DNA from: Alphaproteobacteria bacterium
Lineage (GTDB): Bacteria > Pseudomonadota > Alphaproteobacteria > Caulobacterales > Parvularculaceae
Length of the DNA stretch: 64,000 nucleotides
Assembly: GCA_016125455.1 (NCBI GenBank)
Contig: WGLS01000007.1
Location: 124,001-188,000 of the forward strand
Direction: 5' to 3'
Positions 1-64,000 of the stretch are shown piece by piece. Below the pieces are notes generated by a model. That model had not been told where the DNA came from and searched no databases. It worked only from the letters and a program-made list of their open reading frames with translations. The position numbers and the translations under genes were made by a program. How positions within the stretch are numbered: the first letter of the stretch is position 1; every line of letters begins with the position of its first letter.

Positions 1-888
1 CGCCGGATCCCTCAGGGTAATGAACGCCTCGAACGCCGTCTTGTAGCCGAACAAGCGGTCGTCATAAACCTCGTAAGGACCAATCGCGACCTCTATCGGT
101 CCGTCGAGATCCATCCAGGCAAGCTCGGACTCGTAGTAGTCATCTGACATGAAGGCGTCGGCGCGCAGGTTGAGGAATTTCCGGAGGCTTTCGTTCGACG
201 TGATCGCCGCGGCCTCGCGCAGTTTCGCAGCCGCAGGCTCGAGCCATTCGGCGTAAACCTCAGAATACGGACGGGCGACGAGACCGCCCCCTTCTTCGTG
301 GCGAATGACGGTGTAGCCGGACCGGAACGCCTCCGCGTCGCCGGGGTGGTCGGCTATCCACGCCTCGAAGGCTTCCTTGGTCATGTCGGGCGGGTAGAAC
401 CCGGCGCCGTCGGGCCGTTCGCTGTCGCCATAGAACGGCGCATCGCCGTCAAGCGAATCCCATGGACCAAAGTGAAGATCAAAAAGGTCAAGGCCCAGCT
501 TGCCGCGCTCGCCGCCGATCATCGAAATCTCGTCGCGCGTGGCGGGGTTCATCGGCGACAGTTGCCAAAGGTATATCTCCGACATAAGACTCGCCGCATC
601 CACAAGGAGATTGACGACCTCGCGCTCTTCTTCCGTCAGGAACGCGACGTCAGGCGCCATGTCTATTCTCGCGAACTCCGCCCGCATCTCCCGGAGCCGG
701 TCTATTGAAACGAGTTCGGCGGAAGCCGGCGCAGCGCCTTCGGCAACTTGCTCGGACGAGGTGCTGGCCGTCGGCTCGCGCCCAACGCCGCTCGCGTCAT
801 CCCCGCCGCCGCAGGCGGCCAGGAGTACCGATGCCGACGAAACGGCCATCAGGCGGCGGGCGGCGAGACGGTTTGACAACGGCATCAT
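1..888 (-). CDS. M49-like (dipeptidyl-peptidase III family) lipoprotein, 3' end outside window
   Basis: The gene reads leftward and runs off the window, so only the N-terminal ~296 residues are visible. It starts with two adjacent ATG codons (888 and 885) after AGGAG, with an N-terminus rich in Arg and a lipobox LLAAC followed by GGGDD, so the product is a predicted lipoprotein. Segments such as LTEEEREVVNLLVDAASLM, HFGPWDSL, YPPDMTKEAFEAW and IGPYEVYDDRLFGYK resemble the N-terminal half of bacterial peptidase family M49 proteins. The zinc-binding motif of that family (HExxxH) would lie beyond the left edge, so activity cannot be judged. It is divergent from the transglycosylase gene. The family call is from recalled similarity and moderately sure. 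Confidence 0.6.
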   Translation of the reverse strand, partial: MMPLSNRLAARRLMAVSSASVLLAACGGGDDASGVGREPTASTSSEQVAEGAAPASAELVSIDRLREMRAEFARIDMAPDVAFLTEEEREVVNLLVDAASLMSEIYLWQLSPMNPATRDEISMIGGERGKLGLDLFDLHFGPWDSLDGDAPFYGDSERPDGAGFYPPDMTKEAFEAWIADHPGDAEAFRSGYTVIRHEEGGGLVARPYSEVYAEWLEPAAAKLREAAAITSNESLRKFLNLRADAFMSDDYYESELAWMDLDGPIEVAIGPYEVYDDRLFGYKTAFEAFITLRDPA

Positions 889-912
889 GGCGGAAACTCC
901 TGTTCTTCCCGA

Positions 913-930
913 TCGAGCCTCCGGGCTCGA
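913..930. repeat. short inverted repeat in divergent promoter region
   Basis: TCGAGCC, loop TCCG, GGCTCGA form a perfect 7-bp stem between the divergent M49-like and transglycosylase genes. There is no T-run, so it is not an obvious terminator. It could be an operator or simply chance in GC-rich DNA. Confidence 0.3.
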
Positions 931-1074
931 ACGGCTGTTTACCATCGATTAACCTTCGGCGGCCAAACGCGAAACCGGCGGACGCAGAAAATTGCCGCAC
1001 GCCTTGGCGCACATCCTCGGCGCGTGCGATAAGTTTCGCCGGCAGGGCGAGCGTCGAAGCGTTGGAGGGCAGTT

Positions 1075-2355
1075 TTGGGGGAATTTTCTATTTTTCGAGG
1101 GGCCGGTCTCTCGTTCGTTGTGCTTGCGCTCATCGCTTCGCCGGCTTGCGCCCAGACGCAAAGCGCGCCGCCCGCCCCGACGCCGCAGGAGCGAAACGAC
1201 GCCGGCCCGTCATTTGCCGAATGGCTGGCGGAATTCCGCGACGAAGCAATCGCCGAAGGCGTTTCGCGGGACGTCGCCGAAACCCATTTGCGAAATCTTT
1301 CCGTCAACGAACGCATCTACGAGCAAAACGACAATCAGCCCGAATTCGCTCGAGCCATCTGGCAATATCTGGACAGCGCCGTTTCCGAGTCGCGGCTGGC
1401 GACCGGGCGCGAGCGCCTCGCGGCAGAGCGCGCGCGCCTTGAGGCGATCGAAGCGCAATATGGCGTCGACAGCGAGATTATCGTCGCGATCTGGGGGCTG
1501 GAAAGTTCATACGGCGCGATCATGGGCGATAATGACGCCATCGAAGCGCTCGCCACCCTCGGCTGGCGCGGGCGGCGCACAAGCTACGGCCGGTCGCAAC
1601 TGATCGGCGCCCTGAAAATCATTCAGAACGGCTATGCCTCTCGGTCCGAATTGCGGGGATCCTGGGCTGGAGCGCTTGGCCAGACCCAGTTTATTCCGAC
1701 AACGTACCTTTCCTATGCGGTTGACGCCGATGGCGACGGCCGACGGGACATCTGGTCGAACCTCGACGACGTTTTTTCGTCAACGGCGAACTACCTTGCG
1801 AAGTCGGGCTATCAGAAAGATGCGCCCTGGGGCGTTGAAGTGATCCTGCCGGCGGGCTTTGACTATGCGGCCTCCGGTCCGACCGTCCAGCGACCGATAG
1901 CCGAGTGGGCCGGCCTCGGCCTGAAGGGCGCGCGCGGGAGCCTGATCGATGAATATGACCTCAACGCCAGCCCGAGGCTGCTACTGCCCGCCGGCGCCAA
2001 CGGCCCGGCCTTTCTCGTCTTTCGGAATTTCGAGGCGATCCTGAAGTACAATCGGTCTACAGCTTATGCGCTCGCGGTCGGCTATCTGGCGAATGGCGTC
2101 TCCGGCCGGCCAGCCAGCCCCGTCGCCAACTGGCCGCGCGAAGACCGGGCATTGACCCTCTCGGAAAGGATGGCGCTCCAGCAGGAGCTCGCAAGAGCGG
2201 GATTCGATCCTGGGCCCGCCGATGGCGTCATCGGCGCGAATACCCAAAGAGCGTTACGCGCCTGGCAACAGTCGAGAGGCCTCCCGGCGGACGGTTACGC
2301 TTCGGCGGCGACGCTCGATGCGCTCGGCGCGGCGACTGGCGTCGAGCGCCCCTGA
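1075..2355 (+). CDS. lytic murein transglycosylase (MltB/SLT_2 type) with peptidoglycan-binding domain
   Basis: Cleaves the glycan strands of peptidoglycan to give 1,6-anhydro ends, acting in the periplasm. The 426-residue protein starts at TTG, chosen because GGAGGG lies 6 bases upstream. Residues 1-26 form a signal peptide ending in CAQ. The SLT_2/MltB catalytic domain spans about 45-345; the catalytic Glu is E143 in WGLESSYG, followed by GQTQFIPTTY and the DADGDGRRD calcium-like loop. Residues ~355-420 form a PG_binding_1 domain (AGFDPGPADGVIGANTQRALRAWQ). It appears monocistronic. Family assignment is firm; which of the several MltB paralogues it represents is not clear. Confidence 0.92.
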   Translation: MGEFSIFRGAGLSFVVLALIASPACAQTQSAPPAPTPQERNDAGPSFAEWLAEFRDEAIAEGVSRDVAETHLRNLSVNERIYEQNDNQPEFARAIWQYLDSAVSESRLATGRERLAAERARLEAIEAQYGVDSEIIVAIWGLESSYGAIMGDNDAIEALATLGWRGRRTSYGRSQLIGALKIIQNGYASRSELRGSWAGALGQTQFIPTTYLSYAVDADGDGRRDIWSNLDDVFSSTANYLAKSGYQKDAPWGVEVILPAGFDYAASGPTVQRPIAEWAGLGLKGARGSLIDEYDLNASPRLLLPAGANGPAFLVFRNFEAILKYNRSTAYALAVGYLANGVSGRPASPVANWPREDRALTLSERMALQQELARAGFDPGPADGVIGANTQRALRAWQQSRGLPADGYASAATLDALGAATGVERP

Positions 2356-2558
2356 CGCCTCAGAAAGTTCACTGAAAAAACTCTTGCGCGGTTTGCTGCA
2401 CAAGCGTACTCGCGTGCTCGCTACCGCAGTGCAGCACAACCCCGGGGGTGGCGCTGGCCGCGGTTCGGAACGCCGGCAATGCTTGCCGCCCAGTATGCGG
2501 CCGCCGGGCGATCCAACGCCTTGAGGAACAACTTAGGGAAATAAAGAGGAGGATCCCG

Positions 2559-3119
2559 ATGGCGACTGTCACTAAAAAGACGACCGAGCACGCCGACGCC
2601 ACGATCACGTCGAACGCCCCGACGACGGCGGCGAAAAAGCCTGAAGCCAAGTCCGCAAAGTCGAAGCATGACGGTGGCGAAACCGCCTTCATGTTTGCCG
2701 GCGCAGCGCGCGACCAATACGAAACGCTCCTTAGCGCGTTCAACGAGAACGCCGAGGAATTCCAGGGCCGCGCCCGGGAAGCCTTTGACGCGAGCCGCGA
2801 AAGCTTTGAGACCGCCCGCGCCCATTTGCAGGATGCTGGCGCTGAAATGATGGACGCCGCTCGCCAGGAAATGACCGACGCCGTCGATTTTGCCAGCGAG
2901 ATTTCGCGCGCCAAATCCGTCGGCGAAGCGCTCGAAATCCAGCGCGACTACTGGACCCGTCTGTTCGAAGGACGGATGGAGCGCACGCGCTCCATGGCGC
3001 AAGCCAGCGTCGAGGCCATGCGCGAAACCGCCGAACCGATCCAGCGCAGCATGCGCGCCGGCTTCGGGGATCAGGGCTTCGCCGGCATGTCGGCGTTCTT
3101 CCCGTTCGCAAAGAAGTAG
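2559..3119 (+). CDS. phasin family protein
   Basis: A 186-residue phasin_2-type protein, expected to coat polyhydroxyalkanoate granules. The start at 2559 (MATVTKK) is preferred over a longer upstream frame because AGAGGAGG lies just before it. The first ~45 residues are a charged, Ala/Lys/Thr-rich tail of low complexity. The rest is a long amphipathic helix region (EEFQGRAREAFDASRESFETARAHL, split here into its repeating Glu/Ala/Arg pattern) typical of phasins. It is preceded by a 203-bp intergenic region in which no other gene is seen, and followed by a strong terminator at 3187-3217. PHA synthesis genes are not in the window, so the granule role is inferred from family. Confidence 0.85.
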   Translation: MATVTKKTTEHADATITSNAPTTAAKKPEAKSAKSKHDGGETAFMFAGAARDQYETLLSAFNENAEEFQGRAREAFDASRESFETARAHLQDAGAEMMDAARQEMTDAVDFASEISRAKSVGEALEIQRDYWTRLFEGRMERTRSMAQASVEAMRETAEPIQRSMRAGFGDQGFAGMSAFFPFAKK

Positions 3120-3186
3120 CCGCCTCGACCGGCATCGGCGACATCGCTTATAGTTGCGGCGCAATGCCAAACGACGATCAGACCCG

Positions 3187-3217
3187 CCCCCTCGGTACGC
3201 AAGCCGAGGGGGTTTTT
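3187..3217 (+). terminator. rho-independent terminator after phasin gene
   Basis: CCCCCTCGG (3187-3195), an 8-base loop and CCGAGGGGG (3204-3212) form a perfect 9-bp GC stem followed by TTTTT (3213-3217). It lies inside the longest possible mnmD reading frame, which argues that mnmD starts downstream of it, or that it acts as an attenuator. Confidence 0.8.
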
Positions 3218-3235
3218 GCTTCAGGCGGCCCCGGC

Positions 3236-3940
3236 GTGCGCCCGGCGTCCATTGAATGGACCGCCAGCAGCGCCGGCCCCCGCTCTGCGGACTTTGGCGA
3301 CATCTACTTCGCCGCCGACGGGCTGGCGGAAAGCAGGCACGTATTCATCGGCGGCTCCCGGATTGCCGAGCGAATTGCGGCGGGCGGCGATATAGTAATC
3401 GCCGAAACGGGATTTGGATCCGGGCTAAACTTCCTTGCGGCCTGGGATGCATGGCTCAGCCGCGATATGGGGAACTGCGGACGATTGACCTTTGTCAGTT
3501 GCGAATTTCGCCCGATGCGCAAGGACGACCTGGCCCGCTCTCATGCCACATTTCCCGAGATCAGCGCCCTTTCGGCGCGGCTTGTCGATGCCTACCCGGC
3601 ACTGGTGGCCGGACCCCACGACATTGATCTCGACGAGGGCGTCCGTCTGCGTCTGATTTTTGACGAAGCCGCCGCCTTCCGGTTCGAAACATTCACCGCC
3701 GACGCCTGGTTCCTCGATGGTTTCGCGCCCTCCCGGAACCCCGAAATGTGGCGCTGCGAGTTGCTTGCGGCCGTGGCGGCCCGTTCCCGCCCCGGAACCC
3801 GTGCGGCGACGTTCACCGTCGCAGGCGCTGTGCGACGCGGCCTGCAATGCGTCGGCTTCGACGTGGAAAAGCGACCGGGTTTTGGCCAGAAGCGGGAAAT
3901 GCTGACCGCGACATTCGTCGGCCCGTCCCGCCATGACTGA
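3236..3940 (+). CDS. mnmD: tRNA (5-methylaminomethyl-2-thiouridine)(34) methyltransferase MnmD
   Basis: SAM-dependent methylation of nm5s2U to mnm5s2U at the wobble base of tRNAs, the last step of the MnmE/MnmG pathway. Family landmarks are FGDIYFA, the SAM-binding AETGFGSGLNFLAAW, FEFRP-like CEFRPMRKDDL, WFLDGFAPSRNPEMW and the C-terminal GFGQKREML. I chose GTG 3236 (234 aa), with AGGCGG seven bases upstream, because a terminator hairpin occupies the start of the longer frame from ATG 3164 (258 aa). Its end overlaps the next gene by 8 bases. In many bacteria this domain is fused to the downstream oxidase; here the two are separate frames. Confidence 0.88.
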   Translation: MRPASIEWTASSAGPRSADFGDIYFAADGLAESRHVFIGGSRIAERIAAGGDIVIAETGFGSGLNFLAAWDAWLSRDMGNCGRLTFVSCEFRPMRKDDLARSHATFPEISALSARLVDAYPALVAGPHDIDLDEGVRLRLIFDEAAAFRFETFTADAWFLDGFAPSRNPEMWRCELLAAVAARSRPGTRAATFTVAGAVRRGLQCVGFDVEKRPGFGQKREMLTATFVGPSRHD

Positions 3941-5156
3941 ACCTTGGTACGACCTGTCATCAGTGACGCCGGTCGCACGCGGCGCACGCATCGCCATTGT
4001 CGGCGCGGGGATCGCTGGCGCCGCCATTGCCGATGCGATGTCGCGCAGGGGCGTCGACGCGGTCGTGTTCGATCCGGATGGCCCAGCCGCTGGCGCGTCA
4101 GGAAATCCGGGCGGCCTCGTCATGCCGCGGCTTGATCTCGGCGACGGTGCGCCGGCGACGTTTTTTCGCGACGCCTACCTGTTCGCCCTCGAGATCCTGG
4201 CCCGGCTTGATCCGGCCGGGGCGTTCTTCAACCGTTGCGGCGTAACGCTAAAGGCGACGGACGACGAAGAGCGGGCTCGGCAGGTCCGGCTGCTTGCCGC
4301 CGGCGCGCTGCCCGACGCGCACATGGTCAGTCGCAATGAAGGGCTGCATTTTCCCACCGGCGGCGTGGTCGATCCGAGGAGATACGTTTCGGCGCTGCTC
4401 GGCGATGCCGAGGTCAGGCGGGAGCGCGTCATCGCCATCGAGCAGGCGGACGACCTCTTGCTTCGGACGAAAAACTCCACCGACCGCTTCGACGGCATTG
4501 TCCTGGCGAACGGGCGCGAGGCGATCCGCCTTCTGCCGGCGCGTGGGCTGCCCCTGACCGGCGTCGCCGGACAGATCGACCACTTTCCCCGCGTCGAGCC
4601 GCCCGTCGGCGCGATCGCGGCAGGGCCCTACCTGGCCTCGGCGCCGGGCGGCGGGATACTGGTCGGCGGGACCTATGACCGGATTGAAGCCTTCGCGACG
4701 CCCGTTGCGACGACCGCATCCACCGCAGAAAACATCGCCGCAGCCGCGAGCCTTGGCGTCGTCGTTCCGGCGGACGCCGAGAGCCGCCCCCGCGCCGCGG
4801 TGCGGTGCCAGACGCCCGACCGACTTCCTGTCGTGGGACCGTTGCCTGACTGGGGGTCCTATGGCGGCGCCTATGACGATCTCCGCTTTGGCAAGCGAGG
4901 TCCCTACCCGGAAGCAACTTATCTGTCTGGCGCATTCATTCTCGCAGGGCTCGGCTCGCGCGGGCTCGTGACAGCGCCATTTTGCGCTGAGATTCTGGCC
5001 GCTCAGATGGTCGGCGACGCGCCGCCGGCATCGCCGGCCGTCCTTGCCGCTTTGCATCCTGCGCGTTTCTTCATCCGCGACTACAAGCGCGCAAGGCCCG
5101 GAAAGGCCATAGACCAAAGCCAGAGATTAAGGCCAGAAACTAACGCGACAGACTAG
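3933..5156 (+). CDS. mnmC: FAD-dependent 5-carboxymethylaminomethyl-2-thiouridine oxidoreductase (MnmC oxidase domain)
   Basis: A 407-residue DAO-type flavoenzyme that removes the carboxymethyl group of cmnm5s2U34 to give nm5s2U for MnmD. The Rossmann motif is IAIVGAGIAGAAIADAM (residues ~23-39), followed by the family hallmark AAGASGNPGGLVMPRL, then FPTGGVVDPRRYVSALL and a C-terminal GLGSRGLVTAPFCAEILA. ATG 3933 overlaps the mnmD stop by 8 bases, so the two are translationally coupled. The N-terminal TEPWY segment looks like the linker of fused MnmC proteins. Fusion by sequence error is possible but the overlap with good start context favours two natural genes. Confidence 0.88.
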   Translation: MTEPWYDLSSVTPVARGARIAIVGAGIAGAAIADAMSRRGVDAVVFDPDGPAAGASGNPGGLVMPRLDLGDGAPATFFRDAYLFALEILARLDPAGAFFNRCGVTLKATDDEERARQVRLLAAGALPDAHMVSRNEGLHFPTGGVVDPRRYVSALLGDAEVRRERVIAIEQADDLLLRTKNSTDRFDGIVLANGREAIRLLPARGLPLTGVAGQIDHFPRVEPPVGAIAAGPYLASAPGGGILVGGTYDRIEAFATPVATTASTAENIAAAASLGVVVPADAESRPRAAVRCQTPDRLPVVGPLPDWGSYGGAYDDLRFGKRGPYPEATYLSGAFILAGLGSRGLVTAPFCAEILAAQMVGDAPPASPAVLAALHPARFFIRDYKRARPGKAIDQSQRLRPETNATD

Positions 5157-5282
5157 GGCGACATACTAAGGCGCGCGAATGACGTCGACCGTGGCGGCCC
5201 GCCGCGCAGCGCCCTTGCCCCTGAACGCCTCAGGGGGTACCTCGCCGGGCACGTCCCGACGCAACGATCTCAGGTGACCGAC

Positions 5283-6671
5283 ATGAAGGAAACGCCTTTC
5301 GGCCCGGTATTCGACAACATGCTCGAAGGCATTGGCCGCACGCCGATGGTGCGTGTCCAGAGCATAAACACGGGCCCTTGCGAACTCTATCTAAAGCTTG
5401 AGGCGAACAATCCCGGCGGCTCGATCAAGGACCGCATCGGCCTCGCCATGATTGAAGACGCCGAAAAGTCTGGCAAGCTGAAGCCCGGCGGCGCAATCGT
5501 AGAGGCGACCGCCGGCAATACCGGCCTCGCGCTCGCCCTGGTTGCGGCCCAGAAAGGCTATCCGATCACCATCGTCGTCCCGGACAAGATGGCGCAGGAA
5601 AAAATCTTTCACCTGAAAGCGCTTGGCGCGGACGTTCGGCTCACGCGATCCGATGTCGGCAAGGGGCACCCGGAGTATTATCAGGAAGTCGCCCAGGCGA
5701 TCGCCGACGAAACCGGCGCCTACTACGTCAACCAGTTCGGGAACGAAGCGAACCCCAGGGCGCACGAGAGCATAACGGGCCCGGAAATCTGGGGCCAGAT
5801 GGACGAGAACATGGACGCCATGGTCGCTGGCGTCGGATCCGGCGGCACGATCACCGGCCTTTCGCGCTTTTTCCAGCGGGTCGCGCCCCACGTCGAGATG
5901 ATCCTCGCGGACCCGATCGGCTCGATCCTCTCCGACCTCGTCAACACGGGCCTGAAGCCGAACGCTGTGGGCTCATGGCTAGTGGAAGGCATTGGCGAAG
6001 ATTTCATTCCTGACGTCTGCGACCTAAAATTCGTCAATCGCGCCTACGCCATCTCCGACAAGGAGAGCTTCGAGGCAGCCCGCGACCTACTAAAGAAAGA
6101 AGGCATCCTCGGCGGGTCGTCTACCGGAACGATCCTCGCGACGGCGCTTAAATACTGCCGCGAGCAGAAAGAGAAAAAGCGCGTCGTAGCTTTCGTCTGC
6201 GACCGCGGCGACAAGTACCTCTCCAAGATGTACAATGACTACTGGATGTACGATCAGGGCTTCCTAAAGCGCGCTCCGCGCGGCGACCTGACCGATCTTA
6301 TTTCCCGTCGGCATTCAGAGCGCCAGACCATCGTCGTCACGCCCGACGATACGCTAATGACTGCTTACGGACGGATGAAGCTCTATGATATTTCGCAATT
6401 GCCAGTCCTGAACGACAGGGGCGAGATTGAGGGGCTGCTCGACGAGGAGGACATCCTGTTCTCGGTCGTCCGCAACCGCGCGAAGTTCAAGGATCCGGTC
6501 AAGTCGGCGATGACCTATCGCGTCGAGACAATGGATGCGGAGGCGCCGATGGAGGCGCTCCTGCCCGTGTTCGCGCGCGGCCATGTCGCGGTCGTTCTCA
6601 AGGGCGGCAAATTCGAGGGGCTGATCACGCGGGCGGACCTGTTGAATTATCTCCGGTTGCAGGTGGCTTGA
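5283..6671 (+). CDS. cystathionine beta-synthase with C-terminal CBS domains
   Basis: PLP enzyme condensing serine and homocysteine to cystathionine in reverse transsulfuration; cysteine synthase is the alternative for this fold. ATG 5283 is preferred because AGGTGA precedes it; a GTG at 5274 would add three residues. The PLP lysine is in NNPGGSIKDRIG (about K49), the substrate loop is EATAGNTGLALA, and the PLP phosphate loop is VGSGGTITG. After the catalytic core (to about 320) lies a pair of CBS domains (about 340-462), an arrangement typical of CBS rather than CysK. A cystathionine gamma-type enzyme at 8682 would complete the pathway. Confidence 0.88.
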   Translation: MKETPFGPVFDNMLEGIGRTPMVRVQSINTGPCELYLKLEANNPGGSIKDRIGLAMIEDAEKSGKLKPGGAIVEATAGNTGLALALVAAQKGYPITIVVPDKMAQEKIFHLKALGADVRLTRSDVGKGHPEYYQEVAQAIADETGAYYVNQFGNEANPRAHESITGPEIWGQMDENMDAMVAGVGSGGTITGLSRFFQRVAPHVEMILADPIGSILSDLVNTGLKPNAVGSWLVEGIGEDFIPDVCDLKFVNRAYAISDKESFEAARDLLKKEGILGGSSTGTILATALKYCREQKEKKRVVAFVCDRGDKYLSKMYNDYWMYDQGFLKRAPRGDLTDLISRRHSERQTIVVTPDDTLMTAYGRMKLYDISQLPVLNDRGEIEGLLDEEDILFSVVRNRAKFKDPVKSAMTYRVETMDAEAPMEALLPVFARGHVAVVLKGGKFEGLITRADLLNYLRLQVA

Positions 6672-6681
6672 GCACATTTCG

Positions 6682-7050
6682 ATGGAACCCGTCGTGCGCA
6701 TTGCCTGGCTATCTATCGCCCTCGTCCATGCGGCGCCGGCGGCCGTGGCCTTCGCGCCAGGCCTAGTCGAGCGGCTTTACGGCGTTCAGCCGACTGGCGA
6801 GACAGGCATTTTGCTCATTCACCGGGGGATGTTGTTTCTTGCGGTCTTTCTGGCTTCGGTGCTTGCATGCATTGATTATTCGGGCCGGAGAATAGCTTCG
6901 ATGGTCGTGAGCGTCAGCGTCATCGGTTTCCTCCTCGTTTACGTTCGCGCCGGCATGCCTTCAGGTCCCCTGAAGAGCATCGCCATTGCTGATCTTATCG
7001 CCCTTGCGCCGCTCTGCGTCATCCTGTTCGACGCATGGATCTCGGAATAG
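6682..7050 (+). CDS. small multi-pass membrane protein of unknown function
   Basis: A 122-residue hydrophobic protein with about four predicted membrane helices (roughly residues 5-27, 45-65, 68-88, 98-118). It begins 10 bases after the cystathionine beta-synthase stop and so is probably cotranscribed. No motif that I recognise beyond a HRGMLFL segment between helices; no function proposed. Confidence 0.7.
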   Translation: MEPVVRIAWLSIALVHAAPAAVAFAPGLVERLYGVQPTGETGILLIHRGMLFLAVFLASVLACIDYSGRRIASMVVSVSVIGFLLVYVRAGMPSGPLKSIAIADLIALAPLCVILFDAWISE

Positions 7051-7074
7051 CCGCGTCGGGAGCATGTCTCGCGG

Positions 7075-7434
7075 ATGCCCATCATCTTTTACGGTCTGAA
7101 AGCCTGCGATACATGCCGAAAGGCGCGGAAAGAGCTCGAAATCGCGGGCGTCGATTATACGTACCGGGACGTTCGCGACGACGGCGTGACATCGGCCGAC
7201 GTGACGCGCTGGACGAAGGCGCTTGACGGCGAGGCCGGCTGGGAGAAGCTCGTCAACAAGTCTTCCACGACGTGGCGCGGCCTCGACGCAGCCGAGAAGG
7301 AAGGCCTCAACGAATCGAAGGCGGCAAAGATGCTCGTCGCGCATCCGACATTGCTGAAACGCCCGCTCATCGAGCGCGACGGCGATGTCTTCGTCGGCTG
7401 GACGTCTGAGACGAAAGCGGCCCTTCTGGGCTAG
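7075..7434 (+). CDS. ArsC/Spx family thioredoxin-fold protein (YffB-like)
   Basis: A 119-residue protein with the start IIFYGLKACDTCRKARKEL, giving a CxxC at C11/C14, then DYTYRDVRDDG and a C-terminal KRPLIERDGDVFVGW, all hallmarks of the arsenate reductase/Spx family. No arsenic genes are nearby, and the CDTC pair is typical of YffB/Spx-like members rather than true ArsC, so the activity (a thiol-dependent reductase) is uncertain. It follows the small membrane protein by 24 bases and may end the operon begun by cystathionine beta-synthase. Confidence 0.85.
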   Translation: MPIIFYGLKACDTCRKARKELEIAGVDYTYRDVRDDGVTSADVTRWTKALDGEAGWEKLVNKSSTTWRGLDAAEKEGLNESKAAKMLVAHPTLLKRPLIERDGDVFVGWTSETKAALLG

Positions 7435-7462
7435 GGCGCCCGGATGGCCGAGCGCGCCAGCG

Positions 7463-7831
7463 TCAAAGCTTCCATGCCGGCCTTGGGGCCTTCCAGATGA
7501 CCCGGACACGAGGCCGCTCGCCAATACACTCCCGGTACAGAACCCGCCAATCCATTCTCCGGGAGACCTTCTGGCTTCTGATCATGTGCAGGACCAAACG
7601 CCCTTCTTCGACACGCGGCTTTGGCAGGCGGCTTGCCCCCCCCCCCTGCGCGAAGCCAAGGCGCAGAGGGGCGTTCATCTGGGCGGCGACCCTCGTCCAT
7701 TGCGGATCGTCGATCCATGACCGGCGCCTGACCTGCCGCAGCCAGGCGACGCACGATTTCTTCAAGGATTGCGCAAAGGCGACGCCGACGCGCGAAAGCC
7801 CCGCGCCCCACTTGTGCGGCGGCTCCCGCAA
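7463..7831 (-). CDS. hypothetical protein, possible orphan or remnant
   Basis: A 122-residue minus-strand frame from TTG 7831 in the only stretch over 300 bases (7435-8016) without an assignable gene. Codon third positions are GC-rich as in neighbouring genes, and the product is rich in Trp and Arg (SWIDDPQWTRVAAQMNAP). I recognise no family. A run of nine G on the coding strand (GGG GGG GGG, near 7637-7645) makes a frameshift likely in vivo or in sequencing; an overlapping frame ends at 7431. No clear ribosome site was found. It may be a decayed gene. Confidence 0.35.
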   Translation of the reverse strand: MREPPHKWGAGLSRVGVAFAQSLKKSCVAWLRQVRRRSWIDDPQWTRVAAQMNAPLRLGFAQGGGASRLPKPRVEEGRLVLHMIRSQKVSRRMDWRVLYRECIGERPRVRVIWKAPRPAWKL

Positions 7832-7882
7832 TGCCGGCGCGCAAATTCTCTATTCCTGATGCGACGCGCCGTTCCGAGAGGA

Positions 7883-7911
7883 CTTGAATCGCTCCGCATC
7901 GACCATAATTT
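7883..7911 (+). promoter_or_regulatory. sigma-32 (RpoH)-type heat-shock promoter for hsp20
   Basis: CTTGAA (7883-7888), a 14-base spacer and CCATAATTT (7903-7911) match the heat-shock promoter pattern CTTGAA-N-CCATxT. It lies about 105 bases upstream of the hsp20 start, leaving a leader of roughly 95 bases that could hold an RNA thermometer; I saw no convincing ROSE-type pairing. Confidence 0.65.
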
Positions 7912-8016
7912 CTTCCGGGAAGCGAACTCCGGGCCGCACTCGACTGCGGCGAATGCGGCCGGAGGCAGCATCAATGCGCTCATTCATTCGTGACTGAAAT
8001 CCAATGGAGGCTAGAG

Positions 8017-8526
8017 ATGTTCGGAGCACTGCAAAGACGTCACCGCAGCCGGTCTTTGCCGGCGACCCGGGCCCCGTATTCGCCCGATCCCTTTTTGCGC
8101 ATGCACGAGGAGATGAACCGATTCCTCGACGACGCGTTTTCCGTCATTCCGGGGACAGTGGCGTTTGGCGGCGAACTCGCCAGCTTTCGAGCGCCCCAGA
8201 TCGACGTCCGGGAAACCGACGGCGCGCTCGAAATCATCGTTGAATTGCCCGGCGTTGCCGAGGACGACATTGATGTCGAGATCAACGACACGACGCTCGT
8301 CATTAGCGGCGAGAAGAAATTTGACCGAAAGGAAACCGACGAGGACGGCGCGTTCAGGTTGATGGAACGGTCATCCGGAACGTTCGCTCGCAGCGTGCCG
8401 CTGGGCTTCAGAGTGGAACCTGACGCCGTTGACGCGATATTTCGCGACGGGGTGTTGTCCTTGCGCGTTCCGAAACCTGCCGAAGACGTCGGAAAGCGGC
8501 GTCGCATCGCCATCAGGCGAGGCTAA
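8017..8526 (+). CDS. Hsp20/alpha-crystallin small heat-shock protein
   Basis: ATP-independent holdase that binds unfolding proteins in the cytoplasm. ATG 8017 (169 aa) is preferred over GTG 7990 because TGGAGG lies 6 bases before it. The N-terminus (PDPFLRMHEEMNRFLDDAF) is followed by an alpha-crystallin domain (about 45-150) with IDVRETDGALEIIVELPGV, the GVLSLRVPK signature and a C-terminal KRRRIAIRRG in which IAI serves as the I-x-I anchor. A heat-shock promoter lies upstream and a strong terminator downstream, so it is a single-gene unit. Confidence 0.93.
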   Translation: MFGALQRRHRSRSLPATRAPYSPDPFLRMHEEMNRFLDDAFSVIPGTVAFGGELASFRAPQIDVRETDGALEIIVELPGVAEDDIDVEINDTTLVISGEKKFDRKETDEDGAFRLMERSSGTFARSVPLGFRVEPDAVDAIFRDGVLSLRVPKPAEDVGKRRRIAIRRG

Positions 8527-8549
8527 CCCCACCCTCCTCGCCGCGCGGC

Positions 8550-8601
8550 GGCCGATTCTGCGCCTCTCGCCCCGTCGGCGCGCAGGATCGGCCTTTTTTT
8601 T
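8550..8601 (+). terminator. strong rho-independent terminator after hsp20
   Basis: GGCCGATTCTGCGC (8550-8563) pairs with GCGCAGGATCGGCC (8580-8593) over 14 bp with one T-G pair, and is followed by eight T (8594-8601). Confidence 0.92.
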
Positions 8602-8681
8602 ACCGGGTAGCTGCGTCCGGCCATGCAGACGGCTAATAACGGCGTTAACCGCCGACGCGCCCGTATGAAGGAGACAGCGAC

Positions 8682-9851
8682 ATGGCCGACGACAAAAAGA
8701 ACCGCCGCGCATTCGCAACCAGGGTCATTCACGCCGGCCAGTCGCCAGACCCGCTGACCGGCGCAGTGATGCCGCCGATTTACCAGACGTCAACCTACGC
8801 CCAGGAAAGCCCCGGCGTGCACAAGGGTTACGTCTACGCCCGCGGCGCCAACCCGACGCGATTTGCCTATGAGCGCTGCATCGCAGATCTCGAAAATGGT
8901 TCGCGCGGCTTCGCCTTTGGTTCCGGGATGGCGGCGATCGCCACGATGCTGGAACTGTTTCCGGCCGGCTCGCACGTCATTGCAACGGACGACGTGTACG
9001 GAGGGACGTTCCGCCTCTTTGAGCGCGTGCGCAGAGCCTCGATGGGGCTCGACATCTCCTACGTCGACCTGACCGACCCGGAGGCGCTGCGCGACGCGAT
9101 CCGTCCGGAAACCGCGCTCGTCTGGCTGGAAACGCCGACGAATCCCATGCTGAAGCTCGTCGACATCGGCGCGATCGCCGGCATCGCCCAAGAAAAGGGC
9201 GTCAGGGTCGGCGTCGACAACACGTTCGCGTCCCCGTATTGCCAGCGACCGCTCGACCACGGCGCCGACATCGTCATGCATTCGGCGACGAAGTATCTTG
9301 GCGGCCATTCCGACGTGATCGGCGGGATACTTGTCGTGGACGACAAAGAACTCGGCGACCGGCTCGCGTTCCTCCAGAATTCCATTGGCGCGATTCAGGG
9401 ACCGTTTGATTCGTTCCTGGCGCTCCGTGGGCTGAAGACACTTGCCCTGCGGCAGGAACGCGCCTGTTCGAATGCGATGGCTGTCGCGGAAATGCTCGAA
9501 GGGCATCCCGCTGTCGCGCGCGTCGCCTATCCTGGCCTCAAAACCCATCCGCAGCATGCCCTTGCCGCGCGCCAGATGGAGCATTTCGGCGGGATGGTAA
9601 CGATCTACCTGAAGGGTGGCCTCGACGCCGCCAAGGCGATGCTGGAACGCGTAGAGGTCTTTACGCTCGCTGAAAGCCTCGGCGGCGTCGAAAGCCTGAT
9701 CGAACACCCAGGGCTCATGACCCACGCATCGATCCCGGCGGCGCGGCGCGCCGAACTCGGCGTTGACGACAGTCTGGTCCGACTGTCCGTTGGCATTGAA
9801 GACCGGGACGATCTCATCGCCGACCTGCAGTCGTCGCTGAAGGGGCTTTGA
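8682..9851 (+). CDS. cystathionine gamma-synthase/gamma-lyase family PLP enzyme
   Basis: A 389-residue Cys/Met-metabolism PLP enzyme. AAGGAG precedes ATG 8682. Landmarks are TRVIHAGQ, PPIYQTSTY, YARGANPTR, the cofactor-stacking region DDVYGGTFRLF, VWLETPTNPMLKL, the PLP lysine in SATKYLGGHSD, and the C-terminal SLGGVESLIEHPGLMTHASIP. Together with the cystathionine beta-synthase at 5283 it most likely acts as cystathionine gamma-lyase, releasing cysteine, but synthase activity cannot be excluded from sequence. A terminator upstream separates it from hsp20, so it has its own promoter. Confidence 0.9.
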   Translation: MADDKKNRRAFATRVIHAGQSPDPLTGAVMPPIYQTSTYAQESPGVHKGYVYARGANPTRFAYERCIADLENGSRGFAFGSGMAAIATMLELFPAGSHVIATDDVYGGTFRLFERVRRASMGLDISYVDLTDPEALRDAIRPETALVWLETPTNPMLKLVDIGAIAGIAQEKGVRVGVDNTFASPYCQRPLDHGADIVMHSATKYLGGHSDVIGGILVVDDKELGDRLAFLQNSIGAIQGPFDSFLALRGLKTLALRQERACSNAMAVAEMLEGHPAVARVAYPGLKTHPQHALAARQMEHFGGMVTIYLKGGLDAAKAMLERVEVFTLAESLGGVESLIEHPGLMTHASIPAARRAELGVDDSLVRLSVGIEDRDDLIADLQSSLKGL

Positions 9852-9980
9852 GGCGCCTGCAGCGGCCCGAATGAGGTTGGCGAGGTGAAATTCTGACCGT
9901 GACAGTCCCGCGACGAGCGCTAAGGTGAACGCTTCGCCCCGGGGGACACTCGACGCCGCCGGCGCGCCCGAAGGAGCCGC

Positions 9981-11414
9981 ATGGCAGACGCCCCATCACT
10001 CGCCGCGCGCATCGACGCGGCGCTGTCGCCCGTGAGCGACGCCGTTTCGTCCGTGATCTTCTTTTCGATCGACGTTTTTGGCGTGTCCCTGCCGATCGTC
10101 GTTGTCTGGCTCATGGCTGCCGGCGTTGTCGTGACGGTCTCGCTGGGGTTCATTAACTTCCGCGGATTCTCCCATGCCTGGGGGCTTATTCTGCGGCCGC
10201 GGGAGCAGCCGGGCGCGGATGGCGAAATCTCGCATTTTCAGGCGTTGTCCGCGGCGCTGTCAGGCACCATAGGCCTAGGGAACATCGCTTCCGTCCCGCT
10301 GGCGATCGTGCTCGGTGGGCCGGGCGCCGTGTTCTGGATGATCCTTGCAGGGTTCTTCGGCATGTCGACGAAGTTCGCCGAGTGCGCGCTTTCGGTAAAA
10401 TACCGGCGGGTTCTGCCGGACGGCCGGACGATTGGCGGCCCGATGTACTATATCGAAGCGGAGTTCGCGCGCAGGGGGTGGAAGACCTTTGGCAAGGCGG
10501 CCGCGGTGTTCTTCGCCATCATGACGGTCGGCGGCTCGATCAGCCTGTTCCAGGTGAACCAGTCCCATGCGCAGTTTTCGAACGTCACCGGAATATCCGC
10601 TCCCGTGACATTCGGCGTGATCATGAACCTTTTCGTCGCCGTCGTCGTGTTCGGCGGCATACGACGCATCGGCTATGTCGCCGGCCGGCTGGTGCCGTTG
10701 ATGGCGATCATCTACCTTGGCGCTGCGTCGACGATCATCATCTTGAACGCCGCGGCGATACCCGACGCAATCGCAACGATTTTCCGCAGCGCCTTTGGGC
10801 TAGACGCCGTCGCCGGCGGGGCCGTCGGCGCGCTCGTGAACGGGATGCGTCGCGCAACTTATTCGAGCGAAGCAGGCGTCGGCTCAGCTGCGATTGCGCA
10901 TTCGGCCGTCAAGACCGCCGAACCCATGACGGAAGGCTATGTCGCCTTGCTCGAACCGTTCATTGACACAATCGTCGTCTGCACAATGACGTCGCTGGTC
11001 GTCATTCTTACCGGCGCTTACCTTCCCTATATGACTGCGGAAAACGTACAGGGGATCCAGATTACGTCGAACGCGTTCGAACAGACGTTTTCCTGGTTCC
11101 CGATTGTCCTGCTGGTCTCATCGACGCTGTTCGCGTTCACGTCTGTCGTCAGCTGGGTCTTCTACGGCGCCCAGGCTGTTGGCTATCTGTTCGACGGCTC
11201 GGTTCTCGCGGACCGGGTCTTCAAGGCGCTGATCTGCATTATTCTGGCGACCGGCGCAGCGGTCTCGATCGGGGCTATTCTTGACTTCATCGATTCGATG
11301 CTGTTCGCGATGGCGATCCCGAATATTCTTGCGCTCTACCTTCTCTTGCCCGAGCTGAAGCGTGAAGTTGCCGACTATGAAGCGCGGACGGGCATTCAAA
11401 AAGCCGCCGCCTGA
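9981..11414 (+). CDS. AGCS family sodium:alanine/glycine symporter
   Basis: An inner-membrane amino-acid:Na+ (or H+) symporter of 477 residues with about 10-11 membrane helices. AAGGAG lies before ATG 9981. Family landmarks are SGTIGLGNIASVPLAIVLGG, PGAVFWMILAGFFGMSTKFAE, the substrate region GPMYYIEAEFARRGWK and RATYSSEAGVGSAAIAHSA. The substrate cannot be told from sequence. A 129-bp gap separates it from the PLP enzyme. It is the last ordinary gene before the catabolic island, which begins with the operator at 11466. Confidence 0.9.
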   Translation: MADAPSLAARIDAALSPVSDAVSSVIFFSIDVFGVSLPIVVVWLMAAGVVVTVSLGFINFRGFSHAWGLILRPREQPGADGEISHFQALSAALSGTIGLGNIASVPLAIVLGGPGAVFWMILAGFFGMSTKFAECALSVKYRRVLPDGRTIGGPMYYIEAEFARRGWKTFGKAAAVFFAIMTVGGSISLFQVNQSHAQFSNVTGISAPVTFGVIMNLFVAVVVFGGIRRIGYVAGRLVPLMAIIYLGAASTIIILNAAAIPDAIATIFRSAFGLDAVAGGAVGALVNGMRRATYSSEAGVGSAAIAHSAVKTAEPMTEGYVALLEPFIDTIVVCTMTSLVVILTGAYLPYMTAENVQGIQITSNAFEQTFSWFPIVLLVSSTLFAFTSVVSWVFYGAQAVGYLFDGSVLADRVFKALICIILATGAAVSIGAILDFIDSMLFAMAIPNILALYLLLPELKREVADYEARTGIQKAAA

Positions 11415-11465
11415 TCCTGGCGGCATCAAGGCTAGTCATGCCCCTCAAGGCTTTTGCGTGACCTC

Positions 11466-11483
11466 GAAATGGTATACCATTTC
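11466..11483. promoter_or_regulatory. island operator A, site 1
   Basis: GAAATGGTATACCATTTC is a perfect 18-bp palindrome, 25 bases upstream of the YciI-like start. It is the best-conserved of seven related sites in the window and resembles GntR-family operators with a TGGTATACCA core, such as that of E. coli UxuR/ExuR. Confidence 0.85.
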
Positions 11484-11508
11484 AGCTAAAGCTATTGGGG
11501 ACTTTGCA

Positions 11509-11901
11509 ATGACCGACGCCCCGCCGACTGCGCCCCGCCAGACACGACCGACATATCTGGTCGTGTGCGAAGACGACCCCACGCGGTCCGCTCTGCGGGC
11601 CGAGCGTCTGATGGGGCACCTAGCCCATGTGGAGCGGAACTGGCGTCGCTATGTCGTCGCCGGCCCCTTGCGTCGCGCCGAAGGCGACCGCATCGTGGGT
11701 TCGGCGTTTCTGGTGTATGCAGATGATCTGGACGACGCAAAGGCCCTGATGGAAGGCGACCCCTATGTGTCAAGCGGCCTTTACCGATCAATCGACTATA
11801 GCGACATGACCCTGTCGATCGGCGACTACCTTGGCGGAAAGATCTGGGACAACCGCGAATCGCTTGTTGAACGGGCCCTTGGCGGCCCCGCCAGACTCTG
11901 A
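11509..11901 (+). CDS. YciI family protein
   Basis: A 130-residue YciI-like (dimeric alpha-beta barrel) protein starting at ATG 11509; a longer frame would run through the operator and so is rejected. The conserved His is in LMGHLAHVERNW and the Asp-Pro-Tyr motif is GDPYVSSGLYRSIDY. YciI relatives include muconolactone isomerase-like and dehydrochlorinase-like enzymes, so a small isomerisation or elimination role is possible but not shown. First gene of a six-gene plus-strand unit (11509-16991) under operator site 1. Confidence 0.85.
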   Translation: MTDAPPTAPRQTRPTYLVVCEDDPTRSALRAERLMGHLAHVERNWRRYVVAGPLRRAEGDRIVGSAFLVYADDLDDAKALMEGDPYVSSGLYRSIDYSDMTLSIGDYLGGKIWDNRESLVERALGGPARL

Positions 11902-11922
11902 AACGGCGGCGATGAATGCGCT

Positions 11923-12573
11923 ATGTCACCAATATTGCCGCTGACGCTCGCTCACCTGCTTGTCTTTGTCTATTGGCTCGGCGGCGACGTCGGCGCATTC
12001 CACGTCGCGACGTTCCTGACAAAGGACGACGTGCCGGCCGACCGACGACTCTTCGCCGCAAGGCTGCTTGGCGACATCGACATGGCGCCGCGAACCTCCC
12101 TCGTGCTCGCGTTTCCGACCGGTCTAGCCCTTGCCGTTGCGAAAGGCTGGATAGCGGTCCCGCCATTGCTCGTCGCGGCGCTCTTCGGCGCGGCAATCTT
12201 CTGGCTCGCGATCGTCTGGCGACTGCACCTTTCGTCCGGGGATGGATGGTTGAGATCGCTGGATCTGGCTATCCGTTGGGTCGTCCTGGCGGCGCTCGCA
12301 GCATTTGGCGTCGCGAGCCTTGCAGGTCTTGCGCCGGCACCGACATTCATCGCCCTGAAGTGTCTTGCGCTCTGCGTCGCCATCGCCTGCGGCATTGCGA
12401 TCCGCAAGGTCGCGACGCCCCTCGGCCCGGCCTTGGCGAACCTTGCGGTCGGCGAGGACGCCAACGCCCTCCAGGAGATTCGAGGCATACTCGCGCGCGC
12501 CCGGCCGCTTGTCCTGCTGATATGGGCAATGCTGATTATCGCGGCTTCGCTCGGCGTCGCGAAACCTGGATGA
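11923..12573 (+). CDS. multi-pass membrane protein, paralogue of the one at 42293
   Basis: A 216-residue protein with about five or six membrane helices. Its first helix carries LAHLLVFVYWLGGDVGAF, closely matching [17 protein letters not shown] in the protein at 42293, so the two are paralogues within the same island. The early His next to YWLGG(D/E) recalls CopD/DUF2269-type membrane proteins, where such His residues may bind haem or metal; that link is inference. It sits between the YciI-like gene and the flavin oxidase, 21 and 40 bases away. Confidence 0.75.
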   Translation: MSPILPLTLAHLLVFVYWLGGDVGAFHVATFLTKDDVPADRRLFAARLLGDIDMAPRTSLVLAFPTGLALAVAKGWIAVPPLLVAALFGAAIFWLAIVWRLHLSSGDGWLRSLDLAIRWVVLAALAAFGVASLAGLAPAPTFIALKCLALCVAIACGIAIRKVATPLGPALANLAVGEDANALQEIRGILARARPLVLLIWAMLIIAASLGVAKPG

Positions 12574-12613
12574 AGGACGCTTCGTCAATTGCCCGCCATC
12601 CGGGAGCTGCTTG

Positions 12614-14269
12614 ATGGGCGGCGTTGGGAAAAACATGCTTGACGCCGGCTTTCGCGAGGCGATTGTCAGGATCGTGGGGACGAATGGCTACTCCGATGAC
12701 ATCGCCTTGCGTGAGCTTTACAGCCACGACATCTGGTCGAAGGGAGCGACGGCTGAATTCGTCGTTGCGCCGGCGTCGACGATGGAGCTGTCCGGCGTCG
12801 TCGCGGCGGCAGCTGCCCGGGAGATTCCTCTTTTTCCGCGCGGCGGCGGCATGTCGTACACGAATGGCTATTTGTCCTCGACGCCGGGCGGCGGCGTAGT
12901 CGATTTTTCGCGTCTTAGCAGGATAGTCGAGGTGAATGCCGCCGACATGTACGTGACAGTCGAAGCCGGCTGCACGTGGGATACGCTGAATTCAGCGCTG
13001 GCAGGGCAAGGTCTCCGTACGCCATTCTGGGGCCCGCTCTCCGGAATATCTTCGACAATCGGCGGCGGTCTGTCCCAGAACAACGCGTTCTTTGGCGCAG
13101 GGGTTCATGGGCCGACATCCGACAGCGTGATCTCGCTCGCCATCGTGACGGGCGAAGGCGACATCATCCGTACCGGCACGGCTGGCGCGGATGGGGGCAG
13201 GCCGTTCTGGCGTCACTATGGTCCGGACCTTGCCGGCTTGTTTCTCGGCGACGCCGGCGCGCTCGGCTTCAAGGCTGAGGCGACATTGCGCCTCGTTCCA
13301 GCGCCTTCGCACGAAGACTGGGCGAGCTTCGAATTCAAGGGCCGCGACGCATGCGCCGATGCGACCGCTGCAGTGGCGCGACAGAACGTCGCCTGTGAAG
13401 TCTTCGCATTCGATCCCAATCTCCAACGGGTACGAATGAAACGCGCTTCGCTTGCAGCGGACGCGAAGAGCCTTGCGAACGTGGTAAGAAAGCAAGGCTC
13501 GGTGTTCGGCGGCTTGAAGGAGGGTGCAAAGATCGCCCTTGCCGGGCGCAGCTTCATGGCAAACGCCGCATATTCACTTCACTTCGTCGTGGAAGGTCCT
13601 TCGAACGCAGGCGTGCGTGAAAATATCGCCTGTCTGAAACGCATCTGCGAGACGCATGGCGGCCGCGAAATCGAAAACTCGATCCCGAAGATCATCCGGG
13701 CAAATCCTTTCACGCCGCTCAACAACATGCTGGGCCCATCGGGCGAACGCTGGACCCCTGTGCATGGCATCGTGCCACTTTCGCAAGGGTCTGCGACATG
13801 GCGCGAGATCGACGATCTCTTCGACAGCATGCAGCAAACGTTCGATCGGCACGACATTCTGACAGGCTATCTCGTCACGACGCTCTCAACGAACGGCTAC
13901 CTGGTGGAGCCCGTCTTCATCTGGCCTGAAGAGATCTTCCCGGTCCACGAAGCATCAGTCGAACGATCGTGGCTTGACCGTTTGCCGCGCCACCCGGCGA
14001 ACCCGGAGGCGACGGCCGTTGTCGCCGAAGCGCGGCGGGCGGTGATTGACGTATTCAAGCGACGCGGCGGCGCGCACTTCCAGATTGGCCGGACCTATCC
14101 CTTTTTCGAGACGCGTTCTCCGGAGGCGCGCGCGCTCCTGATGACGCTGAAGCAAGCTCTTGATCCAAAAGGGATCGTCAATCCGGGCGCGCTCGGCCTT
14201 GCCGGAACAAACGCCAGATTGACCGGCGCAAGGAGTTTGACGCCGACAGACAAGGAAGATGCCCCATGA
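12614..14269 (+). CDS. FAD-binding (PCMH/vanillyl-alcohol-oxidase type) oxidoreductase
   Basis: A 551-residue flavoprotein starting at ATG 12614, with GGGAG 7 bases before it. The FAD-binding PCMH half contains EFVVAPASTMELSGVV, FPRGGGMSYTNGY, VTVEAGCTWDTLNSAL and SSTIGGGLSQN. The C-terminal half ends GRTYPFF...ALKQALDPKGIVNPGALG, typical of FAD_oxidase_C proteins such as 4-cresol dehydrogenase, vanillyl-alcohol oxidase and D-lactate dehydrogenase. The substrate is unknown; an alcohol, amine or 2-hydroxyacid are options. It overlaps the VOC gene by 4 bases (ATGA), so it is part of the operator-site-1 operon. Confidence 0.87.
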   Translation: MGGVGKNMLDAGFREAIVRIVGTNGYSDDIALRELYSHDIWSKGATAEFVVAPASTMELSGVVAAAAAREIPLFPRGGGMSYTNGYLSSTPGGGVVDFSRLSRIVEVNAADMYVTVEAGCTWDTLNSALAGQGLRTPFWGPLSGISSTIGGGLSQNNAFFGAGVHGPTSDSVISLAIVTGEGDIIRTGTAGADGGRPFWRHYGPDLAGLFLGDAGALGFKAEATLRLVPAPSHEDWASFEFKGRDACADATAAVARQNVACEVFAFDPNLQRVRMKRASLAADAKSLANVVRKQGSVFGGLKEGAKIALAGRSFMANAAYSLHFVVEGPSNAGVRENIACLKRICETHGGREIENSIPKIIRANPFTPLNNMLGPSGERWTPVHGIVPLSQGSATWREIDDLFDSMQQTFDRHDILTGYLVTTLSTNGYLVEPVFIWPEEIFPVHEASVERSWLDRLPRHPANPEATAVVAEARRAVIDVFKRRGGAHFQIGRTYPFFETRSPEARALLMTLKQALDPKGIVNPGALGLAGTNARLTGARSLTPTDKEDAP

Positions 14270-15147
14270 AGCTGCTGCGTGCAGCGACCATCACGGTCGC
14301 GTCCCTCGAAAGGTCAATTGATGCGTATACGACATTTCTTGACTATGCCGTAGTTGAAGAGAGCGTCACGTCCGCTGAACTAGCCGCAAGCTGGGATGCG
14401 CCCGAAACTGCCGGCCGCCGCTATGCGATTCTCGAGCCAGCCTCGGGAACGGACATCTATTTGCGATTCGTTGAGCAGCCCTCGCACCCGGACTACCTGC
14501 CGCTGCGATCATTCGGCTGGGCGGCGATTGAAATCTGCGTCACCGACGTGCTTGCGGCCAACGCGCGGATGCAGAACTCGCCGTTCGAAATCATTGGCCC
14601 GCCGCGAGAAATCGAGGGGCTTCCTGCAATCTATCCGATGCAGGTGAAAGGACCAGACGGCGAGATCGTCTACCTGACCCAGATCCGCGACAATCTTCCG
14701 TCTTACGACCTTCCACGCGCCGCAACGCTGATCGACAAGCTGTTCATACTCGTGATGGGCTGCTCGGACATGACTGCGTCGAACCGCTGGATGGAGCGGC
14801 ACGCTGGGGTGCAGATGGGACGCGAAATGGAGATTGTCTACACGATGCTGGCAAGGGCGTACGGAACGCCAGTTGAGGAACTGCACCGTATTTCAACAAT
14901 GATTCATGGCCGCGACGTATTCCTCGAACTTGATCAGTATCCCGCGGAAGCGATCGCGCGGCCGCGCCATGAAGGGATGTTGCCGCCGGGCGTCGCGATT
15001 GGCACTCTTTACCATCCGGCGTTCGCCACCCTGCCTGGGCCATGGCTTGTCGAGCCGACGCGACGCGACGGCCCGATCTACAAAGGATCGCGCGTCGGCG
15101 TCCTCAAGGATCCAGACGGCGCCCTTGTCGAAATCGTCGAAGGCTGA
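14266..15147 (+). CDS. VOC (glyoxalase/dioxygenase fold) family protein
   Basis: A 293-residue protein with two vicinal-oxygen-chelate modules: residues ~3-145 (LRAATITVASLERSIDAYTTFLDY to GPDGEIVYLTQI) and ~155-292 (FILVMGCSDMTASNRWMERHAGV to KDPDGALVEIVE). VOC members include extradiol dioxygenases, isomerases and lyases. Metal ligands cannot be assigned by eye with confidence; the final E of VEIVE is the usual position of one ligand. The ATG overlaps the stop of the flavin oxidase. Confidence 0.82.
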   Translation: MKLLRAATITVASLERSIDAYTTFLDYAVVEESVTSAELAASWDAPETAGRRYAILEPASGTDIYLRFVEQPSHPDYLPLRSFGWAAIEICVTDVLAANARMQNSPFEIIGPPREIEGLPAIYPMQVKGPDGEIVYLTQIRDNLPSYDLPRAATLIDKLFILVMGCSDMTASNRWMERHAGVQMGREMEIVYTMLARAYGTPVEELHRISTMIHGRDVFLELDQYPAEAIARPRHEGMLPPGVAIGTLYHPAFATLPGPWLVEPTRRDGPIYKGSRVGVLKDPDGALVEIVEG

Positions 15148-15151
15148 CGCC

Positions 15152-16165
15152 ATGCGTCGGATCGTCCTGAAAGCCACGATCGACAGGCGACCCGTCGCCG
15201 CCGATTTTAAGCTTGTCGAGGCCGGTCGTCCGACCTGCCCTGAAAACGGCGTTGTCGCCCGCGTTCTCTACCTGTCGCTTGATCCTTACGTGGGATCGAG
15301 ACTGCGGGGTCGCCATATGGGGGAGGCGCCGCCTCGCCCGATGCTCGACGCCATTCCTGGCGCGATTGTCGGCGTGATCGTCGAGAGCCGCGCACCGGGC
15401 CTGTGCGAAGGCGATCTCATCCAGTCGATGGAAGGTGCGTGGGCGGAGTATGTAGCGCTTGAATCTCATGCCTGCCGACGGATCGATCCACGGGCCGCGC
15501 CGCTTTCAGCGCATCTCGGGCCGCTCGGCATGCCGGGCCTGACCGCCTGGGCCGGCGTCTCGCGTCTCGCCTGCGTCGACTCCGGCGAAACATTTCTTGT
15601 CGATGCGGCGGCGGGCGCCGTGGGCGGCGCCGCCGGTCAGATTGCGCGCATCCTCGGCGCAGGCAAGGTCGTCGGCATTGCCGGCGGAGAGGTCAAGCTT
15701 CGCCTTGTGGAACGCGAGTATGGTTTCGACGCCGGGGTCGACTACAAATCGCCAGACTGGCGGGCCGCCCTTGCCGATGCGCTTGGGGAAGGGCTTGACG
15801 TATTTTTCGAGAATGTATCCACAGAAATGGCAATGATCGCGTTGTCGCACGCTCGGCCATACGCCCGCGGCGTCCTTTGCGGGCTCGCGGCGCACTATCA
15901 AGATACGGAACGTTCGGCTCACGCGTTGAATGCAGGCCTGATCATTGCGAAGCGAGCGCGTTTGATGGGGCTTGTCGTATACGACTTCTATCATTGCTGG
16001 GACGAATTTGCCGCTATGGCGACGGACTGGGTTCGCGACGGGAGACTTAAAGTCGCCGAAGACCGCGCAAAAGGGCTTGAAGGCGCGCCGGCGCTGTTTG
16101 AAAAACTCATGGCCGGCCGCAACGTAGGCAAGTGCATCGTCGCCGTTGACGGGGAACCCTCGTAA
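15152..16165 (+). CDS. zinc-independent MDR family NADP-dependent oxidoreductase
   Basis: A 337-residue medium-chain reductase of the prostaglandin-reductase/leukotriene-B4-dehydrogenase-like group, which reduces carbon-carbon double bonds next to a carbonyl. Landmarks are LYLSLDPYVGSRLRG, GMPGLTAWAGV, the nucleotide-binding VDAAAGAVGGAAGQIARILGA, and FENVSTEMAMIALSH (in place of the usual FDNVGG). Structural zinc cysteines are absent. It starts 4 bases after the VOC stop. In the hypothesised pathway it could saturate an unsaturated ring or linker, but the substrate is unknown. Confidence 0.87.
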   Translation: MRRIVLKATIDRRPVAADFKLVEAGRPTCPENGVVARVLYLSLDPYVGSRLRGRHMGEAPPRPMLDAIPGAIVGVIVESRAPGLCEGDLIQSMEGAWAEYVALESHACRRIDPRAAPLSAHLGPLGMPGLTAWAGVSRLACVDSGETFLVDAAAGAVGGAAGQIARILGAGKVVGIAGGEVKLRLVEREYGFDAGVDYKSPDWRAALADALGEGLDVFFENVSTEMAMIALSHARPYARGVLCGLAAHYQDTERSAHALNAGLIIAKRARLMGLVVYDFYHCWDEFAAMATDWVRDGRLKVAEDRAKGLEGAPALFEKLMAGRNVGKCIVAVDGEPS

Positions 16166-16181
16166 GAGGAGCTCGAGCTTG

Positions 16182-16991
16182 ATGACGGGTCTGAGGCGCG
16201 GCTATGCTGACGGTCCATGCGGACAGATCCATTATCGGTTCGCGTCCGCGCGCAAGCCGGCCGCCCGCACGCTTTACGCCCTGCACCAAAGTCCCAAATC
16301 GGGCCTTTCCTTTGAACCCTTTCTCGTCGCAGCCAGCGACGACCGGGATGTGGTGGCGCCGGACTATCCTGGCTATGGCATGAGCGATAGACCCGCCGCG
16401 GAAGCGGACGCAACAATCGAACTCTACGCCGCCGCGTGCTGGCATGTCGCCGACGCGCTCGGCCACCGGGACGCGATTGACCTGATCGGCCACCACACCG
16501 GCGGGCTGGTCGCGGTCGAAATGGCGCGCCAGCGGCCAGACCGCGTCGCGGGCATCGTCATTATTTCGGCGCTGATCCTCACGGACGAAGAACGCGCCAG
16601 CTTTCGCGAGTACTTCACGCCCGTGCCGCTTGACGACGCCGGAACCCGGTTCAAGGTAATGTGGGAACGGATCAATATCCATGCAGGTCCAGGGATGACC
16701 CTGCGGATGAAGGCGTCATCGATGCTGGAGAATTTGATGGGCGGGGACGCCTACGAATGGGGTCATATGGCGGCGTTCGCCAACTCAGCGCGGTTTGAAG
16801 GCCAGCTTCGTTCGCTGCCGCACAGAATTACCATCATCAACGTTGACGACGAACTGCAGGCGGCCACGCGGCGCGCAGGGGGGCTTGTCCGCAATGGCGC
16901 GCTCGTCGAACGCCCTGACTGGGGACACGGATTATTCCAGGCGTCGACGGCCGAGGTCGCGTCGTTCGTCAAGGCCGCGCTGCAACCCTAA
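16182..16991 (+). CDS. alpha/beta-hydrolase fold protein
   Basis: A 269-residue hydrolase, last gene of the operator-site-1 operon. AAGAGGAG precedes ATG 16182; TTG 16179 is an alternative. APDYPGYGMSD is the strand-4 region. The nucleophile elbow reads GHHTGGL, with His (or Thr) where G-x-S-x-G hydrolases have Ser, so the usual serine nucleophile is missing. The C-terminal His is in RPDWGHGLF. The changed elbow suggests a non-standard reaction, as in some alpha/beta-fold dioxygenases and lyases, or loss of activity. It converges on the isocitrate-lyase-like gene. Confidence 0.82.
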   Translation: MTGLRRGYADGPCGQIHYRFASARKPAARTLYALHQSPKSGLSFEPFLVAASDDRDVVAPDYPGYGMSDRPAAEADATIELYAAACWHVADALGHRDAIDLIGHHTGGLVAVEMARQRPDRVAGIVIISALILTDEERASFREYFTPVPLDDAGTRFKVMWERINIHAGPGMTLRMKASSMLENLMGGDAYEWGHMAAFANSARFEGQLRSLPHRITIINVDDELQAATRRAGGLVRNGALVERPDWGHGLFQASTAEVASFVKAALQP

Positions 16992-17014
16992 TGTTGGACG
17001 ACGCAAGTGTTGGA

Positions 17015-17911
17015 TTACTCCGCCGCTTCCTTGCGTTCGCCGTCGTACCTCATCGCCCTCTCAAGCAGGTCTGGCGTGCCGATCAGCGCATTCAGCTGAT
17101 CGAAGTCGAACATCCGGTCACTGTAGGCCCGTGAGGACCCGTCGCGTAACAGCGTTGCAAGAAAATCGGTCGCCGCAAAGGCGTAGACCCGAGCCAGCGC
17201 ACCCGGAGCGATGACGAGGGAATATCCCATCGCGCCAAGCTCCTCCGCCGGCTTGATTGGCGTTCGACCCCCCTCGACCATATTGGCCACAAGGGGGATG
17301 CGCGCTGCAAACGCGTCCGCAGCGCTTCGCAGTTCGTCCTCGGTTCGCAATGCCTCAATGAACAGGGCGTCAGCGCCGGCTTCGAGATAGCGGGCCGCTC
17401 GGTCGAATGCCGCGGCGACGCCTTCAACCGCCAGCGCGTCGGTTCGCGCAATAATCAGGGTGCGCCCATCGCGACGCGCATCGAGGGCAGCGGCAATCTT
17501 GCCAACCATCTCATCAGCTGGAATTACGCTTTTGCCGGCGAGATGCCCGCAGCGCTTGGGCATGCGTTGATCTTCGATCTGGATGGCGGCGGCGCCGGCG
17601 CGCTCAAGGACGCGCACCGTGCGCTCCACGTTGATTGCGTTTCCGAAGCCCGTGTCCGCATCGACGATGATGGGAATGGACACGCGGTCGGCGATCCGCG
17701 CGGCGACGTCCGCGACCAGGGTCAAATCCGCAAACCCTACATCGGACCGTCCGAGTTGGGTGTAGGAGACAGACGCGCCGGACAGATAGCATGCGCCCGC
17801 GCCAGCCTGTTCCGCGACGAGCGCAGACAGCCCATCGAACACGCCGGGCGCAAGCAGTGCGCTCACACTTGTGTGGCCGCCGCCTGGCTTCGGCAGCTCA
17901 AGAAACGCCAT
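17015..17911 (-). CDS. isocitrate lyase/PEP mutase superfamily C-C lyase
   Basis: A 298-residue member of the family that includes 2-methylisocitrate lyase, 2,3-dimethylmalate lyase and oxaloacetate decarboxylase-like enzymes. The catalytic loop is PKRCGH (C121), the lyase signature, and the Mg2+ site is VDADTGFG (D84, D86). This makes a lyase much likelier than a PEP mutase. Expected chemistry is retro-aldol cleavage of a 2-hydroxy-dicarboxylate giving pyruvate or glyoxylate. It is divergent from the aldehyde dehydrogenase with operator site 2 in between, so both are probably co-regulated. Confidence 0.88.
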   Translation of the reverse strand: MAFLELPKPGGGHTSVSALLAPGVFDGLSALVAEQAGAGACYLSGASVSYTQLGRSDVGFADLTLVADVAARIADRVSIPIIVDADTGFGNAINVERTVRVLERAGAAAIQIEDQRMPKRCGHLAGKSVIPADEMVGKIAAALDARRDGRTLIIARTDALAVEGVAAAFDRAARYLEAGADALFIEALRTEDELRSAADAFAARIPLVANMVEGGRTPIKPAEELGAMGYSLVIAPGALARVYAFAATDFLATLLRDGSSRAYSDRMFDFDQLNALIGTPDLLERAMRYDGERKEAAE

Positions 17912-17938
17912 GTGACCCCGTCGGATTTACGCCTGACG

Positions 17939-17956
17939 CAAATGATATATCATCAA
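17939..17956. promoter_or_regulatory. island operator A, site 2
   Basis: The core ATGATATATCAT (17942-17953) is a perfect palindrome flanked by CAA and CAAT. It sits 24 bases before the aldehyde dehydrogenase start and 28 bases before the divergent isocitrate-lyase-like start. Confidence 0.78.
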
Positions 17957-17979
17957 TGGGCGGACGCAAAGGATGACAA

Positions 17980-19401
17980 ATGGCCCGCATTCTGACGGCG
18001 CGAAACCCGTTGACCGGCGCGTCCGACTACTCGTTCGCGGCGCCATCTGCCGACGAAATGGCGGCGGACATTGCCACGCTGCGGGCGCGTCAGCCGGCCT
18101 GGGCGGCGCTGCCGCTTGCGGAAAGGGCGGCGACGCTTCGCCGTTTTGCCGAGGCGATTCGCGAACGACGCCCCGCGATCGAGGCGGCGCTTGCCGCCGA
18201 CACCGGCCGGCGGGCGATCGCCGCTTCTGAAGTGGATGGCGTTCTGGCCAGTATCGAAAGGTGGATCGCCGTCGCCGGGGAGGCCCTCTTGCCGTCGCGC
18301 CGGCCCGCACAGGCCCTGCAAAATGTCGAGCTGATTTCAGAGGGAGATCCGATCCCGGTGATCGGCGCGATTAGCCCCTGGAACTTTCCGCTGCTGCTTG
18401 CGTTCGTCGACGCCCTGCCGGCCCTGATCGCCGGTTGCTCCGTCTATATCAAGCCGAGCGAAGTGACGCCGCGTTTCGCCGTGGCGATCGCGGAAGCGAT
18501 AGAGGCGACGCAGAACCTGAGCGGGGTGCTCCGTATACGGCCTGGAGACGGCGAAACTGGCGCAAATCTCGTCGAACAAGTGGATGCCGTCGCGTTCACG
18601 GGAAGCGTCGCAACAGGACGCAAGGTGGCGACCGCCGCAGCCGCGGCCTTTATCCCGGCATTCCTGGAGCTTGGCGGGAAAGATCCGGCCCTAGTTCTCG
18701 AGAGCGCCGATATCGACCGCGCAACGACAGCATTGTTGCGCGCGTCGACGGTCGCTACCGGACAGGCTTGCCAGTCAATCGAACGGATCTACGTCGCTGC
18801 GCCGATCTTCGACGCGTTCGTCGGGATGTTGAAGGAAAAAGCAATAAACGCCTCCCTGACGTGCGATGACCCCGCAAACGGGATCATTGGGCCACTGATA
18901 TTCTCGCGGCAGGCTGAAATAATAGCTGCACAACTGGCCGATGCCGTCTCAAAGGGCGCGCGCATTCACTGCGGCGGCGAGATCATCGAACGCGGCGGGC
19001 TCTGGATCGCGCCGACCGTCGTCACCGGCGTTGCGTCAACCATGGCGATCATGACGGAGGAGACCTTTGGCCCGATCATGCCGGTGCTGCCGTTTAGCGA
19101 CATTGAAGAGGCGATTCGGCTTGCAAATGACTCCGTTTACGGCCTTTCAGCGAGCGTCTTCGCCGATACGGAAGACGAGGCCCTGGCCGTGGCGCGCCGA
19201 CTGGAGGCGGGCGGCGTATCGATCAACGATGCTGGCCTGACAAGTTTTGTCTTCGAAGCTGAAAAGAGCGCCTACAAACTGTCAGGAATGGGGCCGTCGC
19301 GCATGGGGCCGAACGGACTGAGCCGCTTCCTTCGTCGCAAGGCCTATTATGTGAACCGAGGCGCGGTCATGCCGCTCTCGGCGTTCGGCGAACGCGGATA
19401 G
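17980..19401 (+). CDS. NAD(P)-dependent aldehyde dehydrogenase family protein
   Basis: A 473-residue ALDH oxidising an aldehyde or semialdehyde to an acid. AAAGGA precedes ATG 17980. Landmarks are GAISPWNFPLLLAF, KPSEVTPRFAV, AFTGSVATGRKVA, the general-base Glu in LELGGKDPALVL, the catalytic Cys in TGQACQSIERIYV, and EETFGPIMPVLPF. The substrate cannot be told. It sits alone on the plus strand, with operator site 2 before it and a convergent DUF1330 gene after it. Confidence 0.9.
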   Translation: MARILTARNPLTGASDYSFAAPSADEMAADIATLRARQPAWAALPLAERAATLRRFAEAIRERRPAIEAALAADTGRRAIAASEVDGVLASIERWIAVAGEALLPSRRPAQALQNVELISEGDPIPVIGAISPWNFPLLLAFVDALPALIAGCSVYIKPSEVTPRFAVAIAEAIEATQNLSGVLRIRPGDGETGANLVEQVDAVAFTGSVATGRKVATAAAAAFIPAFLELGGKDPALVLESADIDRATTALLRASTVATGQACQSIERIYVAAPIFDAFVGMLKEKAINASLTCDDPANGIIGPLIFSRQAEIIAAQLADAVSKGARIHCGGEIIERGGLWIAPTVVTGVASTMAIMTEETFGPIMPVLPFSDIEEAIRLANDSVYGLSASVFADTEDEALAVARRLEAGGVSINDAGLTSFVFEAEKSAYKLSGMGPSRMGPNGLSRFLRRKAYYVNRGAVMPLSAFGERG

Positions 19402-19426
19402 GCGGGTTTCCGGTCAATTGCCTGGG

Positions 19427-19472
19427 GGCTATTCGACTGGCGGCTTCTTGGCTGCGGCTATTTGACTGGCGG
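19427..19472. repeat. 17-bp direct repeat at gene end
   Basis: GGCTATTCGACTGGCGG (19427-19443) recurs with one mismatch at 19456-19472, an offset of 29 bases. The second copy contains the stop region of the DUF1330 gene, and the first copy would encode a similar PPVE-stop end in another frame, so a small tandem duplication at the gene's 3' end is likely. Confidence 0.6.
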
Positions 19473-19955
19473 TCCTGCAGCCGGGGCGCCTTCGACGAGG
19501 AAGACGTCGAACGCGCCCCAGTTATTTTCGACGCGCGCCTGCTTGAGCGGCGCATATTCCGGAGAATCCCAGAACGTCCTGGCCGCGTCCATCGACGGCC
19601 ACTTCGAGATGACATAGCTCCCGAAGTCCGCATCGCCTTCGAGAATCTCCCGGTTGCGGCCAACCGCGAGATATTCGCCGCCGTACTTTGCGTAGATCGG
19701 CGGCATCTTCTGGGCGTAGCCGGAAATGAATGCTTCACGGTCATGGACGTCGCCAATGACGATAAGATAGGCCGGCGCCGTGGCGGGCGCAGGCGGCCGA
19801 TCGACAGCTGCCGCGTCGCCTGCAGATTTTTCGTTGGACGTCTCGCCACCGAATGACATTCCGCCTGGCGCAGGGACGACCCCCGCGGAGATGCCTGCCC
19901 ATATGCCGGCCGCGCCAATGACGACGCCAATAATGCCGCCAACAATTCCACTCAT
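19458..19955 (-). CDS. membrane-anchored DUF1330 family protein
   Basis: A 165-residue protein starting at ATG 19955, which overlaps the symporter stop as ATGA; longer frames are rejected because they lie inside the symporter. The N-terminus is one hydrophobic segment (IVGGIIGVVIGAAGIWAG), then a low-complexity linker, then a DUF1330 domain (AYLIVIGDVHDREAFISGY to YAPLKQARVENNW), a dimeric alpha-beta barrel fold. DUF1330 proteins have no settled function. The pairing with a solute symporter is notable. Confidence 0.82.
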   Translation of the reverse strand: MSGIVGGIIGVVIGAAGIWAGISAGVVPAPGGMSFGGETSNEKSAGDAAAVDRPPAPATAPAYLIVIGDVHDREAFISGYAQKMPPIYAKYGGEYLAVGRNREILEGDADFGSYVISKWPSMDAARTFWDSPEYAPLKQARVENNWGAFDVFLVEGAPAAGPPVK

Positions 19956-21409
19956 GCCCCGATGACCTCCTGCTTTGCGCCTGCGGCAAGCGGCCGTCCG
20001 TCGCCAGCGCGACCGGCGGCCTTTGAAAAGATGAATACGATCGCCAGCCCAACGACCCATGGAAGAATGCGTTCCCGCCAAGCGCCAGGTCCGGACGGCA
20101 GGAACTGATTGAACAGGACAGCAACGCCGAAACCACACGTCATGGCGGCGAGTATGGCGGCGCCATGTGGACGCCGGCCCGATACCCGGGCGACGATCGT
20201 AGGGCCGAACGCAGCGCCCAGCGCCGTCCACGCGAACAGGACGCGGGAAAAGATCGAAGACGGAAGATAAAGCGTGAGCGCGACGGCAAGGCCGCACAAC
20301 GCAAGAATTGCCACGCGGGTCACCAGAACCTCGCGTCCCGGGGCAATGCGGGCCACGCCGAGGTCATGGCTCGCGGTCGCGGACGCGACGAGAAGCTGCG
20401 CATCGACGGTTGACATGATGGCGGACAGTATCGCCGCGGACACGAGGGCGGGGAAAACGCCGGGCAGAACCCGGCCGGCCATGTCGAAAACAATTGTTTC
20501 GCCGAGCGACGCTCCCGGCTCCGCGAGCGCGCGAGCGGACAATGCAATGACCGACATGCCCGCATAGACGAGCGCGCCCCAGGCGATGGCGACCGCAGCG
20601 CCCTGCCGGCGAGCGGCGTCATCCTTGACGGCCATAATCCATGTCAGCAGATGGGGTTGCCCGAGCGCGCCGCTGCCGATCGCCGCGATGCCGACGACAA
20701 ATCCGAAGGCGGACCAACCGGCGTGGACGCCGAGCGGCGCGGCGAAAGCTGGCGATTGAGAAGCGATGGCTGCGCCAATGCCGGACACGCCGCCCGCAAC
20801 GATGAACGCCGCCGCAGGCATCGTCACTGCAATCAGCAGAATCGAAAGCCCCTGCAACGTATCGGTGATGCTGACCGCCCAGAAGCCGCCGAGAAGCGTA
20901 TAGAGGAGGATGATCCCGGCACCGACGATTACTGCGGTACGCTCATCAATCGGGAACGCCTCGGCAAGCGCGGCCCCAGCGCCCTGAAACTGCGCCGCGA
21001 TGTAGAACGAAAAGCAAAACACGATCATCGCGGCGGCGATCAGCTTTATGGGCCGGGCGGCCGTTCCTGTGTCCGCCGCGACAAAGTCGAGGGCCGTCAG
21101 GAAGCCCCGTTCCCGCGAGGTTCGCTGGAGAAAGGGGCCCATCCAGAGCCAGACCGCAGCGTATCCGGCAAGAATGCCCGGGACCATCCAGAGGGCGGAA
21201 ACCCCGACCGTCGCCACGAATCCCGTGAAACCAAGCAGCACCCACGCAGATGACGTAGACGCCGCATAGGCCAGACCGGCGACGACCGGGCCGAGCGAGC
21301 GGCCGCCGAGGAGAAAATCTTCCTGCGTGGCGGCACGGCGACTGGCCCACATGCCGACACCGAGTAGGCCAAGCATATAGAGGATGAGCACCAGGCCGGT
21401 GACTGACAT
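19952..21409 (-). CDS. sodium:solute symporter (SSS/PutP family)
   Basis: An inner-membrane Na+-coupled importer of 485 residues with about 13 helices. Family landmarks are FLLGGRSLGPVVAGL, YAASTSSAWVLLGFTGF, FIAAQF-like YIAAQFQGAGAAL, GGFWAVSITDTLQGL and SAIMSTVDAQLLVASA. The substrate is probably a carboxylate or amide but is not defined by sequence. It is divergent from the isochorismatase-like operon, sharing the intergenic region with operator site 3, and is followed by the DUF1330 gene with a 4-base overlap. Confidence 0.88.
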   Translation of the reverse strand: MSVTGLVLILYMLGLLGVGMWASRRAATQEDFLLGGRSLGPVVAGLAYAASTSSAWVLLGFTGFVATVGVSALWMVPGILAGYAAVWLWMGPFLQRTSRERGFLTALDFVAADTGTAARPIKLIAAAMIVFCFSFYIAAQFQGAGAALAEAFPIDERTAVIVGAGIILLYTLLGGFWAVSITDTLQGLSILLIAVTMPAAAFIVAGGVSGIGAAIASQSPAFAAPLGVHAGWSAFGFVVGIAAIGSGALGQPHLLTWIMAVKDDAARRQGAAVAIAWGALVYAGMSVIALSARALAEPGASLGETIVFDMAGRVLPGVFPALVSAAILSAIMSTVDAQLLVASATASHDLGVARIAPGREVLVTRVAILALCGLAVALTLYLPSSIFSRVLFAWTALGAAFGPTIVARVSGRRPHGAAILAAMTCGFGVAVLFNQFLPSGPGAWRERILPWVVGLAIVFIFSKAAGRAGDGRPLAAGAKQEVIGA

Positions 21410-21481
21410 CAGATGCTACCGCCCCCGTCGTAAGCCGCTATGTTTCGACAGGAATACTTTGACGACGCCATTCGGAAAGGT

Positions 21482-21499
21482 CAAAAGGTATATCATTTG
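21482..21499. promoter_or_regulatory. island operator A, site 3
   Basis: CAAAAGGTATATCATTTG, with one well-conserved half-site. It ends immediately before the GGGAGG ribosome site and 11 bases before the isochorismatase-like start, so a bound protein would block transcription or initiation of that operon. Confidence 0.78.
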
Positions 21500-21510
21500 G
21501 GAGGTCGTCC

Positions 21511-22203
21511 ATGTCGTTGAGATTCGAGCCAACCATGGCGACGCCGGGCAAGACGGCGCGCGAAATCTACTTGGACGTACAGGCAAACCCCGCCCGCGCC
21601 CGCTTCGGCTTTGGCGACCGGCCAGCCGTCGTGAATATTGACGTGCAACAGGCGTATACGCGCCCCGACCTGTTTCCCAGGACGGCCTACGTCACCGACC
21701 CCGACCAGATCGGGCGCATCAACGAGATTTCCCGGCTCGCGCGATCGGCGGGCATGCCGGTCATATGGACCCAGGTCGCTTACAAGGCTGACGCCGGCGA
21801 CGCCGGCGTATGGGGCACACGGACTGATACGCCGGACAGTCTGCAGAATATCAAGCATGGTTCCGATCGCCATCAGCTCGACCCTCGTTGCGACGTCGTG
21901 GCCGAGGTGGACTTGATCTATACGAAGCGAATGCCAAGCGCTTTTTTCGAAACTCCGCTTGCGAGCTATCTCGTCTGGCACAAAGTCGATACGGTCATTT
22001 TGACGGGCGGATCGACCTCTGGCTGCGTAAGGGCGACCGCCGTGGACAGTCTCTCCCATGGCTATCGGACGATCGTTCCTGAAGAGTGCGTCGCTGACAA
22101 ACACGAGAGCTACCATTTCGCCAACCTGACGGACCTCCAGCTGAAATACGCCGACGTGGTCAAGGCAGCGGAAGTTGTCGACTGGTTCGCACGCCGCCGA
22201 TAG
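21511..22203 (+). CDS. isochorismatase-family amidohydrolase (N-carbamoylsarcosine amidase/maleamate amidase-like)
   Basis: A 230-residue cysteine hydrolase. The catalytic triad is visible: D44 in NIDVQQAYTRP, K139 in IYTKRMPSAF and C172 in GGSTSGCVRATAVD. The cis-peptide segment before the Cys fits the family. Relatives hydrolyse N-carbamoylsarcosine or maleamate, that is, linear amides of small acids, which would suit removal of ammonia from a half-amide after an imide ring is opened. GGGAGG precedes ATG 21511. First gene of a four-gene operon with two NodB-fold hydrolases and a nitrilase-like protein. Confidence 0.87.
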   Translation: MSLRFEPTMATPGKTAREIYLDVQANPARARFGFGDRPAVVNIDVQQAYTRPDLFPRTAYVTDPDQIGRINEISRLARSAGMPVIWTQVAYKADAGDAGVWGTRTDTPDSLQNIKHGSDRHQLDPRCDVVAEVDLIYTKRMPSAFFETPLASYLVWHKVDTVILTGGSTSGCVRATAVDSLSHGYRTIVPEECVADKHESYHFANLTDLQLKYADVVKAAEVVDWFARRR

Positions 22204-22205
22204 TT

Positions 22206-23174
22206 ATGGCGAAGGAAACGCACGAAATGCAACCTGATCCAAACCTATACGATTACTGGCCGTACAAGGACCGACCCAGGATCGTGTGGCCGGGAGGCAA
22301 GAAGCTTGCATTCTGGATCGCGCCGAACATCGAGTTCTATGAATTTGACCCTCCGACAAACCCTTTGCGGCCGAGCTGGCCGAAGCCAACCCCCGACGTC
22401 GTCGGCTACTCTCAGCGCGACTGGGGAAACCGCGTCGGACATTGGCGCCTGATGGAGCTGCTCGACAGGCGCGGCCTTCGCGGCTCGGTATCGCTCAATG
22501 TGGCGATGTGCGATCACTGCCCGGAAATCATCGACGCCTGCAAGGTCCGTGGATGGGAGTTCTTTTCCCACGGCATCTACAACACCCGGTTCTCATACGG
22601 CATGACCGAGGCGCAGGAGCGCGCCGTCATCGAAGACTCCATAAGGACCGTCGAAAGCGCGACAGGCCAGCGGATCCGGGGATATCTTGCGCCAGCCCTG
22701 ACCCATACGGAGCGAACGCTCGATCTTATTGCAGAATATGATTTCTGGTACACTTGCGATCTGTTCCAGGACGACCAGCCCCAACCTGTCAAGACGCGGT
22801 CGGGCAAGCTCATTTCGATGCCCTACTCCCTCGAGGTGAATGACGTGATCGCATATGGCGTCCTCGCGATGGATCCGTGGGCGTACGCCGATGTCCTGAA
22901 GCGGCACTTCGACCAGCTGCTCGAGGAAGGCGAGGACAGCGGCACGGTCATGTGCATTCCGCTGCACGCATACCTCGTAAGCCAGCCGCACCGCATTCGC
23001 GCCTTTGAAGACGCAATAGCGCATATCACGTCGCATAAGGACGACGTTTGGTTTGCCACCGGCGCCGAGATCGCCGGCCATTTCCGCGATCATTCATGGG
23101 ATTCTACCCTTGCGGACATTTCGCGCCGCGGCCTGCTGCGGCCGGGGACCGGCTTTGGCGGAGGCGCGGCATGA
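22206..23174 (+). CDS. PuuE-like NodB-fold (polysaccharide deacetylase superfamily) hydrolase, copy 1
   Basis: A 322-residue protein starting 2 bases after the previous stop. It is not a cell-wall deacetylase by context: no signal peptide, and it resembles the metal-independent allantoinase PuuE and cyclic-amide hydrolases. Landmarks are YSQRDWGNRVGHWRLMELLD, SLNVAMCDHCPEII, EFFSHGIYNTRF (the His of the NodB HxxxH region) and RGYLAPALTHTERTLDLIAE. Expected chemistry is opening of a cyclic amide or imide ring. It overlaps copy 2 by 4 bases. Confidence 0.85.
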   Translation: MAKETHEMQPDPNLYDYWPYKDRPRIVWPGGKKLAFWIAPNIEFYEFDPPTNPLRPSWPKPTPDVVGYSQRDWGNRVGHWRLMELLDRRGLRGSVSLNVAMCDHCPEIIDACKVRGWEFFSHGIYNTRFSYGMTEAQERAVIEDSIRTVESATGQRIRGYLAPALTHTERTLDLIAEYDFWYTCDLFQDDQPQPVKTRSGKLISMPYSLEVNDVIAYGVLAMDPWAYADVLKRHFDQLLEEGEDSGTVMCIPLHAYLVSQPHRIRAFEDAIAHITSHKDDVWFATGAEIAGHFRDHSWDSTLADISRRGLLRPGTGFGGGAA

Positions 23175-24100
23175 CTCTCGATGAAAGCTACCTTGCCTAT
23201 CCGCGGCGCCAGCGCGGGCAGGACATCGAACGTTATGACTGGTCGCCGATGGAGGGCCGCGCCGCAGCAAAGCTTGCAGGCGACGTAAAACTTGCCGTTT
23301 CGATTGTCGTGCCGATCGAGTATTTTCCGCTGACGCCGAGCGGCAAGCCGTTTCGGCATCCGGGCGCGATGGTCACGCCCTATCCGGACCTTCGCCACTA
23401 TACGACCCGCGACTATGGAAACCGGGTTGGCGCCTTCCGTTTGCTGAAGGCTTTCGCCGAGGCTGGCGTCAAGGCGACATTTGCCGTCAACGCAATTCTG
23501 CTTGATCGCTCACGGCCGTTGATTGACGCAATTCTGGCGGACGGCCACGAGATCGCAGCCCATGGATTGAGTACGGATCATATTCATCATGGCGGCCTGA
23601 CAGAAGCGGAAGAACGGGCGTATACCGATAAAACCCGAGCCGCTTTCGAGGCGGCGGGTCTGCGCCCACGCACCTGGATGAGTCCGGCCCGGCAGGAAAG
23701 CACCCGCACGCCGGACCTCGTGAGGGCTGCGGGCTTCGACATTTGCCTCGACTGGGAATTCGACGTTGCACCTGTTGGCCTGCGGACGAGTTGTGGGCCG
23801 CTTGTCGCATTCCCGCTTCTCAGTGAGCTCGACGATCGAACCCTCCTGACCATAAAAAACCATGACGAAAGCCGATGGCGCGACCAGATCATCGAGGCCG
23901 CGAAGTACATGCGCGACGAGGCCGCGACCCGGGGCGCCGAGTGCTTAAGCTTCACGATGACGCCCTATGTGGCGGGCCAGCCGTTCAGAATGTGGGCGGT
24001 AAAGGAAATTCTTGCGGCTTTGGGCGCGATCGACGGCGCAAGCGTCGTACCGGTCGCTACGCACGTCGATAACTTCTCGACAGGGAACCCGCAGCAATGA
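23171..24100 (+). CDS. PuuE-like NodB-fold hydrolase, copy 2
   Basis: A 309-residue relative of copy 1. The start ATG 23171 overlaps the previous stop as ATGA. Landmarks are TTRDYGNRVGAFRLLKAFAE, TFAVNAILLDRSRPLI, HEIAAHGLSTDHIHHGG and WMSPARQESTRTPDLVRAAGF. It is clearly diverged from copies 1 and 3, which suggests a different substrate or that copies 1 and 2 form a hetero-oligomer; both ideas are inference. It overlaps the nitrilase-like gene by 4 bases. Confidence 0.83.
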   Translation: MTLDESYLAYPRRQRGQDIERYDWSPMEGRAAAKLAGDVKLAVSIVVPIEYFPLTPSGKPFRHPGAMVTPYPDLRHYTTRDYGNRVGAFRLLKAFAEAGVKATFAVNAILLDRSRPLIDAILADGHEIAAHGLSTDHIHHGGLTEAEERAYTDKTRAAFEAAGLRPRTWMSPARQESTRTPDLVRAAGFDICLDWEFDVAPVGLRTSCGPLVAFPLLSELDDRTLLTIKNHDESRWRDQIIEAAKYMRDEAATRGAECLSFTMTPYVAGQPFRMWAVKEILAALGAIDGASVVPVATHVDNFSTGNPQQ

Positions 24101-25230
24101 TTGGACGACGCGGCGCAAGGATCGGCCGGCGAGACTTCATCGCCGGCGCAACACTCATGGGAATCGGCATGACGCAGGCCAATGCATCGGGATCGGAACG
24201 TTTCAGCGCGCTTGCGCTGCAGACGGCATGCGACGCCGTCAACCAGGACAAATCTGCGACGGCGGCCCGCAACCGGATGAAAACGTCGATCGGGCGCATC
24301 CGCCAGCAGATTGCCGCGTCGAAGGGCTTCCTGAAGGGCTTCAACGGCTACGACCTTCGTCTCGTTGTCTTGCCGGAGTACTGGATGACGGGCTTTCCCC
24401 TGGGCGAAAGCCGTGACGAGTGGCGCGAGAAAGCGGTCATCGACCTTGACGGCGAGATCCCTGAATTGATCGCCGGAATGGCGAGGGCGTTGAATATCTA
24501 TCTGTGCTCAAATCATTATGAAAATGATCCGAATTTCCCGGATATCTACTTTCAGGCAAACGTTGTTTACGCGCCCTCGGGGGACGTCGCATTGCGCTAT
24601 CGACGGATGATTTCGCTTTACTCGCCGACCCCTTATGACGTATGGGACGCGTATCTGAAGATCTATGGCGAGGACGCGATTTTTCCGGTCGCCGACTCGG
24701 ATATAGGCCGTATCGGGACGGTTGCCAGCGAGGAAATATTGTATCCTGAGGTCGCTCGAATGCTTGGTCTTAAGGGCGCAGAGCTGATCCTGCACCCGAC
24801 CTCCGAGGTCGGCGCGCCCGGACTGACCCCAAAGGACATCGCAAAGCGCGCGCGGGCGCTTGAGAACATCGCTTACGTCATTTCCGCCAACTCCGGACGC
24901 ATCGAAGGCACTGCCGTGCCCGCGGCGTCCACCGACTTCATGTCAAAGATTGTCGACTGGAAGGGCGGCGTCGTGGCTGAGGCCGGAGGCGGCGAGACGA
25001 TGAACGCGAATGCGATCATCGACCTGGACGGCCTTCGCTCGGCGAGGCGCCAGACCGGCATGTCGAATTTTATCAGTCGTTTGCCGACGGCGGCGTTCCG
25101 GAGCGGCTATCTGGAAACCATGGCCCCGACGAACCGCTCGCCGGATGGGCGAATGATCGAGCGCGCGGACGCGATTGCCCAGCAAAAGACGGTCATTGAT
25201 GGGCTCGTAACCCGGGGCGTCATCAAATAG
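24097..25230 (+). CDS. Tat-exported nitrilase-superfamily protein with altered catalytic residues
   Basis: A 377-residue carbon-nitrogen-hydrolase fold protein. The N-terminus IGRRDFIAGATLMGIGM looks like a twin-arginine export signal. Of the Glu-Lys-Cys triad, E94 (VVLPEYW) is present, but the Lys position reads Arg (R170, RYRRMISLY) and the Cys position reads Ser (S211, TVASEEILYPE). Hydrolysis by the standard mechanism is therefore doubtful. I recall similar SEE versions elsewhere, so this may be a subfamily trait. It ends the isochorismatase/PuuE operon and converges on the aconitase-type genes. Confidence 0.82.
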   Translation: MIGRRGARIGRRDFIAGATLMGIGMTQANASGSERFSALALQTACDAVNQDKSATAARNRMKTSIGRIRQQIAASKGFLKGFNGYDLRLVVLPEYWMTGFPLGESRDEWREKAVIDLDGEIPELIAGMARALNIYLCSNHYENDPNFPDIYFQANVVYAPSGDVALRYRRMISLYSPTPYDVWDAYLKIYGEDAIFPVADSDIGRIGTVASEEILYPEVARMLGLKGAELILHPTSEVGAPGLTPKDIAKRARALENIAYVISANSGRIEGTAVPAASTDFMSKIVDWKGGVVAEAGGGETMNANAIIDLDGLRSARRQTGMSNFISRLPTAAFRSGYLETMAPTNRSPDGRMIERADAIAQQKTVIDGLVTRGVIK

Positions 25231-25243
25231 GCGTGCCCCGTTC

Positions 25244-25741
25244 CTACGCCTCGCGCTTCAAGCGACGCTCAAGCAGGGGCACGAGGCCGCCCGCGTCAAG
25301 AATTTGCGCGATTGCAGGAGCCTGCGGCGGGAGTTCAAAGCTTGCGTTCCGCGAACGATTCAATAGTCGCTGTCGCCGCCGGTCCAATTCAACCTCGTCA
25401 CCGTCTGAAACAGCGTCCGTTTCATCGAAAACGATGGCGGGAAGTCCGAGATTTATTGCGTTTCGAAAGAAAATTCTGGCGAAACTCTTTGCAAGGACCG
25501 CCTTGACGCCGAGGATTCGCAGCGAGACCGCCGCTTGTTCCCGGCTCGATCCGAGACCGAAGTTGCGGCCTGCAACAACGATATCCCCAGGCCTTACGCT
25601 CTGCGCGAACTCCGGGTTCACCGCCTCAAGGCAATGACGGGCAAGCTCTTCTGGCGACAATTTCATCAGGCGCCCTGGCGCAAGAACATCCGTATCAATA
25701 TTGTCGCCAAACGCCCATGCGCGCGAAGGACGGTCGGTCAT
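25244..25741 (-). CDS. aconitase-superfamily (LeuD-like) small subunit
   Basis: A 165-residue swivelling subunit of a hydro-lyase of the 3-isopropylmalate dehydratase/homoaconitase/2,3-dimethylmalate dehydratase group. Landmarks are WAFGDNIDTDVLAPGR, FAQSVRPGDIVVAGRNFGLGSSREQAA and KSFARIFFRNAINLGLP. The start ATG 25741 overlaps the large-subunit stop by one base (TGATG), showing tight coupling. Leucine-pathway neighbours are absent, so a catabolic substrate is likelier than isopropylmalate. Confidence 0.87.
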   Translation of the reverse strand: MTDRPSRAWAFGDNIDTDVLAPGRLMKLSPEELARHCLEAVNPEFAQSVRPGDIVVAGRNFGLGSSREQAAVSLRILGVKAVLAKSFARIFFRNAINLGLPAIVFDETDAVSDGDEVELDRRRQRLLNRSRNASFELPPQAPAIAQILDAGGLVPLLERRLKREA

Positions 25742-27045
25742 CAGAGATACTCCCGCGGATCGACGATCTCGCCGGCGACCGCTGAGGCTGCGACGGTATA
25801 GGGCGAGGCCAGATAGACCGACGCGCCCTTGTGGCCCATGCGACCCTTGAAATTGCGATTTGTAGTGGAAATGCAGGTTTCGCCGTCGGCTAACAGGCCA
25901 TGCCCCATGCCGGCGCAAGCGCCGCACCCGGAGGGCAGGAGAATGGCGCCCGCCGCCGTAAGCGTCGCCAGCAAACCGGATGTCGTCGCCCGCTCGGTCG
26001 TGCGCGTCGTCGCTGGCGAAATCAGCAAGCGCACGCCATCGCGAACCTTTCGTCCCTTCAATACAGCCGCCGCCATTTCCAGGTCTTCGTGTTTCGCGCC
26101 GACGCAGGCGCCAATATAGGCTTGGTCAATGGGCGTCGCACTATACTCGGACGCCGGCGCGGCATTGCCGGGGTAATGCGGGGCGGCGACCTGTGGTTCG
26201 AGGGCTGAGGCGTCGTATTTGAAAACGGCTTCATAGTCAGTACCGGGATCGGATCGCCAGTGCGAAAGCATTGAGGCGTCCGCTGTCCCGCCATGGGCGG
26301 TTATGTGATCAAGGGTAGTCGCGTCCGGTTCGATGATGGCGGTATCCGCGCCAAGCTCGGCCGCCATGTTGCAGAGCGTCATGCGTTCGTCCATCGACAT
26401 CGCCTTGACGGTGGGCCCGGCATATTCGAGCACAAGGTTGTGATTCTCGGTGCCGATCTCCCGGGCAAGGAACAACATGATGTCCTTTGCGGATACGCCC
26501 TGAGCAAACATCCCGCTCCATTCAATCCGGCGGGTCGCGGGAACCGAAAGCCAAGTTTCACCTGTCGCAGCGATCGCCGCCATGTCGGTTGCGCCGAAGC
26601 CGGCGATGAAGCAACCGAAGGCCCCGCCATTCGGCGAGTGGCTGTCGCCCCCGGCGACGAGCATGCCGGGCCGCAAAAGGCCATGCTCGGGCATCACAAT
26701 ATGGCTGATCCCGCGCATGTCAAAGAAATGCCCGACGCCGTAATCCCGGACAAACGCGCGAACGTCCTTGAGTATTGCGGCGCTCGCCTCGTCAACGGCC
26801 GGCACGTAGTGGTCCGAGACGATCACCACTCGGGACGGGTCCCACAGGCCAACGCCAAGAGCCTCGAGCTTGGGTCGCCAGCGGCGGGGCCCGCTGGAAT
26901 CATGCGCCATGGCAAGATCGACCTTGACGGTGACGATGTCGCCCGGCGACACGCGCGCCGCGCCAGCAGCCCTCGCGATGATTTTCTCAGCCAGACTCAC
27001 AGGCGCAGGATCGATCATTCTCGGTTTCGGCAACGGGTTCTCCAT
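25741..27045 (-). CDS. aconitase-superfamily (LeuC-like) large subunit
   Basis: A 434-residue Fe-S hydro-lyase subunit. ATG 27045 (MENPLPKPRM) fits the divergent arrangement with the GntR gene; a frame reaching 27285 would overlap that gene and is rejected. Cluster cysteines are visible in IGACVGAK and PSGCGACAGM. Other landmarks are VIVSDHYVPAVDE, GGDSHSPNGGAFGCFIAGFGATD and TNRNFKGRMGHKGASVYLASP. With the small subunit it should hydrate or dehydrate a substituted maleate/malate. Together with the isocitrate-lyase-like enzyme it resembles the dimethylmaleate hydratase plus dimethylmalate lyase pair of anaerobic nicotinate breakdown. Confidence 0.88.
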   Translation of the reverse strand: MENPLPKPRMIDPAPVSLAEKIIARAAGAARVSPGDIVTVKVDLAMAHDSSGPRRWRPKLEALGVGLWDPSRVVIVSDHYVPAVDEASAAILKDVRAFVRDYGVGHFFDMRGISHIVMPEHGLLRPGMLVAGGDSHSPNGGAFGCFIAGFGATDMAAIAATGETWLSVPATRRIEWSGMFAQGVSAKDIMLFLAREIGTENHNLVLEYAGPTVKAMSMDERMTLCNMAAELGADTAIIEPDATTLDHITAHGGTADASMLSHWRSDPGTDYEAVFKYDASALEPQVAAPHYPGNAAPASEYSATPIDQAYIGACVGAKHEDLEMAAAVLKGRKVRDGVRLLISPATTRTTERATTSGLLATLTAAGAILLPSGCGACAGMGHGLLADGETCISTTNRNFKGRMGHKGASVYLASPYTVAASAVAGEIVDPREYL

Positions 27046-27152
27046 GGCGTGCGGCCAGCTGCGGGAGGCGACGCCCCGACTGTGCGTTAACCCCCTGACT
27101 TTGAAAGATAACACATCTAGATTGATCGCAATCAAGGCGCACGGGCGGGATA

Positions 27153-27968
27153 ATGGCGAAGGGCGGAAAAGAAGTTTCAGCAGAACGCGCGGAAGCGGTC
27201 GACCGGACTCGCGTGCGCGCAGGCGGCGCGCCGCTGCATTTGCAGGTTCGCGAGGCCATTCAGTCGTCGATCGCAAACGGCGCATATCCGCAAGGCAGCG
27301 TGCTGCCGGGCGAGCATGATCTCGCCCAGTCCTTCGACGTCTCGAGGATCACCGTCAAACGTGCGTTGAACGACCTCGCAATCGCCGGCCAGGTGCGCCG
27401 CCTTCGCGGCCGCGGCACGATCGTGACCGGCGGCCCTGGCAACGCGGTCGTTCGCGGAAGCTTTTCCACGCTGATGGAAAATCTTCGCAAAATGGGCGTT
27501 GAGACTGAAGTTGAGCTTCTTTCCGTGGAGCGCATCGCGCCAAGCGAGCACATCATTGACGCGCTTGATCTCGAGCCCGGCGAAAAAGTGGAACGCGCAG
27601 CCCGCCTAAGGCGTCTCAACAAGACGCCTTTCTCGTACCTCATAACCTACGTCCCGCTCGACATATCCGATCTTTATACAGATGATGAACTTGCAAAAAC
27701 GCCGCTGCTGACCCTGCTTGATCGCAGCGGCGCATCGCCGACGGCCGCGGAACAGGTCATTACGGCGGTTGCCGCCGACGACGTAATTGCCCGCGGCCTG
27801 GAGGTGACGCCTGGATCGCCTCTCCTGAAGATTTTCCGTGTCATGAAGGACAAGAACGACCGGCCGGTGCAGGCAATTGAGGCCCACTATCCGCCGGACC
27901 GCTTCCACTATCACATGCGCCTTACGCGACATCGCGACGACGACGGCGACCGCTGGAGCGATTCGTGA
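27153..27968 (+). CDS. GntR family transcriptional regulator, HutC/UTRA type (GntR1)
   Basis: A 271-residue regulator with a winged helix-turn-helix at about 25-95 (PLHLQVREAIQSSIANGAY, LPGEHDLAQSFDVSRITVKRAL, RLRGRGTIVTG) and a UTRA ligand-binding domain at about 110-260. It is divergent from the aconitase-type operon and overlaps the downstream enoyl-CoA hydratase by 4 bases (GTGA). It is one of only two regulators in the island and a candidate for recognising operator A, although operator A looks more like an FCD-type GntR site; the assignment is open. Confidence 0.9.
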   Translation: MAKGGKEVSAERAEAVDRTRVRAGGAPLHLQVREAIQSSIANGAYPQGSVLPGEHDLAQSFDVSRITVKRALNDLAIAGQVRRLRGRGTIVTGGPGNAVVRGSFSTLMENLRKMGVETEVELLSVERIAPSEHIIDALDLEPGEKVERAARLRRLNKTPFSYLITYVPLDISDLYTDDELAKTPLLTLLDRSGASPTAAEQVITAVAADDVIARGLEVTPGSPLLKIFRVMKDKNDRPVQAIEAHYPPDRFHYHMRLTRHRDDDGDRWSDS

Positions 27969-28738
27969 CGACAGGCGGGCTGCTATTCCGCATTGAAGGG
28001 CCGGTTGCCGTCATCACGCTTGACCAGCCGGACAAGCGAAACGCGATTTCCGCAAACATGTGGCGCCAGCTGCCTCTCCTCGTGGAGCGCGCGAATTCAA
28101 GCGACGCCGCGCGAGCAATCGTCGTCACCGGCGCGGAAGGGCATTTCGCGGCGGGCGCCGACATCAGCGAATTCGAGAAGGTGTACGAGACGCCTGAAAC
28201 CGCCGAATCCTACACACGAACAATGCTCGACGGCCTCGCGGCGCTCGAAGCAAGCGCGAAGCCGACAATCGCCGAAATCCGGGGCGCATGCATCGGCGGC
28301 GGCATGTCGATCGCCCTCGCGTGCGATTTCCGGCTGGCTGACCAAACTGCGCGATTCGGCATTACCCCGGGCAAGCTCGGCCTTGTCTATTCCGCCGACG
28401 ATACGCGTCGACTCGTATCGGCGGTTGGCATCGGCGCAGCAAAGCGTCTGTTGATGACGGCGGAAATCATCCGCGCCGAAGAGGCGCGCGCGATAGGGCT
28501 CGTCGATCAGCTAGCGCCGCCGGACAGGCTATTGGACGAAGTGTCCGGCCTTGCCGCGACTATCGGCAAGAACTCGCAGTGGTCGGTCCGCGCCACCAAG
28601 CGAATGTTCCGATTGCTGGGTGCGGATGATACGGATGCGGCGAAGGCGCTCCTGTTGCAGGCGTTCAACGGGCCGGACTTCAGGGAAGGGTATCGCGCCT
28701 TCCTGGAGAAGCGATTGCCGGACTTTCCGACGAAGTAG
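27965..28738 (+). CDS. enoyl-CoA hydratase/isomerase (crotonase) family protein
   Basis: A 257-residue crotonase starting at GTG 27965 inside the GntR1 stop. Landmarks are ITLDQPDKRNAIS, VVTGAEGHFAAGADISEFE (first oxyanion-hole region), EIRGACIGGGMSIALACDFRLA (second) and ITPGKLGLVYSADDTRRL. It should act on a CoA thioester (hydration, isomerisation or hydrolysis). It converges on the amidase gene. Cotranscription with GntR1 suggests feedback control of a CoA step. Confidence 0.88.
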   Translation: MTTGGLLFRIEGPVAVITLDQPDKRNAISANMWRQLPLLVERANSSDAARAIVVTGAEGHFAAGADISEFEKVYETPETAESYTRTMLDGLAALEASAKPTIAEIRGACIGGGMSIALACDFRLADQTARFGITPGKLGLVYSADDTRRLVSAVGIGAAKRLLMTAEIIRAEEARAIGLVDQLAPPDRLLDEVSGLAATIGKNSQWSVRATKRMFRLLGADDTDAAKALLLQAFNGPDFREGYRAFLEKRLPDFPTK

Positions 28739-28765
28739 CCCGAAGCCTGACGGCGACGCTCCCGG

Positions 28766-30118
28766 TCACGCGCTATCGCGCGCGCGCTCGAATGCTGCCG
28801 CGGCCGACAGCGCAACATCGTCATCGCCCGGTCGGGCGATGAACTGAACTGATGGCGGCGGCGTTCGTCGCCCTGCCGGTCTCGTCAGGGGAACGGCGGT
28901 CGCCGGACATCCCGCAAAATTGGCGATCGCCGTGAAGTCCGCCTGGTTGGAGGGCGTTGGACTAGAAAAGGCGAAGGGTCCCTGGGGCGCCGTCGGCAAC
29001 ACGAGCGCATCTACGTTCGCAATGCGGGAGCGAAACTCATCGCCGGCCGAGCTGACCGCTGCATAGGCGCGTTCGACTTTCTCGGGCGATTGTTCGCGGC
29101 CCCAGTCCATGAGGTCGCGAAACGCCTTTGAGAATCCTTTCGCGCTCTCCGCCATCGCAGCTGAATGCGCCGCGTAGCCTTCGACCTCGCTGATCAACAG
29201 TCCTTGACGGCGTAGCGCTCCAAACGCGAAGTCGCTGAGATCAATGTCAACCAGATCGGCGAATGACAGCAACGCGTCCGTCGCGTTGGCGAACTCCTCG
29301 ACAATGGCGTCGTCGCAGTCCACCGCGCCGCCCCATCGCCCGACGCCAAGCCGCATCCTTCCGCGCCGAACGCCGAAGTCGACTCCAATCTTGCCGCCGC
29401 GCAAGACCGAAAGAACGACGTCACAAGCCCGCGCCGAGGTCGCATGCGGACCAACATGATCAAGGGTCGGCGACAATTCCATGAGGCCAGCAGTCGGGAC
29501 CGCATTGAATGTGGGCTTATGTCCGACGATGCTGCAGTATGCGGAGGGGATTCGAACGCTCCCCATCGTGTCAGTGCCAAGCGAAAAGACGCACATGCCA
29601 GCGCCGACGGCGGCGGCGGAGCCGCCCGATGATCCGCCCGGCGTCAATTCCAGGCTCCATGGGTTCCGGCACCGTCCGAAATGCGGATTGTCCGTGGTCG
29701 CGCCAAGCGCCCCTTCGTGCATGTTCAATATGCCAATGGCGACCGCGCCCGCTTCTTTCAGTATACGAACGCAATCGGCGTCGCTCGCCGCGACCCGTTC
29801 CCGATAGGCGCCAATGCCGCCATGCCACGGCAGGCCCGCAACGGCGATATTCGCCTTCACGCCAAACGTCGCGCCATCAATTGGCGACAGAGCGGCGCCC
29901 TTTCGCCATCGCTCATCGGCGGCAGCGGCCTCGGCGCGGGCCGCATCTATACGAAGGTCAAGAAAAGCGTTCAGAACAGGATTCACCGCTTCGATGCGCG
30001 CAAGGCGCCGTTCGAGCGCCGCGCTGGGCGCGTCGGCCCCTGACCGGAACGCTGCCGCCAGATCGACGAGGTCAGGACCTGGCGAGAAGTGACCTTGCCG
30101 GCCGTCAGAACCGTTCAT
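28766..30118 (-). CDS. amidase signature family hydrolase
   Basis: A 450-residue amidase with the Ser-cisSer-Lys triad visible: Lys in FGVKANIAVAG, the Gly/Ser-rich GGSSGGSAAAVGAGMCVFSLGTDTMGS, and the following PSAYCSIVGHKPTF. It hydrolyses a carboxamide. The start overlaps the PaaK-like gene's stop by 14 bases, so it is the last gene of the PrpD2-PrpD1-PaaK-amidase operon. The substrate is unknown. Confidence 0.88.
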   Translation of the reverse strand: MNGSDGRQGHFSPGPDLVDLAAAFRSGADAPSAALERRLARIEAVNPVLNAFLDLRIDAARAEAAAADERWRKGAALSPIDGATFGVKANIAVAGLPWHGGIGAYRERVAASDADCVRILKEAGAVAIGILNMHEGALGATTDNPHFGRCRNPWSLELTPGGSSGGSAAAVGAGMCVFSLGTDTMGSVRIPSAYCSIVGHKPTFNAVPTAGLMELSPTLDHVGPHATSARACDVVLSVLRGGKIGVDFGVRRGRMRLGVGRWGGAVDCDDAIVEEFANATDALLSFADLVDIDLSDFAFGALRRQGLLISEVEGYAAHSAAMAESAKGFSKAFRDLMDWGREQSPEKVERAYAAVSSAGDEFRSRIANVDALVLPTAPQGPFAFSSPTPSNQADFTAIANFAGCPATAVPLTRPAGRRTPPPSVQFIARPGDDDVALSAAAAFERARDSA

Positions 30119-31496
30119 CGATCAACCTGATCGGCTTCTGCCGAACTTCCGTCTGCGTCAGCGACGCCAGCGCGCCGCGGTCGTGCAGTTCGATCACCGG
30201 GGCGATGCCGATCGCCTTCCTGACCGCCTCGGCGAGCGCCTCCGCTATGCCATCCCCTTTCGACTTTACCTCCGCCATCACGATGAACTCGTCGCGCCCC
30301 GAGGCGTCGCGTACCGCCCGGCAAATGAACTCGCCGTCAAACGCCCCGACCTCCTCAAGGATCGGACCAATCGCCTGGGGAAAGATGTTGATGCCGCGAA
30401 TCTTCACCATATTGTCCGATCGCCCCAGAAACCCTTCGACTCGCCGGAACGTCGCGCCGATTGAAGATGGCCTCGTAATCGCTCTTGTGACGTCATGGGT
30501 ATTGAACCGGATGATCGGATACAGGTCATCCTTGTAGAGACAGGTCACCACCATATCCCCCTGAAGGCCATCGGCGACGGGCTGATGGGAGTCGATGTCG
30601 CAGATTTCGAGAAACTGGGCGTCCTCCATGACATAGAGTCCATCCTGATCCGGACCTTCGCCAGCTATAGCGCCGGTATCGCCGACGCCGTACCAGTCAA
30701 AGCACGCCGCGCCGCCCCAGCTCTTCGAAAGCTGCTCTTTATCTTCGCGCCCGAGATGCCCGGAAATCATTCGGATGTTTATGTCGCGCCCAGGTTCGAT
30801 GCCTGCCTCCCTTGCGACAACGGCCAGCTTCTTGATGTAATCAGCAAACCCTACGATCGCCGTTGCGCGAAAGTCCCGCATAAGCTCGACCTGCCTCGCG
30901 GACCTTGTTTCTATCCCGGTGCCAGCAGACAAAAAGATCGCGCTCGTCCAGTGCGTCACGGCTTCGCGCACATAGTGACCGCCATTGATCATGCCGTGCC
31001 CGTAGACGGAATGAATGACGTCATCGGGCCGCAAACCCTGAAACCGGTAGAGCCGTGCGAGCAGGAGGTTCTGCGCTTCGCGGCTTTTCGGCCCAAACAG
31101 CAAGACCTGGGGCGTGCCGGTCGTGCCGGACGTTGTGTGCAGTATCGTAGGTGGCCGCTCGCCCGCGCCGTATGATTCGTAGCCGGCGAAATCGCCAAAC
31201 GGGGGCGCGACTGCGATCGACTCCATGATGTCCGACTTGTCGAACGTCGGCAGCCTGGCAAGATCATCCAGGGACGCGATATCGCCGGCCTCGACGCCGA
31301 CATTGCCCCACAAACGCTGATAGAATGGCGTCGCCCAGGCGCGCGCCATGCATCGGCGAAAGAGCGCTTCCTGGCGCGCCCTCAGCTCGTCTCTTGAGAT
31401 TGTCGTGATGAGCTTCGTGAATTTGTCGCCAATTGGATGATCCGCTTCAAGCGCCGCCCAGTCGACTGAATTGAAATAGGTGCGGTGGCCATCCAT
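30105..31496 (-). CDS. phenylacetate-CoA ligase (PaaK)-like acyl-CoA synthetase
   Basis: A 463-residue AMP-forming ligase that activates a carboxylic acid to its CoA ester. Landmarks are RLPTFDKSDIMESIA, the P-loop TTSGTTGTPQVLLFG, WYGVGDTGAIAGEGP and the C-terminal FLGRSDNMVKIRGINIFPQAI. GGAG precedes ATG 31496. No other paa genes are present, so the substrate is probably not phenylacetate itself. It lies 15 bases after PrpD1. Confidence 0.88.
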   Translation of the reverse strand: MDGHRTYFNSVDWAALEADHPIGDKFTKLITTISRDELRARQEALFRRCMARAWATPFYQRLWGNVGVEAGDIASLDDLARLPTFDKSDIMESIAVAPPFGDFAGYESYGAGERPPTILHTTSGTTGTPQVLLFGPKSREAQNLLLARLYRFQGLRPDDVIHSVYGHGMINGGHYVREAVTHWTSAIFLSAGTGIETRSARQVELMRDFRATAIVGFADYIKKLAVVAREAGIEPGRDINIRMISGHLGREDKEQLSKSWGGAACFDWYGVGDTGAIAGEGPDQDGLYVMEDAQFLEICDIDSHQPVADGLQGDMVVTCLYKDDLYPIIRFNTHDVTRAITRPSSIGATFRRVEGFLGRSDNMVKIRGINIFPQAIGPILEEVGAFDGEFICRAVRDASGRDEFIVMAEVKSKGDGIAEALAEAVRKAIGIAPVIELHDRGALASLTQTEVRQKPIRLIDERF

Positions 31497-31511
31497 TTTT
31501 CATGCTCCGGT

Positions 31512-32879
31512 TCAGTGCTTGTCCGTAAGGTCAAGGAGCGCTCTCGCGTCCGCCACTGCGTCAAACCGGGTCAACAGCTCAAGCGCGGCCGACGCGGCGC
31601 CATCGTTGAAACCGGCATAGGCGAGGCAATTGCGGAACTTGGTCTCGCAGGCGGCAGCGTCCATCGGATCCTGGGGCGAGCCATAAAGCGCATCGACTCG
31701 CGCTTCGACAACCGCGCCATCCATAAGCAGGGCGCGCGCAACCTGCGGCGCAAACGCCGCGGGGTTGTAGGCGCCGTCATCCGCCACCTCTATTCGCGCT
31801 GCGAGCATGGCCGACGAAGCGTCATCGATCCGATTGCGATCAAAATCCACAAGACCAACAGCGCCGTCAATCAGCGTCCGGGCGCCGATGTAGGGAAAGC
31901 AGAGACGAGCATAGTTCACGCCCATGCCCTCCTGATACGGACGGCCAACAAGCCGCTTGATGAGCGGCGGCGCGGTCAGCGTAAGTTGCTTGATCATTTC
32001 CGGCCGCACGCCCATGTCGCGCAGCTTCTGGCAGGCGACAATCCCTCCTTGCGCAGCCCGTCCGGTGGGGAAAGGCTTGTGCGATACTTCTTCAATTCGC
32101 CAGACGTCGCCGAGCTCAGCGAGGACCTGGGAAAGGTCCCATTCGCCTTCGAACAGCGGGAAGTACCCAAAAGGTCCCTCGAACACGTCATGGGCGCCAG
32201 GCACGCCCCGCTCCGCGAGGTCGCAGGCGACGACGGCGGCGCGCGCCGCGCCGGCGATCTGTATAGGGAGCGCCGGTTTGCCTTCGACATGGGCCTGCAT
32301 GGTGCCGGCGCATTGCGCCAGAGCATGGCCGAGCGCGTCGCGCGCCTGATCAATCGAGAATTTCCGTACGCGCGCAACGCCAAGCGTCGTCGCGAAAACG
32401 CCGGCATTGGCGGGCCGAAAGAATCGGATTGGCGATTTGGCCGCCACGCCGATCGACGCTGCGACGTCGACGGAGAGAATAACCGCAGCGAGGAACTCCG
32501 CGCCGGAAACTACCCGAGCAACAGTGTCGGTCGCAGCGAGCAAGCCGGCGAAAATGGTCGCCATCGGATGCACGACCGCGGGCTCATGAACGCAATCGAA
32601 CTCCTGGCAATGGGTCTGGTAGGCATTCACGTATGCCGCGGCGGAAGCCGGCAATTTCACGTCGCGCGCCAGGATCCGCGCTGCCCCGGCGCCGGGCAAG
32701 GCCATGCCCCACCCTTGCGCAATTCTGAAAACGTCATCTGCAAATGGCGCGGCGACGCCAGCGACGCCGACGCCAAGCGTGTCGAGAACAAAAGCCTTTG
32801 CACGCGCAACGGCGCTTGCCGGCAGGGCCGAGATCGGTGTTTCAAGAACATGCCGGGCAAAGATCTCCGCCGACGTCAT
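31512..32879 (-). CDS. MmgE/PrpD family protein, copy 1
   Basis: A 455-residue member of the 2-methylcitrate dehydratase/cis-aconitate decarboxylase family. ATG 32879 overlaps the stop of copy 2 as ATGA. Landmarks are RAKAFVLDTLGVGVAGV, AAYVNAYQTHCQEFDCVHEPAVVHPMA (the conserved HxxD-type active-site region, here with HCQEFDCVHEPAVVHP) and EVSHKPFPTGRAAQGGI. It likely dehydrates, isomerises or decarboxylates a polycarboxylate. Two diverged adjacent copies suggest a heteromer or two sequential steps. Confidence 0.86.
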   Translation of the reverse strand: MTSAEIFARHVLETPISALPASAVARAKAFVLDTLGVGVAGVAAPFADDVFRIAQGWGMALPGAGAARILARDVKLPASAAAYVNAYQTHCQEFDCVHEPAVVHPMATIFAGLLAATDTVARVVSGAEFLAAVILSVDVAASIGVAAKSPIRFFRPANAGVFATTLGVARVRKFSIDQARDALGHALAQCAGTMQAHVEGKPALPIQIAGAARAAVVACDLAERGVPGAHDVFEGPFGYFPLFEGEWDLSQVLAELGDVWRIEEVSHKPFPTGRAAQGGIVACQKLRDMGVRPEMIKQLTLTAPPLIKRLVGRPYQEGMGVNYARLCFPYIGARTLIDGAVGLVDFDRNRIDDASSAMLAARIEVADDGAYNPAAFAPQVARALLMDGAVVEARVDALYGSPQDPMDAAACETKFRNCLAYAGFNDGAASAALELLTRFDAVADARALLDLTDKH

Positions 32880-34216
32880 GAGGAACGCCCGATGAGAAGG
32901 CCCAGCGCGGCGTCGCGCAAGCTTGCGCCCGGCGAGGGGCCGTCGACGCACCCGAGCATCTCCTCTTGCGCCCGCGACGAGATCTGCGCGCTGTCACACA
33001 GCATACGGAATTTTTCCTGAATATCGAACGCCGTCATGGGGTTTTCCGGGTCCCCGAATGCATCGGGCGCATCGAATTCAACCTCGCCTCCACCCCTCAG
33101 CTTTACGCGAAGCCGAGCGCCAAAACGGGTTGGGTAGCGCGCCTCAATCTCGGGATCGACCCGGACCACAAGACGCTCGCGCACTTGCTTGACGCGATGA
33201 TCGGCGAGCCCGACGTCGTCAAAATGCTCAAGGCGCGGACTGCCATGAACAAGCGCCGATGCCACGCTGTGCTGCAATGAAAACTTTGCGCTCAATGGAT
33301 CGCGCGGCGCAGGATTGTCACAGAACGTTGCAGCGTCGGCATAGGCGAAGATGCAGCCCGAAATGACGTTGTCGGATTTGGTTCCATCCGCGTGAAGCGC
33401 AAGCGCGGCATCGATCGCCGCATGCGCGTGCCGACAGGCGGGCCATGGCTTGAAACTCACGTCATTTATCGCCCAGCCGTCTCGCAGTACTGCGACATGC
33501 GCCGGCTCTGCGCCCGGAGCCATGGCCGCAAAGAACCCCTGCTCGCCTTCCAGAATGGTTGTCAGGCCAACAAATCCTGCGTTGACGAGATTGGCTGCCA
33601 GCAAGCCGGCATGGGCTGCGCGCGCCGTGTGCAGTTGCTTGGCGCTCGACCGGGATTCATGCCGCGCTTGCCAGAGGCCGCTTGCCTGCGTGCCGGCAAG
33701 GCCAAGCGCCTCGGCCGTCTGGCCGGCGTCAAGTCCAAGTATTGAGCTGGCGGCCGCAGCTGCGCCAAACGGTCCGCACGTGGATGTGTTGTGCCAATAG
33801 CGATAGTGCCCCGGCCCGACGGCGCGCCCTACACGGATCGTCGCTTCGTATCCGCGCACAATCGCGTCGAGCATGACCTCATCCGACGCCCCCGCGGCGC
33901 CCGCGGCGATGAGTGCGGCCGGGATGACGACCGGCCCCGGGTGCAACAACCCGCGTTTGTCGACATCGTCCATTTCGAGGACATTGCCGAGCGCGCCCAG
34001 ATAAAGCGCCAACCCCTGCCAGTCGCGGTTCTGGACCGCCGGTTCCGCCGCTTTTCGCATCGAACTGGCCGCGGGCGACGGCAGCGCAGCGGCAGCGCAC
34101 CCCGTCCAGTCCAGCAGGTGCAAAGCGGCTCGGCGCCGATCGTCCGGGCCGGGACGCCTGGCCAGAAGGCCGGCGAGGCGTTGGGAAACTGTCGAGGCGG
34201 AACTTTGTCCGGACAT
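32876..34216 (-). CDS. MmgE/PrpD family protein, copy 2
   Basis: A 446-residue relative of copy 1 and first gene of the operon running to 28766. Landmarks are LHLLDWTGCAAAALPS, GNVLEMDDVDKRGLLHPGPVVIPAALIAAG (the family's active-site D/H region), HYRYWHNTSTCGPFGAAAAASSILGLD and SFKPWPACRHAHAAIDAAL. Its first five codons contain the TGTCCGGACA palindrome of operator B. Divergent from the CoA-hydrolase/transferase gene. Confidence 0.86.
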   Translation of the reverse strand: MSGQSSASTVSQRLAGLLARRPGPDDRRRAALHLLDWTGCAAAALPSPAASSMRKAAEPAVQNRDWQGLALYLGALGNVLEMDDVDKRGLLHPGPVVIPAALIAAGAAGASDEVMLDAIVRGYEATIRVGRAVGPGHYRYWHNTSTCGPFGAAAAASSILGLDAGQTAEALGLAGTQASGLWQARHESRSSAKQLHTARAAHAGLLAANLVNAGFVGLTTILEGEQGFFAAMAPGAEPAHVAVLRDGWAINDVSFKPWPACRHAHAAIDAALALHADGTKSDNVISGCIFAYADAATFCDNPAPRDPLSAKFSLQHSVASALVHGSPRLEHFDDVGLADHRVKQVRERLVVRVDPEIEARYPTRFGARLRVKLRGGGEVEFDAPDAFGDPENPMTAFDIQEKFRMLCDSAQISSRAQEEMLGCVDGPSPGASLRDAALGLLIGRSS

Positions 34217-34219
34217 TTG
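34202..34219. promoter_or_regulatory. island operator B, site 2 (partial match)
   Basis: ACTTTGTCCGGACA (34202-34215) is identical over 14 bases to the perfect 18-bp palindrome at 41205. It straddles the start codon of PrpD copy 2 and lies about 95 bases upstream of the divergent CoA-transferase gene. Part of the match encodes MSGQ, so chance cannot be excluded. Confidence 0.5.
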
Positions 34220-34312
34220 ACTTTGGTACCATGACCGGGCGATTTATGGAACAGAGGAATTCGCGCGACGGCACTGGACGGCGCGGCGAGGGAAGTGATC
34301 AGGACAACGCCC

Positions 34313-35572
34313 GTGTCTGCTTTTGGCGCCGCTTTCGACTGGCTGGCGAGGAACGCGCCGCGCCGCCCGCGGATCTATGTCGCGGGGTGTTCAGGCGAAC
34401 CAATGGGTCTCGCGAAATTTCTTGTCTCGGAGCCTGCAAGAGCGGCCGGCGCGACGTTTCTCGGCGTCTGGATCCCCGGCGTCAATCGAACTGATTATAG
34501 TGGGCTTCATCCCGAAGCGTGCGCTGAACTGATTTTTCAGTCTTCGGACTTCCGTCCGAGTTTCGAAGCCGGGCGCTCGGCCTTTCGACCGCTCTCCTAT
34601 GGCCAGGCTTGGCGATGGCTGGAAACCGCATCAATCGATGCTGCGTTTGCGCTTGTGTCGCCTGCGGACGACCAAGGCCTCGTGTGCCTTGGCGTGTCGG
34701 CCGACTTTACGCCTGCCGTTCTCGCCCGCGATGACGTCAGGAAAATTGCAATCATCAGTAGGGCAATGCCGGCCCCCCGCGACGCTCCGCGCTTCCCGCT
34801 AGCCTCGTTCGACCTTGTCATCCAAGACGACGCTCCACTGTTGACCTATGACTGCGGAGCCATCTCCTCCGTATTCGACGAAATCGCCTCGTGGGTTGTT
34901 AGCCTTGTCGAGGACGGCGCGACCCTGCAGTTCGGACTTGGCAACCTTCAGTTCGCCGTGCTCCGCGAATTGCGACGAAAGCGCGACCTTCGAATTCATT
35001 CGGGCATGATTACCGATCCGGTGGCCGACGCGATCAAGGCGGGGGCGATTGCCGCCGGCCCAAGCGCAATTGTCGCCGGCGTCGCCCTCGGCGGGCCAGA
35101 GCTCTATGCGCTTTGCGCGCGCGACGCTCGCTTTTCGTTCCGGTCCGTCGCCGAAACTCATGATATCGGCATTCTTTCGAAGCTTGATCGCTTCACGGCT
35201 ATCAACTCGGTGATTGAAGTCGACCTTTTCGGACAGGCCAACGGAGAATTCATCGACGGCCGGCAGATGTCCGGGGCGGGCGGACTCGTGGATTTCCTGA
35301 GGGGCGCGGCCCGCTCACCTGGCGGAAAGCCTATCGTCGCCCTGCCGTCTACGGCGCGGCGCGGCGCAACATCGAGGATAGTCCCTAAACTGACGGCGCC
35401 GGCGACGACGGTCGCCAGGGCTGACGTGGGCTTTGTCGTGACGGAACACGGCGTTGCAGATTTGCGTGGCGCATCGATTGAGGAGCGCGCGCTCGCGCTT
35501 ATCGCGATTGCAGACCCGACGCATCGGGACGATCTCAAATCCGCGTGGCGGCGCATGGCGTCGGAGCTCTGA
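34313..35572 (+). CDS. acetyl-CoA hydrolase/CoA-transferase family protein
   Basis: A 419-residue protein of the 4-hydroxybutyrate CoA-transferase/acetyl-CoA hydrolase family. GTG 34313 has AGGA 8 bases upstream; GTG 34295 is also possible but its GAGGG is too close. Landmarks are RIYVAGCSGEPMGLAKFL, TLQFGLGNLQFAVLRELR, LRIHSGMITDP, NSVIEVDLFGQAN and FVVTEHGVADLRG. The catalytic Glu expected in the AINS(A/V)IEVD region is present. It probably moves CoA between acids. It is followed 5 bases later by GntR2. Confidence 0.84.
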   Translation: MSAFGAAFDWLARNAPRRPRIYVAGCSGEPMGLAKFLVSEPARAAGATFLGVWIPGVNRTDYSGLHPEACAELIFQSSDFRPSFEAGRSAFRPLSYGQAWRWLETASIDAAFALVSPADDQGLVCLGVSADFTPAVLARDDVRKIAIISRAMPAPRDAPRFPLASFDLVIQDDAPLLTYDCGAISSVFDEIASWVVSLVEDGATLQFGLGNLQFAVLRELRRKRDLRIHSGMITDPVADAIKAGAIAAGPSAIVAGVALGGPELYALCARDARFSFRSVAETHDIGILSKLDRFTAINSVIEVDLFGQANGEFIDGRQMSGAGGLVDFLRGAARSPGGKPIVALPSTARRGATSRIVPKLTAPATTVARADVGFVVTEHGVADLRGASIEERALALIAIADPTHRDDLKSAWRRMASEL

Positions 35573-35577
35573 CGCCC

Positions 35578-36303
35578 GTGGCGAAACGCCCAAGATACGC
35601 CGCTCTCGCCGCAGAACTGCGGCAGTCAATCAGCGACGGCGCATTTGAAATCGGGGATCAGCTGCCAACGGAGCATCAACTTTGCGCTATGCACGGCGTT
35701 TCCCGCCATACCGCTCGCGCGGCGTTGCAGATCATTGAGGCGGCGGGACTCATTGAGCGCCGCCCTGGGCTTGGTACGATCGTTGTTTCAACCGGCGGGC
35801 GTTCCGCCTTCGCGCAAGGTCTCGGCGGCGTCGATGATCTTATGCAGTATGCGCACGAAGCGCGGCTCGTGACGTGGCGAAGCGGCGGGCGCATCCTGAC
35901 CGTCGCGGAGGCCGAGCTATATCGCGCGCGGTCGGGATCATCATGGCTGGTGCTTGAGGGAGCGCGGGTCGTTGCAGGCAGGTCGATCGCCGCGACCAGC
36001 ATTTTCGTCGCGGAAGCGGTCGGCGCATCAGCCGCGGACTTTCGCGACCCGGCCTGCGCGGTGACCGAGCATATCGAGCGGCTTTACGGCATTGGCATCG
36101 CCCGCATCGAGCAGTCGATTCGGGCCGAGGCTCTGTCAACGGCGGACGCATCGTCCCTTGGCGTCGAGGCAAAATCGCCTGGACTGCGCACCATACGCCG
36201 ATATTTCGACGATGCCGACCGGCTGTTCGTCATTTCCGATTCGCGACACCCGGCCGACCGGTTCGTCTATGAGATGACATTTACGCGCCGAGCCGACGCC
36301 TAG
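35578..36303 (+). CDS. GntR family transcriptional regulator, HutC/UTRA type (GntR2)
   Basis: A 241-residue regulator starting at GTG 35578, chosen because earlier starts overlap the preceding gene. The winged helix covers about 5-70 (RYAALAAELRQSISDGAFEIGD, LCAMHGVSRHTARAALQIIE, RRPGLGTIVV) and the UTRA domain about 85-240. It lies between the PrpD/PaaK/amidase operon and the CaiB/ACAD/MaoC/CitE operon, whose promoters share operator B, so it is the natural candidate regulator of both. HutC-type operators often have the form TGTnnnnACA, which operator B matches. Confidence 0.9.
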   Translation: MAKRPRYAALAAELRQSISDGAFEIGDQLPTEHQLCAMHGVSRHTARAALQIIEAAGLIERRPGLGTIVVSTGGRSAFAQGLGGVDDLMQYAHEARLVTWRSGGRILTVAEAELYRARSGSSWLVLEGARVVAGRSIAATSIFVAEAVGASAADFRDPACAVTEHIERLYGIGIARIEQSIRAEALSTADASSLGVEAKSPGLRTIRRYFDDADRLFVISDSRHPADRFVYEMTFTRRADA

Positions 36304-36306
36304 TCC

Positions 36307-37467
36307 CTAAACGACGCCATCGCGCCGCATCGCTTCGATTTCCTCTGGCGAAAAGCCGAGACTGTTCAGTACCGCGACCGTATCTGAGCCGTATTCAGGC
36401 GTCGTTGGATCAATGCTCGCGGGTTCCGCCAGAAAGGAAATCGGCGAGCCGACGATCTCGGCGCCATCGGCATCAAACGAAAGCATGCCCCGCGCCGCGA
36501 TCTGCGCATCATCGAACGCTTCCTTCAGATTGAGGACAGGCGCATAGGCGACGTCCTTGTCCGCCAGCCAAGACAGCCATGCGTCGCGCGGCTTCGTTGC
36601 GAACGTGCTGCGAAGGAACGTTCGCAATGGCGCCTGCCTATCTCCCGGCGGCAGCTCGGCGAGCGGCAACAGGTCGAGTCGGCCGAGCGGTTGGAGCAGA
36701 TTCCGCGCGAACTTCACTTCCGCGCCGCCAAGCGCGATCCATTTCCCATCCGCGCACTCATAGAGGTTGTACATCGCGTTTCCGCCCCATGAGCGTTCCT
36801 TTTTCGGCTCATGCGGAAGACCTGTCGCGAATATCCGTCCGGTGACATTTGGCGTCCAGGCAAGGACGCTGTCTAGCATCGCGACATCGAGATAGTCGCC
36901 TTCGCCGGTTTCGCGAGCGCGTAGCAACGCCATGAGCGCCCCCGACAGCGCCGTCAGCGACGCGAGCGCATCGGCGACCGGCATGTGCGGCATCGCCGGC
37001 CTTCCGTCCTGCCCTTCATTGAGGGAGAGGACGCCCGCCTGGGCCTGAACTGCAACGTCGTGCGCTGGCGCGCCTGCCAAGCGACCTGTCTGTCCGTAGG
37101 CAGATATTGAACAGTAGACGACCCTTGGATTCAGCTTCCTCACGGCGTCGTAGTCGACGCTCAGCCTCTTCGCAACGCCTGGGCGGAAGGCCTCGACAAC
37201 GATGTCGACGTCCCGAACGAGGCGCCGGAAAACTTCTTTTCCCGCGTCGCTCTTGAGGTCGAGCGGGAGACACCTCTTGCCGCGGTGAGTGTTGCGAAAC
37301 CAGATGCTTTCGCCATTCTTGCGATAGCCGATGCGCCGGGTCGGCTCTCCCTCGCCGCGGGGCTCAATCTTGATGACATCCGCGCCATGGTCCGCCAGCA
37401 TCAGCGTCATCATCGGTCCCGGCAGAAACAGCGACAGATCAAGCACCCGGACGCCTGTCAGTTTCAC
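36307..37467 (-). CDS. CaiB/BaiF (family III) CoA-transferase, copy 1
   Basis: A 386-residue family III CoA-transferase, starting at GTG 37467 inside the copy 2 stop (GTGA). Landmarks are GVRVLDLSLFLPGPMMTLMLADHGADVIKIEP, RGKRCLPLDLKSDAGKEVF and the catalytic Asp in YLDVAMLDSVLAW. It transfers CoA between organic acids, for example from succinyl-CoA. It ends the CitE-MaoC-ACAD-CaiB-CaiB operon and converges on GntR2. Confidence 0.9.
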   Translation of the reverse strand: MKLTGVRVLDLSLFLPGPMMTLMLADHGADVIKIEPRGEGEPTRRIGYRKNGESIWFRNTHRGKRCLPLDLKSDAGKEVFRRLVRDVDIVVEAFRPGVAKRLSVDYDAVRKLNPRVVYCSISAYGQTGRLAGAPAHDVAVQAQAGVLSLNEGQDGRPAMPHMPVADALASLTALSGALMALLRARETGEGDYLDVAMLDSVLAWTPNVTGRIFATGLPHEPKKERSWGGNAMYNLYECADGKWIALGGAEVKFARNLLQPLGRLDLLPLAELPPGDRQAPLRTFLRSTFATKPRDAWLSWLADKDVAYAPVLNLKEAFDDAQIAARGMLSFDADGAEIVGSPISFLAEPASIDPTTPEYGSDTVAVLNSLGFSPEEIEAMRRDGVV

Positions 37468-38618
37468 GGCTTCCCGCTCCCGTTAAATTGATCAGTATGC
37501 TCACCAAGTTTCGGCGCCCGGCGTCCAGTCGATCGCTTGCCATTCACAATGATTGGCGCTCGCAGCATATCAAGACGGCCTTCGTGCGCATCAGGATGCG
37601 CAACCGCCTCTCGCATGCCGATCGCCGCGACATAAGGATTGTCTAGCGCCGCCTTGAGATCGAGCACGGGGGCGAAGGGGACCTTGCCGCCAAGCAGCTC
37701 GAGCCATTCCTGCGTCGTTCGCCGAGAACAGATCCGGTCAATCTCATCCGTCAGCGCCGCAAGGTTCTTGCGTCGCGCCGGGATTGTCGCGAACCGCTCG
37801 TCAGCCGCAAGATCGCGGGCGCCAGCAAGCTCGCAGAAGGCATCCCAGAACTTCGGCGTCTGGCACATGAGGAGGCCCCAGCCATCCCTGGTCCTGACGG
37901 TCTGCGATGGCGCAATCGAGGGGTGGGCGCCGCGCGGCAGCCGGCCGACGACCTCGCCCCCGTTCATAGCCCACACACCGGGATAGCTTGTCTGGTGAAG
38001 GGCAACGTCGAAGAGCGATACGTCAATATCGCAGCCGATGCCGGTTTCACGCGCCTTGAGGATTGCGGCGACGCAGCCGAGCGCCATCTGCGCGCCGGAC
38101 ATGAAGTCCACCATCGACAAACCAAAGCGAGTCGGCGGCGCGTCAGGCTCGCCGGTGACCGACATGAAGCCAGCCTCGGCCTGCATCAAATAGTCATAGC
38201 CTGGCCAGGCGGCGCGTTCGTTTTGCCGGCCGTATGCGGACAGATGCGCGCACACGATTGATGGCTTGACGGATTTTAGGTCAGCATAGGTCAGGCCCAA
38301 CTTTTCGGGCTGGTCCCCTCGCAGGTTGTTCACGACCGCATCGGCCGTTGAAACGAGCGTCTCAAACGTCACACGCCCACTGTCGGTCTTGATCTCGACA
38401 GCAACCGACTTCTTGTTTCGCGAAAATGTCTGATAGAACTGACTGTCGCCATCGCCGAGGTAGTATGGACCGACGGAGCGGGAGACGTCGCCGCCCATCG
38501 CGGGCGATTCGATCTTGATGACCTCGGCGCCAAGTTCAGCGAGCAGCATCGAACCGTAGGGGCCTGCGCCGTATTGCTCGACGGCGAGAATGCGGACGCC
38601 CTCGAGCAGGTTCAGCAT
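37464..38618 (-). CDS. CaiB/BaiF (family III) CoA-transferase, copy 2
   Basis: A 384-residue second family III CoA-transferase. ATG 38618 overlaps the acyl-CoA dehydrogenase stop by one base (TGATG); longer frames lie inside that gene. Landmarks are GVRILAVEQYGAGPYGSMLLAELGAEVIKIES, NKKSVAVEIKTDSGRVTFETL and the catalytic Asp in DIDVSLFDVALHQ. Two non-identical copies suggest either two different acids or a heterodimer. Confidence 0.9.
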   Translation of the reverse strand: MLNLLEGVRILAVEQYGAGPYGSMLLAELGAEVIKIESPAMGGDVSRSVGPYYLGDGDSQFYQTFSRNKKSVAVEIKTDSGRVTFETLVSTADAVVNNLRGDQPEKLGLTYADLKSVKPSIVCAHLSAYGRQNERAAWPGYDYLMQAEAGFMSVTGEPDAPPTRFGLSMVDFMSGAQMALGCVAAILKARETGIGCDIDVSLFDVALHQTSYPGVWAMNGGEVVGRLPRGAHPSIAPSQTVRTRDGWGLLMCQTPKFWDAFCELAGARDLAADERFATIPARRKNLAALTDEIDRICSRRTTQEWLELLGGKVPFAPVLDLKAALDNPYVAAIGMREAVAHPDAHEGRLDMLRAPIIVNGKRSTGRRAPKLGEHTDQFNGSGKP

Positions 38619-39811
38619 CAGACCGGGCTCCGTTTGACCAGTTGCTTGGCGATGATGATGCGCTGCATTTCGTTCGTGCCCTCGCCAATGCACATGAGCG
38701 GCGCATCGCGATAAAGGCGCTCGATCACATACTCTTTGGAATATCCGTACCCGCCATGAATGCGCATGGCTTCGGTCGCAACCTCAACGGCAGTTTCCGA
38801 TGCAAAGTACTTCGCCATGCCCGCCTCCATGTCGATGCGTTGGCCGGTATCATAGGCGCGAGCGGCGTCCTCGACGAGCAGCTCCGCAGCGCGGGTTCGC
38901 GCCGCCATATCGCCGAGCTTCAGCTGGATTGCCTGGTGTTCGCAGATCGGCTTGCCCATCGTCTTTCGAGACTGGGCGTAGGCGACGCTCTCGCGCAGGG
39001 CGCGCTTCGCAATGCCGACGGATCGCGCCGCGATGTTGATGCGGCCGATCTCTAGCCCGCCCGTCGCCATGAAGAACCCCTTGCCCTCCTCGCCGCCGAC
39101 CAGCGACAGTTCGGCATCAACTTCAAAGTCATTGAAGATGAATTCGCCGGAATCGATGCCCTTGTAGCCAAGCTTCTCCAGCTTGTTGCCATTGCGAATG
39201 CCGGGAAGCGGCGCGCCGGTCTCGGGGTCTATTTTCGTGACAATGAGGATCGACATGCCCTTGTAGCGGGGTTCCGCGGCCGGATCCGTCTTTACAAGGA
39301 GTGCATTCGCCTGCCCTTCGATCGCATTCGATATCCAGGTCTTTGCTCCATTGACGATGTACTTGTCGCCCTTCCGCCTCGCCACCGTGCGGATTGCCTG
39401 AAGGTCGGTGCCGGCGTCTGGCTCGGTCAGGCCAAGGCCGCCGCGAAGTTCGCCGGAGGCGAACTTAGGCAGCCAGTATTCCCGTTGTCGATCTGTGCCG
39501 AAACGCTGGACAATCTGCGCCATCATCAGGTGGGAATTGAATATGCCCGTCAGGGACATCCACTCTTCGGCGATCGTCTGCACGATTTTTGAATAAGTCA
39601 TCGCGGAAAGCCCGAGACCGCCATAGGCCGGATCGATGAGGGCCCCAAAGAGCCCTAGTTCTTTCATGTCCTCGACGAGTTCGTGCGGGTACTCGTTGGC
39701 GTGCTCGAGCTTCATCGCGACTGGCGCGACCTTTTTCTCCAACCACTTTTCGATGGACTCGATGATCAGCGCTTCGTCGGAATCCGAAAGGTATTGAGAC
39801 GCGTCTGGCAT
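38618..39811 (-). CDS. acyl-CoA dehydrogenase
   Basis: A 397-residue FAD enzyme oxidising an acyl-CoA to the enoyl-CoA, passing electrons to ETF. Landmarks are GGLGLTEPDAGTDLQAIRTVA, WISNAIEGQANALLV, GRINIAARSVGIAKRAL, MRIHGGYGYSKEYVIERLYRDA, and the catalytic Glu in IGEGTNEMQRIIIAKQL. In the context of MaoC and CitE it may act on a branched dicarboxyl-CoA such as methylsuccinyl-CoA, though this is inference. It lies 26 bases after MaoC. Confidence 0.92.
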   Translation of the reverse strand: MPDASQYLSDSDEALIIESIEKWLEKKVAPVAMKLEHANEYPHELVEDMKELGLFGALIDPAYGGLGLSAMTYSKIVQTIAEEWMSLTGIFNSHLMMAQIVQRFGTDRQREYWLPKFASGELRGGLGLTEPDAGTDLQAIRTVARRKGDKYIVNGAKTWISNAIEGQANALLVKTDPAAEPRYKGMSILIVTKIDPETGAPLPGIRNGNKLEKLGYKGIDSGEFIFNDFEVDAELSLVGGEEGKGFFMATGGLEIGRINIAARSVGIAKRALRESVAYAQSRKTMGKPICEHQAIQLKLGDMAARTRAAELLVEDAARAYDTGQRIDMEAGMAKYFASETAVEVATEAMRIHGGYGYSKEYVIERLYRDAPLMCIGEGTNEMQRIIIAKQLVKRSPV

Positions 39812-39837
39812 GGTTGCGCTTCCTCGGCGTTAATCCT

Positions 39838-40359
39838 TCAGTAAGTGCCGACCTTGTCTTCGACGGCATTGCCCCTTGAAGGGATGAGCATGTTTCGCTT
39901 GAACGTGCACACCATCTCGCCGCGCTGATTGAAGCCGCGCGTGACGATGGTTACGATCCCCTGCCCCGGACGGGACTTCGACTCGCGTTTCGAAAGCACT
40001 TCGCTTTCGCCATAAATCGTATCGCCGGCAAACACCGGCGCAGTGAACTTCACCTCGTCCATGCCGAGATTGGCGATCGCCTTTTGCGAGCAGTCGGTGA
40101 CGCTCATGCCTATCAGTATTGCGAGCGTATACGGACTGACGACAAGGTTCTTCTTGAATTCCGACGCCGCGGCGAACTCCGCGTCGAAGTGCATGGGATG
40201 GGTATTCATTGTCATCAGGGTAAAGAGGTGATTGTCGTACTCGGTGACGGTCTTCCCCGGGCGATGCTCATAGATGTCGCCTTCCCGGAATTCCTCGAAA
40301 TACCGTCCGAACGTTTCGCGATACCGGTTCGGACCGACTTCCTTCCACCCCTGGACCAT
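39838..40359 (-). CDS. MaoC family hydratase (mesaconyl/itaconyl-CoA hydratase-like)
   Basis: A 173-residue hot-dog-fold hydratase. The catalytic Asp/His region reads NTHPMHFDAEFAA with the preceding EYDNHLFTLMTMN, which is typical of the mesaconyl-C4-CoA and itaconyl-CoA hydratases. Other landmarks are RYFEEFREGDIYEHRPGKTV and FTAPVFAGDTIYGESEVL. It lies 3 bases after the CitE-like gene. With the CoA-transferases and the lyase it would form the classical transferase-hydratase-lyase route. Confidence 0.88.
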   Translation of the reverse strand: MVQGWKEVGPNRYRETFGRYFEEFREGDIYEHRPGKTVTEYDNHLFTLMTMNTHPMHFDAEFAAASEFKKNLVVSPYTLAILIGMSVTDCSQKAIANLGMDEVKFTAPVFAGDTIYGESEVLSKRESKSRPGQGIVTIVTRGFNQRGEMVCTFKRNMLIPSRGNAVEDKVGTY

Positions 40360-40362
40360 GAA

Positions 40363-41193
40363 TCAGCCCCTCTTTGCGGCGAGCGTGCGTTGCGCCGCAA
40401 GCAGCACCGGCCGCTCCACGAGCTTGCCGTCGAGCAGGGCGACGCCGCCGCCGGCTTCGGCGTAAGCGGCGGCAATCCGTTCCGCCTTTGAAACGTCTTC
40501 TTCGGACGGCGAAAAGATCTCGTTGATGATGGCGACCTGCGCGGGGTGGATGCAGGCGCGACCCGTGAACCCCATCGATCGGACGCGAAGTGTCTCCGCC
40601 CGAAGGCCTTCATCGTCTTTTACGTTGAGGTACGGAACATCCATTGACTGGCAACCGCCTTGGGACGCGCCTGCAACAATACTGGCCCGCGCCATGTAAA
40701 GGCCGTCCCAGTCCATCATTGCGCCGATCGTTGCGGCGAAGTCGGCGCCGCCAAGCATAATGCCGCCTCGCGCCCCGACAACCTTCGCAACTCCCGCGAC
40801 CCTGGGCAGCGCTGACGGCGTTTCCACGAGCGGCCAGAGCGGGGGACGATCATCGCCGAACGCCTCGGCGAGCGCGTCATCGAGGAGCGCAATCTCATCT
40901 TCGCCGCTTGCCTTCGGCACCATGAGGAATGCCGGCATGGCGCCGGAATCAACAAAGGCGACGAGATCGCGATGTCCAACCATTGTCGACATCGGGTTCA
41001 TCCGGAAGCCAGTCGCGGCGCCCTCGCGCGGTCGCGCAAGGTATTTGAACGTCGCCGCGCGCGCATCGTCCTTCGCGTCGGGCGCAACAGCGTCCTCAAG
41101 GTCTATGCAAACGGCATCGGCGCCGGAATGGGCGGCCTTTTCAAAACGGTCGGGCCGCGACCCGGGGACGAAGAGAAGCGAACGATAGACCAA
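40363..41193 (-). CDS. HpcH/HpaI-CitE family CoA ester lyase (citramalyl/methylmalyl-CoA lyase-like)
   Basis: A 276-residue TIM-barrel lyase. I propose TTG 41193 (LVYRSLLFVPG) as the start, with GGGAG 6 bases upstream; the frame could extend to 41295 but that part reads through operator B and has no family similarity. Landmarks are FVPGSRPDRFEKAAHSGADAV, CIDLEDAVAPDAKD, GATGFRMNPMSTM-type FRMNPMST, and GRACIHPAQVAIINEIF. It cleaves a beta-hydroxyacyl-CoA to pyruvate or glyoxylate plus a shorter CoA ester. First gene of the five-gene operon. Confidence 0.88.
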   Translation of the reverse strand: MVYRSLLFVPGSRPDRFEKAAHSGADAVCIDLEDAVAPDAKDDARAATFKYLARPREGAATGFRMNPMSTMVGHRDLVAFVDSGAMPAFLMVPKASGEDEIALLDDALAEAFGDDRPPLWPLVETPSALPRVAGVAKVVGARGGIMLGGADFAATIGAMMDWDGLYMARASIVAGASQGGCQSMDVPYLNVKDDEGLRAETLRVRSMGFTGRACIHPAQVAIINEIFSPSEEDVSKAERIAAAYAEAGGGVALLDGKLVERPVLLAAQRTLAAKRG

Positions 41194-41204
41194 GAGCGGC
41201 TCCC

Positions 41205-41222
41205 ACTTTGTCCGGACAAAGT
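41205..41222. promoter_or_regulatory. island operator B, site 1
   Basis: ACTTTGTCCGGACAAAGT is a perfect 18-bp palindrome, one base upstream of the ribosome site of the CitE-like gene and between it and the divergent bioB. Fourteen of its bases recur at 34202. Confidence 0.75.
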
Positions 41223-41339
41223 AGCCGCGCCAGCCTCCACGGTCAATTGGTTTCACCGCGGGCGGCGCACCGACGCGCTCGCCGGGCTGACGCATCGCGG
41301 GACGTCGGATAGACCGATGCGGTCAACCCCGGAGACCGA

Positions 41340-42296
41340 ATGACCGCCCTTGCCCCTCGCCATGACTGGACCCGTGACGAAATCGCCGCCCTGTTTGACC
41401 AGCCGTTAGATGCGCTGGTTGCAGCCGCCATCGACGTCAAGCGTGCGAACTGGCCGGATGGGCGGGTCCAGAAGAGCAGGCGACTCTCGGTCAAGACCGG
41501 AGGATGCGCCGAAGATTGCGGCTACTGCAGCCAGTCGGCGCATTTCGATACCGGTTTGAAGGCGTCTGGCCTGATGCCCCTCGACGAAGTGATCGCCGCT
41601 GCGCGGAAGGCGAAAGCCGAAGGCGCCGACCGTTTCTGCATGGGCGCGGCTTGGCGATCCTTGAAGGATCGCGACGTCGAGAAGGTCGCCGACATGATCC
41701 GCGCCGTGAAAGCCGAGGGCATGGACACATGCGCAACCCTTGGCATGCTGGAGGACGGCCAGGCGGACGCGCTGGCTTCCGCCGGCCTCGACTAATACAA
41801 TCACAACCTCGACACATCGCCTGAATACTATTCGACGGTGGTTAGTTCGCGCACCTATGAACAGCGACTTGATACGCTGGCGAAAGCGCGCAAGGCCGGC
41901 CTGAAACTCTGTTGCGGCGGCATCTTCGGCATGGGCGAGACGCGCGCAGACCGCGTCGGGCTGCTGCATGAACTTTCAAAGCTTGATCCCCATCCGGAAA
42001 GCGTGCCTATCAACATGCTCGTACCGATTTCGGGCACGCCGCTTGCCGGATCCGCGCCGATCGGCGCGGTCGAACTTGCGCGCATTGTTGCGGTCGCCCG
42101 GATAGTCTTCCCGGGGAGCTGGGTGCGGCTGTCGGCAGGCCGCGAAGGCATGACGGAGGAAGGCCAGGCGCTTTGCCTCATCGCAGGGGCAAACTCCATT
42201 TTTGTTGGCGACCGCCTGTTGACTACGGACAATCCCGGCGAGGATCGCGACCTTTCCTTGATGGAAGCGATGAAATTCAGCTTCGAGAAGGCCTAG
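41340..42296 (+). pseudogene. bioB: biotin synthase interrupted by one in-frame stop
   Basis: Radical-SAM biotin synthase inserting sulfur into dethiobiotin. GGAG precedes ATG 41340. The radical-SAM cysteines are intact (GGCAEDCGYCSQSAHF). Codon 152 (41793-41795) is TAA, exactly at one Tyr of the conserved [11 protein letters not shown]: the sequence reads GLD[16 protein letters not shown]. The frame then continues without other damage to 42296 ([34 protein letters not shown]), 318 residues in total. A single TAT/TAC to TAA change or a sequencing error explains it; if real, the strain lacks this BioB. Its stop overlaps the convergent membrane-protein stop (CTAG). Confidence 0.93.
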
Positions 42297-42994
42297 AACG
42301 GCTTGACCGCGCCAAAGAACGCCGTGGCCGCAATGCCAATCCAGTAAGCATAGGCGACGGAACGGCCCAGCTGAATGGATCGCATGAGTTTCGCTTCAAC
42401 ATCGGGGTTCGGACCGCTTGCAAGCACCGGGAACATCGCCCGCCACTCGCGCATGATGAAGCGAAGAATGACGCCGATGACAAGCAACAGTCCATAAGTC
42501 AGGATTTTCGCGGCGTACCACCGCTGTCCCTCTCCTGCTTCGAACGGGCCGTAGCCGAGCAGCGAGCCCAAAGCGCACGCGATAAGGGTCGGGATAAGGA
42601 CGTACCGCGTCCAGTCCTCGATATTCGACAGCATTTCGCCGCGCGGCCTGCCGCGCCACGCGAAGGCGCCCCACGTCACGACCATCCAGACGGCCCACAG
42701 CGCCCACATGACGACAAGCCACGCGCCGCCGAACGGCTGGACGCCCCAGATATGGCCCATGTGGAGGCCAAGCGGCAGAAGCGAAATGATCCCGGTACGC
42801 GCCAGAATGTCGATCCTGTATGCGGTATCCATGTGGCGACGTCGCTCCTCGAGATCGAGCGCCGGGTTCACCACCTTGTAGCTGGTCTGGAAGACGCCCC
42901 ACTCGCCGCCGAGCCAATAAACCATGGCAAGAATATGCAGCCAGCGGAGGATCGACAGCTCATGCGTCGCGAGAAACTCAATCATGCCGGTCAA
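42293..42994 (-). CDS. multi-pass membrane protein, paralogue of the one at 11923
   Basis: A 233-residue protein with about six membrane helices. [17 protein letters not shown] in helix 1 matches the 11923 protein. Further conserved-looking His residues occur in [11 protein letters not shown]. The fold recalls CopD/DUF2269-like membrane proteins. It may be the last gene of the HapK-SDR-PuuE3-CpcT-VOC operon, 90 bases downstream of the VOC lipoprotein. No function is assigned. Confidence 0.78.
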
Positions 42995-43084
42995 ACCATC
43001 TGGATACCACAGCTTACGGATCGCATCGCCCGTGGCGCCGAACGAACGCCATCGATGCGCATCTTGGTCAAGAGAGGCGCAGGG

Positions 43085-43684
43085 TTATTTCCTGCGCGGA
43101 TCGGAAACGAGCCTGTTCAGCTCAATCGTGTGGCCGTCCGGGTCAACGAGCATCGAGACCATGACTTCGATATCGCCGGCCGGCGATGGGTACTTTCGCA
43201 AATGAGGCTCGCCGATCACCTTTACATTGGCGACGGCCGCCGCCGCCGGAAAGGCTTCGTCGAGATTGTCGGCGTTGAAAAGAAGGACGATCTCGCCCGG
43301 CGTGAAGTCGGCGGCATCCGGACCAGCCTTGTCCTTTTCGGTCTGGTCGAGGAACTGCCACAGGCCGAGCATGCCGATATAGTCGTTGTTCGCTTTCAGG
43401 AGCACGAGCCGGGAACGATTTGTTCCGTCAGCCCCGGCGCGCGTCGCAAGGCCGGGCGAGGTCAGCTCCTGGTCATACTCCACCGTCATGCCAAGGGCGT
43501 CGCGATAGAGCGCCAGCGAGTTTTCGATGTCGCGAACAATCAGCGTCGTGCGGCGCAGGTTAAGGGGATTGACGCCAGCCTCCTGCCCGCCGGATTCCGC
43601 CGCCACCGCCGCCGGGCGGCCGCCGCAGGCGACGATCAGAATGGACGCGGCGATTGCCGCAGCCGATTTCATGAAATCCATCAT
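43085..43684 (-). CDS. VOC-fold (glyoxalase-like) lipoprotein
   Basis: A 199-residue protein with a lipoprotein signal (AAAIAASILIVACGG) and a VOC domain at about 43-190: LRRTTLIVRDIENSLALYRDALGMTVEYD to MLVDPDGHTIELNRLV. The ending HTIELN carries a typical metal-ligand Glu. An exported VOC protein suggests periplasmic binding or processing of an aromatic or ring compound. Its start overlaps the CpcT-like gene's stop by 4 bases. Confidence 0.83.
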   Translation of the reverse strand: MMDFMKSAAAIAASILIVACGGRPAAVAAESGGQEAGVNPLNLRRTTLIVRDIENSLALYRDALGMTVEYDQELTSPGLATRAGADGTNRSRLVLLKANNDYIGMLGLWQFLDQTEKDKAGPDAADFTPGEIVLLFNADNLDEAFPAAAAVANVKVIGEPHLRKYPSPAGDIEVMVSMLVDPDGHTIELNRLVSDPRRK

Positions 43685-44343
43685 TTGTCTCTCCGCACAA
43701 AAATGTAGCCGCCCGCTTCAGGTCCCCAGACATGGGCTCCATCGACTTTCAGGCCGCGGTCCCAGTTGGCGTATCGGCCTGGCGAAAAAAGGCTGATCGA
43801 CAGGGCATAGTCAGCGCCCTTGTAGGCGTTCGGACACTTGTCCGACTGACTGCGCCAGAAACCCTCCGCAATCCGTTCGGCCGTGATGCCGCACTCGCTT
43901 GGCAGAAGGTCGTCGGGCGACAACGCCTCGAGAGGCGACGCAGCGCGCCAGGTGCCACGCGCCGCATCCGGGTCTTTCAGTTTGTGGACTGATCGGCGCA
44001 CGACGCCGGGCGCCGTCTCGACAGAATGAATCACGCGCGCGAAATAGGGGCGGTCCTTCTGGCCAGGATCGACCTCGTCCCATCGTTCGCCAAGAAATGC
44101 CTGTTCCTGATAGAGCCACATGCCGTCATCTCGATCCGGCCAGATACGCACGATTTCTGCTTCCGCGACGCCGTACCTTTCATCACGCCGCGCCTGGTCA
44201 TGCGTGCTGAATGACCCGACGGACACGCTCGCAAGTTCTTCAAGGAACCCGCGGGTCCCGTTAGCAGGTTCAGCGTAAAGGGCTTGCGTATTCGCCAAGC
44301 AGAGGGCGATGGCGGCCAGCGCTGTTCGTGATGCGTTGCTCAT
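43681..44343 (-). CDS. CpcT/CpeT family protein (phycobilin lyase-like), copy 1
   Basis: A 220-residue protein with a signal peptide (ALAAIALCLANTQALYA). The family pattern is visible: WLYQEQAFL, RPYFARVIHSV, LLPSECGITAERIAEGFWRSQ, CPNAYKGADYALSISLFSPGRYANWDRG and HVWGPEAGGYIFVRRDK. CpcT/CpeT proteins in cyanobacteria bind bilins and attach them to phycobiliproteins; a lipocalin-like fold binds the linear tetrapyrrole. No phycobiliprotein gene is present here, so bilin binding rather than attachment is the likely role, by inference. Confidence 0.83.
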   Translation of the reverse strand: MSNASRTALAAIALCLANTQALYAEPANGTRGFLEELASVSVGSFSTHDQARRDERYGVAEAEIVRIWPDRDDGMWLYQEQAFLGERWDEVDPGQKDRPYFARVIHSVETAPGVVRRSVHKLKDPDAARGTWRAASPLEALSPDDLLPSECGITAERIAEGFWRSQSDKCPNAYKGADYALSISLFSPGRYANWDRGLKVDGAHVWGPEAGGYIFVRRDK

Positions 44344-45224
44344 GGACCGGGCGCCGGAAAAGCGGCCGCAAACGCGCGCGCGATCTCTTCGCGGGTCGCA
44401 ATCCAGATATCGTCGCGGCTCGCGACCTTTTGGAAAAAGGCCTCCAGAGCGGCAATTCGACCGGGCCTGCCGATGATCCTCAGGTGCAGGCCGAGCGACA
44501 TCATCCGTGGGCCTTCTTCCTTCGCCTCGGTCAGCAGCCAGTCAAAGCTGTCAGATGCATAGGCGAGCCAGTCTTTCGCCGTTAGGGACGGCGCGAGCCA
44601 GAACTTCATGTCATTGGAATCGAGCGCGTACGGCATGATCACCATCGGCCTCGATCCGCCATCCGGCAGTTCAACGACGTCCCAGTACGGAAAATCATCC
44701 GAGTAGTCGTCCATGTGGTAAAGGAAGCCTTCCTCGGCGAGCAGGCGTCGGGTCGCATCGGTGTGGAGATAGCGGGACAGCCAGCCGACCGGGCGTCGTC
44801 CGACGGACTTCTCGATTGACGTCCAGCCCTTTCTTATGAATTCCCGCTCTTTTTCCTCGTCCATCCAGAACTGATGGGCCCAGCGCCAGCCATGGCAACA
44901 CGCCTCGTCGCCGCGCGCGGCTATCGCGTCAGCAATTTGCGGCGCGCGTTCAAGCGCAAGCGCCGCGGCCGTCCAGGTGGCGCGGACCCTGTAGCCGTTG
45001 AGCAGCTTCAGAATACGCGGAAAGCCCGCCTTGATCCCGTACTGATAATTGGACTCATTGCCGTGCATCCGCATCGGCCGTTTTGGCACGGCCGACAATT
45101 CATCGACAGGTTCCGGTCCCTTGTCGCCATCTCGGATATTCTGTTCAGCGCCCTCCTCGACGTTGACGACGATCGACAGGGCGAGCTTCGCGCCGTTCGG
45201 CCATGCGAATGCTGCGCGGTCCAT
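44340..45224 (-). CDS. PuuE-like NodB-fold hydrolase, copy 3
   Basis: A 294-residue protein. ATG 45224 overlaps the SDR stop by one base (TGATG). This copy is the closest to allantoinase PuuE: NYQYGIKAGFPRILKLLNGY, EACCHGWRWAHQFWMDEEKEREFI, RPVGWLSRYLHTDATRRLLAEEGFLYHMDDYSDDFPYW. Expected chemistry is opening of a cyclic amide or imide. It sits between the SDR and the CpcT-like gene in the minus-strand operon under operator site 4. Confidence 0.86.
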   Translation of the reverse strand: MDRAAFAWPNGAKLALSIVVNVEEGAEQNIRDGDKGPEPVDELSAVPKRPMRMHGNESNYQYGIKAGFPRILKLLNGYRVRATWTAAALALERAPQIADAIAARGDEACCHGWRWAHQFWMDEEKEREFIRKGWTSIEKSVGRRPVGWLSRYLHTDATRRLLAEEGFLYHMDDYSDDFPYWDVVELPDGGSRPMVIMPYALDSNDMKFWLAPSLTAKDWLAYASDSFDWLLTEAKEEGPRMMSLGLHLRIIGRPGRIAALEAFFQKVASRDDIWIATREEIARAFAAAFPAPGP

Positions 45225-46072
45225 CAATGCGGCTCCTCGCCGCCGGACACGTTCATGCTCTCGCCGGTGACGTAGATCGCATCGTCCGAGCAAAGGAACG
45301 CAACCGCGGCCGCGGTGTCTGCGGGCAGGCCCGGGCGGCGCATCGGGATCCGGTTCTTCATCGCTTCAAGGTAGTCATCAACGTTCGCCGCGCCGACGAC
45401 CTTCGCAAAGTATTCATTCTGCCAGGCGCCAAGGCCCGTCGTAACATGGTTCGGGCACACATTATTGACCGTGACGCCATGCGGCCCAAGCTCGATGGAC
45501 GCTGATCGGACAAGACCGACCAGACCGTGCTTTGAAGAGGTATAGGCCTGCGCGTGGGGGAAGCCCGACTTCGCCGCCTGGCTGGCGATATTGATGATGC
45601 GCCCGCCCCGTCCCGCGGCGACCATGACGCCAGCGGCCGCCTTCAACCCGAAAAAGGCGCCCGTCAGATTGACGTCAATGACCGATCGCCAGTCGCTTTC
45701 GGTCACCTCAAGCAACGGCTTCATTATGTAGCCGATGCCGGCATTGTTGATCCAGATATCAAGTGATCCGTACACGGATACTGCATGACCGGCGAGCGCC
45801 TCCATGTCGGAAAGGCTGCGCACGTCGGCGACGAACGTCGTCGCCCCGCCGGATCCCGCAACCCGCACGCCGTCTGCGACCGCTTCCATTTCGGTCGATG
45901 CGCCGATGTGGTCGGCTGCCGTTGCGGCATCGCGCGGCGAGCCGATATCGGAAATCACGACATTTGCGCCCTCGGCGGCCAGGCGAAGGGCGATCCCTTC
46001 GCCAAGGCCTTTCCGCCGGCCCGCGCCGGTTATGACGGCGGTCTTCCCTGCAAAACGTCCCATGCCGGTCAC
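45224..46072 (-). CDS. short-chain dehydrogenase/reductase
   Basis: A 282-residue SDR oxidoreductase. The cofactor motif is AVITGAGRRKGLGEG, the NAG-type motif is INNAGIGY, and the catalytic pair is in YTSSKHGLVG (Y and K four apart) with Ser in NIASQAAKSG. GTG 46072 overlaps the HapK-like stop as GTGA; ATG 46063 is an alternative. It oxidises or reduces an alcohol/ketone; the substrate is unknown. Confidence 0.9.
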   Translation of the reverse strand: MTGMGRFAGKTAVITGAGRRKGLGEGIALRLAAEGANVVISDIGSPRDAATAADHIGASTEMEAVADGVRVAGSGGATTFVADVRSLSDMEALAGHAVSVYGSLDIWINNAGIGYIMKPLLEVTESDWRSVIDVNLTGAFFGLKAAAGVMVAAGRGGRIINIASQAAKSGFPHAQAYTSSKHGLVGLVRSASIELGPHGVTVNNVCPNHVTTGLGAWQNEYFAKVVGAANVDDYLEAMKNRIPMRRPGLPADTAAAVAFLCSDDAIYVTGESMNVSGGEEPH

Positions 46073-46383
46073 CCGAGCCGTTCGGTCAGGATGAACGATA
46101 GATCGTCGACCATGCCCTGGAATTCGGCCGCTATCCTTTGCATCGCGTCGGTCGCGACGTCGCCGCCAAAGGCGTCCATGTCCTTGACGTCAATAATTTC
46201 GATGTAGGCAAAGGGCGGCCTTGCATCGGACCCAAGCAGCCCGGCCGACCTGAACACCTCAAACTTTTCGATCGATCCGAGCCCGTTTACCGTGGGCAGG
46301 TCGACCGTTTTCGCCCAGGCCTCATAATCCGCAACGCTGATGCCGGGCTTGAGATTGAACAAAGCGACAATCCGCGTTGCCAT
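46069..46383 (-). CDS. RedY/HapK-like protein
   Basis: A 104-residue protein of the RedY-like family: ALFNLKPGISVADYEAWAKTVDLPTVNGL, split around DLPTVNGL, then KFEVFRSAGLLGS, IEIIDVKDMDAFGGDVATDAM and FILTERLG. HapK belongs to the Hahella prodigiosin cluster, and RedY relatives act on pyrrole or bis-indole intermediates, which is why this gene supports a pyrrole-type substrate. First gene of the minus-strand operon, 57 bases from operator site 4. Confidence 0.8.
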   Translation of the reverse strand: MATRIVALFNLKPGISVADYEAWAKTVDLPTVNGLGSIEKFEVFRSAGLLGSDARPPFAYIEIIDVKDMDAFGGDVATDAMQRIAAEFQGMVDDLSFILTERLG

Positions 46384-46440
46384 GACCTTCTCCTTCGCCA
46401 GTCAGTTCTTATCAGGGGTCTGGCCCAACCTGACGCGATG

Positions 46441-46458
46441 TGAAATGATATACCAATT
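46441..46458. promoter_or_regulatory. island operator A, site 4
   Basis: TGAAATGATATACCAATT lies between the divergent HapK-like operon (57 bases away) and the methyltransferase gene (89 bases away). Confidence 0.78.
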
Positions 46459-46547
46459 AAAAACGCACGTTAGCGCAAGCCGGTCACGTGCTATTTTATC
46501 CTTGGATGTCGGCCGCCATAAGCCGGGCTTCGACGAGGAGGTTGATA

Positions 46548-47810
46548 ATGGCTGAAGTCAGCGCGCAAGTCGCGGTCGGACCGGAACAGCCGAAAACCTA
46601 TGACGGGCCGCCTGATTATCGGGTTGTCGGCCGCCATGGCGTATTCCCTGAGGTCAGCCACGACGAAATCGCCCGCTTCAACTTCCTGGCGCACATGAAC
46701 CGCCATCTTGCCACGAACGTGATGCCCGGCATCAAGGACGCCTTTGACGCCCGGGTCGAACCGGCCTTCCGGCGCAAGAAGGAGCGCGGCTTCCGGGACC
46801 GCCACGAAGTGCGCAAGGCGCTGTTGAAGGACCCGATGTTCCAATGGTGGTCGGCCCTGCGCCGCTCGACGATGGAGCAGCGGCAGCAGGCGGGACGTTG
46901 GGTGACGCTGCGGCAGGCAGACGCCCTGAATGCGCGCGTCGCGGCGCTAACCGACGGCGACCCACGGCTGAAGCTCGATCCGACGCTGGAACTTCCACGC
47001 TATGTCGACGCGGTTGACCATCACTGCATGCCCGGCAGTTACCATACGGAATTGACGCCGGGCGACGCGACGGGGGCTGCGAATTATGACATCGGCCTCT
47101 TCGCGACGACGGGCGGCATGCTCGGTCGCTTCAATGATGGCGGCGGCATTGCCGTCGCCAGATGGGTAAAGCGAAACTTCCCCGATTTCCGGCCCGCCCG
47201 GATACTCGATATTGGCTGCGGCCTCGGACACAACGTTCTGCCGATCGCGGAGGCCTATCCGGATGCGGAGGTGATCGCAGTGGATGTTGGCGCTCCCATG
47301 CTGCGCTACGGCCTCGCGCGCGCCCGAACGATGGGCGTCGACAACGTCACGTTCGTACAGGGCGACGTCTCGAAACTGGCGGAGTTCGAAGACGAAGGCT
47401 TCGACTGGATCCAGTCGACGATGTTCCTGCACGAGACGAGCTACAAGTCGATGCAGGCCATTTTCAGAGAGACACGGCGCCTCCTCAGGCCGGGCGGCAT
47501 CGTGCTGCACGTCGAACAACCGCAGTATACAGATGAAATGCCCCTGTTCGAACAGGCAATGCGGGACTGGGACGCGTTCTACAACAATGAGCCGTTCTGG
47601 ACGAAGATGCATGAAATCGATCTCGATGAGTTCATGGAGAAAGCGGGCTTCGAGAAGACGTCCATGATTCATGGCGGCGTCGCCGCAGTCGTCGACCCGG
47701 CCGTTTTTCCCGAAGCTGCAAAAGACCAGAGCCAGGAAGACTATGGCCGCAAGGCGGCGTGGCACGTAATCGGGGCCCGCAAGGGCGACGGACGAGAGGC
47801 CGCGGCATGA
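46548..47810 (+). CDS. class I SAM-dependent methyltransferase
   Basis: A 420-residue protein. GAGGAGG precedes ATG 46548; the longer frame from 46488 would have no ribosome site. The N-terminal ~200 residues are of unknown type. The methyltransferase domain begins with ARILDIGCGLGHNVLPIAEAY (motif I), DAEVIAVDVGAPML, VTFVQGDVSKL and LLRPGGIVLHVEQP. A role in methylating a ring carboxyl or nitrogen is possible but unknown. It overlaps the next small gene by 4 bases (ATGA). Confidence 0.86.
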   Translation: MAEVSAQVAVGPEQPKTYDGPPDYRVVGRHGVFPEVSHDEIARFNFLAHMNRHLATNVMPGIKDAFDARVEPAFRRKKERGFRDRHEVRKALLKDPMFQWWSALRRSTMEQRQQAGRWVTLRQADALNARVAALTDGDPRLKLDPTLELPRYVDAVDHHCMPGSYHTELTPGDATGAANYDIGLFATTGGMLGRFNDGGGIAVARWVKRNFPDFRPARILDIGCGLGHNVLPIAEAYPDAEVIAVDVGAPMLRYGLARARTMGVDNVTFVQGDVSKLAEFEDEGFDWIQSTMFLHETSYKSMQAIFRETRRLLRPGGIVLHVEQPQYTDEMPLFEQAMRDWDAFYNNEPFWTKMHEIDLDEFMEKAGFEKTSMIHGGVAAVVDPAVFPEAAKDQSQEDYGRKAAWHVIGARKGDGREAAA

Positions 47811-48163
47811 AGGCGATTGATCCACTCGCCCTCTCCGGCGCCAAGGCGAAAGGAAAGCGTCCGTATTTTCTGGAAGACCCTGACGTTGAGCGTCTCATGA
47901 CGATCGTCATGGCGGTGGCGCAGGAGGTATCTGTCCTGCGGGAACGTCTTGATACTGTCGAACGCCTGCTCGAAGAGAAAGGCGCCGTGACCCGCGCTGA
48001 CATCGAAGCCTATGCGCCCGACAAGGCGGCAGCGGATGAGCGTGGTCGGTGGACCCAGGAATTCATAGCACGCATCCTTCGCATCCTGCAGCAGGAGCGC
48101 GAGGCGGCGGCTATGGATGACAAGTACGCCGAAGACGTGGCGGACGAACTCGCGAAGAGCTGA
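47807..48163 (+). CDS. small coiled-coil protein of unknown function
   Basis: A 118-residue protein translationally coupled to the methyltransferase. Its middle (IVMAVAQEVSVLRERLDTVERLLEEKG, broken by heptads of Leu/Val) is a predicted coiled coil. The start (GAKAKGKRPYFLEDPDVERL) is conserved-looking. I recognise no family. It may be a partner subunit of the methyltransferase. Confidence 0.7.
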   Translation: MKAIDPLALSGAKAKGKRPYFLEDPDVERLMTIVMAVAQEVSVLRERLDTVERLLEEKGAVTRADIEAYAPDKAAADERGRWTQEFIARILRILQQEREAAAMDDKYAEDVADELAKS

Positions 48164-48183
48164 GCGGAGCAATACTCCGCTTT
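48163..48183 (+). terminator. weak hairpin after methyltransferase operon
   Basis: AGCGGAG, loop CAATA, CTCCGCT followed by TT. The stem is 7 bp but the T-run is short, so termination is only possible. Confidence 0.4.
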
Positions 48184-48223
48184 GAGTGGCAGCGACGCCG
48201 CCGGGGCCTTGAACCGACCCGGT

Positions 48224-49021
48224 TCACTCCGGTTGAACGGCGAACTGCACGTCGTCCAATGAGATATTGACGTCGAAGTCGGTCCAGATGATCTCGTTTT
48301 GCTTCACGCCATCATAGAAGAGTCGAACGCGGCCGGGCTGGACCCAGCTGACGCCCGACTTCTCGAAGAACGCAGAGTACCGACGTTCATGCCAGCCGCG
48401 GGGCGTATCAAAGCCGGCATAGAGAATCGCGAAAGTGTCCGCATCGATGCCGAAGCGCGTTACGCCGCCCGCCGGATCCCCCAGTTCAACAAAGTGGGCG
48501 AGGCGGCCATCGACCAGATCGTCCGGCAACCGAGTTTGTGACCATCCGTCGTCAAGCGCGTGTCGAATTGAGCCAAAGCCGAAGTTGGATGCCCATTGCG
48601 CATTCGCGCTCTGGTCGGCGACGGGTCCTTTCATGTCATAGGTCGTCTCGCCATCGAACGCGATGATGAATGCCGTGCGCCCGTCCATTTTGCCCTCAAT
48701 TCGGACCTTGCCGTCGGCGGCGTGAGCGTCTTCCTTGGCGCCAGGATAAGCGCGCAGCATCGTATATTCATCGTAGACGGATGTTTTTCCTCCACGATAG
48801 AATACGCCGTATCCGGTCATCTTCAGCGTTGACGGCCTGACCCACGTTTCGCCGCCGGCCGCCTCATGCGCCTTCCGGACAATCTCGCGGGCGGTGAGCT
48901 CCGGCGCGGCGACGAAAAGACCCGGCAAGTTCGCGCCACCGGCGCCTTCCTCCACGATGGCGGCGCAACCTGCGAACAGGACCGAGATTGCGACAAGAAA
49001 GACCGGGACTGGTCGCGACAT
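48224..49021 (-). CDS. lipoprotein of unknown function (LolA/outer-membrane-lipoprotein-sorting-like)
   Basis: A 265-residue lipoprotein: signal ending LFAGC. Segments such as AREIVRKAHEAAGGETWVRPSTLKMTG, YDEYTMLRAYP and GWHERRYSAFF...VWVQPGRV-type strands suggest an all-beta, LolA-like half-barrel, but the family is not certain. It lies 6 bases after the MFS gene in one operon, so it may be a periplasmic partner of uptake. Confidence 0.75.
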   Translation of the reverse strand: MSRPVPVFLVAISVLFAGCAAIVEEGAGGANLPGLFVAAPELTAREIVRKAHEAAGGETWVRPSTLKMTGYGVFYRGGKTSVYDEYTMLRAYPGAKEDAHAADGKVRIEGKMDGRTAFIIAFDGETTYDMKGPVADQSANAQWASNFGFGSIRHALDDGWSQTRLPDDLVDGRLAHFVELGDPAGGVTRFGIDADTFAILYAGFDTPRGWHERRYSAFFEKSGVSWVQPGRVRLFYDGVKQNEIIWTDFDVNISLDDVQFAVQPE

Positions 49022-49027
49022 CTGGCT

Positions 49028-50470
49028 TTAATCCTCCGTAAACGTTCTGTATCGTCCGAGCAAGAGCAGGGGCAGCGTCGAGACGAAGAGAATTACAGCC
49101 GCTTGCGTCAGCGTCGACTGCCAGCCGTTTGCGTCGGCAAGGCGCGTCAGGATCGTTGGGCCAAGGCCAGCGCCCAGCGCAAAAAATCCGTAGATTGCGC
49201 CGTACACCGCCGAGTAAGCCTTCATCCCGAAGTATTTCGAAACCATGTAGGCCATGAAGTCGTATTCGACGCCGGCGCCGAAGCCGATCATCAGGATCGC
49301 GAACGTCGCGGCGTTCGCATCGATGTCCGGACGCCCAAGCAACCAAAGCGCGACGGCCGGCGAGGCAAGAAACACGAACGCCACGCCGGGCGCCCAGAAC
49401 CGGTCGATCAGCCAGCCGCCAATGACGCGCCCGCCGAGCACGGCAAGGCCGGTCAGGGTCGCCATGCCGACCGCTTCATCCATGCCAAAGCCGCTTGCCG
49501 TCAGTACACGCTCAATGTTCGGAATGATCGCGCCGACAGCGTAGGAGATTGGCACAAAAACGATCGCGAGCAGCCAGAAGCGCCACTCTCTCAGGGCTTC
49601 CGGCAGGGTCAGGCCGGGCAATCGCCGCGAGGGCCCGCCGGCAAGGGCGCTTTCCGGCGGCGCGACGCGAATGTTCAGGAACGTCATCGCCAAGACCGGC
49701 AGCAGGGCGAGGCACATGAAAGCGTAGGCCATGGCGTATTCGAGGCGCAGCCCATTCTGCGCGACGAGCGGCGTCACCTGCCGGGCGACAATCAGGATGA
49801 GCGCGAGCGTGCCAAGGAGCGAAATGGCGAGCGCCGGAAACTTCAGGCGAGTCGCTGGCGCGTCCCGAGCCGGTGTATCGTGGATGTCGCGGAGGCCAAG
49901 CCAAACGACCGGCAGCGCAATGACCAGCGGCAAAAGCCCGATCACCTGATAGGCCGTACGCCAATCGGACGCCTGAACCATGTACTGCGCAAAGAACTTC
50001 GAAAGCGCGCCGTAAATGCCGGTCGCAATCAGCGCAACGCCGAGGGCGATGCCGCGCCGCTCCTGAAACCAGTTCGCCACGGGCCTGGTGAAGGTTATGG
50101 GCAGGGTGCCCGCGCCGGCGAACGCGAGCACAAGCCAAAGCGCCACGTAGAGGCTCTTCGAGCCTGTATTCAGCGACAGCGCCATCATCGCGAAACTGAA
50201 TGTGACGACCGAGGTCAACGCAACGCGGCGGGCGCCGAATCTTTCCGTCAGGAGGCCAATGATTGGCGATGCGGCGAATGCGCCGAACGTATAGATCGCC
50301 AGCGCATTCAGGATGTCGCCGGGCGTCCAGCCCATTGGGCCGAATTCGCGCAGGAGCGGGGGAATGAAAACGCCAATCGTATAAAATGGCAGGGGCGACA
50401 AGCCGAGGCCCACCCCTACCGCGGCGGCGGCGACGACCGGCCATCCCTGCCTGAATTCGCTGCCCGCCAC
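49028..50470 (-). CDS. MFS transporter
   Basis: A 480-residue major facilitator with 12 predicted helices. Landmarks are IGLLTERFGARRVALTSVVTF (loop 2-3 motif), GIALGVALIATGIYGALSKFF and GRVIGGWLIDRFW. It resembles the monocarboxylate/oxalate:formate antiporter-like group. The substrate is presumed to be an organic acid of the pathway. First gene of a two-gene minus-strand operon under operator site 5. Confidence 0.87.
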   Translation of the reverse strand: MAGSEFRQGWPVVAAAAVGVGLGLSPLPFYTIGVFIPPLLREFGPMGWTPGDILNALAIYTFGAFAASPIIGLLTERFGARRVALTSVVTFSFAMMALSLNTGSKSLYVALWLVLAFAGAGTLPITFTRPVANWFQERRGIALGVALIATGIYGALSKFFAQYMVQASDWRTAYQVIGLLPLVIALPVVWLGLRDIHDTPARDAPATRLKFPALAISLLGTLALILIVARQVTPLVAQNGLRLEYAMAYAFMCLALLPVLAMTFLNIRVAPPESALAGGPSRRLPGLTLPEALREWRFWLLAIVFVPISYAVGAIIPNIERVLTASGFGMDEAVGMATLTGLAVLGGRVIGGWLIDRFWAPGVAFVFLASPAVALWLLGRPDIDANAATFAILMIGFGAGVEYDFMAYMVSKYFGMKAYSAVYGAIYGFFALGAGLGPTILTRLADANGWQSTLTQAAVILFVSTLPLLLLGRYRTFTED

Positions 50471-50535
50471 GTCGGATCCTCTCTCTGGCTCGCTCGTGCG
50501 CCGGACCTGCGCCCGGCCATCGCGTCGCTGCGTCT

Positions 50536-50553
50536 ATTTGGTATATCATTTCG
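50536..50553. promoter_or_regulatory. island operator A, site 5
   Basis: ATTTGGTATATCATTTCG lies between the divergent MFS gene (65 bases) and the amine-oxidase pseudogene (85 bases). Confidence 0.78.
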
Positions 50554-50637
50554 CTGAACGCGCGTCCGCGCAATGGCGCTGGCAGGATTAAGCGCAATTT
50601 CGGCGCTTCGGCGCAAGACAAGGCTGGGAACGGCGAC

Positions 50638-52063
50638 ATGGGGTGGAACAACTTCAGACAGGACAGGCGGGCGGTGCTGGGCGGGCTCGCCGCGACGGCG
50701 GTCAGTGCGTGCAGCCGGAATGGCGGCCGCGGCGCAGCGCGCAAAAAGGATGCGGACGTCATTGTCGTCGGGGCCGGCCTCAGCGGCCTGCATGCGGCGC
50801 TGATGCTCGCCGATCGCGGCTATCGGGTGCGCGTGCTCGAGGGGGCGCGCAGGATTGGCGGCCGACTTCTGACCCTTGATGATCTCCCGGGCCGGCCGGA
50901 GGCGGGCGGCGCGCAGGTCGGTCGCACCTATGGCCGCATCATCATGCGTGCGGAGGAACTGGGCGTACCGATCAGTTTCACCCCGGCGCCGCCGTCGGAT
51001 CGCGCGATTTTTGTTGGCGGCGCCGGCATTGCCGCGTCCGGCTGGCGCGACTCGTCCCTCAATCCATTCCCCGACGCCTACCGACAGTTGCCGCCTGATG
51101 CGCCCTTGTTTGCCCTCGGAGCCAGAACCAATCCGTTCGAAACGCTCGACGACTGGCGCCGGGCCGACCGACATCAGCGCATCGGATTTCCTGGCCGCCA
51201 ACGGCTTCGGTTCCGACGCGCTTGGCGTTGTCGACCGCGCGCTCAACGCCAACAGCCTCGCGACGTATTCCATGGCGAATGTCTGGCGCTCGCTGCGGCT
51301 CTATGAAATCGACCGGGAGCTTGGCGCATCCGGCGGCGTCGCCGGTGGTTCGCAGCGGTTGCCGGAAGCGATGGCGGCGCGGCTCGGCGACGCGGTTTCA
51401 CTCGGCGCGCCTGTCCTGTCTGCCGCAAACGATCCCGACGGCGTCATCATTGCGACGATGGAAAGGGAATGGCGAGCGGATTTCGCCATCCTCGCATTGC
51501 CATTCCCCGCAATCGCCAGACTGAAGCTTGCGCGATCACCAACGGGCGCGCAGGCCGAGGCGATAGCCAATCTTCCGTACACGCAAATCATTCAGGTCCA
51601 TTTCGAGACTGACCGACCATTCTGGGAAACGGATGGCTTGCCTGCGGCGATGTGGACCGACGGTCCGATGGAGCGCATTTTTGCGACGCGCGACGAGGCG
51701 ACAGGCGAGATTGTCGGCTTCAACGCCTGGATCAATGGCGACGGCGCGACGACGCTTTCAGCGCTGTCCGACGAAGCGATCGCCGCGCGTTTGAAGACCG
51801 AGCTGTTGCGGCTCAGGCCCGCAACCGAAGGCCGGGCAACCGTCCGCCGCGTCGTCCGCTGGACGCAAGGCGCAAGCTATGCCGGAGGCGCCTACATGCA
51901 TTGGGCGCCGGGGCAGATCGCCGCCTGGGCCGACGCCATGCGCGCGCCGATCGGCCGGATCCATCTTGCCGGCGAGCACTTGTCGCGGTTCCATACCGGC
52001 ATGGAGGGCGCAATGGAAACGGGCGAAGCGGCAGCGGAAGCAATCTTCGACGCGAGCGCCTGA
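50638..52063 (+). pseudogene. flavin monoamine oxidase, frameshifted
   Basis: A FAD amine oxidase of about 475 residues in two frames. The first (50638-51306) holds the Tat-like signal RRAVLGGLAATAVSAC and the FAD motif DVIVVGAGLSGLHAALMLADRG, IGGRLLTL. The second frame ends at 52063 and carries the rest, including PFWETDGLP, YAGGAYMHWAPGQ and the C-terminal FAD motif HLAGEHLSRFHTGMEGAM. The switch is at about 51166-51169 (GCCGACCGACATC); removing one C restores DDWRRADDISASDFLAANG. It is either a pseudogene or a sequence error; neither part alone should bind FAD and substrate. Confidence 0.88.
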
Positions 52064-52069
52064 ACCGCG

Positions 52070-53080
52070 TTACCTCTTGTCGTCGAAGGTACGCTCCGGC
52101 GCATGGGTGCAGCTCGCCTGGATCCAGCGTAAATTGATCGCTATGCGCGTCGCATCATAGGCCGCCCACGCATAGGACACCGCGCGCTCGCTTTCGCCCT
52201 CCTCGACGTAAAGCGTCAGAGACGGGCGGTTGGGCCCCGATGGCCATTCAACGCGCCGCATCCGAAGCCGCACGCGCCGCGACGGATCTGATGGGTCGGA
52301 GACTTCGAGGACGCCGTTCTGGTCGTGCAGCCACCCGCCCTGCTGGAATGCCCAGTCATTGCGACCCTCGCCGGTCTCGCCATGCCGCACGCCCGGCAGG
52401 AGCGCCGTCCAGCATTCGAACGCGCGAATCTTGCGAAGCTTGTGGGGAACGCCGGCACGGTTGCCAAAGACATAGTCGCCGTCGCCGGTTTCGGCGCGGT
52501 CGGCGATCCAGATTTCATCCTCCGTTAACAGAAGATCGTCCGATATTACGATTTCCTTGCCGAGACGCTCCGATGCAATGCGGCATGCTCCCGTTTTCAT
52601 AAAGCCAACAAACTGGTTTGCCCGGCGACGCCAGAAAACGTCGCAGCCGGCATTTGTCGTCGCGTCCGCGAGCTTCATCCGCGCAAGGCCAGATTGGTTG
52701 CGATATGCGCCGACCAGCTCGCCAGCCCGTTTCGGCGTAAATATCCGTAAACGAATCGCATCTTCTTCGGCGTCCGCCGAAAACGAATAGATGCGCTGTC
52801 GGTAGATGCTGCTGGGGTCGCCTGCGAGATACTGTTCGACGTAGAAGACCTCATTCCCGAACGCCGGCGCATCGACCTTTCGAAAGATGGAATGGATGCG
52901 CTCATGCCGGTCTGGTTCAGGCACGCCGAGGTCCGGCTCCCAGAACGCCTGAAGGGCGTTGTCATAGCGCCCTTCGAACCATGACAGGAATTGGCCTAGG
53001 TCTTTTTCGAGAGGCGAGCCCTGGGCAAACGCCGCCGCGGACTGAAAGACCATCGCGACTACAAGAGACAAGCACCGCAT
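52070..53080 (-). CDS. CpcT/CpeT family protein (phycobilin lyase-like), copy 2
   Basis: A 336-residue protein starting at ATG 53080 with a signal peptide (LSLVVAMVFQSAAAFAQ). The family pattern is clear: FLSWFEGRYDNALQAF, NEVFYVEQYL, IYRQRIYSF, AGCDVFWRRRANQFVGFMKTGACR, DDLLLTEDEIWIAD, YVFGNRAGVPHKLRKIRAFECW. It is longer than usual because of a C-terminal beta-rich part from about 235. It sits between the amine-oxidase pseudogene and the TonB receptor, separated from the receptor by a terminator. Confidence 0.85.
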   Translation of the reverse strand: MRCLSLVVAMVFQSAAAFAQGSPLEKDLGQFLSWFEGRYDNALQAFWEPDLGVPEPDRHERIHSIFRKVDAPAFGNEVFYVEQYLAGDPSSIYRQRIYSFSADAEEDAIRLRIFTPKRAGELVGAYRNQSGLARMKLADATTNAGCDVFWRRRANQFVGFMKTGACRIASERLGKEIVISDDLLLTEDEIWIADRAETGDGDYVFGNRAGVPHKLRKIRAFECWTALLPGVRHGETGEGRNDWAFQQGGWLHDQNGVLEVSDPSDPSRRVRLRMRRVEWPSGPNRPSLTLYVEEGESERAVSYAWAAYDATRIAINLRWIQASCTHAPERTFDDKR

Positions 53081-53103
53081 GCGGAAACTCCAGCCTGAAA
53101 ATG

Positions 53104-53128
53104 AAAAAGGCCCGGCTCGCGCCGGGCC
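53104..53128 (-). terminator. rho-independent terminator of the TonB receptor gene
   Basis: On the minus strand GGCCCGGC, loop GCGA, GCCGGGCC is followed by TTTTT. It lies 20 bases beyond the receptor's stop codon. Confidence 0.88.
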
Positions 53129-53147
53129 CTTTCCGGAGGGTCGTCCG

Positions 53148-55541
53148 TCAGAAATTGTAGTTAAGTTCGACGCCGAACTGGCGCGGCCGGCGCAGCGTGC
53201 CGAAGAACGCCCGCGGCAGGCCCGTCGAGACGGCGTTCGGCCCGCCGAGCGCGCCGCCGTCGGCGAGGATGCGGCCGACATTCGGCCCGAAGCCGTAGCG
53301 CAGGTCGAACCAGCGGGTCGCCAGCACGATCGAGTCTTCATTGGTCAGGTTGCGAACGAACAGGTTCGCCTGCCAGTTGCCGCTGCGAACGCCGATCTGG
53401 CCGCCGAGAACGAACGCGTCGCCTGTTTCGGCCTGATTATGGACCTGCACGAACTTCGATGATTCGTAGCTGCCATTCAGCGAGTAGAACGCCTCGAGCT
53501 TGTTGCCGACCGGATGGGTGTATGTCGCGACGAAGCTGCCCATGTGTTCGGAGATCAGCGGGTAACGATTGCCGGCGATCGAGCAGTCCGGCGATGGAAT
53601 GCCATTGAAGTCGCGGCCGCCGCTTTCAAAGATGAACTGGTCGGCGTCGCAACCGACCGTGAATTCGGGCCGCGTCCAGGCGTAGTTGAGCGCGAGCGAG
53701 AGGTTGTCGGTCAGTTCCGCGAAGAACTCGGCTTCAAGGCCCCAGGTTTCCCCCTGGCCCTGGTTCGTGGCGACCGAGGTCACCGCGCCGCCGCCGCCGC
53801 CGACCGGCGGAACGGCCGTCGTCAACTGAACGTCCGTCGCATCAAGATAATAGAGGGAGGCGTTCATTGTGACTGCGCCATCGAGCCATGTCGTCTTGGC
53901 GCCAAGTTCGAACGAATTCGCCGTCTCCGGACGATAGGTCTCGGCGTTGATCGACGCGCCAAGGGCCCCGTTGAAGCCGCCAGGCTTAACGCCTTCAGCA
54001 AAGATGAAGTAGGCGTTGAAATTTGACGATGGCTGGTAGCTCAGCGTTATCCGCGGCGTCAGGTAATCCTCGGTGTTTTCGCCAGAGAAGGTCACTGCGC
54101 CGGCGGCGCTGAAGTTCACGAGAGACTTCGTCTCTTCCATGTAGCGCAATTCGCCTGTCAGCGAGATCTGGTCGGTGATCCCCACTTCGGCGAGACCAAA
54201 GATCGCCCAGTTCTCAACCGTGCTCGTGTCGGTGATCGGGCCGCCTTGTTCGCCGGAAGTGAAGGTGATGTCGCGGTTGTCGATCTCCTGGTCATAGTAG
54301 AAGCCGCCGACCAGGAAGCGGAACCGGTCGCTGGGCGCCCACTGGATTCGAATTTCCTGGGACCAGTCCTTGATTTCCTCCACATTGGTGTTTGCGAACG
54401 CGGGTTCGCCGACGCCCGGAGGACCGAAGTAGACCTGCGCATCCGAGTGGTCTGAGTCTGAGCCAAAGCGCTCGGTTTCGTCGCGATAGCCAGTCTGGGA
54501 GGTCAACGTCACGGTATCGGTCAGTTCCCAGTCCATGACGAGGCCAGTGACGAGAAGATCGCGCTCGATGCCGTCAAAGGCGGTGCCGTCAAACTGGCTC
54601 CCCGGGAAGGCCGGATTGTTCGACGCCTGAGTGTTGAGCTGGACCGGACCCGGCTCGATGACGCCGCAATAGTACTGATTGGCGTTCGTGCCGCCCGGGG
54701 TCGCGTTCAGCGTCCCGCCCGCGCGGTAGTTGTTGGAGCGGAAACCGGGCCAGCAATTGTTCTCGGCCGAGCCCTGAAGGAAGAGCGGGATCGAGCCGTC
54801 ATTGTCCTGCTGATAGCTTATCCGCGCCTTCGCCTTGAATCTTTCCGCCGGCGTGAAGTTCAGGATGCCGGCAATCGACCAGGATTCCTCCTGACCAACA
54901 TTGTCGCCCGTAATTTCGTTCACGTACTGGCCGCCATATTCGTAGTAGCGGGCGGACACGACCGCGCCGAGCACGTCCTGGATGATCGGACCGCCGACGT
55001 TGCCGGAAATGGAGTATTCATCGCCCTGCGCCCAGCGCCCGCGAATGCCGGCGGTAAATTCCTGGGCGGGATCGATAGTGATCAGGTTGATCGCGCCGGC
55101 ATAGGTGTTCCGGCCGTAAAGGGCGCTCTGCGGTCCGCGGATCACTTCGACCCGCTTGATCAGGTCGAAGTCGATCGACTGGATCGTGGTCGGGTAATAG
55201 ATGCCGTCGATGAAATACGCCGTGCCGGATTCAACGCCGAACTGGACGTTCGCAAGAACATTCGACTGCCCGCGGATGACAGGGCGGTCACCAGACCGGC
55301 CGAACGCCTGTGAAAAGCTGAGGCCTGGCGCGAAGCGGGACAGGTCGTCGATTGAGACGATGTTGCGCTCGCGGATCGCCTGTTCGGTGATCGCGGTCAC
55401 CGATATCGGCGCTTCCTGAAGCGTTTCTTCGGTTTTCCTGGCCGAAACGATGATCTCGTCGCGGTCCTGCGCCAGTGCGGCTCCCCCCGTCGCGAGGGCA
55501 AAACCACAGAGTGCGACGCCTCCAAGCAATTGATGTCTCAT
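53148..55541 (-). CDS. TonB-dependent outer-membrane receptor
   Basis: A 797-residue active outer-membrane importer. Signal peptide 1-24 (ending ALAQ), TonB box about DEIIVSARKTEETLQEAPIS, plug domain with FAPGLSFSQAFGRSGDRPVIRGQ and VEVIRGPQSALYGRNTYAGAINLIT, then a barrel ending FGVELNYNF with the terminal Phe. The style is that of sphingomonad-type receptors for organic compounds rather than siderophores. Operator site 6 lies 34 bases upstream, so uptake is co-regulated with the catabolic genes. Confidence 0.93.
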   Translation of the reverse strand: MRHQLLGGVALCGFALATGGAALAQDRDEIIVSARKTEETLQEAPISVTAITEQAIRERNIVSIDDLSRFAPGLSFSQAFGRSGDRPVIRGQSNVLANVQFGVESGTAYFIDGIYYPTTIQSIDFDLIKRVEVIRGPQSALYGRNTYAGAINLITIDPAQEFTAGIRGRWAQGDEYSISGNVGGPIIQDVLGAVVSARYYEYGGQYVNEITGDNVGQEESWSIAGILNFTPAERFKAKARISYQQDNDGSIPLFLQGSAENNCWPGFRSNNYRAGGTLNATPGGTNANQYYCGVIEPGPVQLNTQASNNPAFPGSQFDGTAFDGIERDLLVTGLVMDWELTDTVTLTSQTGYRDETERFGSDSDHSDAQVYFGPPGVGEPAFANTNVEEIKDWSQEIRIQWAPSDRFRFLVGGFYYDQEIDNRDITFTSGEQGGPITDTSTVENWAIFGLAEVGITDQISLTGELRYMEETKSLVNFSAAGAVTFSGENTEDYLTPRITLSYQPSSNFNAYFIFAEGVKPGGFNGALGASINAETYRPETANSFELGAKTTWLDGAVTMNASLYYLDATDVQLTTAVPPVGGGGGAVTSVATNQGQGETWGLEAEFFAELTDNLSLALNYAWTRPEFTVGCDADQFIFESGGRDFNGIPSPDCSIAGNRYPLISEHMGSFVATYTHPVGNKLEAFYSLNGSYESSKFVQVHNQAETGDAFVLGGQIGVRSGNWQANLFVRNLTNEDSIVLATRWFDLRYGFGPNVGRILADGGALGGPNAVSTGLPRAFFGTLRRPRQFGVELNYNF

Positions 55542-55575
55542 GAAGCCCTCCCAGCCCGAATAATGTCGATCTCAT

Positions 55576-55593
55576 GAAAGAGTATATCATTTG
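55576..55593. promoter_or_regulatory. island operator A, site 6
   Basis: GAAAGAGTATATCATTTG, with one degenerate half-site, lies between the divergent TonB receptor (34 bases) and the DUF3598-like gene. Confidence 0.72.
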
Positions 55594-55696
55594 CCATGGG
55601 CTGGTTAGAGCCTTATTGGCTTCGACGCACAATCTGATGCTGTTGGAGGGGACAATGTGGCCATTTCGCAACTCTCGGCCACGCAGGGAGCACAAA

Positions 55697-56227
55697 ATGC
55701 CGGAATCATCCAAAACACAGGCTATTTCGAGCGCAGACCTCAAGACGGCCATGCCGCTGCTCGCGCGGCACGAAGGCGTCTGGGAAGGCTGGTACCGTTA
55801 CTTTGACGCTGACTGCGAGAAGAAGGACGAGCACCGCTCGCGGCTTGTATGCCGTTTTCCCGACGAGGGCCGCTATCCTTATCACCAGACGAACTACTAC
55901 CGCTGGGCCGACGGCAAATCCGAAGTCCGGGATTTTCCCGCGTACTTCCGCAACGGCCGGCTGGAGTTCGACTCCGAACTGATTACCGGCTGGGCAGCGG
56001 ACGTGCCGCTCGACGATTTCAACCGGACAACCATGCTGAACTGGGTCCGCCAGGGCGAGCCTGACCTCTATCTGTATGAGATGATCCAGATCAGCGATTG
56101 CGGCAACTATCGCCACCGCATCTGGCACTGGTACCGAAAGGGCCGCCTGGTCGAGCGGACGCTCATTGACGAAGCGCGCGTTTCCCACGACTGGCGCGCC
56201 TTCGAAAAGGACAATCCGACCTTCTGA
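55697..56227 (+). CDS. DUF3598-like (lipocalin/calycin-fold) protein
   Basis: A 176-residue cytoplasmic protein: MPLLARHEGVWEGWYRYFD, RSRLVCRFPDEGRYPYHQTNYYRW, FDSELITGWAADVPLDDFNRTTML, LYEMIQISDCGNYRHRIWHWY, RTLIDEARVS. This matches DUF3598-type domains, which share a lipocalin-like fold. ATG 55697 has AGGGAG 6 bases upstream; ATG 55655 (190 aa) also has GGAGG. Lipocalin-like folds bind small hydrophobic ligands, so a ligand-binding role next to the receptor is plausible but unproven. Confidence 0.78.
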   Translation: MPESSKTQAISSADLKTAMPLLARHEGVWEGWYRYFDADCEKKDEHRSRLVCRFPDEGRYPYHQTNYYRWADGKSEVRDFPAYFRNGRLEFDSELITGWAADVPLDDFNRTTMLNWVRQGEPDLYLYEMIQISDCGNYRHRIWHWYRKGRLVERTLIDEARVSHDWRAFEKDNPTF

Positions 56228-56235
56228 TGGCCGAC

Positions 56236-56268
56236 AAAAAAGGCCGGCGGAAGCGCGCTCCGCCGGCC
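56236..56268 (-). terminator. rho-independent terminator of the DUF1838 gene
   Basis: GGCCGGCGGA (56242-56251) pairs with TCCGCCGGCC (56259-56268); on the minus strand six T follow. It lies between convergent genes and may also slow plus-strand transcription. Confidence 0.85.
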
Positions 56269-56300
56269 GACTTCATTCCGCGAAAGGCGACCGCCCTGCC

Positions 56301-57203
56301 CTATTTGCGTTTCGGCGCGTCGACGTCGCCATCGCGCACGGCCTTATAGTACTTCCAGCTCGTAACGTTCGGTCGCGGATCATCGAGCGGCGGCGGCGCG
56401 ACATAGTCAGGATAATGCTTCCGGATCTCCGACTTCATGGTGTCGGAAAGTTCGTCCCAGGCGCCGAGCCGCTTGCCGGCGGTGTGCATGTAGATGACGC
56501 CCTCGCGGCCGGCCATTTTCATCCACGGCAACCAGTCGGACATCCGGGACCAGCCGACGGTTACGCCCTCCGCATGCGTAGCTTCAGGATCGAGTAGCGA
56601 CGCCGTATTCCCGAAGAAGTTGAACATTTCCGTTGCATGGTAGGTGCCGCCGATTTCGCTTTCATAGTCGGAAGCAAGCGGGTTCGGGTAGTAAAGCGGC
56701 ACCGTGGAAGTCATCCACCACACGTCGCCGCTGATGACGCCGCCGAACTTCGTTGGCTGGCCTGCGCGGTCCGTCGGCCGGAACTTGCCGTTCACCGGAT
56801 CGTTGGCGACATGCAGGACGTCGACAGACTCCCCGGTCCAGGGATTTTGCCAGGTCGCGAGGACCTTGTCCGTCGCCGGATCTTTGTAAAGAAGGATTTC
56901 ACGCGACACGAGATCGAAGCCGCCGCCCTCGACGCCTTTGCAGGCGCGAACGTTCATGCCTTCAACATTGAAAATGTGCCGGTCGCGTTCCCCCTGCCGT
57001 CGCGAATAGGCCTTGCCGAACCAGTAATAGGTCGTCGGCTCGCCATCGACTGTTGAACAGAAGATTTTCCGCATCATCGTAAGCGAATCCGCCGGCTTTG
57101 TCGGATCGAGATCCGCCGCGGCCGCGCCGGAGGCGACGCCGATTGCGCCGCCGGCCGAGACCGCGGTCGCCAGAGCCATCAGCGCCATCACCTTCACTTT
57201 CAT
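56301..57203 (-). CDS. DUF1838 family secreted protein
   Basis: A 300-residue protein starting at ATG 57203 with GGAGGG upstream, and a signal peptide ending AAAA-D. The DUF1838 pattern is visible: MMRKIFCSTVDGEPTTYYWFGK, HIFNVEGMNVRACK, SREILLYKDPATDKVLATWQNPWTG, VDVLHVANDPVN. The family has no settled function. Operator site 7 lies 43 bases upstream. Position beside the receptor and the DUF3598-like gene suggests a periplasmic role in handling the imported compound. Confidence 0.82.
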   Translation of the reverse strand: MKVKVMALMALATAVSAGGAIGVASGAAAADLDPTKPADSLTMMRKIFCSTVDGEPTTYYWFGKAYSRRQGERDRHIFNVEGMNVRACKGVEGGGFDLVSREILLYKDPATDKVLATWQNPWTGESVDVLHVANDPVNGKFRPTDRAGQPTKFGGVISGDVWWMTSTVPLYYPNPLASDYESEIGGTYHATEMFNFFGNTASLLDPEATHAEGVTVGWSRMSDWLPWMKMAGREGVIYMHTAGKRLGAWDELSDTMKSEIRKHYPDYVAPPPLDDPRPNVTSWKYYKAVRDGDVDAPKRK

Positions 57204-57246
57204 CTCCACCCTCCTTCGTTTGCCGAGCGTTCGCACGCCAATTGCA

Positions 57247-57264
57247 CAAATGGTATATCATCTG
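57247..57264. promoter_or_regulatory. island operator A, site 7
   Basis: CAAATGGTATATCATCTG, 43 bases upstream of the DUF1838 start. Confidence 0.8.
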
Positions 57265-57293
57265 GAAGAGGACGCAATATCTGACCGCCGGCC

Positions 57294-58874
57294 CTACTTC
57301 ATGGTGAGCACAGCCGCATACGCTCCGACACCATAGAAAAGGTTGCCAAGCCTGATGTTCTCGTCGGCTGCGTGCTGATTGTTGTCGAAGTTGGCGATCG
57401 GCAGGATGACAATTGGCGCATCAGACGCGGTTTCAAACATGAACAGCGGCAAGGAGCCGCCAAGGCTCGGCGTCAGGACGAGATCGTCGCCCGCGACCCG
57501 CTTCAGTGCGTCGATGACGGGCCCGACGGCGGGCGCGTCCATGGCGCTGCGCACCGCCGGGTAACCGCCGTCGCGCGTGACCTTGGCGATCAGGGCATAT
57601 CTCGCACGGACCTCGGCGTCCGGTTCTTCCCGAATAATGTGATAGCCCTGACGACGGATATGCGCTTCGACGAGGTCAAGCATGTTTGCAGGGTCATCGC
57701 CTTTGACGAGCCGGAGTCCGATCGAGGCGGTTGCGCTCGGCGGAATGACATTGCGCGCTGCGTCGCCTACTTCTGCGCTTCTGATGCCTCTGAGGTTCAA
57801 CGCCGGCAACATGACCCGCTCGGCGAGCGGCGCATTGTCGAGCTCGGTCGCCGCGAGGCCGAACGTCCGGCGCAGCTCGCCATCCACGTCTGGCGCCGCC
57901 GCAAGCGCCGCCCTGTCCGCCTTGGTCAGTGGCTCGGCGCTCTTGTAGAAGTTCTTGATGAGAACGCGACCGGTCTCGTCCTTCATGCTGGCGAGAAGCG
58001 TCGCAAGTCGCCACCCGGGGCCGGGCGCCCAATTGCCATAGTGTCCTGAATGAAGCCCCCGATTTGGCCCGTAGACGGTAACTTCCAGGCCGGTTACGCC
58101 GCGCACGCCGAAAACCAGTTGCGGCTGGCGGCTCTGGTGCGTCGGCCCGTCGCAGAACAGCCACAGGTCGACATCCGCGAATTTCTCCTTGTGCGTCTCA
58201 AGGTAGGCTTCAAGGTGGGGCGAGCTGCGTTCTTCTTCGCCGTCGAAGATCAGAATGACGTTCGACGTCAGCGCAACGCCTTCGGCGTCCAGGGCGTCCA
58301 GCGCCGCCGGCAACGCGGTCATAGGCGCCTTGTCGTCGCTCGCCGAGCGCGCGTAGAGGCGCCAGTCCGGATCGACCGGCTCGCCTTCGGCGGGGAAGTC
58401 AATCGGCTTGCCGCCGTCCGGAATCGCGGCGGAGTAGAGCGTCGGCCGGAAGGGCGGGTTCGTCCAGTCGTCCGGATTTGTTGGCTGGCCGTCATAGTGG
58501 ACGTAGATCGCAATCGTCCGCGTCGCCCCTTCCGCATCGCGGCGGCCGAATACGAGGGGCGGCGCGCCGTCAAGCTCCAGAAGCTCCATCGCAAAGCCAC
58601 GGGTCGCGAAAAGCGCCGCGACGTATTCGGCGTTCTTGCGAATATCATCCGGATTCGCTGCATCGTTCGGCAGCTTCAGGATCGCCGCATGGTCCGCGAG
58701 GATTGCCGCGGCATTGGCCTCAACATGGCGTTGCGCGGCGTCAACGGCCGGATCCGGGGTCGACTGGCCAGCCGCAGGCGGGAGCGTCGCGGCCAGAAGA
58801 GCGAAGCTCCCCAAGGCGGCGCGAATAACGGCGCGAATAACGGCGCCTGGGAATGCGGTTGCGCGGCGTTTCAT
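57294..58874 (-). CDS. M20 family zinc metallopeptidase, secreted
   Basis: A 526-residue peptidase/amidohydrolase. ATG 58874 has GGGAG upstream; a signal peptide follows. Zinc ligands are visible: H and D in IYVHYDGQP, D in SASDDKAPM, E-E in DGEEERSSP, and the late His in NQHAADENIRLGN. It would hydrolyse a dipeptide or N-acyl amino acid. A tandem GCGCGAATAACG repeat encodes VIRAVIR in the signal. It may be an island gene or a chromosomal neighbour; no operator A site precedes it. Confidence 0.88.
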   Translation of the reverse strand: MKRRATAFPGAVIRAVIRAALGSFALLAATLPPAAGQSTPDPAVDAAQRHVEANAAAILADHAAILKLPNDAANPDDIRKNAEYVAALFATRGFAMELLELDGAPPLVFGRRDAEGATRTIAIYVHYDGQPTNPDDWTNPPFRPTLYSAAIPDGGKPIDFPAEGEPVDPDWRLYARSASDDKAPMTALPAALDALDAEGVALTSNVILIFDGEEERSSPHLEAYLETHKEKFADVDLWLFCDGPTHQSRQPQLVFGVRGVTGLEVTVYGPNRGLHSGHYGNWAPGPGWRLATLLASMKDETGRVLIKNFYKSAEPLTKADRAALAAAPDVDGELRRTFGLAATELDNAPLAERVMLPALNLRGIRSAEVGDAARNVIPPSATASIGLRLVKGDDPANMLDLVEAHIRRQGYHIIREEPDAEVRARYALIAKVTRDGGYPAVRSAMDAPAVGPVIDALKRVAGDDLVLTPSLGGSLPLFMFETASDAPIVILPIANFDNNQHAADENIRLGNLFYGVGAYAAVLTMK

Positions 58875-58960
58875 TTGTCGGTCTCCCATGCCTTTCGTAC
58901 GGCTGAAGGAGCCTAGTCCGACGCGCGGGATAATGGAAACGCGACGGCCGGCGCGGCCTG

Positions 58961-59599
58961 TCAGTCGACGAGGAACGCCGCGAGGCCTGCACGCAGTTCG
59001 GCAAGTCCTTCGCCCGTCTCCGACGACGTCGGCATGACAACAGGATGCGCGGCGGGGCGCCTGGCGATCGCGCCGGCGACGGACTTTGCAAGCGCGGGCG
59101 CGTCCGTCGGCTTGATCTTGTCCGTCTTTGTAAGGACAATCTGGTAGTTTACCGCCGCAGCGTCGAGCATGTCCATGACTTCGGCGTCGACCTTTTTGAG
59201 GCCGTGACGGGCGTCCACGAGAAGGCAGACTCGCCGGAGCGTGGTCCGACCCCGGAGGAAATCGTTAGTCAGCGCCGTCCAGCGTTCGACATCCTGTTTC
59301 GAAACCTTCGCAAAGCCGTAACCCGGCAGGTCGACAAGACGCATCGCGCCGCCGAGGTCAAAATAGTTGATCTCGCGCGTTCGTCCCGGCGTGTTCGACG
59401 CGCGCGCAAGCCCGTTCCGACCCGTCAGCGCATTGAGAAGCGAGGATTTGCCGACGTTCGAGCGCCCGGCAAAAGCGACTTCCGGCCCGGCCTCGTCCGG
59501 CAGCTTATCGAGCGAGACGACGCCCATCATGAAATCGCATGGGCCCGCAAACAGCTTGCGGCCGAACTCGACCAGGTCCTCGGCGGATTCTTGCCCCAC
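58961..59599 (-). CDS. engB: ribosome biogenesis GTPase YihA/YsxC/EngB
   Basis: A 212-residue GTPase needed for assembly of the large ribosomal subunit. G-motifs are visible: GRSNVGKSSLLNAL (G1), NTPGRTREINYF (G2), VDLPGYGFAKVSK (G3) and LTKTDKIKP (G4). It lies 10 bases after yidC, in the conserved rpmH-rnpA-yidC-engB order. In many alphaproteobacteria argB follows; here the M20 peptidase and the catabolic island follow instead. Confidence 0.95.
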   Translation of the reverse strand: MGQESAEDLVEFGRKLFAGPCDFMMGVVSLDKLPDEAGPEVAFAGRSNVGKSSLLNALTGRNGLARASNTPGRTREINYFDLGGAMRLVDLPGYGFAKVSKQDVERWTALTNDFLRGRTTLRRVCLLVDARHGLKKVDAEVMDMLDAAAVNYQIVLTKTDKIKPTDAPALAKSVAGAIARRPAAHPVVMPTSSETGEGLAELRAGLAAFLVD

Positions 59600-59609
59600 G
59601 ACCGCCCGG

Positions 59610-61472
59610 CTATTCCCCGGGCGCCGGGGTTTTGGGCTTCATGAACGGCAAGCGCTCGCCCCAGTCGATCTCGACGCCATTCTTCCGCATGATGAAGTAT
59701 TGCTGGGCGATCGACAGCGCCGTGTTCCAGAACCAGTAGAGGACCAGCCCCGCGGCAAAGCCTGCAAACAGGAACATGAACATCAGCGGCATCAGGTTGA
59801 AGATCATCTGCTGCGTCGGATCGGCCGCCGGCGGATTGAGCTTCGTCTGGAACCACATCGCCGCGCCCATCAGGAGCGGCAGGATGCCGAGCCCGAGAAA
59901 GGCGCCGATCAGCGGCACGGCGGTCGGTTCATAGGGTAGCAGGCCAAACAGATTGAAAATGGAGGTCGGATCCGGCGCCGACAGGTCCTTGATGTAACCG
60001 AGGAAGCCTTCGTGGCGCAGCTCGATGGTGACGAACAGCGTCTTGTACAAGGCGTAGAAAATCGGCATCTGGATGAGGATTGGCAGGCAACCCGCGAGCG
60101 GATTCAGCTTTTCCTTCTGATAAAGCCCCATCATCTCCTGCTGCAGCTTGGCCTTGTCGTCGCCGTAGCGCTCCTTCAGCTTTTCCAGCTGCGGCTGAAG
60201 CTTTTTCATTTTCGACATCGACTCGTAGGCCTTGTTCGCCAGCGGGAACAAAAGCGCCTTGATGACCAGCGTCAGCAACAGGATCGCAACGCCCCAGTTG
60301 CCGAAAAGATTTCCGAAGAAATTGAGCACGTAGAAAATCGGTCGGGTCAGGAAGAAAAAATTCCCCCAGTCGATTGCCTTGTCGAAATCCCAGACGCCGA
60401 GCCCCCCTTGCGCAGGCTCCTGTTCATAGTCCTGAAGTATGTCGACGACCTTCGCGCCGCCGAACAGGTTTGAGGTCAGCGTCACCTCCCCGCCGGCTGG
60501 CACTGTTCGCGGCGTCATTGCGTAGCTCGCACGGAATATCGGCGCAGCTTCGGTGCCTACATTTCGCAGCTCCGCCTGGAAGGTCTCGCCCTGCGGCGGA
60601 ATCGCTGCCGCGAGCCAGTATTTGTTGGTGATGCCAACCCAACCGCGCGAACCCGCTTTTTCGACGACTGACGTCCGCGCTTTCTTGTATTTCCGCTCGA
60701 ACAGCGAACTGTCGACCACGGCGATCGGGCCTTCGTGCAGGATCATGAAATTGCGGAAGTCTTCAGGGATGTTCCGCTGGATGACGATGCCCCAGGGCAC
60801 GACGGACTTCGGCTCGGCGCTGGCGTTCCGGACGGTGTCCGTCAGCGTGAACATGAAGCGTTCGTCGACGGCAATCGTGCGTTCGAACGTCAGATCGCCT
60901 TCGCTGCGCGTAAGGGTGACCGGCGTTTGCGGCGTCAGCGTCGCCCCTGCCGGCGCCGACCACAGCGCGCCGGCGCCATCCTTGCCGCCAGCGACCCAGC
61001 CCTGCTCGATGTAATGTCCATGGGCGCTCGAAACCGGACTCAGGAACCTGATGCGCGGGCTCTGCGGGTCGACGTCCTCATGGTAATTCTTGAGTTCGAG
61101 GTCGTCGATCCGGGCGCCGGCGAGATTGATCGACCCGGCCAGCTCCGGCGTGTCGATCTTCACGCGGCCCGGGGCCTTGGCCAGCGCGTCCTCAATTGAG
61201 ATCAGTTCGCCGCCGCCCGTCCCGCTGACGGGCGTCGGCGCAAATGAGCCAGGCGCGGCGCCCGGACCAAGCTCCATGGCGGGGTTGCCAGAAGCGCCGC
61301 CCTCGTTCGGCGCACCGGCCGCCAGGGCGGCTTCCCGAGCCGCCTCTTCGGCCGCGGCCAGTTCCGCCTGGGCCGCCTCGTAGGCTTCCTGCTGGGGACC
61401 TAGGACAAAAAGCTGCCATCCCATGATGGCGGCGAAAGAAATCGCTATTGCGATGACGGTGTTGCGGTCCAT
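59610..61472 (-). CDS. yidC: membrane protein insertase YidC
   Basis: A 620-residue inner-membrane insertase, working with SecYEG or alone. Residues ~5-24 form the first helix (VIAIAISFAAIMGWQLFVLG), followed by an Ala/Pro-rich linker, a large periplasmic beta domain (about 110-370), and the conserved five-helix core: NWGVAILLLTLVIKALLFPL, KMKKLQPQLEKLKERY, NPLAGCLPILIQMPIFYALY and FNLMPLMFMFLFAGFAAGLVLYW. Length is usual for proteobacteria. Confidence 0.97.
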   Translation of the reverse strand: MDRNTVIAIAISFAAIMGWQLFVLGPQQEAYEAAQAELAAAEEAAREAALAAGAPNEGGASGNPAMELGPGAAPGSFAPTPVSGTGGGELISIEDALAKAPGRVKIDTPELAGSINLAGARIDDLELKNYHEDVDPQSPRIRFLSPVSSAHGHYIEQGWVAGGKDGAGALWSAPAGATLTPQTPVTLTRSEGDLTFERTIAVDERFMFTLTDTVRNASAEPKSVVPWGIVIQRNIPEDFRNFMILHEGPIAVVDSSLFERKYKKARTSVVEKAGSRGWVGITNKYWLAAAIPPQGETFQAELRNVGTEAAPIFRASYAMTPRTVPAGGEVTLTSNLFGGAKVVDILQDYEQEPAQGGLGVWDFDKAIDWGNFFFLTRPIFYVLNFFGNLFGNWGVAILLLTLVIKALLFPLANKAYESMSKMKKLQPQLEKLKERYGDDKAKLQQEMMGLYQKEKLNPLAGCLPILIQMPIFYALYKTLFVTIELRHEGFLGYIKDLSAPDPTSIFNLFGLLPYEPTAVPLIGAFLGLGILPLLMGAAMWFQTKLNPPAADPTQQMIFNLMPLMFMFLFAGFAAGLVLYWFWNTALSIAQQYFIMRKNGVEIDWGERLPFMKPKTPAPGE

Positions 61473-61565
61473 TGGCGGGTCCTGATGCCGTGTTCTGGCG
61501 ATGTTTATGTCATCGCGGGCTTGGCGCGCGTCGCAGCTATGCGGCCGTCGCCGGTTTGCGCGCCC

Positions 61566-61922
61566 TTATGCGCCTTTCTGCGCGAGGGTTAAAAGGGCGC
61601 CCTCCAAATCGTCAAGCAGCAGCGCGAAGGGACGATCCGCCGCGCGCGCTCTGGCAATGACTATATAGTCGCAGCCCGCCTCGCCACCTGTCAGGAGGAC
61701 TTCAGCTATCGCCGCGCGCAGACGTCGCCGGATGCGGTTGCGGACAACGGCATTCCCCAGTTTTTTCGTGATTGTAAAGCCCGCCCGTGGCGCATCCATG
61801 TCCTCCCGTTTGCGCCGCACCAGCCGAAAACCTGGCGTTGCGACGCCAGGCGCGCCGCGGGCTGCAAGGAAATCACGACGGGATTTGATCGACCGAAGTT
61901 TCGTGACTGCGCCGGCAGGCAT
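61566..61922 (-). CDS. rnpA: ribonuclease P protein component
   Basis: A 118-residue basic protein partnering the M1-type RNA to mature tRNA 5' ends. The signature is GNAVVRNRIRRRLRAAI (RNxxKRxxR class), with RGFTITKK-type AGFTITKKLG before it. The gene for yidD, often found between rnpA and yidC, is not present in the 93-bp gap. Confidence 0.93.
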   Translation of the reverse strand: MPAGAVTKLRSIKSRRDFLAARGAPGVATPGFRLVRRKREDMDAPRAGFTITKKLGNAVVRNRIRRRLRAAIAEVLLTGGEAGCDYIVIARARAADRPFALLLDDLEGALLTLAQKGA

Positions 61923-62059
61923 GGGCGCTCCAGATGCAGCCAGCCGCTGTACGACGCTCGGTCAGCGGCGCGCGGCCGAAAGCGCCGCCGGTCTACCGGG
62001 CCGCCAACTTGGGCTGCCGACAATTTGTGTGGCGGGCCATTTGTAGGGCCAAAGGTCGG

Positions 62060-62194
62060 TCAGGCCGACAGCTTCTTGCGGCCGCGAGAACGACGGCGGG
62101 CGAGAACCTTGCGACCGCCCTTGGTGGCCTTGCGCGCACGGAAGCCGTGACGGCGTTTGCGCACGAGGCGGCTCGGTTGATACGTGCGTTTCAT
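62060..62194 (-). CDS. rpmH: 50S ribosomal protein L34
   Basis: A 44-residue protein, shorter than many ORF cut-offs, read directly from the sequence: it starts [18 protein letters not shown] and ends [11 protein letters not shown], an almost textbook L34. First gene of the rpmH-rnpA-yidC-engB unit; rnpA starts about 140 bases downstream. Confidence 0.97.
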
Positions 62195-62466
62195 GGCGGC
62201 GGACCGTCCCTGCAGACAAAATGGAAGGCGGGGGAGTAGAAGACCGATGCGGCTGCGTCAAGCGCCTGGCGGGCCGGGAACGCCCCGCAGGGCGGATTTC
62301 GATGCGCAAGCTGCCTTTCATGCGCGCGCCAGATCACCGATGGCGCGTCGTTTCCCGATATTGTGACACGGCGTTTCCGGTATTTCAGTCGCTTCGGCTG
62401 GCAAGCGCGTTACCAATGACTGCAAACCAGCCGACGAATGACGACGAACCCTCCGGAGGGCCAATA

Positions 62467-63291
62467 ATGAGCCACGAGACGTCAGATGCCGCCACCAACG
62501 CCCCGACGGTGACCGCCTCGGAGCGCCCCAGCGACCCGCCCGCCGCGAAGCCGGTCGGGAAGCAGGCGCTGAAACGCTACGCACCGCTCGCGATCGTCGT
62601 CATCGGCGCGGCCACGGTCTACGCAACCGGCGTGCACCGGTTTCTCAGCTTCGACGCGCTGCGCGAGAATTATGCTACGCTCACCGCATTTGTCGCCGAA
62701 CGCTTCCTTGCCGCCCTCTGCATCTACATGCTTGCGTATGTAGTCGTGGTGGCGCTGTCCTTGCCTGGAGCCGGCCTGATGACGATCGCAGGCGGCTTTT
62801 TGTTCGGCGCGGCGATCGGCACGACGGCGGCGGTGGTCTCTGCGACCGCGGGGGCCATCCTTATCTTCATCGCCGCGAGAACCGCATTCGGCGACGTTCT
62901 GAAGCGCCAGGCCGGCGGGTTTCTGAAGCGCATGGAGGCAGGCTTCGAGCGCAACGCCTTCAGCTACCTCCTGTTGCTTCGGGTCATTCCCGCGTTTCCG
63001 TTCTTTGTGGTGAATATCGCGCCTGCGTTCTTCAGCGTTCCCATACGGACGTTTGCGATCACGACGCTGATCGGCGTTATTCCGGGCACATTTGCGTTCT
63101 CCAGCGTCGGCAACGGCCTTGGCGCGGTTCTGTCGACCGGCGGGGAAATCAGCCTGCAGGGCGTCTTGCTGCGGCCTGAGGTGATTACGCCGATCGTCGC
63201 GATCGCTTCGCTCGCGTCGATTCCGCTTGTTGCGCAGGCGATGGGGCTAAGACTCGAACGTCGGGCGCAGAGCGAAGGCGACGCGGCGTGA
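62467..63291 (+). CDS. TVP38/TMEM64 (DedA-like) family membrane protein
   Basis: A 274-residue protein with about six helices. CGGAGGG lies 7 bases before ATG 62467; longer frames upstream lack this. Landmarks are LPGAGLMTIAGGFLFGAAIGT, LLLRVIPAFPFFVVNIAPAFFSVP and TLIGVIPGTFAFSSVGNGLG, matching the VTT-domain hallmark. Such proteins are thought to move or scramble lipids. It is translationally coupled (GTGA) to the downstream flavoprotein, a frequent pairing. The 272 bases between rpmH and this gene hold the divergent promoters and nothing else seen. Confidence 0.88.
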   Translation: MSHETSDAATNAPTVTASERPSDPPAAKPVGKQALKRYAPLAIVVIGAATVYATGVHRFLSFDALRENYATLTAFVAERFLAALCIYMLAYVVVVALSLPGAGLMTIAGGFLFGAAIGTTAAVVSATAGAILIFIAARTAFGDVLKRQAGGFLKRMEAGFERNAFSYLLLLRVIPAFPFFVVNIAPAFFSVPIRTFAITTLIGVIPGTFAFSSVGNGLGAVLSTGGEISLQGVLLRPEVITPIVAIASLASIPLVAQAMGLRLERRAQSEGDAA

Positions 63292-64000
63292 CAGGCAAAC
63301 ATCTCGACGTTGACGTCTGCGTTATTGGCGGCGGGTCCGCAGGCCTTTCCTGCGCGGCCGGCGCCGCCCAGCTCGGCAAGAAAGTCGCGCTCATCGAAAA
63401 AGGCGAGATGGGGGGCGATTGCCTGAATTATGGCTGCGTGCCGTCGAAGGCGCTGCTGTCCGCGGGGGCCGCAGCCCAGAACGCCCGCGACGCCGCTAAA
63501 TTCGGCGTCGCCGCCGCTCCAACGGTCGATTTCGCGGCGGCTATGGCCCATGTGCGCCGGACAATCGACGCGATCGCGCCGATCGACAGCCAGGAACGGT
63601 TCGAAGGCCTTGGCGTCACGGTCGTGCGGGCGCATGCCCGATTCGTCGGCCCCAGGACGATCGAAGCGGGCGATCAGCGCATCGAGGCGAAGTTCTTCGT
63701 CGTCGCGACCGGATCGAAGCCGTTCGTCCCGCCGATTCCCGGCCTCGCCGAACTGCCGTTCGACACCAACGAAACGATCTTCAACCATACGGTTGCGCCA
63801 AAACGCCTGATGGTTCTTGGCGGCGGACCGATCGGCGTGGAACTAGCCCAGGCGCACAGACGCCTCGGCGCCGAGGTTGTAATTGTAGAAGCGGCGTCAA
63901 TCCTGTTGCGCGACGATCCGGAAGCCGTCGATGTCGTCCGCAAGCGCCTCATGGCGGAAGGCGTCGAGATCTTCGAAGGCGCAAAAGCGGCCTCTTTCTC
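63288..64000 (+). CDS. pyridine nucleotide-disulfide oxidoreductase (dihydrolipoamide dehydrogenase/mercuric reductase-like), 3' end outside window
   Basis: Starts at GTG 63288 and runs off the right edge after about 237 residues. The FAD motif is VCVIGGGSAGLSCAAGAAQLG, the redox-active disulfide is in GGDCLNYGCVPSKALL, and the second nucleotide site begins at RLMVLGGGPIGVELAQAHRRLG. This fits a flavin disulfide reductase; relatives paired with TVP38 genes are often annotated as mercuric-reductase-like without mercury genes. The C-terminal dimerisation domain is not visible. Confidence 0.9.
   Translation, partial: MTGKHLDVDVCVIGGGSAGLSCAAGAAQLGKKVALIEKGEMGGDCLNYGCVPSKALLSAGAAAQNARDAAKFGVAAAPTVDFAAAMAHVRRTIDAIAPIDSQERFEGLGVTVVRAHARFVGPRTIEAGDQRIEAKFFVVATGSKPFVPPIPGLAELPFDTNETIFNHTVAPKRLMVLGGGPIGVELAQAHRRLGAEVVIVEAASILLRDDPEAVDVVRKRLMAEGVEIFEGAKAASF

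Follow-up and report, generated by a model that had tools for sequence, protein, structure and literature searches.

A conserved cysteine-less branch of the nitrilase fold in a putative cyclic-imide degradation operon

A catalytic Glu-Lys-Cys triad is taken as the defining mark of the nitrilase superfamily. The protein NIT (377 amino acids), encoded on the forward strand at positions 24097-25230 of the window, i.e. the whole 64,000-nucleotide stretch of alphaproteobacterial DNA analysed here, raises the question of what a protein of this fold may do when two of the three residues have been replaced. The initial annotation had noted a retained Glu, Arg and Ser at the Lys and Cys positions and a twin-arginine signal on a protein whose operon partners appeared cytoplasmic, and had proposed either a binding protein or a different reaction. 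Because two of the three catalytic residues are swapped identically in every relative examined, NIT probably has a different job, in a pathway that seems to degrade small nitrogen rings. The NIT clade extends a known superfamily by a new branch, and searches of open-licence literature listings brought up no account of a nitrilase branch that lacks the Cys.

Active-site positions of NIT and their conservation

The residue assignment was borne out by the open reading frame, by Pfam and by alignment with PDB chains. NIT matches the CN_hydrolase domain of the superfamily with 90.1 bits (cut-off 23.2), and its best score against the NCBIfam equivalogs for nitrilase, amidase, formamidase and N-carbamoylputrescine amidase is 56.7 bits (curated cut-off 500). 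In the alignment with nitrilase-superfamily chains of the PDB, among which Pyrococcus PH0642-type proteins are the best sequence matches, the general-base Glu is present as E94 (codon at 24376-24378), R170 (24604-24606) falls on the catalytic Lys (YRR against YRK) and S211 on the catalytic Cys (vaSee against miCfd), followed by E212 as an invariant new acid (both codons at 24727-24732; all on the forward strand). These positions are named after the triad and tetrad numbering of the superfamily. An AlphaFold2 model of moderate confidence, built from a 20-sequence alignment (pLDDT 73.5, pTM 0.75, residues 1-32 low), gives a predicted fold that matches the aliphatic amidase 2uxy with a Z score of 30.3 and an rmsd of 4.4 over 290 residues.

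Related genes were collected from 21 loci on named contigs, and whole-genome searches returned homologous matches in 54 of 61 relatives, 36 of 200 genomes of an order sample, 11 of 385 of a class sample and 3 of 398 of a phylum sample. E94, E142, R170, S211, E212 and E213 are unchanged in all 48 intact clade members, which have 55 invariant positions in total; this set is counted without the frameshifted copy L047, the row L006, which repeats the window's own gene, and the four lowest-scoring intact rows (L018, L019, L059 and L062), which carry Glu-Lys-Cys and are the nearest relatives outside the clade. To the initial question whether Ser and Arg are fixed among homologues the answer is thus yes, and the replacements are not due to chance, since S211 and R170 are identical in 48 of 48 rows. 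In the tree, where L059 and the second protein of L106 were flagged as long branches, the 48 E-R-S rows group apart from their E-K-C relatives (support 94/98), and a 33-row subclade contains the NIT of the window (support 100/99). The median dN/dS of the clade, computed from 17 chosen sequences, is 0.045 (45 of 136 pairs with dS below 1.5). Thus, NIT is a conserved protein and no ordinary Glu-Lys-Cys amidase.

Two oddities among the rows may be mentioned. The NIT copy at L047:1573-2810 is split into two pieces by a frameshift on a metagenome contig, and the contig of L042 is labelled Acidobacteria and shows the gene order of Hyphomonadaceae loci, so that it is possibly mis-binned or transferred.

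The operon and its candidate pathway

NIT is the last gene of a forward-strand series in which ISO (21511-22203) and PuuA (22206-23174) are separated by 2 bp and PuuA, PuuB (23171-24100) and NIT are joined by two ATGA overlaps. ISO is an isochorismatase-family cysteine amidohydrolase with N-carbamoylsarcosine amidohydrolase as its best PDB match. PuuA, assigned by family and PDB matches to PuuE-like ring hydrolases of the polysaccharide-deacetylase superfamily, and PuuB both have PuuE allantoinase-like proteins as closest matches. PuuA retains the histidines of SHG and LHA/LHS in all 18 rows examined. PuuB looks degenerate, since 16 of its 18 rows have Thr for the second His and the first His position varies as well.

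Around this series lie a divergent sodium:solute symporter gene (19952-21409, reverse strand), an aldehyde dehydrogenase gene (17980-19401, forward), which in several loci stands beside leaderless NIT relatives, a gene for PEPM, a lyase of the PEP mutase/methylisocitrate lyase family (17015-17911, reverse), a LeuD/LeuC-like hydratase pair (LeuD 25244-25741, LeuC 25741-27000, reverse), and, at 12031-14269 (forward), c10, a hydrophobic protein of no family, together with an FAD-linked oxidase, both of which co-occur with NIT. Recurrent neighbours across loci are the FAD-linked oxidase, a small hydrophobic protein, aldehyde dehydrogenase, enoyl-CoA hydratase, an amidase, a PaaK-like ligase, PrpD-like proteins and a symporter or TonB receptor. 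Elsewhere in the window, another PuuA-like gene lies in the 44382 region (reverse strand; 31% over 286 residues), and at 36307-37976 (reverse) a CoA-transferase family III gene is followed by a separate 170-aa gene that matches only the C-terminal part of that family, a pair kept in L028, L029 and L046.

NIT and PuuA occur together to a large extent. Among the 200 genomes of the order sample, NIT was counted in 33, PuuA in 45 and both in 32 (Fisher p 2e-25, shared ancestry ignored). The 33 are the 36 matches minus three E-K-C-only genomes (G027, G033, G932) and include G858, a partial match, as a putative E-R-S genome without PuuA; in genomes listed without a locus, NIT was assigned by score only. 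The FAD oxidase was found in 31 of the 33 NIT genomes versus 38 of all 200, and PuuA in each of 20 genomes examined individually (19 with E-R-S NIT, plus G393; nine of them also in the order sample). Pathway genes without NIT are found in 13 of the 45 PuuA genomes; NIT is therefore not essential to the pathway. Such NIT-less clusters (L130, L131, L132, L139, L144) retain PuuA-PuuB with PEPM, LeuD and LeuC nearby, a set that we regard as a candidate module for the degradation of cyclic imides or substituted maleates.

The hydratase role assigned to the LeuD/LeuC-like pair follows the chemistry of LeuCD and DmdAB. Together, the neighbouring hydratase and lyase genes suggest the breakdown of a substituted cyclic imide. 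A pathway that opens an imide, hydrolyses the half-amide, hydrates a substituted maleate and ends with cleavage by a lyase would be expected to have such a set of genes. PuuE relatives have been described as cyclic imidases (PMC9304392, PMC3084791). Substituted maleimides and hematinic acid, named as oxidative products of chlorophyll and heme (PMC7318184), could be the substrates of the pathway. A search of the literature by name for a nicotinate-type dimethylmaleate pathway found nothing. If the assumed substrates are correct, the cluster would point to a bacterial way of using small breakdown products of tetrapyrroles; the titles of five papers found on the topic name no bacterial gene cluster for it.

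A second nitrilase-fold family without the Cys was observed at L106:2980-4146 (forward strand) and in L111, L112, L113/L124, L114-L116 and L117. It retains Glu and Lys, has TSSVQ or ISTVQ at the Cys position and carries Tat- or lipoprotein-like leaders. In the order sample 14 of 200 genomes were matched, six of them on the E-R-S gene itself; exclusion of these leaves 8, all among the 33 with NIT. The family is absent from the window's genome. This second family and the degenerate PuuB belong to the same pathway as NIT. In addition, L109:8479-10461 (forward) is a fused open reading frame that combines one nitrilase domain without Cys (PGEDVL) with one canonical E-K-C domain.

The leader and the location of NIT

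The twin-arginine signal reported initially was recovered. NIT carries the leader sequence IGRRDFIAGATLMGIGMTQANA, and by motif its residues 1-30 (GRRDFIAGATLMGIGMTQANA, 24097-24186, forward strand) form a twin-arginine-type leader with RRx(F/L), a hydrophobic stretch and an AxA-type end. The signal is restricted to the 33-row subclade, in which an RRx(F/L) leader precedes the conserved domain in 32 rows, the exception being L042 from the metagenome contig. The 15 deeper rows have no leader at a plausible start, and the single regex match among them (L087) lies far upstream. Because these deeper members are leaderless, export is, as far as leader motifs indicate, a derived trait of one NIT branch, and their state fits an enzyme first and export later. 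NIT itself is presumably exported by Tat.

As for the partners, the genes adjacent to NIT do look cytoplasmic, as had been stated; this does not hold for the wider cluster, since in relatives c16/DUF1838 and c12glx show export signals by eye and TonB receptors are also encoded.

In L033, L034, L035, L036, L038 and L044 an internal ATG (MRYTALALQ or MRYSALALQ) with an AAGGA-like stretch upstream was observed near the NIT start, from which a second, leaderless NIT product might possibly be made. This MRY start was found in Hyphomonadaceae rows and is absent from the NIT of the window.

Possible functions and comparison with known systems

The usual thio-acyl intermediate is impossible for NIT because the Cys nucleophile is absent. 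In a plant relative, replacement of this Cys by Ser 'strongly diminished its reactivity', with the ligand still bound (PMC4812014), and in NIT the Lys is gone as well and an acid follows the Ser; on these grounds the usual chemistry is ruled out with high confidence. Judged by analogy, the plant result would suit a binding protein equally well.

As an explanation of the whole, we put forward a functional Cys-less E-R-S branch acting as a non-cysteine catalyst in the imide pathway, a reading of the sequences to which we attach slightly less than even confidence. The core of this pathway would consist of PuuA as a cyclic-imide-type hydrolase, its degenerate partner PuuB, ISO, the LeuCD-type hydratase and the methylisocitrate-lyase-type lyase. 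In NIT, E94 would serve as general base, R170 might stabilise an oxyanion or enolate, and S211 and E212 might position a water or a proton relay, so that an amide- or imide-like intermediate could be hydrolysed, hydrated or isomerised with no covalent thio-acyl adduct. In the branch of the window Tat export would make this step periplasmic. We infer the catalysis and the substrate class of this step from the residues and the gene neighbourhood.

The strongest competitor, possible if rather doubtful, is a binding protein that takes up a pathway substrate in its old active site, which in the window's branch would lie in the periplasm, and delivers or buffers it with no catalysis. The loss of both nucleophile and Lys agrees with such a role, as do the coupling of export with TonB or symporter genes, the C158S nitrilase-fold mutant that binds putrescine via a water (PMC4812014) and the second exported, partly lipoprotein-like Cys-less family in the same genomes. 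However, E94 never changes, nor do many polar residues of the motifs, and the 15 deeper members, in which binding makes less sense, are leaderless pathway genes; for these reasons we lean towards a different reaction over pure binding.

The catalytic reading can be carried further, to a form that we consider unlikely in its entirety: the E-R-S branch would represent a catalytic type new to the nitrilase fold, in which Glu and Arg would act on a cyclic-imide or amide intermediate by acid-base or water catalysis, without covalent thio-acyl chemistry. It would have been cytoplasmic at first and later periplasmic in one lineage, and its pathway would use substituted maleimides such as those set free from chlorophyll and heme. 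PuuB and the second Cys-less nitrilase family would add two more degenerate hydrolase folds to this pathway.

It is quite improbable that NIT serves as a partner subunit with no catalysis of its own, either for an active nitrilase-family enzyme or for a PuuA/PuuB assembly. The fusion of a Cys-less to a canonical domain in L109, the degenerate PuuB beside an intact PuuA and the overlap of the NIT gene with PuuB are in line with it. However, no CN_hydrolase besides NIT was found on the window's contig, and hence no canonical nitrilase in its cluster, and Tat export would part NIT from cytoplasmic partners unless they were co-exported.

Less probable still, by a clear step, is an amidase of the usual chemistry in which C45 or C137 and a Lys act as substitutes. 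C45 is present in 44 of the 48 rows (otherwise T/V), C137 in 32 (otherwise A/S/G) and K112, K246 and K250 in 46. Yet a search of the 48 rows yielded no invariant Cys column, although other motifs are unchanged, neither cysteine aligns with the catalytic position, and none of the three lysines aligns with the catalytic Lys. At the sequence level the alignment therefore places no other Cys and Lys in the active site, an outcome that would have overturned the initial proposal, and a replacement Cys as a general rule was rejected since C45 and C137 vary within the clade. A decaying gene or a sequencing error is practically out of the question, as nothing in the window's gene speaks for it and only one relative (L047) is frameshift-split, against identical replacements in all 48 intact relatives and the low dN/dS.

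A whole clade under strong purifying selection with Arg and Ser fixed, together with a second Cys-less family, means that the fold has been put to further use in the absence of its nucleophile, and the E-R-S clade offers a natural system for finding what the remaining site can do.

Among known systems, the aliphatic amidases and formamidases (2uxy, 2plq, 5g3o, 2e2k) share the fold of NIT (Z 28-30) and the general-base Glu, whereas NIT has Arg for Lys, Ser for Cys and a Tat-type leader. For the second Glu of the amidase tetrad NIT shows no clear equivalent; by spacing, P177/T178 presumably occupy its place. The Pyrococcus PH0642/PaNit group (1j31, 3ivz), which gives the best sequence matches to the NIT profile (about 53-55 bits), keeps Glu-Lys-Cys, unlike NIT. 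Nearest outside the clade are uncharacterised E-K-C homologues from the same order and class (L018, L019, L062 and the second domain of L059), which share the E142-type motif of NIT and, in part, the SP.D motif that follows the Lys; all have the canonical E-K-C residues, with L018 and L019 at about 32% identity. The C158S mutant of Medicago CPA (5h8k, 5h8l) has, as NIT does, Ser at the Cys position of a nitrilase fold; it is, however, a laboratory mutant with the Lys kept, while in the natural NIT branch Arg also replaces the Lys and a new Glu follows the Ser. In the nicotinate pathway of Aspergillus nidulans, as far as the available text of PMC9304392 goes, the PuuE-related imidase HxnM opens the ring and the amidase HxnN follows, an order of steps that is likewise expected here; that text notes no nitrilase-fold step, and its downstream genes differ from those of the NIT cluster.
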